Below are positions 1-64,000 of a DNA stretch of 64,000 bases, piece by piece. The stretch is from Tilletia caries (lineage: Eukaryota; Basidiomycota; Exobasidiomycetes; Tilletiales; Tilletiaceae). Position 1 is the stretch's first letter. Every line of letters starts with the position of its first letter. The notes under the pieces are model-generated. The model ran no database searches and was not told the DNA's origin. It saw nothing but the letters and a program-made list of their open reading frames with translations. A program made the translations under genes and the position numbers. The stretch spans positions 1,550,001 to 1,614,000 of the forward strand of contig JALUTQ010000007.1 in assembly GCA_032718865.1 (NCBI GenBank). The letters are read 5' to 3'.

Positions 1-227
1 TTCTACATCTTCTGCCTGACCCCTGTGCATGCAGCTATCGCCATGACTGTTACTCAAGTGCACGTTCCGGGGCCGTTTTGTGCGCTCAGACCTCTTGATC
101 ATCACCCGATCGACTCGACACTGCCCGGAGCAGACGACATCAACAGCCTCAGCGGTCAGCACAGCACACGAAGCAAAAGAGCGACCACACACACGCACCC
201 TCGCTCCCTCGACATCCCCCCCCCCCC

Positions 228-1320
228 ATGGCGGCCCTCCTGCTGCTCTTCATCCCCCTGCGCATCTTATCCCCCGTCGTAACCCTCGCCTACCCGCTCT
301 ACGAGTCCTACAAATGCATCACCCTCACGCCGTCGGCGCTCCGGCAAGCCAGTGCTGCTGCTGCTGCTGATGATGATGATGCGAATCGAGCGGACGGCGG
401 CGGCGGGGCTGTGCCTGCGCCGAATTGGACCTCGAGGTTGTCGGCGTATGGGTATGGCTTGGCGAGTGCTCGGGGCGGTGGGATGGAAGGCGCGGACGGA
501 CCTGATCAAGATGGCGCAGCAGCAGCTGTAGGAGGATCAGGATCGGCAAGATTACGGACGGGCCGGGGTAGCAATGCCTCTGGGCTTTCGGTCGGCGCTG
601 CGTCCCAATCGGGCCTCCCGGTCACCACCGCAGGCGAGGTGGCCGAGCTCGAGTCCTGGCTCATGTACTGGTCCATCCTGGCCATCATCCATCTGGTCGA
701 GAGCACGGTGGAGTGGGTCTGGAACTGGATCCCCCTGTATGCGCATCTCAAGATCCTATTCGAGTTCTGGCTCGTCTTGCCGCAGACGCGGGTGAGTCTT
801 CTTGAACCCAGAGGTAACATCTTATGCCCCACGAGAAGGGGTTCGCGCTGACAAGCTCCATTTCTGCTCCGCCCACCCCCTTTCCCCGCGACTTGTGGCT
901 ATGTAGGGCGCCACTTTCTTGTACATCACGTACGTAGAGCCGTTCCTTGACTCGCACGAGAACGACATCGACGACCTCATCGCCGAAGGCAAGCGACGAG
1001 CACGCGCAGCAGGAGTCGCCTGGCTCTCAAAACTATGGGCCGCGATCCGGGACACAGTCGTTCCCAGCATCGCAACAGCGGCAGCTTCGGCCCACCGAGC
1101 ACAGAACGATGCCGCGCAGCGCGGTGGTGGTGCAGGGTCGAGGGAAGCGGCTGATGAGGACAGCGATGGGAATGGGGATGAGGATGGCGGGGCTGCGAAT
1201 GGGCCTACCTACCAGCCGTACTGGCCCGGCTTGCGGGCGGTCAATCCGAATATGCTGTTTGAAGCGGCGATGTCCGCTCTCAACACGCACGAGGGGAACG
1301 CAGCGCGCGACGCGGACTGA
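228..1320 (+). CDS. YOP1: REEP/Yop1 (TB2/DP1/HVA22) family ER-shaping protein
   Basis: Two exons (228-791, 907-1320) joined by a GTGAGT...TAG intron give 325 aa. The N-terminus (about residues 3-33) is a hydrophobic hairpin followed by YPLYESYKCI, the family signature. A second hydrophobic block follows at about residues 143-185 (ESWLMYWSILAIIHLVEST, then WIPLYAHLKILFEFWLVLPQ). The second exon continues with GATFLYITYVEPFLDSHEND, also typical of the family. These proteins insert wedge-like hairpins into the ER membrane and curve tubules. The odd point is an insertion of about 100 residues, rich in Ala, Asp and Gly, between ESYK and the second hairpin; family members usually have only a few residues there. 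Part of it is encoded by GCT and GAT triplet runs near 355-382. The C-terminal tail after the helix is hydrophilic. The family call is firm; the ortholog name is inferred. Confidence 0.85.
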
Positions 1321-1674
1321 TCTCCGTGACGCCTTTTCGTCCTCTGTCTCTCTGCATCTCTACCTCGGCACTTCATTCGGGCACCTAGCCCACGTCTTCC
1401 CTCTGCAAACGTCCCTTCTCCTTCACCGAACCTCGTTGACTCGACAACTGTACCACCTCTGTAACTGTATACTTTCGCAAACCAACCCGCTGGACGTACT
1501 CTCCCACTGCTGATGAATCTTGAAGTGGGCAGTAAAGAGGGAGTCATGAAGCCAAATCGTCTATTACTCTGCCTTCTCGGAGAACTGCGCGGACTGCTTC
1601 TCGTTCGAACCAGCTGATGCGGACACCGGCTGAGCAAGGACCGGCTCCTTCTCTGGAGTGGCTTGAGCTCCGTT

Positions 1675-2511
1675 CTACGTGCTTGACACGAAGAGGTCTT
1701 TGGCGGTCGAAGCGACGATGACCAGTATTCTGGAGCATACCATGCCCCTACAGGAGTTTCAAACAAAAAAAGGTGAATACAGAATGCGTGAGAAAGGCTT
1801 TGCAAGAGGGGGGAGCAAAAAAAGTAGAGGTAAAAGCTCACCAGACTGTTGCGCTGATACTTCCAGCCGGCGCACCAGGCAAGCTCGCCGCCCACCCAAT
1901 CGGACCGAACCAGTCGCCGGGGGGCAGCCAAAAGACGGGCGTCTTGCGATGGTACGTCTTTACGCCGAAGGGGAGCACAGTCGTGAGGAGGAAGAGGAAG
2001 GCCTTGATGAGCATGGGCAGGGTGGAGCGGCCTGGGGTGAGAGATGCATCTGATGTGGGAAGGGACAGAACGAAGTTCAGAGGAGCCGTTAGTTAGCGGC
2101 GGAAGATTCATACGAAAGCGGAAGGAAAATGAAAAGAAAACTCACTCAGCTTCTCGAGGTCCTGGATACTCTTGTCCACCTTCCGTCGGAGCTTGGCCCA
2201 TTTGGCAAATTCGTCCTGGCTGCTGGTCTTGTCAAGCTCTTGCTTCATCGTGTAGATGTCCGTCTTGAGCCGTCTCCGCTCGGCGAGGATGTTGGAGTGG
2301 AAGAGGCGTACGAAGACATAGTGCAGCTGCGCGGGAAGAACAGGGGGGCGAGTCAGTCGACGGGACGTATCACACTTATAGAGCGAGTTGGGGGAATGGC
2401 TTGGAGCCGGGCAGGTAGGTAACGTACCGCGTTAATGATGCGCTCCTTGCCGATCCACGAGACGATCTCAGCGAGAAGCGCCGACAGCAAGATAGCAAGC
2501 GCAGCATGCAT
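1675..2511 (-). CDS. GET1: GET1/WRB subunit of the tail-anchored-protein insertase
   Basis: Four exons on the minus strand (2511-2428, 2326-2146, 2031-1842, 1747-1675) give 175 aa. Get1 with Get2 forms the ER receptor for Get3, which delivers tail-anchored proteins. The order of parts fits: an N-terminal membrane segment (MHAALAILLSALLAEIVSW), then a charged coiled coil (LAERRRLKTDIYTMKQELDK... KLRRKVDKSIQDLEKL), then a membrane segment (LIKAFLFLLTTVLPFGVK), the WFGPIGW region, and a last hydrophobic stretch (GMVCSRILVIVASTAKDLF). The third donor lies inside a TGG codon; reading through it gives a stop, so this junction fixes the C-terminus. The start at 2511 matches family length; an in-frame upstream ATG at 2598 would add 29 polar residues and is less likely. 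It converges on the YOP1-like gene, with 354 bp between the stop codons. Confidence 0.85.
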
Positions 2512-3415
2512 CGTTGGCAGATCCTGGTCCTTCCGTCTGCGTCTGTCACTTATCGGATGCGTTGGTCGCTGGCTCGAGAAGGAGGACGTCTGTGCCATCG
2601 TTGGCGGCTAGGAATGGACGATTTGGAAGCGCGCTAATATCGCGACAGCATGATCAATATGACAGGTTTAGAACCCGGATATATTCGAGGGGAAGCTACG
2701 ACAGAGGACAAGGATGGCTCGAGACGGGGCTGGAAGGAAGCCGCAAGGGTATCCCAGCCCTGGAGCCTGAAGACGGAAGCGGTCGAGTTCGATAGGGAGC
2801 ATGTTTGACGTATTTTATGGCGAAATCCGGCGCATTGAGAGACGGGTCGCTTCCAGACTAGAATTCAGCGGCCGTGACGGGTCGACGTTGTTAGATGACT
2901 TACCAGGCGAGCGAACCGCAGGGTTCGGCCCTTGAGAAGACGGCGAGCTCGTGAAGCGTACCTTTTGACGTGTGTTGCGCATTGTATGTGGAGACCCAGC
3001 GAAAGTCGAGGGCGACAGAGACACGGGGGTTCACCGATTTCGGAGAGCCGGCGCTTGAAGATACGAAGGTCTTGACGTCCCACACGGACGAAGAGAAGGC
3101 CGCGACCGTCCTCGGCGGATGGACAAGAACGGTACTGGCAGAGCGTTAGGACCAGGTGTGAGGTGCCGTCCGCGTCGAGACGACATTCAATTCATTGACG
3201 ATGGCGAGGACAAGGTGAGGTTGGTTGTTGGTTACATGTCGGCGTTTGGCATCGTTTATGTAATTCACCGAATGCCAAGCTGGGGCGATGTGATGACGCG
3301 TTGGGGGAACGATTTCTCTCAAAGGTCGCTCGCTGATCCTTCCCACTGCTACCAACTCCATCCCCCTCCATTCCCAACACCCAACTCACTCATCTACACC
3401 CATCCTGAGCCCAAC
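2512..3415. promoter_or_regulatory. Divergent promoter region between GET1 and the zinc-ribbon gene
   Basis: This 0.9-kb gap separates two divergently transcribed genes and must hold both 5' regions. No clear TATA box, RNA gene or conserved coding segment was seen. The open frames inside it are short, overlap on both strands and match no family I know. Confidence 0.4.
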
Positions 3416-4010
3416 ATGGACATTTTCTTCTGCATCCCCATCCTCTTCGGCTGCCCTACCAAGATCAAGCAGGAAGATGGCTCGCCGCACGTCTGCCCGC
3501 GCTGCCACAATGGCGCCGTCGTGAAGGCCAAGTCGTGAGTCTTGAGAAGGAAGGGTCGTGCGACACCCCCTGAAGTATGTGTATGCCGCTGACTCGTCCG
3601 ACACCTCTTCTCTTTCCTTTTCTTCCAACGTGGTTTCGTATAAATAGGCGCATGTGGTTCGAGCTCTGCTGCATCCCCCTCATCCCCATCAAGACAAAGC
3701 ACATCGTGAGTTGCTGTCTCGGACGCGTAATCTCTTACCTCCCCACAGGCGCGCGCTGACCATTTCCTTGCCATTCCCCTTCAACCATCATTGTGTAGTA
3801 CGTATGCGGTATCTGTCAATGGCAAGCGCCCCAAGACGGCGGCTTCCAGCCAGCACCGGCCGGAGGATACGCAGGCCACCCAAATCAGCCTCAGCAGGTG
3901 AAAAGCGTTGTAGTTCGCAATGGCATGATGTATCAGTTCAATGAGTGCTGACTTTGCTTCTGCGTCCACAGTACGGCTACGGGCCACCACAAGGATACCC
4001 GCCAAAGTAG
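3416..4010 (+). CDS. Small zinc-ribbon protein (zinc-ribbon_15-like)
   Basis: Four exons (3416-3534, 3648-3705, 3799-3897, 3972-4010) encode 104 aa. The start MDIFFCIPILFGCPTKI followed by HVCPRCHN, then MWFELCCIPLIPIKTKHI and YVCGICQW, is a pattern found in short fungal proteins. Two CxxC pairs (CPRC and CGIC) would hold one zinc ion. The intervening segments are hydrophobic and aromatic, suggesting membrane association. The C-terminal tail is rich in Gly, Pro, Gln and Tyr (for example QQYGYGPPQGYPPK), like other small peripheral proteins. The molecular function is not established. All junctions keep frame, and the stop is 212 bp from the convergent sirtuin stop. Confidence 0.75.
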
Positions 4011-4222
4011 GGACCCGGCTTAATCATGTGTGATCAACCGATGATGCACACCAATGTATCTGTAGTTCGCTGGACTCTCCCCGGCACCTATTCCCACCCC
4101 ACCCCTGCGCTCCTGCAAATGATTCTATCTTCAAGCGTAGCATTCCCCATCTTCTTGCTTTGTACATAACTCTTACGAATCGATTCCTGATGCTATCCTC
4201 ATGGTACAAAGGTCCTGCGCTT

Positions 4223-5628
4223 TCACTTGTAGTCGTCTTTAGGGTCTACTTTGAGATCTGCGAGCTTCTCAGAAAGGCTCTCCGGGTCGTCCTTCGCTGT
4301 GCCTGAGTGCTTGACAGCTGCCTGTGTCTTGACTTCTGCATCTTTGTCGATTACCTTGCCTACATCCGCCGCCACCACTTGAACAGTCTCCTTGGCAGGC
4401 TTGGGCTCATCCTTCTCCGCGACCTGTTTCTGTAGAAGGGCCGCATGCTCGGTTCTGAGCTCTTCATGATGCTCTTTCATGAGCTTCTCCAGCTCCTCCT
4501 GATTGTCAGTCGGACATGAAGTCGTCAGCTTGTAGGAAGAAGGAGAGGCGCGAGGATGGAAAAAGATGACTCACCGACCAGCCGCAGATGGCTGCAATCT
4601 TATCCACGCCCGAATCAGCGTCGCCAATGTATGCTACATCGCGAGCGTACCGTTTGCCACCGGTTCCCCAGCCCTTGAAGTCAAATCCACTCTCGCTGAT
4701 ATGGCTGCTCATCCCTCGGAAGCTCTCCGGCTCATCAGCGTCTTGGCCAATGTCCCCAACGAGCTCGAGGTTGATGAGCAGCCGTGGACAGGAGTTCGGG
4801 ACTCGATCGATCAGCGATGCGAACGGTTGTACCTTCAGACTGGTGCCGAGTACGATGAGGAGGTCCGCCTGGTCGAAGTCGTCTAGCAGACTGAAGAAGC
4901 GCTTCGGCAGCGGTTCGCCAAAGAAGACGATGTCCGGCTTGACGAGCCCGCCTTTTCCCCCGCCCTGTCGCACACACCGCTCCATCTCGCAGTACGCCAC
5001 CTGCCCGCGCAAGATGCGTTCGCGGATCCAGTCCGGTTCGATCTGGGTGCCGCATCGGGTGCAGTGGGTGCTTGCGAAGGAGCCGTGGGCTTCGACGATC
5101 TGGGTCGGTGGGAGACCGGCGAGTCGCTCGAGGGTGTCGATGTTTTGGGTGAAGACGCGTTTGAGGAGACCTTTCTCGTGCAAGAGGCGGAAGAAGTAGT
5201 GCGCCCGGGTTGGCAGGAAGTGGCCAGGGTAGAGGTCCTTGCTGAGCGTGAAGAAGGCTGTTATCACAACAGGGGAAATGGTTCTCAACGTGCGACACAT
5301 TTACAACTTGTGGATCAGTGACATGCTCACCTTGGGGATGTTCGCGGAAGTAATCGATATCGAAGATCGCCTCAGCATATGGAAGGTCGTACTTGGCCAG
5401 ATTGGCATACAAGCCCGTCTCAGGCGAGCGGAAGTCAGGAATACCCGCGGACGTCGAGATCCCAGCTCCTGCCATGACAATCACATTCTTCACTCGGCCC
5501 GTCTGAATCAGGTTGGCCACATTCTCGATGGTTGGGCCGTCGGCGTTGACGTCTGGAAAGGGCGAGGTTCGCCTCTTGGAATTGACTTTTGGAGAGGCAA
5601 CTGAGGCCTCCTTGACTGAGGATGACAT
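4223..5628 (-). CDS. HST2: Class I sirtuin, Hst2-like NAD-dependent protein deacetylase
   Basis: Three exons (5628-5331, 5257-4575, 4498-4223) give 418 aa. The Sir2 core is complete: the NAD-binding GAGISTSAGIPDFRSPETGL motif, TQNIDTLERLAG, the catalytic histidine in VEAHGSF, a zinc site made of CTRC and CEMERC, then DIVFFGEPLP and GTSLKVQPFA. Order and wording match the Hst2/SIRT2 branch, which deacetylates histone H4 K16 and cytosolic targets. The C-terminal exon is a charged, Lys/Glu-rich tail of about 90 residues, helical at first (EELEKLMKEHHEELRTEH); Hst2 tails can be regulatory. I chose the ATG at 5628 (MSSSVKEAS) because the core begins soon after, as in relatives; an in-frame ATG at 5661 would add 11 residues. 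It is divergent from HSP70, about 570 bp away. Confidence 0.88.
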
Positions 5629-6198
5629 TCCGAGGAGACCGAGCAGACGGCGTGCGAGCATGCGTTGACACTTTCGCGGTTGGAGATGCTCTCCTTGCCC
5701 TTCGATCAGCAGGCAGTGTCTGCCGTCTAGCGACAAAAGGCCACGTCGGTGCGGAGTGGGACTGCTGTCGGCCGTAAGTGGTGGCCACGTGCGGCTGCTA
5801 CGCCCGCTTGAAAAGATCTTCTTGGAAGCGCTCCGAAGTCGAGGGAAGATGTGGATTTTGTAATGGGTTACCAGATCGGGGAAGCGCTGGATTAGAACGG
5901 TTGTGATGGATGACGTTGGAGATTACGAGAAGGCGCTGGAAGGACCGAGCACGCTCAAGCTCGCAAGAAGGTCGTCGAACGAAGGCGAAGAAGTCGAAGG
6001 AAGCCTGCGTGCGAAGGATATAAGGTGAGCGTCTCTTCAGCCAGCCAGCCTTCCCTCTGCCCTTCTTCCACACACACAGCACCGTACTCACACCAGCACT
6101 CCCCACGTACGACACGACACGACACTTCCAGTCGACTCTCCAACAACAGCACCCAACAACAACACCCATATACCACATCCAACGCCCATATATCCACA
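5629..6198 (+). promoter_or_regulatory. Sirtuin-HSP70 divergent promoter, with TATA-like box
   Basis: A TATAAGG sequence at about 6018-6024 lies about 175 bp before the HSP70 start codon. The 5' leader that follows is rich in C and A (CACA, CAACAACA), as in strongly expressed fungal genes. GAA triplets are frequent between 5930 and 6005, but I found no perfect nTTCnnGAAn heat-shock element. Confidence 0.4.
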
Positions 6199-8307
6199 AT
6201 GACCAAGGCCGTCGGAATCGATCTCGGAACCAGTGAGTACTCACTCGCTCTCGTCTCGCTCGCCTGCCTTCCCAGTACGCGTTTGCTGACCCTGCTGCTC
6301 CTTCCCTCCTTCCTGCTCAGCCTACTCCTGTGTCGCCGTCTGGCAAAACGACCGGGTCGAGGTTATCGCCAACGACCAGGGCAACCGGACAACACCCTCA
6401 TATGTCGCCTTCACCGACACAGAGCGCCTCATCGGTGACGCCGCGAAGAACCAGACCGCCATGAACCCCCACAACACAGTCTTCGACGCCAAGCGGCTCA
6501 TCGGACGCAAGTTCGCCGACAGCGAAGTGCAGTCCGACATGAAGCACTGGCCCTTCAAGGTTATCGACCAAGGCACCAAGCCCATAATCCAAGTCGAGGC
6601 TAAGGGAGAGACCAAGACTTTCACCCCCGAGGAAATCTCTGCCATGGTCCTCATCAAGATGCGCGAGACCGCCGAGGCCTACCTCGGTGGCACCGTCAAG
6701 GACGCCGTCGTCACAGTCCCTGCTTACTTCAACGACTCTCAACGCCAAGCCACCAAGGACGCCGGTACGATTGCTGGCCTCAACGTCATGCGCATCATCA
6801 ACGAGCCCACCGCCGCCGCCATTGCTTACGGTCTCGACAAGAAGGGCGAGGGCGAGAAGAACGTCCTGATCTTCGACTTGGGAGGAGGCACGTTCGATGT
6901 CTCGCTCCTTACCATCGAAGAGGGCATCTTCGAGGTCAAGGCCACCGCCGGTGACACCCACTTGGGTGGTGAGGACTTCGACAACCGTCTCGTCACCCAC
7001 TTCGTCCAGGAGTTCAAGCGCAAGAACAAAAAGGACATCACCTCATCTGCTCGCGCCGTCCGTCGTCTCCGAACCGCCGCCGAGCGCGCAAAGCGTACCC
7101 TTTCTTCCGCCGCCCAGACCACCATCGAGATCGACTCGCTCTTCGAGGGCATCGACTTCTACACCTCCATTACCCGTGCCCGCTTTGAGGAGCTCTGTGG
7201 CGACCTCTTCTCGCACACCATCGACCCCGTCGAGAAGGTGCTCCGCGACTCCAAGATAGACAAGGCCTCCGTCAACGAGATCGTCTTGGTCGGTGGCTCC
7301 ACGCGTATCCCCCGTGTTCAGAAGCTCCTCCGCGACTTCTTCAACGGTCGCGAGCCCAACAAGTCCATCAACCCCGACGAGGCCGTCGCCTACGGTGCCG
7401 CCGTCCAGGCCGCCATTCTCAGCGGTGACACCTCCGAGAAGACACAAGACCTGCTCCTGCTCGACGTCGCACCGCTCTCCATGGGTATCGAGACCGCCGG
7501 CGGTGTCTTCACCCCCCTCATCAAGCGCAACACCACAGTCCCCACCAAGAAGTCCGAGATCTTCTCCACCTACGCCGACAACCAGCCCGGTGTGCTGATC
7601 CAGGTCTACGAGGGCGAGCGTGCACGGACAAAGGACAACAACCTGCTCGGCAAGTTCGAGCTCTCCGGCATCCCGCCCGCACCCCGTGGTGTACCCCAGA
7701 TCGAGGTCACCTTCGACGTCGACGCCAACTCCATCCTCAACGTATCGGCCGCTGACAAGACCACCGGCAAGTCGCAGAAGATCACCATCACCAACGACAA
7801 GGGGCGTCTGTCCAAGGACGACATCGAGCGCATGGTCAGCGAGGCTGAGAAGTTCCGCGTACGTACTCAATCCCTTTCTCACGCGTTTGCAATGCTAGAC
7901 ACTGACCCTTTCATTTCCTTTCTCATCCACAGGCCGAGGACGAGGCTGCCACTGCGCGTATCACCGCCAAGAACGGTCTCGAGTCCTACGCTTACAACCT
8001 CCGCAACTCGCTCAACGAGGAGGCCTTCGCGTCCAAGCTCGACGCGGACGACAAGACGAAGCTGCAATCAGCGATCGACGAGTCGATCTCGTGGCTCGAC
8101 GGCGCACAAGAGGCTGCGAAGGAGGAGTACGAGGACAAGCAGAAGGAGCTCGAGGCGATTGCGAACCCGATCATGCAGAAGGCGTACGCGGCTGGCGGTG
8201 GGCCACCCGGTGGTCCCGGTGGTGCTCCCGGCGGGTTCCCTGGTGCAGGTGGAGCCGCACCTCCTGGCGCAGGGGCTGATGAGGTCCAAGTGGAAGAAAT
8301 CGATTAG
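6199..8307 (+). CDS. SSA: Cytosolic HSP70 chaperone (SSA type)
   Basis: Three exons (6199-6232, 6321-7858, 7933-8307) encode 648 aa, the usual cytosolic Hsp70 length. The first exon is only 34 nt and ends inside the GTT codon pair of GIDLGTTYSCVAVW. Visible signatures are the ATPase phosphate loop [22 protein letters not shown] and [16 protein letters not shown]. The substrate-binding domain and a lid of charged helices follow. The Gly/Pro-rich tail ends in EVQVEEID, the EEVD-type motif that binds TPR co-chaperones, which marks it as cytosolic/nuclear rather than mitochondrial or ER. It folds new and stressed proteins with J-proteins and nucleotide-exchange factors. Codon use is strongly biased to C-ending codons (GTC, ATC, AAG), in line with high expression. 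Which SSA paralog it is cannot be told here. Confidence 0.96.
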
Positions 8308-8554
8308 AGCGGGGCGCTTTCATCTCTCCTTTGTGTTTTGTTCTCCCCATCGCATTCTCTCTTTCTGTCTCTCTCGCTCTCTCTCGACTGTGCAATTGAA
8401 ACAAGATCAACGTTCCTGCTTTGACAATGCTTGTGTGTGTTTCTCCGTGTTTGGCCCCAACGTGCTTGTCGTCATCCGAGCGCTGAGCAGCATCTTCGCA
8501 CCAGGAGGTGTTGGTGGATGAATGTGAATAAGAAGGATAGGGAGAGATTCGTCA

Positions 8555-9200
8555 AAGCGTGCGTGGAGGGTGCGGCGAAAGGGGGAAAGGAGGGAAGCCG
8601 AATCGAAAACGTGCACAGCAGACGGTTGAGAAGGTGCCGAGTCGTGCATTTGTCGCTTCGGCGGGCGTGAGGTTGATCCAGAAGTCGACCCCCGCAGCCG
8701 GCGAAGCGATCACGGGCACTGCTGTCCCTGACCAGGTCTTGCTTGGTACGGAGGCGCACCACTGCCACCAGCACCAGCACCCGAGGCAGCAGCAGCTTCA
8801 GCAGCTCTCTCAGCCTCATAGCGTCGTTTCAGCTGTTCCTTCTCCTCCTCCGCGCTCAAGGGCGCTGCGGCGGCGGGAACCGGGGGAGGAGGAAGAGGGG
8901 CGGCAGCCGACCCAGAGGCGGCTGGGGGACCTTGAGCCGGATATGTGGGAGCGTCCGCCCGGGAGAGTCGTTCCTTCTCTTCCTCGGTGCTGAGCGGTGC
9001 TGCAGCGGGAGGAGGTGGAAGGGGATAGTTCTGGGTAGAAAGAGTCGTCCCAGGTGCGGATGGGAGTGGATACTGCTGCTGCATATCGTTGCTGCATGCT
9101 GGCAGGAGGGGCGGTACTGCTGTAGTTCGGCCCAGGAAAAGGGAGAGAGAGAGAAAAAGGAATCATTCAGCTTCCAGAGCATTCCGAACGTCCAACGAGC
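8555..9200 (-). pseudogene. Inverted, decayed partial copy of the 3' end of the SYLF/Ysc84-like gene
   Basis: Read on the minus strand, this segment matches about 13179-13835 of the SYLF gene in order: end of the last intron, the acceptor (GGGCCGAACTACAGCAG), the Gln/Pro-rich last exon, the stop region and some 130 bp of 3' flank. The encoded stretches APLSAEEEKEQLKRRYEAER and TQNYPLPPPPAAAPLS are shared word for word. The copy lacks the SYLF domain, all upstream exons and a promoter. It has lost several glutamine codons of the CAA run and some short segments. It could be translated for about 120 codons but has no sign of being a gene. It is best read as an inverted duplication that is decaying. 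Confidence 0.85.
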
Positions 9201-9597
9201 TACAGAATTGATCCAGAAGCCGAGTCCGCAGCCGATCTCTTCCCTGCGCGAGGATCGTTCCAGTATATGGGTAAGGTTGATCCAGGAAGTCGAGTCCGCA
9301 GCCGAAGCTGATGGGGCTGATGGTGATGCGATGTCTGTGGGACTAGAAAAGATGGAAGGAAAGGATGCTGATGAGATCACGGAGGAGGCTGCAAAGAGGC
9401 TGTGAGAAGGAAGAGAGAATGTTAATCAGCATAGAGGAGGGAAAGAGACTGTGAGCGGCAATCACAAGTGAGTGTAGCGGTGTCATTGGTGCTGCGGCGC
9501 TGCGGGTGGAGACGGGCTCGGTAGTAGTCAGTAGTGACAACAAAATGAACAAGGCCACCCGCTGCACACATGAGCTTGCCGTCAAGGCTTGGAGCGT

Positions 9598-9676
9598 GGA
9601 CCTTGGAGACCTGCTTGGACCTTCGACCTTGGGACAACCTTGGAGACCTTATTGGACCTTGGGACCCTTGCATGAG
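9598..9676 (+). repeat. Short tandem CTTGGA / GACCTTGG repeats
   Basis: The units GGACCTTGGAGACCT, GGACCTTCGACCTTGGGAC, AACCTTGGAGACCTTATT and GGACCTTGGGACC follow one another. They are imperfect copies of an approximately 9-20 bp word. No coding potential supports them. Confidence 0.6.
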
Positions 9677-9806
9677 GCATGTTCGACACAAATGGAATGG
9701 ATGTGTTCCATATGGACTTCCATCGAGGTGGGTTATTCCATCGATCGATTATTGATGAAAGCAGGCATCGCACAGAGTCTCAGCGGCAAGGCGCAGCACA
9801 GGCCAC

Positions 9807-9832
9807 CGGGGGGGGGGGGCGGGGGGCGGGAG
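9807..9832 (+). repeat. G-tract (possible G-quadruplex)
   Basis: A run of more than ten G, one C, six G, one C, then GGGAG gives several G-runs of three or more within 26 bp. This composition can form a quadruplex; length of the homopolymer may also be uncertain from sequencing. Confidence 0.5.
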
Positions 9833-10304
9833 GTTGCACAGCACCCAGGCGGCGTACCGCGCGCTGCGGTTTGCGCAGCGCAGCATGCATGGGTCCAGGG
9901 TCACCACGTCGCCCAGCTCATGCTTGCCAGTTGCCAGTGCAGCTGGATTCGAAGGCTGTGTGCGATGTGGGCGTGTGCGGCTCGAACCAGCCGTCCGTGC
10001 CAACTGGGGCCAGCCGATGGAAGCAGCCGCCGACGTGTTCTATATCTTGGACGACAAGAAGTTCTGCCGGCGTGCGAGGCATCAGGCATCAGGCAAGGTG
10101 ACGCAACAAAAAGTTCAATTTGAGGCAGTGATCTGCAAGCCCTGATTTCACTCGTTGTAATGAACAGGCTGTGAAGCTTGTAACTGATGGACAGTTTCTG
10201 TAATGCGAGTATGCGACGGGGATATTTCAGCCGGCCTGTGCCTTGGAGCAGCGTCATCGTTGATCAGGAGAACGGGTGCCCCATGCTCGCCATCGTCCGT
10301 ATCG

Positions 10305-10312
10305 TATATAAA
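10305..10312 (+). promoter_or_regulatory. TATA box of PMP3
   Basis: TATATAAA lies 109 bp before the PMP3 start codon. A C/A-rich leader (CACCACCTGCCACTCAACACC) follows. Three TTGTAAT/CTGTAAT-like words at 10155-10200 sit upstream. Confidence 0.7.
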
Positions 10313-10420
10313 GACCTCTCTTGCCCTGCGACCCATTCTGCTCTTCTCCCACCACAGACATCGTCTTCACCACCTGCCACTCAACACCAAACTACCAACC
10401 ACCCCAACCAATCAGTCAAC

Positions 10421-10750
10421 ATGCCTTTCACCGGATCGTAAGCATCAGTCGGCTCCCCTTCCTCGTTCCCAGTCATCTTTGACTGACTCCCCCCTTTTCC
10501 ACCCACACAGTGACATCTGCAAGCTCATCTTCGCCATCCTCCTCCCCCCGCTCGGTGTCTTTCTCGAGCGCGGCTGTGGAGCTGACTTCTGGATTAACGT
10601 ATTGTTGACCATCCTCGGTTACATCCCCGGCATCATCCACGCCCTCTACATCATCCTCAGTACGTACCGTCGCTTCTTCGAGTTAGAAGAATCTGCAAGT
10701 GTGTACTGACGCGTTCTTCTTCTCTTCCTTTACCCTTTGCAGAGTACTAA
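10421..10750 (+). CDS. PMP3: PMP3/RCI2 family plasma-membrane proteolipid
   Basis: Three exons (10421-10437, 10511-10659, 10743-10750) give 57 aa, the normal Pmp3 length. The first exon is 17 nt and the last is 8 nt (completing K, then Y and stop), so only splicing shows the whole protein. The sequence has two membrane segments (ICKLIFAILLPPLGVFLERG and INVLLTILGYIPGIIHALY) with the family signature GCGADFWIN between them. Pmp3 proteins set membrane potential and tolerance to cations and osmotic stress in fungi and plants. A clear TATA box and C/A-rich leader suggest strong or inducible expression. Confidence 0.95.
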
Positions 10751-11276
10751 ACGCGTCGCCTTCAACCCACCATACCCCCAATCTCTCACGCGCGCGTTTC
10801 ATGGTCCCCACCCCCGGGGCCAAGTACCGAGATCTCTCCCCAATGCAACGGTCATCGAACACAACGGATAGCGGACGAACCATTTCCATTTCCACTCCTG
10901 CCTTTCCTCTGTTGTTCTAACGCAATCGAAATGATACCAGGGTCGTCCAGCTGCCCATGTTAACAAAAACAACTCTCCGGATGATCGCTATCGGATGTTG
11001 TGATAAGGTGGTGAAGCTTGCGCGAGTCGGCATCAGACATGAGGAAGAGTAGCAGTGCGAACTGGGAGCGTGACTGCGTGACGGCGAATGAATCCCTGGC
11101 ACGATGCGTGGGAGATGCTGAATTGGACGCATGACGAGATGGTTGCGCAGCGGATTTGTGGATCAACCGATGACCGGACGGACAGATGCATGGGCGGAGT
11201 TCGCATCCCGCACTTCGCGCACAGCCTCTCCAGCAAGTGTCCTTAGAGGCCGCATTCCGAACGTGTACAGGCAAGG

Positions 11277-11284
11277 TATATAAA
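11277..11284 (+). promoter_or_regulatory. TATA box of the SYLF-domain gene
   Basis: TATATAAA stands 117 bp before the start codon at 11401. The leader after it is pyrimidine-rich. Confidence 0.65.
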
Positions 11285-11400
11285 GAGCTGAGGCGCTGAG
11301 GAAGTCCTGGCCCCCCCTCCCTCTTCCCTCCACCGCCTCGCCCTCTCTCTGCTGGCGTACACTCTTATCTCTGAAGCCACACATATACGATACAGCTACG

Positions 11401-13703
11401 ATGTTCCAAAAGGTCAAGGACAGAGTCTCCGCAGCGGCCGCCGACCCGCGTCTCGACAAGACAAAAGCAGGTCTCAAGAAGGCAGAGACGGGCCTCTGGA
11501 AGGCACTCGAGCCCGTCGGCAAGTGGTCCAACAAGACCGCCGGGAAGTGAGTCTCGACCGTCCCGCGTCTCCTTCTGGCCTGGCAATGAATGTAACTGAC
11601 GCGTTTGTGCCTTACCAGACTCGGCGCCGAATCCTTCTGGCCGACGACCTTGGACCTCGAGTGCGACAAGGCCGCCCGGATCCTCCGCACCTTCACCGTC
11701 AGCGGAGCCCAAGCCGACGCCGACCCGTCCGCAGAAAGGACCGGGGGCGTCGTCGGCGGAGCGACCAAGACGCCCCAGCAGATCGACGCCGAACGCAAGT
11801 TGCACAAGTACGACGATCGCAAGACGCAGAAAGTCGTCAAGAAGATCCCGCATGAGATCATCGCCTCCGCCAAGGGATTGGCCATCTTCACCGTCTTCCG
11901 GACCGGGCTGGGATTCAGCGGCGCGGGAGGATCTGGTGTCGTGTTGAAGCGCTTGCCTGATGGGAGCTGGTCAGGTCCCTCGGGTCTGCTGCTCCACACC
12001 ATCGGGTGGGGCTTCCTCATCGGACTTGACATCTACGACGTCGTCCTTGTCCTTCGCACCGATAAGGCTGTCGAGGCCTTCCGCAATCCCAAGATATCCG
12101 TCGGCGCGGAGATCGCGGTCGCCGCTGGACCGGTGGGGAATGGAGTCATGCTCGATAGCGGGCCGGAGGCTTCGCCCGCATTCAGTTACGTCAAGAGTAA
12201 AGGCTTCTACGCGGGTCTTCAGCTGGATGGCAACAGTGAGTTCTCTTTCCATGCTCATCCTAAAGGACGCGTTCCTGAACTCAAGTGCCTTTGATACTTC
12301 TCCCCAAATCAGTCATCCTGAAGCGCAAGGACGAAAACTCGCGCTTTGTAAGTGATCACGGGCGCTCCCCATTCCGATAACGCGTCTCCCTCCTTGCGGA
12401 CACCAGGTTCCTAACTCGATACATCTTTTTCCCTTTCCTAGTACGGCATCCCCGACGTCTCCACCGCCGACATCTTCTCCGGCCGCGTCCCAGCACCCCG
12501 CGCCGCCTACCCACTCCTAAAGACCATCTACGCAGCCGAAGGACGCCCCTCACCGACGACCTCCTCCTCCAGTAGTCAGCAGAAACTGCAGTACCTCGCA
12601 CCTGATGTCGTCATACCCGAGGGCCCGGCTCCTGGTGATTTGTATCTGTCGCCGGAGGATGCGGCGGCGTTGGAGGAGGAGGCTAAGGCGCATGATCAGG
12701 GTCAGGGTTCGCAGTCTCAGCAGGCCCAGGGACAGGGACAGGGACAGGGGTACGGATACGGAGCTGGTTCGAGCGCGGGCACGGGTGCGAGTGCGAACGC
12801 GAACGCGGGTGTTCCGGGCGGACAGGTCTTGAATCACTCGGCCGCGGTGGCCGGCCCGGGGTCCACGTCAACAACTTCGACGATGCCTGGCTCTGCCTAT
12901 CCGCCCCCTTCGTCGAACCCTGGAAGCACTGACCAGACGTACCAGAACACGTATGCATCTGGCGCTACCCCTGCCTCCACCTCTGTCCACGGCGCCGGCC
13001 CTTCTGCCGCTCCTGCGAGCTACGTTGCCGGACCAGGTGGAGGAGCCCTTGGAAGTGCTGCTGTACTGGCAGCGGCGGCTGGGACGGCGGCTGGGCACCT
13101 CCCTGACCGCAAAGAGTCGGAAGTGTGGGAACAGCCCCCTCCTGATTACGATTTGTGAGTTTCGATCTCTCTATTTCGTCTGTAGCTCGTGGAATGCTCT
13201 CTGGATACTGAACATGATTCATTTGTCTCCTTTTCCCTGGGCCGAACTACAGCAGTACCGCCCCTCCCGCCAGCATGCAACAACAACATCAACAACAACA
13301 GCAGCAACAGTACCCACTCCCACCCGCACCCGTGCCCGCCACCTCCTCCGCCAGCGCACCCGGGACGGCTCCTTCTACCCAGAACTATCCCCTTCCCCCT
13401 CCTCCCGCTGCAGCCCCACTCAGCGCCGAGGAAGAGAAGGAACGACTCTCCCGGGCTGACGCTCCCACCTACCACTCATCAGCACCGGGTCAAGGTCCCT
13501 CCGCCGCCCCTCTTCCTCCTCCCCCGGTTCCCGCCGCCGCAGCGCCCTTGAGCGCGGAGGAGGAGAAGGAACAGCTGAAACGACGCTATGAGGCTGAGAG
13601 GGCTGCCGAAGCTGCTGCTGCCTCTGATGCCTCGGGTGCTGGTGCTGGTGGCAGTGGAGCGCCTTCGTACCAAGCAGGGCCGGGTCAGGGACAGTACCCG
13701 TGA
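11401..13703 (+). CDS. SYLF (DUF500/Ysc84) domain lipid-binding protein
   Basis: Five exons (11401-11546, 11619-12235, 12313-12347, 12442-13154, 13253-13703) give 653 aa. The N-terminal third is a SYLF domain. Its signatures are IPHEIIASAKGLAIFTVFRT, GFSGAGGSGVV, then WSGPSGL, GWGFLIGLDIYDVVLVL, ISVGAEIAVAAGPVG and SYVKSKGFYAGLQLDG. In Ysc84 and SH3YL1 this domain binds phosphoinositides and works at endocytic actin sites. No SH3 domain is present. Instead the last 400 residues are rich in Gln, Gly, Ala and Pro. They include (GQ)n runs and two copies of APLSAEEEKE(R/Q)L, each followed by a charged patch. The last acceptor is a CAGCAG (NAGNAG) site, so two isoforms differing by one codon are possible. 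A decayed inverted copy of its last exon lies at 8.6-9.2 kb. Family call strong; exact ortholog not named. Confidence 0.85.
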
Positions 13704-14148
13704 TCGCTTCGCCGGCTGCGGGGTCGACTTCTCGATCAACCTCGCGCCCGCCGAAGCGACAAATGCACGACTCAGCATCTTCTCAACTGTCTACTCTGCT
13801 TTCGGATCGGCTCCCCTCCTTTCCTCTTTCGCCTCACCTTCCACGCTCTGTCTCTCTCTCTCTCTATCCTTCAATATATGTACATTCATTAGCCCGCGCC
13901 TTCTGATGTGCGAAGCCTTCAAGGCGTGCCAAGTCTGATCATGGTCCCAGGGTGAAAGGCGCAAAAATGAGGACGCAAAGCGAAGGTGGGTAGATTCGTC
14001 GTTGGGGTTCAGCCTTCCGGGATTATAAGATGTGCATGCGTTCGTTCTGTTCGAATCCGTGAGCCTCGAGGTCTCCATCGCCATCGTTCTCTGAGAGACA
14101 GTCCGATGCCGCCAAGAAGCCCTTCTCCGCTGCCTGTCGTCCAGTCCC

Positions 14149-17100
14149 TCATGAGCGCGCGTCCACAGTGACTTGGTCCTTCCCAAACGGATCCGGGGCC
14201 TTACTCGCACCATCGGCCCCTTCTTCATCCCCACTCCCATCTCCCTCGTCAGCACTCCCCTCCCCAAGCCCATCACCTTCCACCCAACCGGCGCCATCGG
14301 CCCCGTCCTCCTCCTCCTCATCACCCTTCATCTGCGCATCCGCCATTTGCATCGCGGCGTCTGCATCGCGCAAGATCTGACTGAGCGTCCGTTCCGCTCG
14401 CACACTGCCGCTGACGAGTCGTGGCATGGCGGGCACGGGAGGGGCGTTCCCACCCGGACCACCCCGCACATCTCGGTCTTTCGCCTTGAACTTGCTCGAG
14501 GACGGACCTGGGGACCGGGAGCGCGACTTGAAGATGCCTCCCGAGCTGCCGTCGCGTGATAAACGAGCGCGAAGCGGAGAAGCGAGCCCCGCGCCGTTCC
14601 CATTCTCCGACTCGTCCAAACCAGGTGAACCAGGAGGCGCCTTGTCCCGATCTTTATCCTTATCCTTGCCAAACTTCAAGCGCGAGGTCAACCCCCTCTT
14701 CGCCGAGCCCGAGCCAGACCGGTTCCGCGCCTCCTTGCCCCCGGAAAGGCCACTCATCGCCGATGCAGAGCGTGCCATCGCGCTCGCGCCGTTCTTACCT
14801 CCGTCGGACAAGATTGGACTGGTGGGTCCCCCAGCCGAGAGGAAGGGCATCGAAGGTGATGGCTCCGGCAGGTCGAACATCGACGGTCGTTGGTAGTCCA
14901 TACCGCGTCGACCGGGTGAGAAGTCGTCACCGGTCTCCTCCATCACGTCCGTCACCGCTGTTCGAGACTTTGACTTCCGTGGCTTGCGCATCGTCGCGCC
15001 TGGTGAGGTTACTGGTGTGGTTTCGGTCGTGGGGCTTGAGGAACTTGGTTCGGACTCCTTCTCTGGTGGGGGTGGTGGTTCCTCTGCTTCCGCCTTCGCC
15101 TCCGCTGCCGCTTCTGGTTCTGGCTCTTCTGGCTTCACGTCGGATGGTGGTTCAGGCTCTGCAACCAGAGCTTCCTCCACCACCTCGGGCTCTGTTGCTT
15201 TGACTTCTGTCTCGGCAGGTTCCGGTTCTGTTGGATCTGACGCTTCGATCTTCTCCGCTGCCTCGTCTTCTACGGTTGCTGGGAGAAGAGCACTGGTGAC
15301 CACCTCTGATGCTTCAGCCTCGGATGATGCTGTCGCTTCGACTGCTTCGACCGCTGGGGCAGATGGCTCGGCTGCTGATGTGCTGGCGACCGCATCGATC
15401 TCCTTCTCCTCCTCCTCCGGAACCTCCTGAGTCGGCACTGCCGCACTTTCGGACTCTTCGACCTTCTCGACGGCAGGTTCTGGCTCCTCCTTGATGTCAG
15501 CTGCTTCCGATGTCTCCTCCTTCTCCGCTGTCTCTTCGACATCTGCGACGTCCTCAATCTTCTCCTCGGTCTTGACTTCATCATCAACCACTTCTTCCGG
15601 AACCGCTTCTTCCTTATGTTCCTGCACAGCCTTGTCCCCTTCCGGCATCGCCTCCTCCCTCTCCTCCACCACCGCTTCCTCTGCCTCTGACACGTCTTTG
15701 CCTCCCTTCTTCTTCTCTACCTCCTCCTCCTCCTCTTCATCCTCCTCCTTGATGACCTCCCGCTCCTGAATCGGAATGGCAGCGCGCAAAGGCGGTACAG
15801 GCGCGCCCTCCCCACCCGGCACAACAGGCACCCCAGACCCATTCAACAGCTCGTCCACGTCCGCGTCGCCCAACGTCAGATCCTCCACGCCCAGACTGGC
15901 CAAGAAGTCATCAATAGCGAGCGAGAAGCGATTACTATTGAGCTTGGGTGCGAGGGCGTCGGCGTCGGCTTCCTCCTCCTCGTTGTTGCCCCCCGAGGAC
16001 GCCTCGCGCGCTGCAAGGATGGACGCGTTGGCGAGACGGGCATCGATATTGAGCCATTGGACGAGCGCGTCGGGACCTTGTCGCGCTGCTGCGTCGAAGT
16101 CGGCATAGGAGCCGCGCCATTCGCCATGCACCAGGACACCAGGCAGTTGTGGGTCGCGAGATTTGGCGCGCCATCGCTTTTTGGCATTTTCATCTGCGAT
16201 GAGGTCGTATTTTCGAAAGTGTATCTGGAGGAACGAGCCAGGATCCAGGGGGAGGGGGAGGGGGAGAGGGTCAGTGCGCAATCTCGGCAGAATTCACATA
16301 CTGAAAGTCTCGCGCCCCGCAGGACGTGAGGATCTCCCCGCGGGGTTCTCAGGGCTATGTACTCACCTGATTCGAAGTCAAGACGTGAATGAAGCGCTCA
16401 TGCCGTTCCCGCACGCCTGTATTGCTGAGCAAGCTCGTTGTGAACAGCTCGACAGGCGCGCCCTCCGCCAATGGACCTAACCCGTCCATCTTGAGCTTCT
16501 CTCCGTCCACCACGCCTCTTTGTGCCTTCCTCTCCGCATTCCTGACCGCGGCCGCTGCGCCGATGCCCAAGGCCGCGTTTCCCTTCAGTCCATTTAAAGG
16601 CACGGGTACTGGGTCTGCGTGCTTTGAGCTTCCTTCCGAGGTTGCGCCGGCACGTAGAGTCTCGACGGTAGCCTGGTTTGTAGAGCGCAGGGAGGAGTCG
16701 TTGAGCATGTCCGCTAGGTCGGCGTCGTTCACGTCGAGGGACGATTCGTCGATGCCGAGCGCTTTGAGGAAGTCGTCTGCATCGAGGGAGCGACGCTTGC
16801 CTGTGCCCTCGGGTGCGAAGGGAGGTGGAGCCTCGCCGGTGTATTTTGTGGTGGTGGTTGCGGAGGGGGCACCACCAGCATTGCCGTTTGATGTGCCGTT
16901 GGAGCCGCTCTCTGCGGGAGCCCCGGCAGCATCGGCGCCAGAGGTTGATGCTGCGCTGTCGCCATCACCGTTGCTGCTGCTTCCATTTCCTGCCAACAGT
17001 GCCTGCTCGCGCTTGAGTCGCTCATGGTCAATGGCCAGGAACATATCGAGTTCGTCAAACTCGACCGCTTCGTCGAATTCGGCGAAGGTGCCTCTCCACT

Positions 17101-17385
17101 CGTTGTGGACCAGCAGACCGGGTATGGCTTGATCCCGAGCTTTGGTCCGCCACCGTTTCTTCGCTTCTTCGTCCATAGCCATGTCATGATAGACATATGG
17201 GATCTGTAAGAAGCAGAGCTGTGAGCCCACCCCTGTTCGGGACCGCAGAAGGACATGACAGGCGCGCATGTACGCACCTTTTTGATGGAGAGAACGCTTG
17301 TGTACCGTTCATGCTTCTTGCGCACCGCATGGTTGCTTAGAATACTCGTGCTGAACAGCTCCACGGCTGGCAGAGCCGTCGCCAT
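14149..17385 (-). CDS. Large acidic protein with two SH3BGR-like thioredoxin-fold domains
   Basis: Three exons (17385-17278, 17203-16367, 16224-14149) give 1006 aa. Two copies of one domain occur. The first begins VELFSTSILSNHAVRKKHER and continues VYHDMAMDEEAKKRWRTKAR... IPGLLVHNEWRGTFAEFDEA. The second begins VELFTTSLLSNTGVRERHER and continues KYDLIADENAKKRWRAKSRD... LPGVLVHGEWRGSYADFDAA. In both copies an intron falls at the same place, after the first helix, so they arose by internal duplication with the intron. The fold resembles SH3-binding glutamic-acid-rich (SH3BGR)/glutaredoxin-like proteins, and no CxxC redox pair is present. The rest is disordered: a long Glu/Val/Ala-rich acidic region (about residues 450-700), then Ser/Arg/Pro-rich segments ending in acidic Gly-rich sequence. 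Role unknown; a scaffold is plausible. It converges on the SYLF gene. Confidence 0.7.
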
Positions 17386-17800
17386 TTCTTCTCCTTTCGC
17401 AGGATGCGCCGTTGGCCTGGGCCGGTATCGATGTTGTGGGTTCTTTTGAGGTTGCTCAGCGGGAGTCGCGACGCAGCGCAGGGCGAGCGGCAGGCAGCGT
17501 TGGCCGCAGAGATCCGCGGGCGAGTGGGTATATGTGAGTAAGTAAGCGCAAGTATGGAAAGGAGTGAAGTGCCAGTCGACGTCGACCTTGCCAGCCTCAC
17601 CCTCAACCTCAAGGCCAAGCGAGCTCGGGCTCTTTACACCGCTGCGCTCGTTTAGTTTTGGACACTTTACAAACTCTCTTTCCTGGCCGATTACAAAGTC
17701 TAATAATCCAACGGCCCGGACATCAAAATGGAACCCCGGATGAGATGGAGTTTGGACCGGGAACAGTGGAAGACAGGGTCGAGCAACGGCCAGCGACGGA

Positions 17801-18947
17801 TCACGACTTGCGTCCGATGAACCAGAAGTAGTGGAACATGTCGCCCGTGGTGCGGACCTCGATCGTCCATCGCCCTTCACGCTCGAGGTGCGGTCTCCGG
17901 AAGTGTGGCTGGCGGAGGAGGAGAAGAAAGCTATGAGCCTCAGCCTGCACGCAGGGGAGCTGTGTATCTGAAGAGCAAGGGGAAACTCACTTGCCCAAAG
18001 GTGAGATACAGGAAGCGACCCGTAGATGGCTTGAGCAGCGCAAGGACACCATCAATCTCGGCAGCGACGTTGGCGAGGACAGCATCAGAGGGCGCCCATA
18101 CCGAGCCCTTTTCGGCCATGAGCGCATCAAGCGTGCCTGTAAATGCGATGCATTGCACTCAGCTTTGCCGTCTATCAAGGGGAAAGACGAACGCAAAGTG
18201 AGAGTGGGACTTCTAGCTCACCTTTATCGATGATCACATCCCATGAGCCCTCGCCGCCGAGTTCGTCTGCATGTTCTTTGAGCTCTCGGACGTCCATGAC
18301 ACGCCAATCTTGGCCTGGATGCTGTTCCTTCATCTGCTCAATGACCACGGTCGAAAAGTCGAGATCTACAATTGAAGTCAGAGACGTTACGGTGAGATAG
18401 GGAAGCGCTGTGCGTGGCCCGGCCTTTCATCAGCATCATTATACTCACTTGTGATGTTGGAATAGCCATCGGCGACCATATCCGCGCTCAGTCCTGTAAG
18501 AAGACGGAGGGTCGTTCAGTAGTAGCAACATAAAGGACACCATATGGAAGGGAAGCAATACCAGTGACTCACCGCTGTTACCGCACCCGAGCATGAGAAT
18601 GCGAGCGTTTCTGTCTGGTATTAACTCGGTCAGGGTATCCCTGCCATACCAACGCAACACATTCGCAGATCTTCTTCAGCACACTTTACGCATACATCCG
18701 CAGCACACCATGTATACTTGGCTCACCTGATTTCCTCGTAACCCTTGAACCATTCGAAGACTTGCTCGCCTTGGGCTGCCTTGGCTCGATATCTTCGATC
18801 CCAATATTCCAATGTTTGGAATTCGGCATTGTTCGTGGCCTCGCCATCGCCGTCGTTCTTGATGCGAGCATTCGCAGGAGCATCGTCCAGCTCACCTGAT
18901 GGAGCCACGTCATCTGATGGCACGGTCTGTTGATGTTCTTCAGTCAT
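17801..18947 (-). CDS. METTL13/EEF1AKMT4-like SAM-dependent methyltransferase
   Basis: Six short exons (18947-18727, 18670-18573, 18493-18449, 18365-18222, 18136-17991, 17908-17801) encode 253 aa in frame. The N-terminus has LEYWDRRYRAKAAQGEQVFEW, the class entry motif. Motif I is ILMLGCGNSGLSADM, then DGYSNITNLDFSTVVIEQM (acidic residue of motif II), DWRVMDVREL, and WDVIIDKGTLDAL (motif IV). The end has WTIEVRTTGDMFHYFWFIGR. This order is that of the METTL13 N-terminal/EEF1AKMT4 group, which methylates lysines of elongation factor 1A; substrate here is inferred only. The second acceptor is AAGAAG, so one codon may vary. The 19-46 bp of charged N-terminal leader before the domain looks disordered. 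It is divergent from YKT6 with a gap of about 0.4 kb. Confidence 0.82.
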
Positions 18948-19333
18948 TTGTCGCGCTGCTTCGCTCTTCCACCGAGGGACATGAATGAATGGGAGAGGTC
19001 GAGTTTCTTCCTCGTTGGGAAGTCCCGGATGGCAGCGCCGCAAACGCCGGGGTTAGCCGCTGGCGGGCCGGAGGAGGCGTTCCACCTCGACACCAACGTC
19101 ACTGACCACTGGGAGGTGCAACAGCTGGACGACAACATCAGCCAGCGCCCAGCACACACAGCAGCATACAGTTCACTCTCGTTCCCACTCAGCAGCGCGC
19201 CTTGCCGTCCCAACCAAGCTACCATTCATGTGAGTCCGGTTCCCCGCTGTGCCGCGTCCCGACAGCTTCCCGGTTGGATAACGGGCTGACTCCTGTCCAT
19301 CACCGTCGTCGCTCCGTGCCCCTGACATCGGCC

Positions 19334-20397
19334 ATGCCTTCGAACGCAGGCAAATCTGTGAGTACGAGCCAGTTGCATTCTCAGCGGAGTGACATGCGCG
19401 CACCAGCTCTTACTTACGCAGCTGTCTCCCTCCTTCCGTCGGCTTCTGTTTGATCAGACGCCCTCCTCATCTTCGCCAACCCGCCAGGCGCGTCCGCGGT
19501 CTCGCTCGTAGGCGCATGGGAGCTCGGCTCCTTCAGCTTCTTCCAGCGCGGAACCATACAGGACGTCATGAGCTTCATGAGCAAGGTGAGTCTATCCTCC
19601 TTCCTCTCCCCCTCTCTCCTGCTTTTCCATACATTGTTCCTCGATCCTGACGCACGATCCTGCTTATTTGTTTTTGCCGCTGCCCTCGCCCCTGAACAAC
19701 CGACAAGACTGTCGCTGAGCGCACCCAACCGACCCAACGGCAGTCCATTCAGGAAAACAACACGATCGCACATGTCCACGCCCGCCCCGCCTCCGACGGC
19801 ATCGTCGGCGTCCTCGTCACCGACACCGAATATCCCGTTCGAGTCGCCTTCAGCCTGCTGAACAAGTCCCTGGACGAGTTTCTGCTCAAGGTACCTAAGG
19901 CATCTTGGAGCTCCCAAGTCAGTGCCATCACCACCGGATCACAGGAGCCTCCGCCAGGCAAATCCACGCTGCTCGTGAGCGAGAGTGTGTTCCCGCAGGC
20001 ACAGGACTTTGTCAAGAGGTATCAAGACCCCAGACAGGCCGACAACATCATGAAGGTTCAACAGGAGCTGGACGAGACTAAGATTGTTCTGGTACGTTTC
20101 ATGATTCCTTTCCGCGCGCTTGGGTTCAAAAGATGAACTTCGCCCTATTGACTCGCTCTGCGTACTCATTTCGGTCACTCCAACAGCACCAGACAATCGA
20201 CTCCGTCCTTCAACGAGGCGAGGACCTCGACAAGCTCGTCGAGAAGAGTCAATCATTGAGCACATCCAGCAAGGCATTCTACAAGACGGCGAAGAAGCAG
20301 AGTGAGTGCTTTCTCAAGCGATATACTGGTTTCTGCACAAGTCCGTCTGCTTAACTTTCTCTTACATTTCCTAGACTCTTGTTGCACTGTTATGTAA
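19334..20397 (+). CDS. YKT6: YKT6 longin-type R-SNARE
   Basis: Exons 19458-19585, 19708-20091, 20187-20301 and 20375-20397 are certain. The proposed first exon is 19334-19361 (total 225 aa). The longin domain is seen as [20 protein letters not shown] and [20 protein letters not shown], then [20 protein letters not shown]. The SNARE motif is [19 protein letters not shown] through [15 protein letters not shown], with the zero-layer Arg. The protein ends NSCCTVM: Cys-Cys with a CaaX box, sites for palmitoyl and farnesyl groups. Ykt6 acts in ER-Golgi, vacuole and autophagosome fusion. The N-terminus is doubtful. The exon starting at 19458 requires one base from the previous exon, and the usual MKIY start was not found. 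Using the strong GTGAGT at 19358 would break frame, so the weaker GTACGA at 19362 is proposed. Confidence 0.88.
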
Positions 20398-21440
20398 ATC
20401 AGTCAGCCATTTGGTCCCGGTACCCGTAGAAGCAGAGTAACGTCTTCTCAGCAATATCCTCCAACGGCGGTCTCCTGGCGCGCACAGAGGAGCGGCGTGA
20501 AGGCAGGAAATCAAGTCCCCACACGCCCGCTTCGCTGTGAAAGTGCATCTGGACGCGTCGTCCGAACAATTACTCAGCTCCGAAGCGGCTCAATTCCGAT
20601 ACTTTCACCAAGCCAGGTCCCAAGCCAGGTCACGGCCTGTGGACCTTGACTCAAGGCCTGTCTACCAATACTCGACCTTCTATATCTCGCGCGCCTTTTG
20701 CTACTGGTCTTCCGGCTTCACTTTCAATCGTCCAATAATCCCTCGTCTCCGATCCATTCTACACAGCGGTCGTTCTATTCCCACTTTTTTGCAGCTGTTC
20801 CCGTCTTCCAATGATCAATGCACCACACCCTTTGAGCGTACTATTTCAACCTCTCGGTTCTTGGCTTCTCGACCGCTGGACTTCTCCCATCGTCAGGTGC
20901 AGATGATGAAGGGCAAATCGTATGGGGTTAGTATTGTCCATTTTGATCGAGGAGAATCAGGTTCTCCTGACAAGATATGAGGGGAAAGACGGGCGGAACG
21001 GGAGGTTACAGCTGGAGCGACGCGGGAGAAGGGAAGAGGGTCAAGAGAGTGAAGCGTAAATTCGATCGATACCTGATTGTCTTTGGGGGGTTGGAAAAAA
21101 CGGTGGAGCAGGAAGGAGCGAGCGTAGATGGTGTTACAGTCGATAAATGAAGATGAAAGGGTCGACGATGCGCGAGCTTGAGGGATTGGTGCGACGGAAC
21201 GACATCGAAAGCTCTTGTGCATCGAGGTAGTGTGAAACGAAAGCGCGCGAGGGTCCTTCCGCCTAGGTCGAGAATGACCAGGAGTCGGGATGCGCGCGTT
21301 TGGGCAGGATGGCTTGTATAAGAAGTCTATTTTGATAGAAGAATCCACGCTGGCGCCGGCCAGCAGGTCGACACGCCGAGGGGGCAATTACTGAGAGGTT
21401 GGAAACCGACGGCTTTTCCCCCGCGTTCAATTCTGGTCGT
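20398..21440. other. Intergenic region between YKT6 and CCH1 3' ends
   Basis: About 1 kb between convergent genes. Nothing recognisable was found. A short direct repeat CCAAGCCAGGT occurs twice near 20608-20628. Open frames here on both strands resemble no family and probably lie in 3' untranslated sequence. Confidence 0.4.
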
Positions 21441-24400
21441 TCAGAAGGCGGGCCAGTATCCACTCGACCTCGATCGGTCACGGGGCTGATGGCCGTGGAG
21501 GACATAAAAGGAGCCTTGCCGAGAATTTTGGCCGCTGTTGTCATCCGCCTCCGACTCCGGACGTGGATCCGTCGTTTGTCGCAAAGGCGGTGTCATAGAG
21601 GGACCACTGTCCGGAGTCGGCTGGTGATACTCGATCCCGCCCTCGTCCAGGCTGCGGTTAAACCACGAGCGAGTGACTCCGCGGAGCGTCCACTGCCCGC
21701 TGTTCTCAGCTGGACCGCCGCGGCTACGGCCGCTCCCAGCTCCGCTGTTGACGCTATTGCCGAAATAACCAGTGCCAGAAAGGTTCCGACTGCGTCGCCA
21801 GGACGCATTCTGGCCGGCCTCGTCCCAATCCTGATCCCGATCCCGAATAGTCTCACCCGGCTGGTCCCGGTCGAAACTGAACTGGAACTCGCCATCGACG
21901 TCTCGGGAGAGTCGACTCATCCGGCGCATCGTCTGACCCCAGCGCGTCTGTTGGAACTCTTGGAGGCGAGGCGACGCTCGTCGAGCGATTACATCCAGCG
22001 ATGGACTGGCCTCAGGTGACAGATGGAGAGTGTCGGGTCTGTTGGCATCTGATAGGGACTCCATAATCTCGTCTGACTCGCCATGCGAGGGAACCAGTTG
22101 TTCCCGACTGGTGTTCGATGGACCGTCTCCACTGCCAGTACGGTACATTGCCGAAGTAGAGAAGCTACTGCCTTGTCCAGACTGTGGCTGCTGACCGCCT
22201 CCAATTTGACGGGACGTCGATGCGCTGGTAGTGCCGCCGGGGAGCTGATTCATGTTTGACAGTGTCGAAAGATCGAGCGAGAGCGTCGGCTTGCGGGATG
22301 GAGGCGCCGGGTCAAGAACGATAGTGGGGATAGGAGGAGCAGGCTGGCTTGAGGAGGCGGTCTCTTCAGCGGTTTTGCTCTTCTGGGACACGTTCTGGCT
22401 GAAATCGAAGGGGTCGTCCGTGGGAAGCATGTGGCTCGGACTGCGCCCGCCGGGGACTTCCAATGTGGTATTTGCGGCAGTCCGGATGGCAAGGAAGCGA
22501 TGGCGCAAATACACCATTCTCATCACACCGCGAACGCGTTCCAGATTGATGCTGTCGTCGACGCGCTCCATCTGTAATCGTCGTTCGATGAGTTCTTCGA
22601 CTTCGAGAGATTGTGACTCGTCGATGAGCTTATACCTGGCCAACAAGATGAGCATGTTGGTGAACGAGAGGCCTTTCCCATCCTCATCTTGCAGCAGTGC
22701 ATCGTGGTAAAGGCGGTTGAAGCGATCCTTTCGACGGCGAATCTCGGAACGATTGAGCGCGGACAGAGCCTGTCGCAGTTTCTTCATGTCCACACCCTCA
22801 ACGACGAGACCCATTGGCGACACTGGCGATGGAGGCCATTTGAATGTTTTCCGATCAGGGCTTTTGAGGGGACTAGTTGCGCCAGGAGAGCCTCCGCGTA
22901 GACGAGAGAACGGAGAAAGAATGGCGCCAGACTTGCTCGGACTGCTGGGGAAGTTTGATCCGCTCGATGCTTTGAGCAACGACTGAACAGTCCCATCGGC
23001 GGGGTACGCTTTGACATCGAGAACCCCATTGAGCGAGCGGAAGAAGGGAACGAACTTGTCGCGGGTGACGTAACCGGTGCGATCTGGGTCGAATTGGGCC
23101 CAGGCTTTCTTGAAGCCACGGATTTGAGCGCGAGAGAGAGACATCTTGCCGCCGACTTGGAAGATGTAAGAGAAGTTCTCGACGACCGTACCCGTGAACA
23201 CTGAAGGAATGAGGATATGGTTAGCGTGTGATGTTCTGAGCTACAGAACCGGATTCGCAATTAACTCACTGTTCAAGAAAATGTACATAGATACGACGTT
23301 CCAGCCGATGAACAATCCGTACGCCCAGCCCGTGCTACCGCAGTCTGTGTCGAGATAGTTCAGAGAGGGTGTGCAGGCCGGGTCTTGCAGAGTGTAGTCG
23401 TGCATATACGAATTCCAGCCCTCGCTGAAGGTTGATTAAAAAGATAAGTGGCGAGCTCTGACCCACAGCTATAAGGCACTTCAGTTACTCACCCGGTAGA
23501 CATCATGCTCAGGAATAATAGCGAACCGATTAGGGTTGAGAAGTTCTTGCTGTACGTTTCGCTGGGTCCCCACTTTGTCAAACCGAAGACTTCGACCAAC
23601 ATGATGGCAAAGACCAGGAAGAACGTGAGCCACAGCAGGAAGAGGTTGAGAATCGACGGAAGACTCGCACTGAAGGATGAAACTTGGTCAGTCAAACGCC
23701 ATGGGTACAGGACGATCAGAGGCTTGCACTCTACTCACATTGCAAGCTTGAACAACTGGTTGAGAGAGTCGCTCTTCTGGACGAGCTTGAATGCGATGCC
23801 TGTCAGGAAGATCTTCTGGAACTGGACGTTGACCTGTGACCCAACTCCAGGTCTGAGAAGGGGAATGGTGGTCGCCAAAGTGCCGGCGACCACAGCGAGA
23901 TCGTACAAATTCCACCAAGTGTCGACGAAGCTTCTGAGACCTATGCCGTACATTCGTACCACGATGTCGGCCGAGTAGATCAGCGTGAAGACAAGATACA
24001 CGATTTCTGCAGGAAAATACGACACATCAGCTCGCGGATTCTACGTGCGTGTTAGCGGTGGGAGCTCACCTCGCAATCGTTCCACCCAAAGCGGATCGTT
24101 GTACCGCTGAGTCATGAGCACCACGATGTTCAGGACGTAGATTATGGTGACGCTGCGAGACCACCATCCGGTCTTCTGCACGGCTCGCTCGTAGCACCAA
24201 GCCCTGGTAGCGCCCTTTGGCTTCTGCACTGGCCGCTTCGACGGACGCTGTCGGTGAATGAGTTTTTTCAGATCGAGCCATTGTCGCTGTTCCGTGGTCT
24301 GGAATGCCGCGCCTGAGAATGTCTGGAAGTTCTCGATGATGACACTGACGAAGAGCGTCAAGACGAAAACGGCGCCGACGAGATTGTAGATGACGAAGAA

Positions 24401-27400
24401 CAGTGCGTTGATTTGACGACTGTCCTGTTGTGGTTGCCGATCCTTGCCCACGATGCTCATCGCCGTCGACATGACGTTGATCCAGCCTTCCAAAGAAACG
24501 ATCTCGAAGAGGATCAAAAGAGAGGATTTGAAGTCGTCAAAGGAGTAGACCGATGATTCCCTCGGATTTTCCCATATGCGCGGTGCCAGAAACTGCCACT
24601 GAGATGGAGAGACGCCGTATTCGCCTACACAGTCGCGCTTCGTGAAGATCGCGCCGCCACCGTCGTTGCAGGAGTATAGAAGTCCCGCGAACAGGCGTTG
24701 TCCCCACACCGCATATGGAATGATACTGTGGACGAGGATCACTGGTAAGCATACCGCTGCAACCCTCAAGCCAAGAGCCTGGTGACCACACTCACTAGAG
24801 CAAGGCAAGAACTGATGCGTCGACAATGCGACCAGCGCCGGCGATAGCAATGGCTCTGAAAGTGTCCTTCATCACCTCGGTCAAACTGAAGGGAAAATTG
24901 TGAGATATGATTCTGCAGTCATTGAGAATGAGCAGACTCACTTGATCAATCTCAGAGCACGGAACGCCTTCAGCGCACGAGTGAAACGACTGACACCCCC
25001 AATGACGGCCATCTCAGTGGAGACGTTGATCAGCAAGGTAGTCAGGACGAACAGGTCCAGCTTAGAGGCAAAAGCACAGATCAAGTCAGCACATAACTTT
25101 TCAGGGCAGAATGTATCAATGAAGGTACTCACAGCATTCCAAACGCTCAGCTGCCAAGGTTTGCGGAAGAAGTGATCAGCATGGATCATCAGGACGATGG
25201 GGATATTTTAAGAGCTTACCAGATATGCATTCGGGGTGAAAGCAAATCCGTCTGCAATGACCTTGACGACGAATTCGAAGATGAAGAAGCTGCAAAGGGG
25301 TCGAGGTTGTCAGTACGTGTGTTTGCGGAGCTCGACCCGACTCTGCTGACTCACGCAGAGAGAACCACTTCCACAAGACTGAACCACGAGTCGCGCTTGA
25401 GACCGTTGGTCTGGTACCACGCTCTGCGGTACGAGGGTGTCGCGATTCCGGCCACAACGACCGACCCGGCAATGGCGAGGAAGATAGAGATACGGAAGAT
25501 CGCGTTCCTCAGTCTCGAAGCCTGACGACCAAAGATCCGTTCTCCGTACGAAGGCGGGTGTAAACTCTGACAGAACCGCCGGATGGGGCTCAAGTTCGAG
25601 AACACCCAGAGCGACTTGTCGTAGGACGGATGCGAGTTGAGAAATCGGGCTGCCTCGACTCGTGGATCGTTTGCCCTGGCACGGTATGCTGCGTCCACCT
25701 CGGCCTGTGTCAGACTCTGTCTCCTCCCTAGGCCCAGATCGGTACGCATTCGACTGAGTTGGCGATCCCGTGCATACAGGCGACCGGCGTCGTCTGAACG
25801 TGGGCCTTCGTAAATGGACATGATGTTCCTGATGTTGCCCGGAGCAGCAAGCATCTCGGCCCCTGACAGCGATTGTCGGAACTGACGAGCTCGCATCGTG
25901 TCCAGAGGGACTGGCTCATCGGGCTTGTCCAATCGCAGAGCACGCTTGACTGCGTTCATCGACTTGTTTGCAAAGGATGCGTCCATCAACGTCTGCAACG
26001 ACCGTTGTCGTTTGTGCTTCTCGTTGGCCTCCTCTTCCTTCGCCCCTTTCTCGCCGCCCAAGATCTTGGCGTTTCGTTGACGGAGATAACGATACGGACT
26101 GAACAGATTGAGAATCTTGTGCGTCGTGCTTTCTTCCGGGGCTTCATTTCGCTTTAAGAACGCCTCCAGCTGTTGTTGTCGCTTCTGACCTTCAGCTACG
26201 CCAAAGTTCTCGTTGATCACGGCAATAAACATTTGAAATACGATGACTGTCGGGGTGAGATGCATTCGAAGTCAGTGTGCGTTGCGTAATCCAGTCGACG
26301 GAAGGCAGTCGTTTCAACGTGAAGGCACTTACAGTTTGCGAACAGGAACCATCCGCTGATGAACAACCCTGCGAAAACCGTCTGCTTGAACGGCAGCTCG
26401 AATGTCAAGCTGTTCCACAACACGTCTGTCCAGTTCTCAGAAGAGAAAATCTGCATTAAAAATGACGAAGTCAGTCATCCGCGCATCTAGACCATGCTCA
26501 GGGAAGAACGCACCTGATACATCGCCAGGTAGGAGTTGTACATCTGCTTGAAATTCATCTCGATACCGTTGCCGTCATCGTCCTGCATGGGGATATCACC
26601 GCGGAAAAGCTGCACCGCTATGAGGGCTGCAAGACCGACGATCAGGAGGAGGAACATGATCATGTTGAAGAGACCCGCCATGGAACCGAAAACTCGATAC
26701 AGGAGAGCCTCCATACGTGGGACCGCCGCGATGACTCGATAGAACCGAGCCACCTGAAAACCTGTCAGCCATGGGTACACGCTCGAGCTCTTGATGACGG
26801 GAATCTGCGAAATGGAGGTGACGACGGCCAAGCCAAAATCGACGATGTTCCTGCGATGCGCCAAGAAGGAGCGCCAGTCGTTGTCGAGCAAGAACGCGAA
26901 GAAGCGGAAGATGATTTCGACGTCGAACGCAACTGAAAACCAGAGCTCGGCATCGTCGTAAATGCGAGTCCGTCGAGGGCTATCGTACTGCGTTCGAGCA
27001 GCTTGGATACCTAGATCGGCAACAATGGCTGCCAGCCAGATGAGCTTCGTCCAACCCCAGATCCGCTTGTAGACGTCCGCGACTCTGCGTCGCCGCGGCT
27101 GCAGAGCGCTTTCTGGCTTCGGCTCCTTCACGATTCTGTGGGTGTCAGACTGGGGTCAGACTTTCTGTCTGCAAAATAGCACACATTGCCGCGCATTTGA
27201 GAGTCACTCACTTTTCATTGGCAAAGGCGGACTGCTTTGTCTCGGCTGTGATCGTTGCGAATGTGTTGGTGATGACAGCGACGAACAAGTTGGCCATCCA
27301 AAAGTTCATCGTGATGACTGAGATGATGAAGAACAGGCAGGAGACGAAATAGTCGGCATCGATCATGTCGTACATGGTTTGTGACCATCCGTTCGCTGTG

Positions 27401-30364
27401 GATAGAATGGATCAGCTCTATCCAAACGCGCGAGAAAGAACGACTTGCGAAACTCACCTGAGATGATGATGACAACTTGCAGCAGAGATGCCACAATGTT
27501 GTCAAAGCTCTGGACTCCGCTCATCGGATTGGAGTCCTTCTCGACACAGATCTGCCCATTCGGACACATGAACCCCTTCGCGCTCGACCCACTCGGAGTG
27601 AGGTCCTTGTTGAGATGACCCAGTGCTTGGCCGTCCGCACCGAAATATCCGCCACAAATTTGAGTCAAGGTGTAGTTGAATCCCGGTTGCTGATCGGCGC
27701 CAGCCCCAACCCAGACACACGAGCGGCGGTACGAGCCTTTGAAGCTCTGGATGCCGATGATACTGAACAGGATCATGAAGAAGATTATGAAGAAGGTGAC
27801 GTTGACGAGAAGCGGAGCGGCGAGCTTCAGACTTTGCAGAATCGTCGTCGTACCCGTCGTGATCGTCAGGAGCCGAGCCGCGCGTAAAACGCTCAGAGCG
27901 CGAAAGATGTAGATGTGGTACGACCCGGTGTTCTCGACTTTCATCACGCTAAGGGCGAACATGACCCAGAAGGAAAGCACCGCGACCAAGTCCACCCGAT
28001 TCCAACTGTGTCGAAGAAAGGCGTAATGCGCAGCCTGGGCACGCTGCACCATGATGGCCTCAACGAATGGGACCGCCGGGTCCAGGGGCAGAGTGCCCTT
28101 TCGCTCCGCCATGGCGGTCGCCGATTCGAGTGTGGCCTGACGACGCTCCGACAGATCATTGTCGGGCGTAGCTCTCCCGCTTGCCATGCGTGCATGTGTT
28201 CGGAATGCCGGTTTGATGGGACCGCCGGGAAGGGCCGTAGCGGGGTTGGCGGCCAAACTGGCGATCGTGTCTGCGCTACGCAGTCTGGCATCTGCGTAAT
28301 CGAAGGGACGCTTGGGAAAAGTAACACGGTTGGGGCTGCGCTCGTACGTCTCGGGCTGTTGATCGACCTTGAGCGCCCTCCCAGCGGTTTTCTTCAACGT
28401 GTCGCCAAGCTGATAGAACGATTCGCGTGTGTTGCTGTACCCGCCAGCCTGACGCATGGACGTGCGCGCCGAAGCTGGTTGTGAAGCTCCTTCCGGAGGA
28501 GGCGATTCGGTCCGTACTGGTTCGAGCAAATACATAGGGGGAGGATTTATGACCAGGCCGGACACGACGATTCGGCAGACGATCTCGACACTTCGTATTC
28601 GAATAGATATTTCAGGGTCAGTACGATAGGTCGAGCAGTCGGGGAGAAAGTTTAACACTCACGTGAAAATACCGAAGACGGCCAAAAGAGCATAATCTTC
28701 CCAGTAATCGAAGTAGCCCGGGTTCCGTGGATTCTCGAACACGCTCTTGGAAGATTGCAGGACAAGCAAGACAACGTTGAGCGCGATCATACTGAGGATG
28801 AAGGGTTCGATCCACCTGTAAGAAGGGAAAATCTGGTGAGTCACACAAAACACAGGCGAAAATGAGAGCCATGCACGTACCAATTATCCATCAATCTTGC
28901 GCATGCTTTGCGCAGAGGGTTGTTTGGCCCTAAGCAGCCTAACGTCTGACCTCGCAGCTGTTGATTGCCGACTTGGGCGGGTGAGGAATCCGCCGCTTTG
29001 GTAATGTGATCGACAACCATGAGTTGATCGTCATCACTGCTGTCCTCGTCCCCTTCCGCCACATCGTCCACGTCCGGCGGTAATCTCACATGCGCGCCTC
29101 CGCCTTGGAGCCCGCCCTGCGCTTTCCCGTCCATGTTCACAATTCTACGACTGAGCCTCCGCACACTTTTCGAGACCCGTGAGAGGCCTGACCGGGCACC
29201 GTCCGCCAGCGCGCCTCCGTGGTTCTGCGAGAAGTTCCCGCCGCCCGCCGCTGCAATGACCTCTGCACTGTCCTTCCGGTAGAGTTGGCCAGGCCCGCCT
29301 GTGAGATTCACCCTCCCTTCCTCCTCGTCGGCATTCCACTCCAGTGGCTCATCGACGAAGCGACTGCCCATGATGGGTCCGGACATGCCGTCACTGGGTG
29401 TCATGCTCCTTGCGTCGTCGTTCTGGCCGTACGTGCGCACGCGGAATGGCAAGGACTCCGGACTGTCACCAGATACAAGTTCCTCCCGCAGATTCGATTG
29501 CGATTCGGGATCATCGGTGTCGGCTAGCAGGGGCCCAGATCGTATTGGTATTGATGTTTCAGGATCGAAATGATGCGGCTCGAAGGTCGCGCGGGACGTA
29601 GATGGTTCAGAGTAGTCGGGCTGTCCGGTATTCGCTCTTCTGAAGGTGTCTTGCCCGACGTTGTCTTGCCACTCGAAATCATGCGCTTCCATTGGTGTGC
29701 GCTCCGGACTGGCGCCTCTGCCTATTGTGGGAGTCGTTGCTTGGGAATCCAGCGCATTGTTTACGAAAACGGCAGGGTTCCATTCTTGATGCCGCCTCCT
29801 CCCAGACGAGCCGGTCGCTAACGTCGAAGTTGCTCCTGATGGCGTGGTAGTAATGACATCGGGTGCCTCCGCAGTATGCCTCAGCGGGCTTGGGGTGGGC
29901 CCAAATCGCGATGGGCCCACACCCGCCTCGGAAGGTATACTGCCGGGACCCACGCTCATGCTGGAGCTGGCGCTCAAGTTGCTCTCGTTCCCGCTCACCG
30001 ACGCTGCTGATGCTGAAGCTGAAGCCCAATCAGCCTCTGCGCGCCCGACAACGTCCGCGTCCATGTTGCCGAAGTAGTATGAGCTGATGTGAATGTCCGT
30101 GGCGGAGGGATAGGACATGGAACTCGAATAGCTCGGTGTCGGGCTGTGGTGATAAGCCGAAGACAACCCGCCTGCACCGGCGCCCGCCCCGCCTCGATGG
30201 CTCGTCACGCTGCGCGTGTTGGAAACGCGCAGGCCCTGGTCTACGGGAGCGCCTGACGAGCTCCCTGCAGGCGCATTGCTTCCACGCGGTGTAGGGACAG
30301 GCGAAGGGCGCAGGAGGCCCTCCGAGGGCGGCGTCGCAGGTCGGGAGTTGGGAGGACTGGCCAT
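21441..30364 (-). CDS. CCH1: CCH1, voltage-gated high-affinity calcium channel alpha subunit
   Basis: Sixteen exons in frame give 2632 aa: 30364-28881, 28815-28663, 28590-27458, 27395-27212, 27135-26514, 26450-26333, 26246-25355, 25289-25220, 25150-25133 (only 18 nt), 25060-24942, 24885-24796, 24725-24070, 24006-23739, 23669-23493, 23424-23270, 23200-21441. A disordered N-terminus of about 480 aa precedes four repeats of six membrane segments. Pore loops are visible: [10 protein letters not shown] (I), [10 protein letters not shown] (II), [10 protein letters not shown] (III), STGEGWNSYM (IV), giving N/E/E/E at the filter positions. S4 segments carry spaced Arg/Lys (for example [29 protein letters not shown]). 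The cytosolic tail holds an EF-hand-like [13 protein letters not shown] and a long Ser/Pro/Arg-rich end. With Mid1 it forms the plasma-membrane calcium uptake system used in stress and mating. The ATG at 30364 is the first after an in-frame stop. Confidence 0.93.
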
Positions 30365-31346
30365 GACCTTGGCTTCACCGTCCAGACGAGGTTTCAGCAG
30401 CGCCGCTCGAAGCAAAAATCTTTAGCTGACCGTTCACGCCTTTACAGAGTCCGCGGACGCGGTCTAAGCTCAATTGCGACTCGGACCAGTGATTTGGGAC
30501 GGCTGTGAAGGGCGGCTGCGGCCTGCGCGTCGATGACGTCCTCTTCCCCGTCGCACTCAAGGCGTCCTTCCGCGGCGCAATGAATGCTACCGAGTGTCAG
30601 GCAGAGGGAAGCGTCGGCCCAACTCTGATGACTCTTGTCTTCGTCCAGGAGACCTTCGCGTCGTAATATGTGCGAGGCGGAAAATTGTTGTGCAGTCGGG
30701 CGGCGGCGCGGCGGCGGGGAGCTTAAATTTCTCTACAGACCTCGGTCCTGGAAGCTGTGGGGGAGGCGGTGCGCACCAAACGGGGTCGTGAGGAGGAGAG
30801 GGAGGGCCAGCCTTGGGAAGGGAACTCGTCTTCGGTACCGCGGCTGTCGGTCGTGGTCGCGTCTCAGAAACCAGGCTGCCTTCAATTGGCTCTCCTCATC
30901 TGACCGCTTCGTGAATGCCAAGATCGCAACACGTTACACACACGGGCCGCATCACACGCACACCGCTGCTCCGTTCATACACATGATTGAGCGCTCTGTA
31001 CTTCTTCGGCTTGCCTGAGACTTTCAAGCTCTCCTCTCCCTACTCTTGCGGCCTCACGCCTCACAGATTGAGGGTGTCCTTGCTGAGCGCTGAGCGCTAT
31101 TGCATAAAATGCTGAGGCCAGAGCGTGCTGATGAATTCACATCGTTCCCGGGAGACAATCCAACACCGAAGGAGGGAACCATGGCGAGTGGGAGCAGGTA
31201 CGAGTGGAGTCTCTAGATGTGATCAATTTTGATTGAAGTGATGGACTGCAGATTGGAGGCACTTTCGTGGTTGGTCCAGTCCATAGTAGGTCGATCCGGC
31301 AGTCGGCACAATGACAGAGCTTGACAGTTCATCATTGCGACCCTGT
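30365..31346. other. CCH1 upstream region
   Basis: About 1 kb between the CCH1 start and the ATP15 stop; both genes run leftward. It should contain the CCH1 promoter. A tandem GCTGAGC word occurs at about 31084-31098. No conserved coding region or RNA gene was recognised. Confidence 0.35.
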
Positions 31347-31890
31347 TTACTGCTTGGAAGCGTCGACGGGGCCCTAAGAGGCGAATGAATCGCAACGAAG
31401 TATGATCAGCTCCGTCTCCGTCGCCTTTAGACCATTCATGCAAACTCACCGACTCAGATGCCTTGCCCTCCTTCCACTCCTGGTAACGGAGAGCCATGAC
31501 GTCTCGGCGAGCAGCCTTGGTGCGCTCCTCCTCCTTGAGCACGTTGCGAGTTGCTCGCGCGGTGATGGATGCGTACCGGTTGAAGCTGTTATTCCGTCGG
31601 AATGCCGTATTCAGCACAAGAGCACGGACGATGACCGGGATCGGACGGGTGCGAAGAGCGTTGAAATAGCGGGTACATGCGTCGAGATACGATGGCCATT
31701 TGGGCAGAAATAAGTCGCAGCATCCGTTGAGCGCGCATGTAGCGAGTGTCATCGAAGGACCAAGGGACCGAGAAGAGAGCAGGAAAGAAGGAGCAGAAGA
31801 GAAGCATTCAGCGATCAGGATTCCTAATCATTCTGTGCGGCGGTCAGAATGGACTCACGTCATGTGTGCGCGCCACGCTGCTGAGCTCAT
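31347..31890 (-). CDS. ATP15: Mitochondrial ATP synthase epsilon subunit
   Basis: Three exons (31890-31859, 31585-31450, 31373-31347) encode 64 aa, a normal size for this subunit. The first exon gives MSSAAWRAHM and its last two bases start a Thr codon. The protein continues TFNRYASITARATRNVLKEE, then ERTKAARRDVMALRYQEWKE and GPVDASKQ. The WR pair followed by a (Y/F)NRY segment and helical (A/T)RATR.LK is the family pattern. The subunit sits in the central stalk of F1 beside gamma and delta. The 273-nt first intron has a GTGAGT donor, a CTGAAT branch-like site and an AACAG acceptor. A reading that continues upstream of that acceptor would give an unrelated 50-residue leader, so the spliced start is preferred. 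Confidence 0.82.
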
Positions 31891-32395
31891 TGTGGATAGA
31901 AGTGTGTGTGGTGAGGACGGTGACAAGTTGGGATGAGTGTGATGCGGTCCGCGGTGTGAGAAGGAAGAAGGTGACGGTGAAGGCGGGTCCCTTCGGAGCG
32001 GGGGGCACTGGGCAGGGGATTCGATGCCTGATTACAAGCTGGCTGTAATCTCCATGCAGCTTGTAATGCTTCAGGGCTGGCATTTGTAATGGGCCCACTG
32101 TCTCGGCCGAGAGAGTTCCCCAGACAGCAGCGCGCGGACCGACACCATCACCTGCCGAGTCGGGAACTCAGACTCACTCACTCAGTCACTCGTCTGTCCC
32201 CGTCCGCCGCAGTCCGCAGTAGTCAGTGTCCAGTGCGCTCGCCTCCAAGTACGAGATCCATACCCTCGACGTCGCTCAAGCGCGGCTGTCCTATAACGTA
32301 CGCGACCCTCCCCTCCGTCTGGTGGTGTCCCAGCCGCTCCTCTCCCGCAGATCTACCCCTGCACTCCCTCCTCGCAAAGCACACCTATCAAGACC
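31891..32395. promoter_or_regulatory. Divergent ATP15-ATG18 promoter with TTACAAG/CTTGTAAT words
   Basis: Between the two divergent genes, 32031-32090 contains ATTACAAGCTGGCTGTAAT, AGCTTGTAAT and TTTGTAATG. These are four related words on both strands within 60 bp. Similar words precede PMP3 at 10155-10200. A CACTCACTCAGTCACTC-type leader precedes ATG18. No TATA box was seen. Confidence 0.35.
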
Positions 32396-34185
32396 ATGTC
32401 TCGCCTTCTTGGTAGCGCACCCCAGAAAGCAGCCAGCGAGCTTCTCGCCGTCAACTTCAACCAGGACCACTCTTGCGTCGCTGTCGGTACCCGGCATGGC
32501 TATTCCATCAGCAACTGCGAGCCCTTCGGTCGCGTCTACAACAAGAGTGAGTACTCAAATACTGCATGCCAGCCCGCCCCTCGCTTGGTCCGACGCAGAA
32601 CTGACGGTGTCATCGACGTGCTTGCACAGAGGAAGGGCCGATCTACATCATTGAGATGCTGTTCTGTACATCGCTGGTAGCTCTCGTCGGTACACCAGAC
32701 GGCACCCCGACTTCCAGCCCGCGGAGATTGCAGATCGTCAACACCAAGGTACGTCCTCCGATAAGCGTTGCAGTGTGAAGATCTTCCTGACAGCGCGACT
32801 CACACCTATGTATTAAATCCCAACAGCGCAACTCGCAGATCTGCTCGCTCACCTTTCCTACCACCATTCTCGGCGTCAAGCTGAACCGGCGGCGACTCGT
32901 CGTCATCCTCGAAGAGGCCATCTATATCTATGACATCTCAAACATGAAGCTTCTCCACATCATCGAGACAAGCCCAAATCCCAACGGTGAGCCCGCCTAC
33001 CTTGCTGTACTCGCGAATAAATGCAGAGTTGTGCTCATCCCTTTTTGTTTCCATTTTACAGCGATCTGCGCCCTCTCACCTTCCTCTGAGCCTTGCTACC
33101 TTGCTTACCCGTCCCCAATCCCGTCCCCGACCTCCCCCTTCTCGAACCCAAACCAGCCCGGCTCCAACGCAAACAGCTCCGCCTCCCCTCAGTCCGCGCC
33201 TGGTGATGTGCTCATCTTTGACCTCAAGTCTCTCTCCGTGACCAACATTGTGCAAGCGCATAAAACGCCTATCTCCGCCCTCGCCCTCAACAGCACCGGT
33301 ACCATGCTTGCCACAGCCTCAGACAAAGGAACCATCATCCGCGTCTTCAGCGTGCCCTCTGCTCAAAAGCTGTTCCAGTTCCGCAGAGGCACCTATCCTG
33401 CCCGCATCTACAACCTCAGCTTCAATGCTGTTAGCACCCTGCTCTGTGCCTCCTCCGACACGGATACAGTTCACATCTTCAAGCTCACTCAGGGAGGTGG
33501 TAATGGCGCCGGCGCGTCTGGTTCGGGCGCAAGAAATGGTGCAGGAGGTCGGGCAGGGGCGCCACCTTCGCTAGCGCGAGTCGGATCTGGTCTCGATGCG
33601 GGAAGTGAGACGAGTAGCCCGCCGGGCAGCTCGAACGGAAGCACCGCGGGCGGGTATGAAGCCTTCATTGATGACAAGAAGAAGCGTGGTGGCCTGAGGT
33701 GAGTTGACGAGTCGAATTTTTTTGATTGACTTCTCCCCGAACAGGTGTGCTCAAAGAACCTACCTTATGTATTCACAGTGGAACGTTGCGGCGGACATCT
33801 GCTATGTTGTCGCGCAACGTAGCTGGCTCTGTGGGAGGATACCTACCCAACTCTCTCGCAGAAATGTGGGAGCCGCAGCGCGACTTTGCGCACCTGAAGC
33901 TGCCCACACCCGGAGTCAGCAGCCTGGTTGCCGTCAGCAGCACGACGCCGCAGGTGATGGTGGTCACTTCGGAGGGATACTTCTACCAGTACCAGATCGA
34001 CTTCGAACACGGCGGGGAGTGCGAGCTCATGAAGCGTGAGTGTTCCGAACCAAGTGCGACACGCGTTGACCCCTCTCTGACAGACGGAAATTCCTGTCTC
34101 CTTGACATTTGCAGAATACTCGCTCTTGGATAGCGTGGAAGACAGCTCGGCGGCAGGGACAACGGCAAGCCTGAACGGAGATTGA
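32396..34185 (+). CDS. ATG18: ATG18/WIPI PROPPIN phosphoinositide-binding beta-propeller
   Basis: Six exons (32396-32546, 32630-32748, 32827-32986, 33062-33698, 33779-34035, 34115-34185) give 464 aa. Blade sequences typical of PROPPINs are clear: [53 protein letters not shown]. After these come [20 protein letters not shown] and the lipid-binding FRRG motif in [19 protein letters not shown]. This motif binds PI3P and PI(3,5)P2; the protein works in autophagosome formation and vacuole membrane homeostasis. Two low-complexity loops are inserted. One is Ser/Pro/Asn-rich, at about residue 155. The other is Gly/Ala/Ser-rich before [13 protein letters not shown], in the position of the membrane-inserting 6CD loop. 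It is divergent from ATP15. Confidence 0.93.
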
Positions 34186-34928
34186 TTCTCATGGTACTCG
34201 TCCGCCTGACCGGGCCTTGCTGCTGGACACTTCTCTTGTTTCCGTCCAAATAGGTGGTCGGTGAAGGTCAGGTCAAGCTTTCTCGTACCATGTCTCGCTC
34301 TTCTCTGTTCCCACCGCTTCCGTCCCTATCTTCTCGCTCTCGAGTATACCATTCACCAATCATCCTTTCTCCATCGTCTGCTGCGATTCTTTCCTTGCTT
34401 TGCGCCCTGTGGCCCGAGCGAGTCGCGTTCCTGCCATTCACGTGACTGCGACGCGGTCGCGTGAACGCGGTTCAGCGCGCTTCAATTTGAACCCCGATGC
34501 GCCCGATCGACGAAAACGTAATTGTGCGCGGCGGCACGTTTAAAAGCGTTCAAGGGTGGCAATTTTATGTATCCCAGTTCCCACACATCAAGCCGAAACT
34601 CAAGTCATCAGCTTCAGGCGCGAAGGTGTAGAAGTGATCGCTGTTTCGTCCGCTCGGAGAGCTCGGCGTAGACTTCTGCGGCTGCAGGCTGCAGGACAGA
34701 AAAGGCCAGACCGGAGATCGGAATCGTGGTTCAGGTCGATGCTCCGAGGTAGTCCATCATGGCCTGACAGCTGGCGCTGAGTGGTTGACTCCGACTTTCT
34801 CGAGTTCTTCCCTCGGCCCCTTCGCTGATGTCGTTCATCGCGTGGCGTCTTTGGTAGAGGACTCGGTCGCGTGGTCTGCGTTGGGTAGACGGGGCCAGTT
34901 GTCTGGTCTTGACGTCGTGAGTGCCGTT
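34186..34928. other. Gene-poor gap after ATG18
   Basis: About 740 bp holding the ATG18 3' region and the 3' side of the next gene. No conserved coding segment, RNA gene or repeat was recognised. Confidence 0.35.
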
Positions 34929-35431
34929 TCAAGGTAGGATGAACCCCCGATCAACTCGGGAAGAGTATAGCAACCGAGCCTGGCCAGCTTTGACGACGAT
35001 CGCGTCGACCTCTCGTCGGATCTTGCGCAGGTAGTCCTTGTCTTCGGCTACCCCCGCCATCAGATCCCAGAACACTCGATCCTCGCTCTGCTGGCACGCT
35101 GACCCGAACCGCTGCAACGTCGGCCAGCTCATGTCTACCACGACCACTGCAGCGTTGCCGTACAGCAGCTCTTCTCCGATTCGTGCAGCCTCACGTGCAG
35201 CTGTGGACGATAGTTTGGGACGGAACTTTGCTCTTCAGCCTGTGCTCTGTTCCTCGCTTCGAGAAGCGCCAAGCAGAAGTCACACTTACCTTTGTCTTGT
35301 AGCAATTGCATTGACGACCCTCGCAATCTCCGTTCCCGGTCCCGGTCCTTGTCCTTATTCTGTCCTCCTCGTTTTTCTCGATCTGGCAGTATAATATGGA
35401 AGTCGAATCCTTGTCCAGCGCCCGGGGTCAT
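34929..35431 (-). CDS. Unrecognised small protein, 5' end uncertain
   Basis: Two exons (35431-35290, 35200-34929) give 137 aa. The N-terminal part (MTPGAGQGFDFHIILPDREK) leads into a charged segment (KDKDRDRERRLRG). The second part looks helical: EAARIGEELLYGNAAVVVV, FGSACQQSEDRVFWDLMAGV, KDYLRKIRREVDAIVVKAGQ. The frame stays open upstream to about 35566, where a CACAG acceptor lies, but no ATG is in that stretch. So either translation begins at 35431 or an upstream exon is missing. A TATA-like TGTATATAG (minus strand) lies at about 35611-35619. No family was recognised. The Fanzor locus begins only about 100 bp upstream of that point. Confidence 0.45.
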
Positions 35432-35662
35432 GTAAGTCGAAATGCCCAAGTTTGGCGCTGGGGTACTCCCACTCGAACCTAGGTTCGGAGCTGGGATGCC
35501 CGAGCCCGGAAAACTGACCGGTGTCGTTTCGTTTGGCGTGAGGCCAGCGACAGCGGGAGTCACTGTGCCGACATGATTGTGCGCACGTTTTCGCTGCTTT
35601 CAAGCCTGTACTATATACAGACTAGTGCAATGGCCAAAGCCAAAGGGGTGCAGCTCCCAAAC

Positions 35663-35682
35663 GCCGATCACGTGTGATCGGC
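35663..35682. repeat. 20-bp inverted repeat (hairpin) downstream of the Fanzor gene
   Basis: GCCGATCAC, a 2-bp GT spacer, then GTGATCGGC. It lies 106 bp past the Fanzor stop codon, just beyond a 90-bp pyrimidine tract (minus strand). It may mark the element end or the end of a guide RNA, but nothing here proves either. Confidence 0.6.
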
Positions 35683-35788
35683 GGCATTTTTCCGGAAAGA
35701 AAAGGCAAAAAGGGGAAAAGAAAGCGAAAAAAGAAAGAGAAAAGAAAATGTAGAGGAAAAGGAAAAAGAAAAAGAGAATATGTCGCTG

Positions 35789-38015
35789 TCACTGGTTGAG
35801 AAAATCATATTTCCAGTGCAGGAAAATGTTTTTCGCGCCATTGACGTCTCGATCCGAGACTGTGAGACATCCGGGGCAGCGGTGGATTTCGCTGCCTCCA
35901 AGTCTGTGATTGACCGTGCCGCACGTTGAGCAGACCTTGGATGTCCAGTCCTCCACCACCTCGACGACCTCCATAGCTTCATTTAATCGGCTTCTGAAGC
36001 GACCGTGCGCCCACGACATCATGGCTCTGACTGTCTTTCGCCCGATCCGCCTTTGACCTCGCCGAGACATCTGGTGCGCGTTGAATGTTGGCAGCAGCAC
36101 AGTGTCGTAATTTTGCTTGAGGTAGCCACGCAGCTTCCAATGGAGCTCGTCGACCAGATGCCGGATTCTTGCACGCAGTCGATTTGCGGCGCGGCGCATA
36201 CGGTAACGCTTTTTTGCTGTAGCTTGGGTTGATCGCGAGATCAATTCATCCAAGTGCGTACCGAGGCGGAAAAGACGCTTGTGGTCTCCATCGCCAAATT
36301 TTGCCGCCATTCCCCGCAAAGGGTCGTAAATCGTGGCAAATGTCCGAACTAAGGTTGTCCCCGGAGTAACGCGGAGGGCTCCGCCTCCGCACTTCCAAAT
36401 TCCGCCGGAATTTTGACTTTTTGAGGCGAGCTCCGCCTCCGCAGACTAAGACAGAGCTGAAAAAACTCAGCTCCGCGTTCCGACGGAATTATACAAAAGT
36501 TGAAATCCCAGCTCCGCGCTCCGCGTTTTTTTCTGTGCGTTTTTCATAATGCTCCTCCGTGCTCCGTGTATGCGGAGCTCGGAATTCCGCGGAATTCCGT
36601 CGGAGCGCAGTGGTGGTATAATTTGCTCTCAGAATGACTCTAACACAATCAGAGCTATACATTCACCATCCGACATTGTTGCGGTATTGACTCCAGTGCT
36701 ATTCTGAAGCTCTCAACGGATGATGATGCCTGTTTTTATCTCCTGCGCGTGTCTCGGCGATGCCTATTTTTTCGGAATTCCGCATATTTCCGCGGAACTT
36801 GGACGGAATTCCGGCGGAGCGCACCCAAAATAAGGTCACGTGACCCCTATTTTTCGACGATCACGTGACCTCACAGCTCCGACGGAATTCCGCGGAAATT
36901 CCGCCGGAATTTTTCGCACAATTTTGACGACTCCGCGCTCCGTACTTTTGACTAGTGGGCCCAGGATTGGGCTCCGCGCTCCGCGTAAATTCCGGCGGAG
37001 TCCTCCAGGCGGACTCCGTGCTTTGTTAAGGTCAAAAATCTCTCAAAAGTGAGCTCCGCGCTCCGCCTCCGGCGGAGCCCTCCGTCGAAGGAGTACGGAG
37101 TCCGCAAAACCCCAGCTCCGCGTCAACTCCGGGGACAACCTTAGTCCGAACGCCGGGGTCAATGGCGCACATTTCTGGCCCACGTGCTGCAGGAACCCGC
37201 ATCTTCTCTTCCCCCATGTCCTTCTGCCAAAGCAGGAACCATGACCCGTTCTCCTGCTTGATGCATGCCCCATCATGCTCCAGCGATGGAACGTCGATCC
37301 CCGTCTGAATCTTGGTCTGGCGCTGACCTGGACCCAGACCGAAATTTGGGATCTTGAGGCATCCTCCAACCCAGTCACGTTTCCGAATTCGGAAGGAGGA
37401 GAAGAGCGCCCGCTTTTTCCGGAACTTCAGCTCGAAGTGCGGAATTTTGCCGTCCCGAACGTCCGCCAAGCCGTTTTGAAGCGCTGTATGGGCGTCAAAG
37501 CACGCCTGCTCCCTGATGCTGTATGGCACCGGAGTCACCCATGACAGGTTCATGAGGGGAAGGCCATCCTCTGTGACTGAATGTTCCCGGACGTCCTTTA
37601 AAGAGGCGTTTGGGTGAGCCTTGAGGTACGCCACCGCCCGGTTGTATGTCCACCTGAATATTCCAGCCGTTTTTCGAAGTGCCTCCTTTTGCTGTGTATT
37701 CGGCCGAAGCCGGGTGCGATACGTCTTCAAGCGCGAGTTGTCTTGGCGCTCTCCAGGCCTGGTCTTACGAGACGGCGGTGGTGGAGGCACAGCGTCGAGG
37801 CGCTGCCGAAGTGTAGCGCTCAGCTGCGTGAGCATCCCACCGATATCTTCATCCGGCACGACTGGATGCGGCAGGAAGGCGTATTTTGGTAGAAACCAAG
37901 TATTGATGGGCGCATTATGCCACTCCGCCGCCTGTTGTGTGCCTTCTACGCCAGGCCACAGCACCGATTCTGGTGCTACTGACCCAATCCAGGGCGCTGG
38001 CGGAGGGTCGGCCAT
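35789..38015 (-). pseudogene. Fanzor (eukaryotic TnpB-like RNA-guided nuclease) gene interrupted by a DNA element
   Basis: Two blocks on the minus strand, 38015-37145 and 36342-35789, are one gene cut by the element at 36349-37144. Together, counting one copy of the TCCGAA duplication, they make 475 codons including the stop, with no frame break. Block 1 has a Pro-rich leader and then the TnpB/Fanzor entry (KTYRTRLRPNTQQKEALRKT, GIFRWTYNRAVAYLK). It ends in RuvC-I AIDPGVRT (catalytic Asp). Block 2 begins FATIYDPLRG and continues through LLPTFNAHQM. It ends with VVEDWTSKVCSTCG, HRCPGC (a four-Cys zinc finger) and RuvC-III DRDVNGAKN (catalytic Asp). The usual RuvC-II Glu is replaced by Asn in FNAH; the Glu of VVEDWTSK fits the rearranged active site known for Fanzors. 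As found, translation of block 1 runs into the element and stops after 36 foreign residues. Confidence 0.88.
36349..37144. mobile_element. 796-bp non-autonomous DNA transposon (MITE-like) with TIRs and 6-bp TSD
   Basis: Both ends carry the perfect 19-bp inverted repeat CTAAGGTTGTCCCCGGAGT (36349-36367; inverted at 37126-37144), followed on each side by ACGCGGAG with one gap. The flanks are TCCGAA at 36343-36348 and again at 37145-37150, a 6-bp target-site duplication. No transposase or other long coding frame is inside. The interior is full of short palindromic words: CGGAATTCCG, TTCCGCGGAA, GCTCCGCGCTCCG and GGTCACGTGACC. These occur repeatedly on both sides, so the whole element could fold into long hairpins. 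The superfamily is not decided by these data; a 6-bp duplication is unusual. Confidence 0.9.
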
Positions 38016-38054
38016 GGTGATCTGTATATAACAAATAAGAGAAAAAATAGGAGC

Positions 38055-38345
38055 GGTGCTGGTCAGTCTCTTGATCTTACGATGATGACCCAGAAAAAAA
38101 GAAAAATGAAAAAAGAAAAAAAATGAAAAGAAAAGAAAAGAAAAGAAAAGAATGAAAAAGATCGGTGCTGGTCACGTGTTTGGACTCTGCTGGTCACGTG
38201 ATTGGTCTTTTAATCTAATAATGATAAGGAGAAAAGAAAGATGAAAAAAAGAAGGAGCGGTGCTGGTCACGTAGTTGGACTCTGCTAGTCACGTGGTTGG
38301 TCTTTTAATCTAATAATGATAAGGAGAAAAGAAGAAAAAGAAAAT
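38055..38345. repeat. Direct tandem repeat, about 95 bp, upstream of the Fanzor start
   Basis: Two close copies start at 38164 and 38259 (GGTGCTGGTCACGT, then TTGGACTCTGCT(G/A)GTCACGTG, then TTGGTCTTTTAATCTAATAATG and ATAAGGAGAAAAGAA). A shorter, diverged copy of the first words starts at 38055. A/G-rich tracts separate them, including (AAAAG)n at about 38125-38150. If transcription starts near 38.6 kb these repeats lie in a 5' untranslated intron. Confidence 0.8.
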
Positions 38346-38473
38346 AAAAGAAAACGAAAAAAAACGGAAATAGAATGGCCGCGAACAAAAACTACAGAAC
38401 GAAAAACGGCCGAAAACAATACACAAAAAGACAGAAAAACGAATCAAAAACCGAAAACATGAAAAACACTCAC

Positions 38474-38630
38474 CTTGAACTTTCAGCGAGGGACGGATGT
38501 TAACGCCGAAGAGTTTGTTTGACAGACAGTCACGTGGCAAAAACAAACTATCAGTCGACAAGAGGGCGAAGAGCCGAAGGGGGGGGAAGAGAGCGGGTGC
38601 AGCTGGTGGGATGGGGCTTGTTATATAGCT
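38474..38630 (-). promoter_or_regulatory. Promoter and putative 5' untranslated exon feeding the Fanzor gene
   Basis: On the minus strand CTATATAAC (about 38622-38630) is a TATA-like box. A stretch without a usable ATG follows and ends at AAAGTTCAAG with a GTGAGT donor at 38473. The next good acceptor on that strand is TATATACAG at 38027-38035, directly before the Fanzor ATG (ACCATGG context). This is inferred from signals only; the exon could equally belong to another leftward gene. Confidence 0.35.
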
Positions 38631-38980
38631 TCGTGGCTGCAGCCATGACGTAATGCACACTGGTCACCAACGCACAGACATCGAATACCATGGAAGCCCG
38701 TGGAAGCGAGTTTCATCCCCCCCTTTCCTCTCTCTGGTGATGGTGATCTCAGATGCTGGATGAGCTCAAGCCAGCTGAGGATCAGCTCGAGCGACCCGAA
38801 AGCCACGAGCCACTCACTCTCTCTCTCACTCACTCGCCCGCGCTCACCTCTTCTCCCGCCGCCCAAGTCCATCGCATTATTCATCCAATCACGCTCCCCA
38901 TCACCTCGACACAGTCCTTACTCCTTCTACAAGTCATCACATGCACGCTCCCCTGAGCTCACATCGGTCGAATCCACGCA

Positions 38981-39690
38981 TTGGCATCCTCCTCCTCAAG
39001 CACCCCACCGCCCGTCTTCTTCAACCAGTCGATCAACAACCAGCTCACGAGTTTGCAGGCGTGCACTTATAGCCTTGAGACCGCCAATCAGACTGTGAGT
39101 TTTGTGATGCTTTGTATGCGCATGTATGCACACATGGGAGTTCATGCTGACACCCTCTTTCTTTTCGCCTTTGCAGGTGGTCCACAACAGTATTGAGTCC
39201 GGAGACATGCAGCTCATCGGCGAGGCATAGTGAGTTTTTCAGTGCAATTTCGACGCGTCACGTTCCCTTGCTCACCAGTTATCACCGGCTATTTTTCTTT
39301 GTGCTGGACCGCGTCGCGCCTGCGGAGAAGACGCACGAGAAGAACGGCGAGAACGGGTTGGCGGAGTGGGGCGATATCCAGACCACAACAACCAAAGCAT
39401 ACCATCCAGGTGAGTGTGCCCTTGCTCCATCGTGCTCTGCCCGTCATCTGACGCGTCTCCATTGTCTGTGCGCTGGGGAACGACCCGGCGCGTCGTGAAT
39501 CTGAGAAGGACAGAGCAGGATGCGCTTTGGGAGGGCGTTGTCGAGCGTGAGTACATTGGGTTTCTGTCGTTCTTACTATATGCAGACATACGTGCTCACC
39601 TGCTTTACCGAGTCATTCGACCCTACAAAGCAGGCTCGGAACTTGGCGCCGCCCCTCCGACTCGGCGCCTTCAAACTCGCCCCACACTCT
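38981..39690 (+). CDS. Unrecognised protein fragment, start and end uncertain
   Basis: Exons 38981-39094, 39177-39229, 39279-39409, about 39509-39546 and from 39586 join in frame with good GTGAGT donors. The readable protein has FFNQSINNQLTSLQACTYSL, NSIESGDMQLIGEAYYHRLF, FFVLDRVAPAEKTHEKNG and TYVLTCFTESFDPTKQARNL. No family was recognised. There is no ATG in frame before the first exon (an in-frame stop lies at about 38954), so a short upstream exon is missing from the model. The 3' end runs into a CDF transporter fragment in another frame near 39700, so the gene is probably truncated or chimeric. Confidence 0.4.
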
Positions 39691-39704
39691 CCTCTGCCCG
39701 CCAG

Positions 39705-39944
39705 GTCGAACTCGACCTTGTCATGCATCCCCAGACACCTCTCTGGCTGTCGCACGACATCTCGCAGGACCTCCAAGACCGCATCGAGGACCTGCCCATG
39801 GTCGAGCGTGCTTTCATCCGTGCGTGAACCCTCGAGCTGATCCTGAAGAGAAGTAATAAACTGACCCTCTCCACCCTCTCTTAACTCTGAATAGACGTCG
39901 ACCACGAGACGGATCACCGGCCTGAACATCGCAAGAACGTCTGA
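39705..39944 (+). pseudogene. C-terminal fragment of a cation diffusion facilitator (CDF) transporter
   Basis: Two exons (39705-39819, 39895-39944) encode VELDLVMHPQTPLWLSHDIS, QDLQDRIEDLPMVERAFI and HVDHETDHRPEHRKNV with a stop. This is the cytosolic C-terminal domain of fungal CDF/cation-efflux proteins, including the metal-binding HVDHE segment. No membrane helices or earlier exons lie upstream; the sequence changes character right at the acceptor at 39704. So only the last 55 codons of a gene that usually has more than 400 are present. Confidence 0.75.
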
Positions 39945-40230
39945 ATGACCCGGGCCAACTTCGTACCATGTATTCGGGCCCAGGTCGCTTCTCATACATA
40001 CACATCTCACCACAGTCTCTGCGTGCTCTTCCCCCCTTCTTGCCCCCACTTCTATCCTATCCAAATACATACACGCATAGTATCAGCATAACTTGCTTCC
40101 CTCTCTACACATTGACCCACCATTCATACGATCTGACGCATCCCATGGGGATTGGGAACATGACCATGAGCCATCGATGAGGTTCAATGAGCGGTTCCAC
40201 GAACACATAAGGATGGAGTACATCATGCGA

Positions 40231-41800
40231 CTACAACTTGGAGAAGGCAGGCTTCTGCTTCGCCATCACAGCCTGAGTTGCGATCGGAATACTATCAATG
40301 GAGAGGAGGAGGTCGTCCCAATTGAGGTCAGCCTGAACACGCTCCTCTTTGTCGCGAAGAGAATAGAACTCACTCCTCCGTCTGCAGCATGGCCGCGTTC
40401 CAAGCGGCCGTGAAGGCCAGGCCTGCGTCGACGGGGTGGTCCCGGGCGTGGAGCAGGATCGCCTTCGTGCTTTGGACGGCGATGGGCGATTTGGAGGCGA
40501 TGTCCTTGGCCAAGGAGAGTGCCGCCGCTGAGAGAATCCACATAGCATGGGAATGGAATGGGGTCAGTTAGAGAAAGAGTTAAAAGGCGAGCCTCAGAAA
40601 GAAGCATTGGGAGGAGTAGAAGAAGATTGCTCACCGACGACAGCGGTTTGACCTTGCTCGGTCACTTTGCTGGCGAAGCCGATGGCGAGCGCCTCGCGGG
40701 CGTCGAATGTTCGGGCTGAGTATGCCAGTTCGCGGGCGAGGGAGTCGTTACCTACCGTCTTGGGGAATCGTTGGAGGGTGCCGATGTCCGCTGCGAGACC
40801 GATGCTGTAGATGGAAAGGGGTGGTGGTGGTTAGGCGCAGGGCAACGGACGTAGATGAGAAGGTTAGGGGCGAGGGTACTCACTCTACTTCCTACATCCC
40901 GTACGTCGTACCGATCAAAGAGAAGAGATTCAGGATAAAGAAGGTACTGAAACCTACACAAAGAAGAGAAAGTAACCCACCACTCACCCGGATCGACAGC
41001 CTCAGCCTCAAAAGAAGGGCTTGCCAGCAGGGTTCGGGAGGGGCCAGAATTCAATGCCTTGCCGGTCTTAATGCTCTGAGCCGTTCCGCAAGCCGGGAGT
41101 CTTCGTCCCCAGACCGCGCAGTCGAAGATGGCCCCGCCTCAGCGGCCGCAGCAGGCGCAGCCCCAGAACCCGCGCCCGCGCCCACACCCGAGCTCGGTCC
41201 CACCTCCGACCCGTCCGCAATCAACTTCCTCTCCTCCCTCTCCTTCTCCGCCTGCTCCTTCACATCGCCCTATCCATCCCTTTAACGACGCTGGTCATGC
41301 TGCCCGTGACCTGGCGCATCGTGACAGCAGTCTCGACCCGGGAACTAACGGCGTCGATCCGACTTCCCAGGCGAAGCAGGTTCAGCGACTCGTTCTTCTT
41401 CCGGATCGCATTGGACGCGTAGATACGGGCGCCTTCGGTGTTTCCTTGTGCGAGGACCTGTGGTGGTGAGTGGGAAAGAGGCCGGGTTTATGAGCCGCAG
41501 GTACACAAGAGGAGAGGGGCAGGGGAGGGGATTGCATACCTTCTTCAGCTTTGCCTTCTCGGCGACCTCGTCCTTGGCTGCCTTCTTTGCCTGTCGCTGG
41601 AGGGACTTGGCTGTGAACTGCAGGGGCCGCGCGGGAAGGACCGACGGTCAAGACCGGCGGTGAAGGCTCGGCCCTCGCCACTCAAGACGACGACGGCGAC
41701 GTCGTTATCGGTGCTGATGGTGTCGAAGAGCTTGTGAAGCTCTCTCCACATCCTGTATTTACAGACAGAGAACGAGTTCAGCAATGGACCTGCCCCCAGA
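40231..41800 (-). pseudogene. Scrambled dienoyl/enoyl-CoA isomerase (ECH1-like) gene pieces
   Basis: Reading leftward, about 41760-41660 encodes MWRELHKLFDTISTDNDVAV and VVLSGEGRAFTAGLD, the oxyanion-hole region of the crotonase family. Exons 40804-40635 (GLAADIGTLQRFPKTVGNDS, LAYSARTFDAREALAIGFAS), 40527-40374 (SKSPIAVQSTKAILLHARDH, FTAAWNAAML) and about 40332-40231 (ending KPAFSKL) cover the C-terminal half. The family acts on unsaturated fatty acyl-CoAs in beta-oxidation. The start, the middle third (from GLD to the helix before EVD) and the last splice frame are missing or broken. In the gap sits a DID2/CHMP1 piece. I found no set of splice sites that gives one open protein. Confidence 0.7.
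41051..41650 (-). pseudogene. DID2/CHMP1 (ESCRT-III) gene pieces with an internal deletion
   Basis: The exon 41617-41540 encodes FTAKSLQRQAKKAAKDEVAE plus KAKLKK. The next, from 41457, encodes [40 protein letters not shown] and [20 protein letters not shown], classic CHMP1/Did2. The frame then meets TGA at 41260-41262. Directly after, another frame resumes a Did2-like tail ([20 protein letters not shown] ... LAERLRALR, a MIT-interacting motif). The core helices between (about 50-60 residues) and the N-terminal exon are absent. The piece is embedded inside the ECH1-like remnants, on the same strand. Confidence 0.75.
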
Positions 41801-41815
41801 GCAATCAACGGCGAG

Positions 41816-42150
41816 CTGCCGGCACGCCCATCAACGAGTCCACCGCCATCCTCGCGACCCAGCCGGGAGCTAAGCTTGTCGGAATTTGCATCGCCCTCGA
41901 CCGACAGGAACGTGCTGCTGCCGACGATGATGTTCCGGACAAGCGTTCGGCCATCCAGAAGGGCGAGAAGAACTACGGCGTCAAGGTCACAAGCGTGTGC
42001 ACCCTGGAGAACATCATCACATATCTCCGCCAGCAAGGTACGTTACCCGGCTTGCTCTGCCCAGACGTTCTTCCAGGGTCCACCAAGCGTCATAGGCATC
42101 TCACATCTCTTCTTGCTGCACCCAGGATTCCCCATCCTCACTAGTCACCA
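41816..42150 (+). pseudogene. C-terminal fragment of orotate phosphoribosyltransferase
   Basis: The sequence opens abruptly at AGTPINESTAILATQPGAKL, the end of the PRPP-binding loop region, and goes on VGICIALDRQERAAADD, then SAIQKGEKNYGVKVTSVCTL and ENIITYLRQQG. This is the C-terminal third of fungal URA5-type orotate phosphoribosyltransferase (pyrimidine synthesis). The donor GTACGT follows at 42036. The PRPP motif VxIIDDVxTAG itself is cut: only its last residues (AG) remain. No upstream exons exist, because the ECH1-like remnant lies there in the opposite orientation. Confidence 0.78.
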
Positions 42151-42269
42151 CCCTCTTTCTCCTCTGAGGCCGAAGACAAATCCGCAAGCATCGATCATCG
42201 TGGGTCACACTTGGTGAGTGCACGCACGACCAGAGGTATATAAGGGGGGCCTCCGTCCTCATAAGGGGG

Positions 42270-43081
42270 TTCCGGGAGGCAGGATCGTCGTCCTCAAGCA
42301 CGAGAAGTGTACCTCCCGCGACCACCTGCTCGAAGAGCTCGCCAAAGTCGAAGCCGTGGGCGGCGAAGGTCTGATGCTTCGCAAGGCGGGCAGCCAGTAC
42401 GACCACCGACGGTCGCGCTCGCTCCTCAAGGTGAAGACGTTCTACGATGCCGAGGCGATCGTCATTAGTATTGAACAAGGCGAGGGCAAGAACTCGGGTC
42501 GTATGGGTGCCCTTGGATGTCAGATGGAGAACGGAGCGCGGTTCAAGGTGAGAAGCTAGGCCGGAGAAATGGTGTATGCCGATCGAGACACTCTTTGTGG
42601 CCGTCCTTTGCTGACTGATACGAAATTCTTTCCTGGCAGGTCGGAACGGGTTTCACGGACTCGCACCGCAACAACCCGCCTCCGGTCGGGTCTATCATCA
42701 CCTATAAGTTTCAGGAACTGTCCCAGGACGGAATTCCTAGGTGTGTCTAATGATCGTGATGCCATCCACTTTCCAGCTCTACGGTCACTGACATCGATAC
42801 TCCTTGATCAGGTTCCCGGTCTTCAAGGGCATTGGTGAGCAGTCCACATGTTCTCTCACGCATAAAGAGCGACCAAGCTGTCCTAGGCCTGACTTATTCA
42901 ACCTTGCATTTGTTCAACAGCCGCCGACAAGACTAAGCCGAAAGACGCCGTCGTCCGCTCGACCCGGCTGCGCCCTGATAAAGCAGCCGCCGTCGCTTTG
43001 ACTGCCGCTACAGAGGCGTCTACGGAGGCGAGCTCTTCCGGCACTCAGAAGACGGCGCCGGCGAAGAGGCAGAAGAAGTAG
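42270..43081 (+). pseudogene. C-terminal half of an ATP-dependent DNA ligase
   Basis: Exons about 42270-42547, 42640-42740, 42812-42834 and 42921-43081 stay in frame to a stop. They encode VVLKHEKCTSRDHLLEELAK, VEAVGGEGLMLRKAGSQY (motif IV-like), SLLKVKTFYDAEAIV (motif V), then the OB-fold GRMGALGCQMENGARFKVGT, TYKFQELSQDGIPRFPVFKG and a basic tail ending KRQKK. It resembles small ligases of the viral/bacterial type found in some fungi. The nucleotidyltransferase start with the catalytic KxDG lysine is not in the window. A TATATAAG at 42236-42243 might drive a short transcript, but a ligase without the lysine cannot form the AMP adduct. Confidence 0.78.
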
Positions 43082-43414
43082 TGATGCTGTTGGCCTGATC
43101 CTGGCAGGCAGAACAGTCTGGTGCGATTTCCTACGCCCCACGAAGAACGAAACGACAAGCTCTGACGAAAGAGGGAATGGGGCAGGAGTGACACGGGAAA
43201 GGAAAGGGGGTATGCAAAGGGCAAAGTGGGGGAGGTTTGTTTCCGTTTCGTTTCGAGGTTCGAGATCGCAAGAAAAAAACAAAATGACATCGTTCTTCGT
43301 TCGTTTACGAAATTTCCCTGTGTTGCAATTCCAAGATCGTACAGACGAGAAATAAGAGAACCAGGTTCAGTCTTGAGAAGAAAAGAGAGTAGAGGGGGGA
43401 GCGAGGTTGAGCGC

Positions 43415-43645
43415 TGCTTTCTTCCGCCCAGGCCGGAACGGCTTGCTGCCCAGGAACCGCGTCCGCGGATCCGTCAACTGTCCCGAGATCGAGTCTAGGA
43501 CGGTGCGCAGGAGGACGCCATTCACCAGCCCGATATTCACAAAGAGCGTCAGATGATTCCGATCCACCGCCGCATCCCTCATCTCCGCCATGACAATGCT
43601 CGACGGCAACACCAAGGGCAACAAGGACGGCGTCAATCTCTGAGT
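43415..43645 (-). pseudogene. Internal fragment of RSE1/SF3B3 (U2 snRNP SF3b subunit)
   Basis: The minus strand reads SIVMAEMRDAAVDRNHLTLF, VNIGLVNGVLLRTVLDS and QLTDPRTRFLGSKPF, a conserved segment of the SF3b130/Rse1 WD-like propeller. Only about 70 codons are preserved; on both sides the sequence no longer resembles the 1200-residue protein. It lies between the ligase remnant and SPT5, in the opposite orientation to both. Confidence 0.72.
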
Positions 43646-44000
43646 GCATCAACCTCTGCACTCGCCCTGGACAACCTTTCGAGGATGGGTGGGGCCGAAA
43701 CAGGATGGAAAAGGAGGGGCGGTCAACGCGAGTGAGATGAGATGGACAACGATCGAGATGGGGACCCTTGCAAGCAGACAAGCAGAAGACATCGCTCATT
43801 CGCTCATCCTTCCTTCCTTCTCTTTTTCGGTTCACTGCTCACGCTCACCCTTCTTTCCCCCTTCCTTCCCCCTATTTCTGCTGCCTGCCCATCACCTAGC
43901 TGCAGCGCTCCACTACCCACAATCAGCAAAGCATGGCCTACCCAGTTTCCTCTTCCGCTCTCCCCCCTTCGAGGCTCCGGTCTCCGCCAAAAAGTCCACA

Positions 44001-47000
44001 ATGCTCGCCCTCACCTGGCAGGGCAAGAACTCGGTCGTCATGAAGTCCATGCCAGTCCCACACCTCGTCGACCCAACCGACGCCCAACCCAAGAAGCGCA
44101 GAGCCGTCGAAGACGACGACAATGACGACGAGGTCGAGCGTCGCATTGCGGACTTGTCCGACAACGAGGACGAGATCGACGACGAGATCGATGACGAGGA
44201 CGACGACGAGATCGACGACGAGGACGACGAGTTTGGAAGACGCCGCAAGAAGAAGAAGCGCGCCCGCAACAAGTTCCTCGATATCGAAGCCGAGGTCGAC
44301 GATTCCGACGAGGAGATTGAGGACGAGGAGGAAGGCTTTGGCCCTGACGGTGAGCTGCAACTCAGCCTGATCTCTCTCTTTCTCTGTGGAACCGCGAGCT
44401 CGTACTGACAATTCCAAGATACCACAGACGGATTCATCGACGAGGAGGACATCTACGACACTGCTGCCTCCTGCATTCGAGCAGCAGCCGGAAACGCGAA
44501 TCTCGATGGCATGCGGAGACTGGAAGAGAACCAGACCGCCGAAGAATGGGCACACAACGCCGAAGAAATGGCGCGCAACTTCCGCAAGAAATACCGTCGT
44601 ATCGCAGGTCGCAAGGACATAGGCACCTCCAACGACGTCCCCCGTCATGCCCTCCTGCCCGATCTCGAAGACCCAAGTCTTTGGGCCGTGTCCGTCAAGA
44701 TTGGGAGAGAGCGCCAAATCGTCATGACCATCATGCGCAAGGCTTGCGCGTTCCTTCAAGGCATCAAGGGTCAGGCTCCGGCTCCCATGGCCATCCACTC
44801 CGCCTTTTGCCGTGACTCGATCCCAGGCAAGATTTACGTCGAGTCTCGTCGACGCGAATCCGTCATAGAGGCCCTCGCCGGCATCGTCGGAGTCTATGCT
44901 CGAACCGCGGACAAGCTCCTCCTCGTTCCCATCGAGGAGATGGCAGACCTACTCAAATTCACCAAGATCGAACACGAACTCAAGGTCGGAGGATGGGTAC
45001 GCTTCAAGCAGGGGCACCACACAGGTGATCTTGCTCAAGTCATCGAAGTCGGTGAGAATGGAGAAGAAGTCCGGATCAAGTTCGTGCCACGCATCGACAT
45101 GAATCCATCCGAGCAAGATTACACCGAGGACAAGCGCGGTGTCAAGCGACAGCGGAACTTGGGCAGCGGCAAAAATGCTATCAACAAACGACCACAGCGG
45201 CACACCGCACAGCCACAACGCTTCGTGCCGGCCGAGGTTCAGAGGGTATATCCTGGTGAAGTAGCCAAGCACGGTAAGGACATCTACAAGTTCCACAACG
45301 AAGAGTACCGCAACGGCTTCTGCGAGAAGGCTGTCAGCGTAACTTCCCTCGTCGTCGAGGATGTGCAGCCTACGCTACAAGAGATCGAACTCTTCCAAGG
45401 CGTCACCGCGGAAGTCAATGTGAGTGAATCGGTCAATCTACGCCAGTTGGCTCAGCTCAAGCGGAAGGCCAACGAAGTCGTCGTCCAGCCCGGTGACCAT
45501 GTCGAGGTCTTTGAAGGCGAGCAGCGCGGCGTCCGCGGTACCGTCGATGCCATCAACGGACAGATCATCATCATCAGCATGGAGCACGATGAAATGGACG
45601 GCACCAAGGTCGAAGTCCAGCTCGATCAGGTCCGCAAGACCTTCAAGCCCGGTGACCACGTCAAGGTCGGCTTCGGCGACCACACCGACGAGACCGGTAT
45701 GGTGCTTAAGGTCGAAGGCGAGACGACCACCTTCCTCTCCGATCTGACGGTGAAGGAGGTTGCCGTCTTCTCCAAAAACCTGCGCGAGGCCGCCGAGGTC
45801 GGTTCCGGTCTGGCCACAGTCGCTGGCTTCAACGTGCACGATCTGGTGATGTGCAACCATCGGGCGGCGGTGATTTTCAACATCGAACGCGTAGGGTTCC
45901 GGATCCTTGACGAAGAAGGGAATACGCACCTGGTCCCTCCGAGATCGCTGTTGCTGTTGAAGAACGCCTTCAGTATCTGCATTGACCACGAAGGTCATGA
46001 GATCCGTAAGGGTGATACGATGAAGGAGACGGAGGGAGATGTGAGTTCATGAAATACTTTCCGCCATCACGCGTCCTATATGCTAACGGAACTGACACGT
46101 GTCTCTCTACCTTCAGTCTCCGCGCAACGGCAAAGTCATTCAGCCATACCAGTCAGGTGTAGTCTTCCTCTTCAGTCGAGACATATCCGAGAACAACGGT
46201 GTCTGGTATGCGTCTCCGAGCCGCCTGACCCCCTTGACCCCACACCACATCGGCACATCGGTCAAAGACAGTCTCGACAAGATGAACCCGGCAAGGAACA
46301 TGCAGCTGATGGCTTCGCGTGGCAATGATCCAACCCCAACGCCACATGTTGCCCTGAGTGGGCGAACGAAGGACTACTTGAAGGGCCGACACGTGGTGGT
46401 GGTGAAGGGACCCTTCAAGAGCTACCGCGGGATCATCAAGGAGACGTTAGCGGATGACAAGGCATACGTTGAGCTGCACACGACAAACAGGAATGAGACG
46501 TTCCCCCTCGCACTCCTGAAGGAGAAAGAGTGAGTCACTTGGCAGAGCTGCTGCATTTATCTGCCTCAACGCGCTGCTTGGCTTGCTCACCTTGAGATCT
46601 ATTCCTTGTACAGTCCTGATACCGGCCAATCAAAGCCTCTGGCGATCGGCGGCGGGCCTGGGGCCAACTCTGGCCCTGCGCAAGGCAAGAGCAACATGAG
46701 GACGCTCTACAGCTCCGGGTCAAACGGGATCATGGGACCACCTATGGGAGGTGGCACTCCCTGCGGCGGAATGGCGCCAGAGACAGGGCGCACGCCTCCC
46801 ATGGGCTTTGCCGGTGCCAGCACTCCAATGGGTGCAGGGCATTGCAACGACGGCAAGAAGACTCCGTTCCAGGCCCCGAGTGGGGTCAAGTCATTTGCTG
46901 GGCCGGGGCAAAGGCTGGGAGGACCGACACCGAGGTCGGCGGCTGCTGTGTATGGTGCCCGGACGCCGAAATGGTCGGCGACGGGCAAGAAGACGCCTGC

Positions 47001-47034
47001 TATGACAAAGAGTACTGCATCCTTCGTTGGCTGA
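44001..47034 (+). CDS. SPT5: SPT5 transcription elongation factor
   Basis: Four exons (44001-44349, 44428-46040, 46117-46529, 46614-47034) encode 931 aa. An acidic N-terminus (Asp/Glu runs) is followed by a basic patch and the NGN domain (PSLWAVSVKIGRERQIVMTI, IPGKIYVESRRRESVIEAL). Several KOW modules come next (GGWVRFKQGHHTGDLAQVIE, QPGDHVEVFEGEQRGVRGTV, KPGDHVKVGFGDHTDETGMV, KGRHVVVVKGPFKSYRGIIK). The tail has short Gly/Thr/Pro repeats (GGRTP-like, KKTPFQAPS, GARTPKWS), the CTR region that is phosphorylated and recruits capping and Paf1 factors. With Spt4 it clamps RNA polymerase II. The start at 44001 gives MLALTWQGKN; a nearby in-frame ATG at 44040 is also possible. It appears complete, directly right of the gene-fragment region. 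Confidence 0.93.
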
Positions 47035-48387
47035 CTCTCTGTTTCCCCCTCTGCTTCACTTCTCCCCCCCATCTCCTTTCCACTCCAACCCAACCTCTGC
47101 CTCTCTTCTCTCCAACTCCCTCCCCCTCCCACAACGCGCATAATCACTTTACGGAGAATGGCAACTTTACCCCCATCCATTCTCACGTTTACGGACTTTC
47201 GCAAGAGCGACCCTTTTCCCCGCTTATACTCACCACACGAGTGCCCTTTTGACCCAGCGCTCGTGAGGTCCATATGTTTCATTCACGCTCAATAGGGGTA
47301 CATCCTTTCTCTCTCGCTTTCTCTCTTTCTTTTGCTTTGAATCAACTCGTTCCTATACATTGCACGATGCATCTTCCGTTGACGGAGGCTTAAATCCGTC
47401 GCGAACAGACCTTGAAAATTCATTCGGGGCGCGCACCGACCAGCTCGTCCAGAACTCTGAGTGAGAACCAGAGGCCTCTATGTCTCTCGTCGAAGATACA
47501 GAGAACAGCGAGTCTGCGACAATCAATGAATGAATGTCACCGTTCCATGTTGTCCCAGATCTCACACTCAGTCCGGAGTCCCGACTCACCGCGAGGCCAG
47601 AGCCAGTCCTTCCCAATTGCATTTGCGACTTGCGACGATCTGCGAACCGTCGCCTGATGTTGCACTTCTTCCACCAACCCTGGTGATGGACTTGCGGGCT
47701 GTGGCGTGGTGGCGAAGTCGGCGTTTACATACATCTCTGACAAAAGTTACTTCCTTCTCACTTCTTTCCAGTTTCCACCAGCACAGGCAGGCGGTAGGCG
47801 GTAGGCAAGGGCCTTCCGGGGCTGCAGTTTCCTGGCCGAAGGCACTGGACCACTGACACCCGTCGTTGATGCTTCTCTCTTTGTTCCCCCGGTTGCATAG
47901 CCACCACTCTGACTTAGCTTCGGACGAGGGTCGTAGGCCACAGGTTGTTCCTCGCGTGCCTCCGTGCCCTCATTAGGTAGCGCATTCGCGCGTGGGCACG
48001 GTCGCACGACTACTGTTCTTGTTAGCCTTGGCTTCCATTATCCGACTGCGGCTGCCTTGCACGAGGTCTATTATCTGGGGTTTGTGCTATCACAAATGAA
48101 TCCTCCGGTTCGATCCCGCCTGGCAACGTTGCTGCGAATTGACCTGCCCTCGTGCTCGGGTGCGCATGTCCACCTTCTCCAGGCCTTGATATGGTCCAAG
48201 CTCACTCTTCTCTCTCCCCTCATCCTCCTCACGACCACCCCTCCCAATTTTTGTTACAGTGCCTTCCTTCCCCCATTGCTCATTCCCCCGCGCTCTCAGC
48301 CTCAACGCTGTGGTCCTCCACCCGTCGCTACCTGCCAAGTGATTCTGCTGTCGCTTCAACGCTTCTCCATCATCTGCATCTCCAGAC
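47035..48387. other. Intergenic region, SPT5 terminator and bHLH promoter
   Basis: About 1.35 kb with long pyrimidine tracts at 47040-47130 and 47300-47335. No conserved coding sequence or RNA gene was recognised. GGTTCGATCCC at 48108-48118 resembles a tRNA B box but has no matching stems. Confidence 0.35.
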
Positions 48388-50658
48388 ATGCCCCGGTCAT
48401 CCAGCATCAGTGAAGGTGAGTGCAATGTTTATGCTGGTTCTGCGAGATCCATGGCTGTTCTGATTCCAAAAGTCCTCATTGTAATCTCACAGCGCGGTCT
48501 CCACCACTGCCCCCTACGCAGGGAGGGCCAGGGTTTTCCCCGTTCCTTGGACCCACCGTCAACTCGTTTGCGTACGCTCACACGCCTCCACTAGGTGTAT
48601 TCGAGCCTACAGGTCCCTCAGCGGCTATCACCGATCGATCGCCCCATCCTTCACCCTTGCTGATGCCGGTCCAGCACTCCTCTGGCATCGCCCCGTTACC
48701 GTCGCGCGCTATGAAGCTTCCGCCTGCAGCTTTGGTCGCTGCTAACGGACAGCACCACCACCAGCCCTCGCAAGGCTTCGGTCAGTTCAATCCACAGTAC
48801 TCAACTGCAAACAGCTCGCGCTCGACTTTGGCTTCGGTGACCAGCTCGCCAGCCAGCGGGAATTTGGGCAGCTCTTCCGGTATTGCCAATAGCAACATAC
48901 CGTCGGCACTGCTACCACCTCCCGCCGTGCCCTTATCCAGCAGCCACATGACATCCTCTCATGCGACTGCCTCCACCTCGCCTGTCACCACCGGCACAAG
49001 CAAACGCGCCTCTGCTTCTGCTCGGGACTCCAAACGCAGGGCGACCCACAGTCAGATCGAGCGGCGACGTCGGGAGAAGATTAACGACAGACTCATCACG
49101 CTGCGCAACCTCGTGCCTGCTTGTGCGCGGGAGGTGGAGGAGCGTCGAAAGGTCAAAGCGGAGGAGGAAGAGGCTGCGAGACGGCTTGCGCAGGGCTTGC
49201 CACCTCTCAGCCCCACGGCCGAGTCCAGTGCTGTGGGCCAAGGAGAAGCCGCAAGTGGAGGAGCTGCGGGTTCGGCAAGCGACAAGGCCAAGAGGAAGCG
49301 TAGTCGAAGAAGGGCTGCTGCGGCCGCAGCGGCAGCGGCTGCCGCTGATGCATCTGGCCCGGCGGACGCTGAGGACAAGGAGGAAGACCTTGGGCTGCAT
49401 AAGTTGGAGGTCTTGACTCATGCGATTGGTGAGTGACCTCGCTATTTAAACGAACCACGCCCATTGAACGGAGATGCCTCATCGTTCCATGATTCCATCC
49501 TCGATTTCAGATTATATCTACGAATTGCAAGCACGCATCGCAGACCTGGAAGCTCAAGTCACTCGCTCGAACAGCATCGGCAATCTGCACTATGCTTCAA
49601 GCATTCGCAGTGTCAGCACGGCTTTCACGAGTCCCGTGATGTCCTTGCACGCCGATAGTCCCATTATGGCCAGCTTTGGACGACCGACATCGGGCCCAAT
49701 GCCCATTCCCGGGCCGCACAAATCGACTACCGTGAGCCCACTCTTCGAGGGCTTTACCGTCTCCGGGATGGGATTCAGCCATCAATCCTCCTCGTCACGA
49801 CATCGCCCTCCCACTTTGTCACAGTCAGACAGCTGGAGAGACATCAAGCACAACGAAACTGATGGCGATGTTTCCCCCGTGTCACTGTATGGCCGCATCC
49901 CGTCCATCCCGGGACAGAGCGCCATACCTCCCTCAATGACGCTACCTCCGCCAGCGGAAACCTCAACCAACCAGACCAGCGAGGCCTTTACTGCGGCGGC
50001 GGAAGCTTTACTTTCAATCAGTGCCAGTCCTGACACACTTCGACCCGTGTCTCACGTCCGCGACGTGCCGCTTCCTCACACCTCCTCCTCGTCAGCTCGG
50101 AAACATCCATACGCACGAAGGGCAACCATGGGAAATGTTTCCACTTCGCAAAGTCTGGCATCCGAAGGACAAGGCACAGCGGCGTCGACTTTCCATTCGC
50201 TTCAACAGGACCGTGCCGCTGCGGCCGCTGCTGTGGCCGGCGCAAGGGCGGCGCGTCGGCAGAGTCAAGCCCAAATTCCGATTGCAATCCCAGGACGTCG
50301 GAGCAGTCGTACCAAAGCCGCCGGCGCCGGAGTCCCCGTCAGTCGAGCCCCTGGTGGTGCTCCCCACGCCGAAGACATGGATGTGCCCGCGGATCCGATG
50401 GACGAAGATAATGATTTTGATTCTGCGAACTCTGGAGAAGACGACAAGGTCCAGAATGTCCAGGCTGAAAGCTCGAACTCTGCAACGCGGGCTAGGCAAG
50501 GAGACGCTGGCGATCGACCGGCGGGCATGGACGACGACGACGAAGACGTGGGAGACGACACAGACCCTCTGAGTGATCCTCATGTGGATTCCAACGGAAA
50601 GCTGGTCACGCCACCGGCCTTGGAGCTCGGGGAGTCGGCCATGGCTGCGGACAATTAG
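48388..50658 (+). CDS. bHLH transcription factor with an expanded loop
   Basis: Three exons (48388-48415, 48493-49428, 49511-50658) encode 703 aa. After a Ser/Pro/Ala-rich N-terminus, the basic region and helix 1 are clear: RRATHSQIERRRREKINDRL and ITLRNLVPACAREVEE. His/Glu/Arg of HxxxERRRR fit recognition of CACGTG-type E-boxes. The loop is about 90 residues and includes a Glu/Ala segment, KAKRKRSRRR (basic) and a run of about 11 Ala. Helix 2 then follows (LHKLEVLTHAIDYIYELQAR) with a short coiled coil (IADLEAQV). The rest is disordered with acidic clusters near the end (DDDDEDVGDDTDP). Long loops are known in fungal bHLH proteins. Targets cannot be inferred. The poly-Ala tract is encoded by mixed GCN codons. 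Confidence 0.85.
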
Positions 50659-50899
50659 ACAGTCTATTCACTTCAATCGCACCTCTGGGAGCGCTCCGGT
50701 CTCCCGCTTTTACGCTGTGTACCATGCATGCACCTTTGTCCTCATGCAATTCACATAGACTTCAGAAGCTTGCGCAACGATTCATCTGGTGGACCCTTGA
50801 ACGCTTGAACAACGACGCTGAGCCGAGGCGCAGCATCGAGCTTGGCCTTCGCCACGACGTCGAGGTGCTTCCCGCTCGTTGCTGTCAGGACCACCGCCA

Positions 50900-53305
50900 A
50901 TGCCCTTCGAAGATGTGGCGCTGCATGCGCTCCTCCTCAGTTCTCACTCCGCGGGCGCCTCCGCGAGCAATCGCGAGGATGGCACGCCAAGTATACCAAC
51001 CTCGACGCCAGTCGCAGCGACAGCGGCAGGGATAGCAGCAGCATCGCCACTCATACACAAGCAGCGCGTGGCTCAGCTGTACGCGCAAAGCCTTGCAAAG
51101 CGGTCAGAATGGGCGTCCAGCTTGAACGTACGGAGCTTCTCCGGCACCTCCTCGTCACGGAATCGTGCGGGAGGGCCAGCTTCGTCAAGCAAAATTTCAG
51201 GTCCCAAGGCTCCGCGGAGCTGGGAGTCGCCGTCGTCTGGTGCGCTTGGGGCGGGTCGGAACGGCACAGGTTCGAGCTCGCGGGGTACCATGCTGGAGAC
51301 TATTGCGGCGGCCGCGGCTGAGGTGGAATTGGAGGCGGAGGCAGTAGCGGCCAGCTCATCTTCCAGCTCGACGCCCAGCCGTGCCGCGCAGTTCTACGAT
51401 TCCCAATTTCTTCGGCCTTCGCCCACCTCCTTGTCGCATGCGGATATGCGCATTGGAAGTGCTGCCAGATTGGCCGCAGCTTCCGAGCTACAGCCTGAGT
51501 GGCGGCGGCTGTCTTCCCAACATGCAACGGACAGCTCCCTGTCGAACTCAGGAGCTCCCAGCAGCCCGACTCGAGGCAAGGGCAAGGCCAAAGAGGATGT
51601 AATCGGGCTCGATGAGCACGATGAAGGCCCTCGATCCGGCGAGCGAGCTCTCGTTCAGTTGCTCGCCGTACGTTTCCGCCGCCTAGCATGTCTTGGTATG
51701 CTAGACGTCTTCCAACATGGAACGCAGCCAAACGACCGAATCTTCATCGAACAGGGATTACAAGCGCGAATCGTCAAGGAGCCGATGCTTTCACTGGTGG
51801 ACATGTGCCTGATCAGGCTCATCGAAGCATTCGAACCGGTCAGGATGAATTCTGGGAGCGGGAAGACATCCTCGCGACGACGCCGGAGGAAAGCGACTGG
51901 AAGCCTTGATGAGATGACTGATTTGGGAACAGTATCGACAGAGCTCATCTCCAAGGACGGGTACGATACAGGGGCGACTGAAGACGGGCAACGAACGGAA
52001 GAATATCACTTCGTCCAGGATTCGATTCACCTCCTGCCACCTCACCTAAAGGCACGAGCGACTGCCTTGATCGGAAGACTAGCGTGTGTGAACACTCCGC
52101 ACGCAGAGGAGTTTCTCCTGTCGCTTTCGTACGGGTCGCAAACGCTGAAGAGCCATCCATCGCAACAGGTCAGGAAGTCTGCTCCGGACGACTGGGAGGC
52201 CGAAGAAGCTATGGCGGAGCTCATCCTTGATTCTCCTCCTGAAGGCACTACACAGGAGAGGTCCGGTCGAGGAAATGAACGATCACAAATGACGGAGCTA
52301 GATCTCTCATTCATCGCTACACGCCCAGAAACCCGGAATCGTCTCCTTGACGGGTACTTCGTTGAAAATGGCTTCGCATCAAGTCTTCGCACTCTCTCCT
52401 TGGCCGGCCTGAATCAACCTGACTTACAGCTCGGGAACGCCGGCAGATCAATCGACGTGGAAGTGTCACCCAACGAAATCCTCAAAATAGTCCAATTACT
52501 ACCGGTCTTAGAGGTACTGTCCCTTGCCGGATCTTGTCTGCCCTGGCCGGCAGAATCAAGAGCCCGAACGAGCGCAAGTCGGCGAGGCGTAATACCGGAG
52601 TCGACCAGCAACTGTGCGTCCTGCGACCAGGTCTTTGCCGCTGCCCTAGGCGACATGATGTACGACGTCACGCTGGACCATCCACAACCGCCGACAGCTT
52701 CGTTCCTGGTCCGATTGGCCAAAGCAACGCCCAAACTTACAGTCCTGGATCTCTCAGCGACGTGCTGGGTGGACGATCACGTTCTGGAACAGGTCCCTTG
52801 GATCTCTGTTCCTGCCGACAGTGCTCTTCCGGAGAGAATTGACGAGGAAGCGTCACAGAGCTTGTCCAGGGCGATTCCGAGACGCAGGCCATCTCACACT
52901 GATTCGACTTGGACCGATGTCTCGACGGCGTCGCCTTCATCAAATCACGCATCAGGAGCACACGATCAGAGCAGCATTTCCGGTTCGAGGTTTGGTGATT
53001 TTGTCGCCAGCTCCAACAGTGTCACTGCACAAGTTCGTGGCAACCCGATCTGGCCACGACTCGAACGTCTTCTTCTCCGCGGCTGTCCACATCTGATCAC
53101 TTCACCACCACCGTGCGCCATCTTGCCCGAATGGCCCGAGCTCGATGAGATGATATACACGAAGAAACGATACCTCGAGCAACGGAAGGACATCATATTA
53201 ACGGCAAGGAACCGAAGGCGGGCGGATCTCTCACGCAAAGTAAGAGGACAAGTCGAACGCAACGATCCAGCTGTCCGGTGGACGGAGATCATCTGGGACT
53301 ACTGA
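50900..53305 (+). CDS. Unrecognised 801-aa protein with leucine-rich stretches
   Basis: A single open exon. The start is the first ATG (MPFEDVALHALLLSSHSA). Residues 1-230 are Ser/Ala-rich and disordered. From about residue 240 the protein is folded: ERALVQLLAVRFRRLACLGM, LSLVDMCLIRLIEAFEPV, LLPPHLKARATALIGRLA. Then come leucine-rich-repeat-like lines (LRTLSLAGLNQPDL, LLPVLEVLSLAGSCLPW, TPKLTVLDLSATCWVDD, WPRLERLLLRGCPHL). The C-terminus is basic (YLEQRKDIILTARNRRRADL). The spacing suggests irregular LRRs as in F-box/AMN1-like proteins, but no F-box was found. Function is not assigned. Confidence 0.7.
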   Translation: MPFEDVALHALLLSSHSAGASASNREDGTPSIPTSTPVAATAAGIAAASPLIHKQRVAQLYAQSLAKRSEWASSLNVRSFSGTSSSRNRAGGPASSSKISGPKAPRSWESPSSGALGAGRNGTGSSSRGTMLETIAAAAAEVELEAEAVAASSSSSSTPSRAAQFYDSQFLRPSPTSLSHADMRIGSAARLAAASELQPEWRRLSSQHATDSSLSNSGAPSSPTRGKGKAKEDVIGLDEHDEGPRSGERALVQLLAVRFRRLACLGMLDVFQHGTQPNDRIFIEQGLQARIVKEPMLSLVDMCLIRLIEAFEPVRMNSGSGKTSSRRRRRKATGSLDEMTDLGTVSTELISKDGYDTGATEDGQRTEEYHFVQDSIHLLPPHLKARATALIGRLACVNTPHAEEFLLSLSYGSQTLKSHPSQQVRKSAPDDWEAEEAMAELILDSPPEGTTQERSGRGNERSQMTELDLSFIATRPETRNRLLDGYFVENGFASSLRTLSLAGLNQPDLQLGNAGRSIDVEVSPNEILKIVQLLPVLEVLSLAGSCLPWPAESRARTSASRRGVIPESTSNCASCDQVFAAALGDMMYDVTLDHPQPPTASFLVRLAKATPKLTVLDLSATCWVDDHVLEQVPWISVPADSALPERIDEEASQSLSRAIPRRRPSHTDSTWTDVSTASPSSNHASGAHDQSSISGSRFGDFVASSNSVTAQVRGNPIWPRLERLLLRGCPHLITSPPPCAILPEWPELDEMIYTKKRYLEQRKDIILTARNRRRADLSRKVRGQVERNDPAVRWTEIIWDY

Positions 53306-53876
53306 CCGCCTTGGCCCTCCAAGGACCCTACCCCCCGTCGAGGCTGTATCAAATAGCGCGTTCTGGCGGACGTGCATCAACATGTGCCTGTACAACTGCA
53401 ACAGACATGAGTACCACCAGTCCACCAGCGCTCCGGTCTCGTGTCCATCGCCAATTCGCTACTCTGGGAAGTGGGAACCGCTCGGGTGGTCAGAGAAGAT
53501 AAGTTGGAGAAACGGCCGCGATAACTGATCCCGATGACCCGATCCGTGGTAACTATTGAGGTACTCATCTCACTGAACGCGAGTACTCGTGCAGCCTGTC
53601 CTGACTCCTGACTCTCCTCCTCCAGGCTTCAACAAACGCCATCTGGGATGGAGCTGATCTCTTATTGCCACCCCACTACAGTACCCCGGCTGATGACTGC
53701 GCCCCCGCTGGCTGTGGCCGGTGAGGTCTGCACTGGGCACCGCATACCGATCGTTGTTGGAACTCGGACCCAAGGTTGACCGACTTCCAAGACGGGGACC
53801 ATCCATCGTGCTGACCACTTTCCCCCTCCCATATAAACCGCTGCTGATCACTGAACCCCCCTCTCCCACCTTATTG
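53306..53876 (+). promoter_or_regulatory. Promoter of the FAD-dependent gene with TATA box
   Basis: CATATAAAC at about 53830-53838 lies about 45 bp before the start codon at 53877. Nothing else was recognised in this 570-bp gap. Confidence 0.5.
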
Positions 53877-56790
53877 ATGTCTTCACCTACTCCCCTTGTG
53901 ATTTCAGATTTCTGCAAAGTCAAGTCCGACATGGCTCCGCCAAAGCTCGCTCCTCACCGTCGGACGACGCCGATCTCGCCAGTCAGCGGAGACACCACCG
54001 CGCTTCTCTCACCTCCAGAATGCCTCTCACCCCAGCCCGAAGCTCCTTGCGAACCCCTTCCAGCCTCTGCCTACTTTGATCTTGTCATCATCGGCTCCGG
54101 GCCTGCTGCTCTCGCTTTGATCGCAAGGCTGATGGAGAAGCGGCCGGCGGCTCTCTACCTGGACGAGGAGCATCGCTATCTACACTGGTTGCACTCTAAA
54201 GATGGCAGCGCCGGACGGAGCGACGGTCGCAAGAAGAATCGACGTGGCGCGACGGTAGAAAGTTCGCCGGGCGCGGCCCCACTCCTTCGGACCCGATACT
54301 TGCCGAACTCGAGCGAGCGAGCCTTCGTGCGATCATTAGAGTCGGAGGAAGAGCAGCTCTCCGACAACAACAACAAAAGCACCAGTACCACCGGTTCGTC
54401 TCGGCCTCTGCGCATCCTCATCCTGGATCGCATCGGTGGCTGGCTCGGGCTGTGGAACCGACTCTTCGCCGCGTATGAGATCCCACATCTCCGCTCGCCC
54501 ATGTTCTTCCATCCGAGCCCGGCAGACCTCGATGCACTTGTAGCATACGCAGAGCGCACGGGTCGCAGCACGCAAGGATCCTGGCAGCCTGATCCCTTGT
54601 CCAGCCCGGCCGCGACGACTGGGTCGGACGGAAAGGAATCCCGGCCCAAGAAACTTGACAAAAGCATGCGACGGAAGCACAAAGACAACATTCTTATTGC
54701 CGCCCAAGCAGCGAGCGAGGGACGTCCCGGTCCAAAAGGACCTGAGCTCATCGAGATCCGCGGCTGTGTTGGCAAGGAGATCACCAAACACCGACGCAAG
54801 AAAGCGCGAGCTCAGCATCACCACAACCACGGTGGCAACCAGCTGGGAGCCGCTGTGAATGAGCGTGATCGTCGAGACTACTTCACTCCTGGCACACGGC
54901 TGTTCCACGACTTCATTCGCGAGGACGTTATTCGTCGATATGGCCTTCCCGGCGACGATCCTAACCAGCTTTGGCCTGATTTGTCGGGTGTACTGCAGCA
55001 GTTGAACGGCGACGACGACGACGACGAGCAAGACGACCGGGCCTACGGTCCGAACAACATCCACGTCGCTCGCGGTGAAGTCAAGGCGATGTCTTGGCAC
55101 CATGACTTGCACATCGCTGGCCAGGCCCACGTCCCCGCCATGCTCATTCGAACTGCAGATGGCTCCGTCCTGGCGGCGGGAACGGTCGTTTCTGCCATTG
55201 GGCCTGGCGGTGTGCCCAATGTGCCCGCTGTGCTCCGGCAGGCGGATGCGAAAAGGGCACAAGCTGAGGCAGACGCTGCTGCTGCTGCGGCCATTGATCC
55301 TGATGCTTCAGCTGAAGTCACCTCGCCAGCGACGGCATCAACCACCAGGCCCATTCGCAGTCCCTTCGGAGAGGGCTGGGCTCACTCCTCTGCCCTTGCG
55401 CTGCCGTCCTTCGAGTTCCCGCCGCCTTCCATCAGCGCCAAGATTCGGAACGCAGCACTAGACCCGGACGTGCCAGGTCCGACGTGCGTTGTCATCGGCG
55501 GCGGTCTGACCTCGGCACAGCTGTGCGTCCTTGCACTTCGAAAGGGGTTCGGCAAGGTCATCCTACTGCTGCGTGGACATCTCAAAGTCAAGCCTTTCGA
55601 CGTCACCCTGGATTGGCTGAGCAAGTGGGCCAACACTATGAAGGTAAGCAGAGGGGATTGACCGCCTTCGTAAGCTCGGGAAGGCAACAGACGCTGACAT
55701 AGACGGGTGTTTATGTGACTTGCAGATGCAATACTGGATGGAGGACGACCCAGCGAGACGTCTGGAAATGCTTCGCTCCGCCCGTAATGGCGGAAGCATC
55801 ACGCCGTCATACGCACGCTATCTACGTGAGCTCGAACGGGCAGGTTTATTGGAGATCCGCACGCACGTCGAGATCGACGACCTGGAGTGGGAGGCTGACG
55901 AGAAAAAGTGGAAGGCCAAGCTGCGCTGCACTTGTGCTGATTCTACTTCATCACCCGCTCCTCCTCCCGCTGCTACCGCTTCGTCACAGGACGACGCAGA
56001 AGACGGAATCGTCGATCAGAGCACCGACTCCGGCCTATTGGGGCATCATGAGCAATGTGAACCCTGTCCCGAGCCAGCCTGCACGGGCGAAGGCTCCCAA
56101 GGTTCCGACTCGGACTGTGACGATCCGCACAAGGGAACCACCTCAAGTAACCTTGACGTCGACCTCGACGCCAGCGAGGACATGGATGTCCCAGACGATA
56201 TCAAGACGAACAACGTCCTCCAGGCCGATTACATCCTCTCCTCAACAGGCCCGATCCTATCCCTGACGGATCTGCCCGCGTTCTCGAACTTGGCTCGTAC
56301 GCACCCTATCGCAAGCTTTGGCGGTCTTCCGCTCGTCAGCGAGGACTTGCAGTGGATGAGCTCAATCGGGACTGGGACGGGGACGCAACAGCAAGCGATG
56401 CCCAAAGCAGCCGCAGGTGCTGAAGAAGGCTCACGAGAACAGCAGCAACAGCCAAGACTGTTCGTAGTGGGAGCCTACTCGGCCCTCCAGCTCGGTCCGG
56501 CGGCGTTCAACCTGGGCGGGATGAGAGAGGCCGCGGAGCGGGTAGGTTCGCGACTCCTGCGGGACTGGGAAGCGGAGGCGGAAGCCAATGATTTCGAAGC
56601 GGAAGCTGAAGCTTATGCTGGGGCAGACGTCGAGGTGCAGGAGGAGGAGAAGATGAAGAAGGAGATTGTGTCGAGAACGAGCTCGACGTCGACGACACAG
56701 CGGCAGAGGACGGAACGGCGGCGAGAACCGTGGCAGACCGGTCGGTGGTCGGCACTGGCGCAGGACGATGCTCTGCTCGTGACGGCCTGA
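53877..56790 (+). CDS. OSGIN-like FAD/NAD(P)-binding oxidoreductase
   Basis: Two exons (53877-55643, 55726-56790) encode 943 aa. The Rossmann entry is FDLVIIGSGPAALALIARLM (dinucleotide-binding GxGxxA). Next come RILILDRIGGWLGLWNRLF and IPHLRSPMFFHPSPADLDAL, similar to OSGIN/L-ornithine-monooxygenase-like flavoproteins. A second dinucleotide site follows: PTCVVIGGGLTSAQLCVLAL (GGGxxS). Then MKMQYWMEDDPARRLEMLRS and ITPSYARYLRELERAGLLEI. Several acidic or Ala-rich insertions (for example residues 455-480 and 700-760) make it longer than relatives. Substrate unknown. An in-frame ATG at 53931 could also serve; 53877 is first after the TATA box. Confidence 0.75.
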
Positions 56791-57218
56791 AGCCAACTCA
56801 TGTACCCACCTCCCGCAAGGCAAGACTCAAAGTTCACTTTCAACGAATTGCAACGTCTTTCCCCTTCCATCTTCAACATCAGTGAGTCGTGTGTTCAAGT
56901 CGGATGAAAGAATGGGGATCAGGGTATGTGCTTTTACAAGGAATGTCGTGAGCGCGTGAGCACAGAGAGAAGGGAAGAGAAAGGTAAGAATAGAAAAGAA
57001 AGTGTGTGTGGGATGAAAGTGCAATGCTACAAGTTGGGTGAGGGTGAGGGTGAGGATTTGAGACCGTCTGTGAAAGCTGCCGAACGGGCCTAAGGGGGGT
57101 ATCGCAAGGAGCAAGAGCTTGGGTGAAGCATACTGTCATCGATAGCGAAAGTCGCGCGTAACGATCGTTCCCGCCGTCTGTTCGTGCGTCGTGGAGAAAG
57201 TGAAGCCGCCCCACCACC
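56791..57218. other. Intergenic region between convergent genes
   Basis: About 430 bp holding two 3' ends. A short GTGAGGGTGAGGGTGAGGAT run occurs at about 57035-57055. Nothing else was recognised. Confidence 0.35.
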
Positions 57219-59221
57219 TCACTGCGCCCCACTCCCCTCAGCCACCTCCCCCAACCTCGCCAACCTCAGAATCCTCGCCAACTCCCGCTTGACGTCCTCC
57301 AACCCTTTTTCCACACTCGCCCGATGCGCCTCCTCCTCCTCGAGCTGGGAGACGAGGCTGTCGATGTGGGTCTGGGCCCAGGTCTCCATCTTGACCCGCT
57401 CGGACTCGAGGCCTTGCAGGACCCGGCGGAAGGGCGCGAGGGTGTCTTCGTCATCTCCTTCTTCGCCTTCCTTGGTGCCCGCTCCTGCTGCTGTGGGTTT
57501 GGATACCTTGACGGGTATTTTGGTTTTGGATTTGGGCGTGATCGGCGTCCCCGGCTGTATCCCATTCCCATTCCCATTCCCATTCCCCGCCTCCGCGCCC
57601 GCCTGCTGCCCCACAGCCATAGCCCTACCCAACAGACTGACCTCAGCAACGCGCGCCCTAAGCGCCTCCAACTCGACCCGCTCCTTCTCCTGCGCGACTT
57701 TAATCTCCTCCTTCAGCGCCCCGACCTCCGCCTTCCAGCTCTCCCTCGTCCGTTTCCACTCGAGCGCAACAGCATCATAGCCCGCCTCCGCCCTCGCTCG
57801 TTCCCTGCGCTCCCGTCCCAACTCATCCTCAACCGCACGCACACGCGCACCCCACTCGCGTCCCTGTCGCCCGCGCTCGTGCGACTCGGCCTCGGCGCGT
57901 CGGGCGCGTTCGAGCGCGTCGATCACGCTGCGGTCTTTGCGGTGCAGTTGGGAGGCAAGGGTGTCGGCTTCGGTGCGGGCGCGGTGGACCGAGTCGCGGA
58001 GGGTGTCTCGGTCGCGCTCGAGGGCGGAGAGGGAGCGTTGGGCGTGGGCGAGTTGGGCGGAGGTGGAGTCCAGCGTGGAGCGCACGGCGTCGAGCTCGGT
58101 GGTGAGTGCATGGATGACTTTGGTCGAGGTGGTCTCTTTCCCGCCGCCGCCGCCGCCGGCTGCTGTGCCTCCGTTAGCTGCGAGTGCGGTCCCGCTGATG
58201 GATTTGGAAGGGTGGGTGGGGTCGTCCATGGCGGTGGAGGAGCCCTGTGCGTTCCTGGAAAGAAGGACATTGACGAGCTGGGTCATGTTTGCCAGCCGAC
58301 GCTGTTCCGACGCCTGGGTGGGCTGGGCAAAGGACGGTGCGCCGCTGGCGGTGGAGATTCGGCGCGTGCGCGGGGTCGTGGCCGTGGAGCGTACGGAGGT
58401 CATCGACGGAGTCGGACTCGTTGCGCGCGGTGGACGCTGAGGCTGTCGCTCGGGTGACTGAGAGGGATGAGCTAAGGAGATGCTGCTGCTGGAGGAAGCC
58501 GCGGCTACCATGTGTGGAGCGAGGGAGGAGCTCAAGTCATCGTCTCCGACTGGTATGGATTCTGCAGACGCAGTCGCGGAGAGAGAAGGTCTACCCTGCT
58601 GCTGTTCCTCATGAGCCGCGCTGAGTCCGTTCGGGGTTGAGGCAGGATGTAGGGGCGAGGCCGATCGGGAGGGAGGCCCCGTGATGGAAGCGGTGAGCGA
58701 GTTGGCGCGGTTGGATGCCATGTCGAGCGAGCCTGCCTCTCTCCTCCTCCGCACGGGCCGGGTGAGGGACGTCGAGGGCGGGTAGTGCTGCGGATGACCT
58801 GGGTTCCGTGAGGATGTGGATGAGGAGGAGGAGGATGATGATGCGCCGGGGGAGAGGAGGGAGACGGCGGGTGTGCTCATCCTTCGGGTGTGCGCCGGTG
58901 CTGTTGCTGTTGACGATGAGGATGAGGATGCGACGGGGGCCGGGATCATCGAGGGGCTGGCAGCCTCAGCACCAGCGCCAGCGCCAGCGCTAGCAGAGGG
59001 CGATCCTCCTCCTCCTCCTCCTCCTGCTGCTCCAGCTGGCGCTGCTGCCGAGGTCGACGAGTTGCCAGAATACCTGGCCGCGAGGATCTGGATCGCAGTC
59101 GGCGCAGGCTGGTCTCCGTCGGTGACCGCGATGGCAGAGCCAGTGGGAACCTGTGCGCTGCGGAGGGAGGTGACGCGTCTGCGCGCTGCTTGCTGCTGCT
59201 GCTGCTGTTCTTCTGGCGCGA

Positions 59222-59252
<31 letters not shown>

Positions 59253-59432
59253 GATGGTCCGGTTGCTCTTGATGCTGTCGATGCTCCCACCCAGACTCCC
59301 GCTGTCGCCGCCATCGCCGTCGCCGGTGGTGCTGCTGCCCTTGGCTGCCATGGTTGTGAGCGTCTCTCTTCTGGTATGCTGTGCTATGGGATGCTGTTGT
59401 TGTGTGTCGGAGATGTTCGTGGTGAAGGTCAT
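57219..59432 (-). CDS. Ser-rich coiled-coil protein, possibly She3-like mRNA transport adaptor
   Basis: One exon, 737 aa. Residues 1-400 are disordered: Ala, Ser, Thr, Gln runs with many microsatellite-coded stretches. A conserved-looking helix starts near residue 400 (QRRLANMTQLVNVLLSRNAQ). After a Gly-rich linker a long coiled coil runs from STKVIHALTTELDAVRSTLD to about residue 650, with heptads rich in Ala, Glu, Arg (SALERDRDTLRDSVHRARTE, KDRSVIDALERARRAEAES, VRAVEDELGRERRERARAE). The phrase TKVIHALTTELDAVRS at the coil start resembles fungal She3 family proteins, but this is a weak match by eye. An alternative start is the ATG at 59351. A (CCCATT)n hexanucleotide run at 57561-57586 codes for Gly-Asn repeats. 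Confidence 0.6.
57561..57586 (+). repeat. (CCCATT)n hexanucleotide microsatellite in coding sequence
   Basis: About four units in frame, encoding alternating Gly-Asn on the minus strand. Confidence 0.85.
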
Positions 59433-59592
59433 CCTGAGGTATGAATGGGACAGGGAGCACACTGGTCCCTCTCACACCTCACACGGACCTCCTCTCTGCA
59501 GTGAGTGCATCTGATTCACACATGGAATGCATTGGATTTCACGTATACATGCAGTGCAAGCTGGCCTGGCATTGGAAAGCGAATCGTCCTCA

Positions 59593-61713
59593 TCACGGCG
59601 ACCCAGCACCCGGCTTCGGCCCGCCAGCCAACGAGCCCCTCGGCTTCAACTTGATCGAAAGTCGCGGTCGATTCGTAGCAGCCGGTCCTGCTCCTCCCCC
59701 CGGCCCACCCGTCAAAGGAGTAGACGACTCCGACTTGCCAACCGAAGACGGCGGCAACATGCTCGTCGGCGAGCTCACAAGTTCCGACTTACTACGACCC
59801 AACGCTACACCAGCAGCAGCCGTGGCCGAAGACGATCCCAGGCTGGCCGATCCCGATCCCGAAGACGATGGACGGACTGCGAGGACGGGCACAGCCAACG
59901 GCGGCTGCTCGTGGACCGTCAACGTCGGCGTCGAAGGCACAAACGCAGTCCCGTACCTCAACATCGTCGGCAACGTCGTCCGCTGGGTGAAATGCGATGT
60001 ACTGCCGCCCCCAGCTCCGACTCGTACCGCCGGTCCCGGTCCCGGTCCCGGTCCCGGTCCCGGTCCCGCCTCAGCATGAGTCCCAGTGGAGGCCGAGGCT
60101 GTGGAGGAGGACGAGAAGAAGGAGGCAGCGGCGAAGAAACCGGTGGGTGCTGTTGAGGTGAACGGTTGGAGGGCGAGCTCGCCCCAGCCGGGTGGTCGGG
60201 GTGTTTTCCGTCTCTTGCGCGGTGAGTTGTCGGCCTTCCCCTGTTCGGTCTTCGCTCGTTGTACTCCGCCATTCTCCTGTTCCTGCTCCTTCTGCTTATT
60301 CCGCACTTCCACCATAATCACATCATCGTCATCATCTTCCTTCTCTTGTGCCTTCCCCTTGCCCTTCCCTGACGAGGACGACTCCCCCACCGGAGGCGGA
60401 GAAGCAGGCGGCGTCAGCCGACTCGACACAACCTTCACACTCTCGTCCGCCAAACCCGACGGCAACATGATCACCTCCCCAACCCCCATCCGCACCCTCC
60501 TCTCCTCCTCCCTACGCTCCATCTCCACCTCAGCCGCGCGCGCACTGGCCTCCTCCGTGGCAGAGATCAGTCTCCGAAGACTGTTCTGCGCCAGACGGGC
60601 AGCGTGCAGTTTCCGATCGACGAGGAGCGTACTGCTACTACTCCCAGCAGTCCCAGTCCCAGTCCCGCTGTAAGCCGCATTCGAAGAAGAAGCGCCCTTG
60701 TTGTCCTCTGTCCCAATCGTAGGCCACCCGCCAGTCGTGCCCGTGCTCGTGAAAACCGGAGTCCGGCGCCAGGTATGTCGGGGCGGGAACGCAGGCAGAT
60801 GCGGCGGAATCACATCCTGACACGCGCGCAGATAGCTCAGCGTCTGCTTGCTCAGTAGGCCATGTGCGTCCCGGTGGGTGTGTATCGGTGGGGGGTTCGG
60901 GTTCGGGATGGTGCCGATGGGGGGTGGGGGCGCGTCGGTGTCGAGCAGCAGGGCGAGTTCATGCATGGGATGCAGCGGCGGGGCATCCGGGTTCTCGAAG
61001 GCGTAAGCTGGGGGAGGTCCGCTGGGGCTGTGGAAGATAGGCACGGGCTGTTTGGGCGGCTTGAAGAGCAGACCTGAGTGCGGCACCGGTCTGACCTGAT
61101 CCCTAGACGAGGTCGAGTGGGACGGGTACAGATCCCAGTTCGGCTGCTGCTCGTCGTCCTCGTCCCTATCTTCCTCCGAGTCGAGCCAGTCGTCGGTGGA
61201 AGGAGTCCAGTGCGAACTGCGCAACGCATGACTCCGACCATTTGCAGACCCAAACCGACCGAGCGGGGGAAGGTGCGTGCCCCCTCCTCCCACCCCGACA
61301 TCCACCCCCGAAGTAAGCCTCCCCCGCGCGCCCACCCCAAGCCTGGAACAATCAACGTCCCCCCTCCCCCTCAAATACGCGCCCAACTCGCCATACTTCA
61401 TCCCATACACAGAGCGCGTACTGCCCACATACCCCAACGCGCGGATCCAATCCCTCCCATCCGGAGACGTCGACGAGCCGAGAGTGGTGGAGGCGCGGGC
61501 GACGAGGGTGACGAGTGTGCGGAGGTGGCCGTCGAGCAGGGCGCGGAGGTGGGCGAGGAAGGATTGGGTGCAGCTGATTTGGAGCTGGGTTTTGTCGGAT
61601 TGGTCGCTGCTGCTGGGCGGCGGCTGGAGGCGGAGGAGGAAGGTGAGGATCAGTCTGTTCAGGCTGTCCTCGACAGATTCGGGCAGCCGCCGTCGGGAGC
61701 CTGGCAGACTCAT
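59593..61713 (-). CDS. TAF8: TFIID subunit TAF8
   Basis: A single exon of 706 aa. Residues near the start form helices of a histone-fold (LPESVEDSLNRLILTFLLRL, CTQSFLAHLRALLDGHLRTL, VTLVARASTTLGSS), then DWIRALGYVGSTRSVYGM. A Pro-rich linker leads to CQDVIPPHLPAFPPRHTWRR, the diagnostic TAF8 C-terminal domain motif. Helices with many Ala and Arg follow (LHAARLAQNSLRRLISATEE). In TFIID, TAF8 pairs with TAF10 and anchors TAF2. The tail is disordered, with a Lys/Arg cluster (PRKRRKTPRPPG) that can serve as a nuclear signal and a Pro-Gly repeat coded by (GGTCCC)n. The start at 61713 (MSLPGSRRR) is the first in-frame ATG. Confidence 0.82.
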   Translation of the reverse strand: MSLPGSRRRLPESVEDSLNRLILTFLLRLQPPPSSSDQSDKTQLQISCTQSFLAHLRALLDGHLRTLVTLVARASTTLGSSTSPDGRDWIRALGYVGSTRSVYGMKYGELGAYLRGRGDVDCSRLGVGARGRLTSGVDVGVGGGGTHLPPLGRFGSANGRSHALRSSHWTPSTDDWLDSEEDRDEDDEQQPNWDLYPSHSTSSRDQVRPVPHSGLLFKPPKQPVPIFHSPSGPPPAYAFENPDAPPLHPMHELALLLDTDAPPPPIGTIPNPNPPPIHTHRDAHGLLSKQTLSYLRACQDVIPPHLPAFPPRHTWRRTPVFTSTGTTGGWPTIGTEDNKGASSSNAAYSGTGTGTAGSSSSTLLVDRKLHAARLAQNSLRRLISATEEASARAAEVEMERREEERRVRMGVGEVIMLPSGLADESVKVVSSRLTPPASPPPVGESSSSGKGKGKAQEKEDDDDDVIMVEVRNKQKEQEQENGGVQRAKTEQGKADNSPRKRRKTPRPPGWGELALQPFTSTAPTGFFAAASFFSSSSTASASTGTHAEAGPGPGPGPGPGPAVRVGAGGGSTSHFTQRTTLPTMLRYGTAFVPSTPTLTVHEQPPLAVPVLAVRPSSSGSGSASLGSSSATAAAGVALGRSKSELVSSPTSMLPPSSVGKSESSTPLTGGPGGGAGPAATNRPRLSIKLKPRGSLAGGPKPGAGSP
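60032..60068 (+). repeat. (GGTCCC)n hexanucleotide microsatellite in TAF8
   Basis: Six units, in frame, encoding a Pro-Gly repeat on the minus strand. Confidence 0.9.
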
Positions 61714-62459
61714 CCCTCGGTTGGTTGTTGGTGGATGGTCGTTAGGGTTAGCGGAGCTCTCCCTCTCCAATCGGAAGCCCGAGTGATCTCAAAGTGCTTT
61801 TGGTTTGAAAATTCTGGCTCGTTAAAGTTGAAAAGCTTAGTCAGCACTCCCTGTCGGTTCGACGGTTCGGCACGCGCCTCATTCCTCTTTCTTCTCCCTC
61901 ACTGCCAAGCGACGTCTCCTCATCCTACCTCTCTGATCATCCTCCTTGATGCCTATAGATCTCCTCTCTTTCATCTTCCCCTCCTTTTACTTCTCCCAGC
62001 GCATCACGTCGACACTTGACTCCTTGGACTTCGAGCACTCGCTTAGCCGTTTCACCTCGTCGACAAGTCCGGTAAGGCCAGTGGCATTCTGTCGGGCTGA
62101 CAACATACAAATCTCGACCAGAATTAACAAACATTCCTCCTCGCAGCATTCTTCGATGCATCACAACACCTGCATCATGCACCACAACAGCTGACGCTGT
62201 TTATTCCCTTCTGTCCTATGCTAAATCTGCTGATGTCTCCTCAACGTCTCACCAGAAACCCGGGCTCGGCATCGAGGGCTTGCCGGAGTCTCCCGCTCCA
62301 ACGCTTCCCTTAAGAGCAGGCCTCTCCCTTCGATTCCTTTCCTCTTTCCTGTTTTTTTCTCCCCCCCGTACTCCCGTACAACTAACTTACCCGTTACCCA
62401 GCTTACCAGCATTTTAAAACCCCGAACAACCCCAACACCCCATCATCTACTTCATCATT
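61714..62459. promoter_or_regulatory. Divergent promoter between TAF8 and the repeat-containing gene
   Basis: About 745 bp. CAT-rich words at 62150-62190 (GCATCACAACACCTGCATCA) and a T-rich tract at 62346-62360 were noted. No clear TATA box, RNA gene or conserved coding region. Confidence 0.35.
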
Positions 62460-63789
62460 ATGTCCACCTTCCGAAGCCTGTCCAACACCAAGTCCATTCG
62501 CCAGCCCACTGTCCTGGCGACCATCCAGTCCAACAACAAGACCACCGGCAAGCCCATTCGCCAGCCCACTGTCCTGGCCACCGTCAAGCCCAACAAGAAG
62601 ACCACCCACCAGACCATGGACCAGCCCACTGTCCTGGCCACTGTCAATGTCTGCAACGAAGCTAACAACATGTGAGTATCTTCTTCTCACGTCTTGACTT
62701 AGCATAGCAGCAAAAACTGACAAGACATTACTTCATCCGCTGATGCTCCCCACCAGTATCACCGATAAATCCCTCGTCGCCGACCAAGCGGAGGTCAAGA
62801 TCCTCAAAGACACCGTTGACGCCAGCCACAACGCTGATCTGCTCGTCGAAACGTCGCTCGACTCTGCAGTCGAATTGTCCCTCCTCTCAGACAAAGGGGA
62901 GGACAAAGTTCACATCACCAGGGAGATCCCGTTGACGTGGCCGGATGGCCCCGTTCCTTCCATCCTCGTCACTGGACCTACCAACTCTAGCTTAACCTCG
63001 GCTGCCTACTATGCCAACATGCCGAAATCAATCTCGCCTGGATTCCTCCAAGTTCCTGGGGCCAGGCCTTCTTTCTACAACACTCCTTCGCTCTCAACCC
63101 GATGGAGTCTGCGCAAGACCCATTCCTTCCGAGCCGACCTCAGAGACGCTGAGCTCGCCAACGCTTTTCTCGACAACGACGACACCGACCCCGTGCTCAA
63201 TACTTCCCTCAACAACTTGCTCAACTTCGACGTCCTCGCAGACTGGGAGAAGGTCGAAGTCCCGAAGAACGCCGCTTCCGTCGAAGAAGACGCCTCCTTC
63301 AACTCGGAGCGTAACTTCGTCTCCGTCGCCGACGTTGACGCCGCCCTTCGCACGTACACAAAGCCCACGCCGGCTCCTCAATGCTCCCCCCTACCAACGT
63401 CTACTGATAGTCTTGCCCCCACCGTCACCATGACGGGTCCTTTCACCTCGGGCTGGAGACCGACCTTGTCAGCTCATAAGGCCACGGAGACGCTCATTAA
63501 ATCGTCTTCGGTCGCCTCCAAGAACAACTCGATTGGGAGCAGCAAGGCGAAGATCGGGTGCAAATCCTCGTCTTCATCACCCTTCCAGATCAAGTCGATT
63601 GGGAGCGGCAAGGCGACGACCGGGCGCAAATCCTTGTCTTTGGCTGCCTCCATGATCAAGTCGATTGGGAGCAGCAAGACGACCACGATGGAGCGCGTCA
63701 GCCGGGTCCCGACTGCGCGAGCGTCGCCCCAACCTGCGACTGAGCGCGTCACTCGGAGCTCGACTCGGCGGGCTGCGCCCCGAACCTAA
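62460..63789 (+). CDS. Unrecognised repeat-containing protein
   Basis: Two exons (62460-62671, 62757-63789) encode 414 aa. The first exon holds three units of 20 residues built on (I/M)(R/D)QPTVLAT(I/V) followed by NNK/NKK and Thr. The middle is acidic and Ser/Leu-rich with no obvious domain (DLRDAELANAFLDNDDTDPV, NFDVLADWEKVEVPKN). The end has three copies of SIGS(S/G)K(A/T) spaced 20-24 residues, with Lys and Ser, then a basic Arg/Thr tail (RSSTRRAAPRT). No family recognised. Repeats at both ends, basic tail and no hydrophobic segment suggest a soluble, perhaps nucleic-acid- or microtubule-associated protein; this is a guess. No stop is lost across the intron. Confidence 0.65.
62493..62650 (+). 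repeat. Three 60-bp in-frame tandem units in exon 1 of the unrecognised gene
   Basis: The core CAGCCCACTGTCCTGGC recurs at about 62503, 62563 and 62623, exactly 60 bp apart. The first two units also share CCCATTCGC before it. Confidence 0.85.
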
Positions 63790-63946
63790 ATCAACGACGG
63801 CTTCGTTGCAGTTCTCAAAAAATTCCCCCGCTACTAGACCGATTCGAATCGAGTGAGTTTGCTCCCTTCCCCCTTACTGCCTCATCTGGGTCCCATTCCT
63901 GACACGGACGCACCCTTTATGTGCTCCCTCCTGACTTTGCAGGGTG

Positions 63947-64000
63947 ATGACGGACAACAACATCTTCGGTTCCTATCGGCCTCCACTTTCACCAACACAG
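63947..64000 (+). CDS. 5' end of a gene leaving the window
   Basis: A GTGAGT donor at 63852 and a TTTGCAG acceptor ending at 63943 define a likely 5' untranslated intron. The next ATG, at 63947, opens MTDNNIFGSYRPPLSPTQ and the frame is open at the window edge. Too short to identify. Confidence 0.4.
   Translation, partial: MTDNNIFGSYRPPLSPTQ

What the first reader, a model, noticed from the sequence alone, without database searches (positions are those of the whole stretch)
35789..38015. A Fanzor nuclease gene broken inside its RuvC-I motif by a DNA transposon
Seen: two minus-strand blocks carry the start and the end of one TnpB/Fanzor-like protein. RuvC-I (AIDPGVRT) ends block 1; the zinc finger and RuvC-III (DRDVNGAKN) end block 2. 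The interruption is exactly a 796-bp element with a 6-bp duplication. Without it and one duplicate, the frame is 474 codons with no stop. Known: Fanzors are RNA-guided DNA nucleases carried by eukaryotic mobile elements. Inferred: the copy was intact until recently, since no other frame damage is visible.
Basis: partly seen in the sequence, partly recalled or inferred. Interest (0 to 1): 0.9.

Follow-up and report, generated by a model that had tools for sequence, protein, structure and literature searches.

The report
Fanzor gene broken by hAT transposon
In what is most likely a wheat-bunt fungus, one copy of a repeated gene for an RNA-guided DNA-cutting protein (a Fanzor) was split, apparently recently, by a short jumping element, while intact sister copies remain; the break is ordinary, but the gene's carrier, full of host-gene fragments, is unusual.

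Summary
Confirmed, with corrections. A Fanzor frame (minus strand) is split just behind its catalytic DPG (RuvC-I). It is a non-autonomous hAT-type element: its end sequence occurs 205 + 201 times in the genome, and 18 of 18 other copies checked have identical 8-bp duplications. All 19 fetched same-family Fanzor copies spanning the site lack the insert, so it is no family intron; 5 of these 19 keep a complete frame. The host is probably a Tilletia. The protein carries the published Fanzor fingerprint (DPG plus displaced glutamate) and resembles Fanzor2, yet a Pfam search found no IS607-type serine recombinase in the genome. The gene lies at the one constant end of a roughly 12-kb carrier. That end is a conserved, foldable segment (possible omega-RNA); the rest is a collage of housekeeping-gene fragments (SPT5, 6PGD, ATG5, OPRTase, DNA ligase). 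The nested insertion is ordinary; a Fanzor2-like gene in such a carrier without a recombinase is the interesting part. How the carrier moves is unsolved.

The parts
37144..38015 (-). Fanzor block 1: start codon to the catalytic DPG of RuvC-I (AIDPGVRT); N-terminal HTH_OrfB domain
36350..37143 (.). 794-bp non-autonomous hAT-type element, ends TAAGGTTGTCCCCGGAGT / ACTCCGGGGACAACCTTA; stops in all three Fanzor-strand frames
36342..36349 (.). 8-bp target-site duplication, left copy
37144..37151 (.). 8-bp target-site duplication, right copy
35789..36349 (-). Fanzor block 2: rest of RuvC, displaced catalytic glutamate (EDWTSKVC), C4 zinc finger, RuvC-III (DRDVNGAKN), stop codon
35592..35705 (-). Candidate omega-RNA scaffold: conserved predicted hairpins, closing stem GCTGC/GCAGC at the carrier terminus; the window copy has lost one T of the closing stem
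35592..35612 (.). Constant terminus of the carrier; 18 further sites in the genome
38016..38912 (.). Upstream region shared by Fanzor copies; beyond about 38907-38912 (38833 in one) copies run into different host-gene 5' ends
38913..43830 (+). Collage of host-gene fragments: 6-phosphogluconate dehydrogenase (about 39177-39251), ATG5 (about 39468-39566), enoyl-CoA hydratase (about 41629-41760, minus strand), orotate phosphoribosyltransferase (about 41815-42039), DNA ligase (about 42.2-42.6 kb)
43830..47373 (+). SPT5-like gene copy plus trailing fragments; SPT5-like DNA recurs near five other Fanzor copies
34514..35581 (-). Copy of the 3' part of a GCN2-like gene, 10 bp from the carrier terminus
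47479..47730 (.). Copy of the DNA just downstream of the GCN2-like gene, at the far side of the carrier

Best explanation
The window holds one member of a multiplied Fanzor2-like RNA-guided nuclease family of a (probable) Tilletia fungus, knocked out by a non-autonomous hAT-type element that inserted with an 8-bp duplication directly behind the RuvC-I DPG. Shown: insert and duplication, empty site in all 19 sister copies examined, complete sister frames (5 of 19), Fanzor fingerprint, little decay of this copy. Inferred from the family: an intact copy makes a nuclease that uses an RNA from its own 3' end, with the flanking DNA as guide, to cut unoccupied sites and so favour retention of its carrier. 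In this copy the first catalytic aspartate is cut off from the glutamate and the last aspartate, so neither half can form the active site alone; any mobility left would rest on proteins made elsewhere. The carrier, a gene-fragment collage with one constant end, most likely spread by copying of the rolling-circle (Helitron-like) kind; that last step is a guess.
For: Domains in both pieces. Empty site in 19 of 19 copies. 8-bp duplications in 18 of 18 other element copies fetched; family size; 74 hAT dimerisation-domain matches in the genome. Complete frames in 5 of 19 copies, all 5 with the fingerprint; the pattern also fits 3 further, incomplete copies. The fingerprint's two halves are in the window pieces. 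dN/dS 0.29-0.53 in comparisons among three intact copies and with the window blocks; few private changes. 3' region folds with z -3.4 and is 98% identical between 13 copies, against 96% for block 1 between 7. No serine recombinase found in the genome.
Against: No expression data, so production of protein or RNA by any copy is unshown. 14 of 19 sister copies did not pass the complete-frame test. The strict fingerprint fits only 3 of 11 named Tilletia homologs; 3 of the other 8 are short pieces. No covariation supports the RNA fold (0 of 36 pairs with two-sided change), and Rfam gave no match. Helitron mobilisation lacks its own signs: no CTRR end, no target preference seen, no Helitron_like_N match in the window carrier. 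No autonomous hAT bounded by these ends was found among 6 transposase loci examined. Structure prediction could not be run.
Confidence: 0.9

Rival explanations
1. The 794-bp segment is a normal spliced intron of the Fanzor gene.
For: It lies inside an otherwise open frame.
Against: 19 of 19 sister copies lack it; its ends occur about 200 times each way, and 18 of 18 other copies checked have 8-bp duplications; the GT/AG pairs at its very ends would shift the frame (my reading; inner pairs not examined).
Confidence: 0.02
2. The two halves act as a split nuclease: block 1 and block 2 are made separately and reassemble.
For: Both halves are open and hardly decayed.
Against: The block 2 frame has no ATG before an interior methionine; promoters were not tested; absence of decay is equally explained by a young insertion; catalytic residues lie on different pieces.
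Confidence: 0.03
3. The Fanzor copies spread not by transposition but as passengers of segmental duplication, extrachromosomal circles or break repair, which also explains the gene-fragment collage.
For: No far end, no duplication and no transposase found for the carrier; pieces from a GCN2-like locus flank it in circularly permuted order; an inverted pair on contig C5 shares its flank.
Against: One end is nearly constant to the base at 18 further sites, and all their flanks look unrelated by eye except for that one pair; the end coincides with the end of a predicted RNA fold, which random duplication does not predict.
Confidence: 0.35
4. The protein is a bacterial TnpB present through contamination or very recent transfer.
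For: Beyond Tilletia the listed matches are mostly unnamed or named as transposases, at 31-44% identity (best 120 of 512 listed).
Against: 20 same-family loci, the window's included, on many contigs; homologs named T. laevis, T. caries, T. indica, T. maclaganii and T. walkeri; the DPG + displaced-E fingerprint.
Confidence: 0.02

Closest known systems
Fanzor2 (for example mimivirus L79, PDB 9b0l; its filing as Fanzor2 is recalled)
   Same: Best solved-structure match of the intact sister copy (E 4e-18, residues 280-464); DPG RuvC-I, displaced glutamate, C4 zinc finger, compact size
   Different: Canonical Fanzor2 lies in IS607 elements with a serine recombinase; none was found in this genome
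Fanzor2* of Yoon et al. 2023 (PMC10711439; passages read)
   Same: Fanzor2 carried outside IS607; those passages name an alga and molluscs
   Different: Theirs sit in cut-and-paste transposons with inverted repeats and duplications; here one constant end, no inverted repeat found, carrier full of host-gene fragments, in a fungus
Chlamydomonas CRe-1/2/3 Fanzor1 Helitron2 elements (Bao and Jurka 2013, PMC3627910; abstract and passages read)
   Same: Constant 3' end, variable 5' end, occasional extra captured DNA, many copies
   Different: Those are Fanzor1 with Helitron2 ends and a T-rich target; I saw no target preference here and did not test for Helitron2 ends beyond reading the terminus
hAT-superfamily MITEs (features recalled)
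   Same: 8-bp duplications, ends TAAGG...CCTTA, short, high copy number
   Different: Nothing notable; rich in repeated CTCCGCG and GGAATTCC words
Gene-capturing Helitrons and Pack-type elements
   Same: Several unrelated host-gene fragments in one mobile unit, some with introns kept (by eye)
   Different: No CTRR end and no inverted repeats identified; a paper on Pleurotus (PMC4289320, passages read) reports that its helitrons do not capture host gene fragments

Membership tests
Fanzor (TnpB-derived eukaryotic RNA-guided nuclease) | DPG in RuvC-I plus glutamate six residues before the zinc finger (PMC10711439) | tested here: met
   Full pattern in 5 of 5 complete copies; DPG in block 1 and E-zinc finger-D in block 2 of the window. 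Pattern fits 104 of 120 listed homologs but only 3 of 11 named Tilletia ones
Fanzor (TnpB-derived eukaryotic RNA-guided nuclease) | C4 zinc finger followed by RuvC-III aspartate | tested here: met
   PF07282 over cut-off; D, E and D columns invariant in 46 aligned homologs
Fanzor (TnpB-derived eukaryotic RNA-guided nuclease) | Structured RNA at the 3' end running into the flank | tested here: inconclusive
   Fold z -3.4, conserved, ends at the terminus; no covariation, no transcript data, no Rfam match
Fanzor (TnpB-derived eukaryotic RNA-guided nuclease) | RNA-guided DNA cleavage | not testable with these tools
   -
Canonical IS607 Fanzor2 element | Serine recombinase TnpA | tested here: not met
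   0 matches to PF00239 in the held genome; control rings in 10 of 14 genomes
hAT superfamily (insert) | 8-bp target-site duplication (rule recalled) | tested here: met
   Window and 18 of 18 other copies fetched; inserts with related ends and 8-bp duplications in L015, L017, L069 and L072, and one of the same family in L117
hAT superfamily (insert) | Short inverted ends of the type YARNG (consensus recalled) | tested here: met
   TAAGG...CCTTA, 18 bp perfect
hAT superfamily (insert) | Mobilising transposase with the same ends | tested here: inconclusive
   74 hAT dimerisation-domain matches in the genome; none of 6 loci examined is bounded by these ends
Helitron (carrier) | 3' CTRR end with nearby hairpin | tested here: not met
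   Hairpin predicted, end reads GCAGCG or GCAGC
Helitron (carrier) | RepHel protein in an autonomous relative with the same ends | tested here: inconclusive
   60 Helitron_like_N matches in the genome; none lies in the window carrier; one lies about 10 kb from a Fanzor copy on C23, linkage unclear

The most novel reading that the evidence does not exclude
Tilletia carries a fungal Fanzor2 lineage that has lost its recombinase and become the one constant module of gene-collecting mobile units: the omega-RNA end defines the unit, and nuclease-made breaks with repair copying (or circles) keep adding housekeeping-gene fragments to the other end.
Probability: 0.15. Interest if true: 0.85.

Novelty: new variant of a known kind. 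Interest (0 to 1): 0.5.

Why it matters
The insertion itself is a clean example of one mobile element silencing another, with natural intact sister copies as control. The wider family matters more. In the passages I read, published work places Fanzor2 in IS607 elements and, outside them, in an alga and molluscs. A multi-copy fungal Fanzor2-like gene without any detected serine recombinase, at the single constant end of carriers full of host-gene fragments, bears on how Fanzors pass between transposon types and on whether such nucleases help shuffle host genes. Strain collections of bunt fungi would make both questions testable.

Tried and rejected
Spliced intron: rejected (19 of 19 empty sites). 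IS607 origin with its own recombinase: rejected for this genome as held. tRNA genes in the window: none by ARAGORN with the bacterial code. Inverted repeat of the carrier terminus elsewhere in the window: 3 hits against 2 expected, none at the carrier's ends; this test is weak, because the window's own terminus has a deletion and was not found by the same pattern. Rfam: no match in 35500-39000. Fanzor-less terminus on C5 (L072) as an autonomous version: about 9 kb of other sequence fills the Fanzor position; no transposase was recognised by eye and no domain search was run on it. Target-site preference at the constant end: none seen by eye. Structure prediction was tried three times and never accepted.

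Tree: 107 of 123 sequences were used; the 16 without a recognisable RuvC-to-zinc-finger stretch were dropped, among them 8 of 11 named Tilletia homologs. The 5 Tilletia tips kept (two of them this genome's own) fall in a group of 7 (support 0.95) with two unnamed proteins. This is weak evidence on origin.

Literature, all in the held open-licence library: 0 papers hold both Tilletia and Fanzor; 0 hold Tilletia, hAT and MITE as whole words. Among the listed results of wider Fanzor searches (15 of 75; 8 of 8; 10 of 422; 10 of 54) none was on Fanzor in Tilletia by title. Subscription papers and supplements were not searched.

Full report
WHAT IS THERE. The window is contig C7:1550001-1614000 of a 38.1-Mb genome in 40 contigs. 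The nearest named homologs of the Fanzor come from Tilletia laevis (91%) and T. caries (96%, partial). A listed abstract gives 38.18 Mb for a T. caries assembly.

THE BREAK. Block 1 runs from the start codon at 38015 down to the insert, and block 2 from the insert down to the stop at 35789. The insert is 36350-37143, 794 bp, with perfect 18-bp inverted ends. GTCCGAAC is duplicated at 36342-36349 and 37144-37151. Within the insert the Fanzor strand has 10, 6 and 7 stops in its three frames. DPG is in block 1 (residues 286-288); block 2 holds the glutamate, zinc finger and last aspartate.

THE INSERT. A search of the same genome scored 40 of 246 candidates, the window's own included; the other 39 are 94-99% identical, and all but two of the 40 span positions 1-794. 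Its terminal 18-mer occurs 205 times forward and 201 times reverse with at most one mismatch, against 0 and 0 for the reversed control. Of the 39 other scored copies I fetched both ends of 18 (and one end of one more, unused); all 18 have identical 8-bp duplications. An 8-bp duplication with TAAGG...CCTTA ends is the hAT pattern (recalled knowledge), and 794 bp is too short for a hAT transposase. The genome has 74 matches to the hAT dimerisation domain, but a partner with these ends was not found in the 6 loci examined. A scan of the fetched loci found inserts with related ends and 8-bp duplications inside the 3' RNA-like region of the C33 copy (L015), upstream of the gene in the C35 copy (L017), further on in the C35 carrier (L069) and in L072, and one of the window's own family in L117.

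SISTER COPIES. With block 1 as query the genome gives 32 matches and with block 2 it gives 38; many are pieces of the same loci. From I count 20 same-family loci, the window's included. Nineteen fetched loci span the insertion site, and in 19 of 19 the two flanks join with the 8 bp present once (18 identical 8-mers, 1 with a substitution). Of these 19, five hold a complete open frame from the usual start to the usual end (L003, L004, L008, L010, and L005 with one changed residue near its start); the other 14 did not pass this test, through stops, truncation, other inserts or, for L014, a changed RuvC-I stretch that my filter missed. In pairwise comparisons dN/dS is 0.29-0.48 among L003, L004 and L010, and 0.29-0.53 for the window blocks against them. 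In the window copy I count 5 private codon changes (2 silent, 3 replacing, no stop), against 13 other copies for block 1 and 8 for block 2. Those copies look constrained while they spread, and the window copy has hardly decayed since its break; most copies of the family are nevertheless broken.

IDENTITY OF THE PROTEIN. The intact L004 copy passes NCBIfam guided_TnpB (103.5 bits, cut-off 100) and Pfam HTH_OrfB_IS605 and Cas12f1-like_TNB. Its best solved relative is mimivirus L79, a Fanzor2 by recalled knowledge; none of the 16 matches at E up to 1 bears the name Fanzor. Yoon et al. (PMC10711439, passages) define Fanzors by DPG plus a glutamate six residues before the zinc finger, and state that this combination occurs in under 1% of TnpB homologs. 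All 5 complete copies fit the published pattern, with 132 residues between DPG and E in the three measured; so do 104 of the 120 listed homologs. Against a simple picture, only 3 of 11 named Tilletia homologs fit the strict pattern: of the other 8, three are short pieces, four have DPG but no full zinc-finger pattern, and one has the zinc finger but no DPG. The D, E and D columns are invariant in an alignment of 46 chosen homologs. I conclude Fanzor, Fanzor2-like. Against filing it as a canonical IS607 Fanzor2: no resolvase-type recombinase was found in the genome by Pfam search.

THE 3' END. Downstream of the stop lies a pyrimidine-rich spacer of variable length and then about 110 nt that are 98.3% identical among 13 copies, against 96.0% for block 1 among 7. 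The whole 197-nt stretch of the window folds better than all 200 shuffles (z -3.4). The consensus fold of the last part has hairpins and a closing stem GCTGCA/TGCAGC whose last bases are the carrier terminus. None of 36 pairs shows two-sided change, so the fold is supported by energy and conservation only. This is where omega-RNA lies in TnpB/Fanzor elements (established knowledge). The window copy has lost one T in the closing stem.

THE CARRIER. The terminus GCTGCATTTCAAGCCTGTACT, with up to 3 mismatches, occurs at 18 sites (1 match in the control); the window's own form has a deletion and comes on top. I read the flanks of all 18: they look unrelated by eye except for an inverted pair on C5 that shares its flank. 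Of the 18 distinct termini (window included) 3 lack the outermost C. Seventeen of the 18 sites lie within about 10 kb of a Fanzor match; C5:897797 does not. Upstream of the gene, copies share sequence up to window 38907-38912 and then enter different genes on the opposite strand: proteasome beta-2 (L004, L016), and an unassigned gene starting MTADAATTSTSP or variants of its start (L008, L010, L019, L072). L006 leaves earlier, at 38833, into a proteasome fragment followed by a prohibitin-like piece recognised by eye that no Pfam model matched. In the window the same position leads into a collage: 6PGD, ATG5, enoyl-CoA hydratase and DNA ligase fragments (only ATG5 passes the Pfam cut-off), orotate phosphoribosyltransferase and a long SPT5-like gene, each with at least one further copy in the genome. 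Much of it recurs at 97-99% some 9-17 kb from the C1 Fanzor, and SPT5-like DNA at 69-95% lies within about 2-14 kb of five other Fanzor copies, so the collage seems to travel with the gene. Introns look kept in several pieces (by eye), which argues against copying from mature mRNA.

HOW IT MIGHT MOVE. No far end, duplication or transposase was found. A Helitron-like process fits one constant end, a nearby hairpin, lack of duplication and gene capture; Chlamydomonas Fanzor1 elements behave in part like this (PMC3627910, passages). Against it: no CTRR end, no target preference, no Helitron_like_N match in the window carrier. Break repair or circular intermediates are hinted at by a GCN2-like locus on C35 (named from Pfam HGTP_anticodon2, a weak kinase match below its cut-off, and recall). 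A copy of its 3' part (34514-35581, 99%) lies 10 bp from the constant end, and DNA from just beyond its 3' end lies at the far side (47479-47730, 94%), in circularly permuted order. I leave the mechanism open.

VERDICT. A MITE inside a transposon gene is ordinary. The carrier lifts interest to the middle of the scale.

Noticed in passing
window 34514-35581 and 47479-47730; L119 2688-4053: The 3' part of a GCN2-like gene and its downstream DNA flank the Fanzor carrier in circularly permuted order relative to the locus on C35, as if a circle had been opened between them.
   Followed up: partly
window 43830-47373: SPT5-like DNA at 69-95% identity recurs near five other Fanzor copies (C23 twice, C40, C35, C32); an unlinked copy on C30 may be the host's own gene.
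   Followed up: partly
own genome C34:1248194, 1264432, 1271313; C28:824908, 840206; C4:2391331, 2338569: A second, divergent Fanzor group (27-37% identity to block 1, 38-56% to block 2); several members have stops.
   Followed up: no
C5:1949179 and C5:1956519 (L012, L021): Two Fanzor copies in inverted orientation share the same flank beside the terminus: a palindromic duplication after insertion.
   Followed up: no
L015, L017, L069, L116: Fanzor carriers are hit repeatedly by hAT-type elements, one of them inside the RNA-like 3' end, and a hAT transposase domain lies on C7 beside the L003 copy.
   Followed up: partly
P0004 (T. indica annotated protein): Fanzor frame annotated in one protein with a BET domain (PF17035).
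   Followed up: no
L072 (C5:897700-907600): A carrier with the constant end and the upstream region but about 9 kb of other DNA in place of the Fanzor gene.
   Followed up: partly
own genome: 60 matches to Helitron_like_N; the genome is rich in Helitron-type elements.
   Followed up: no
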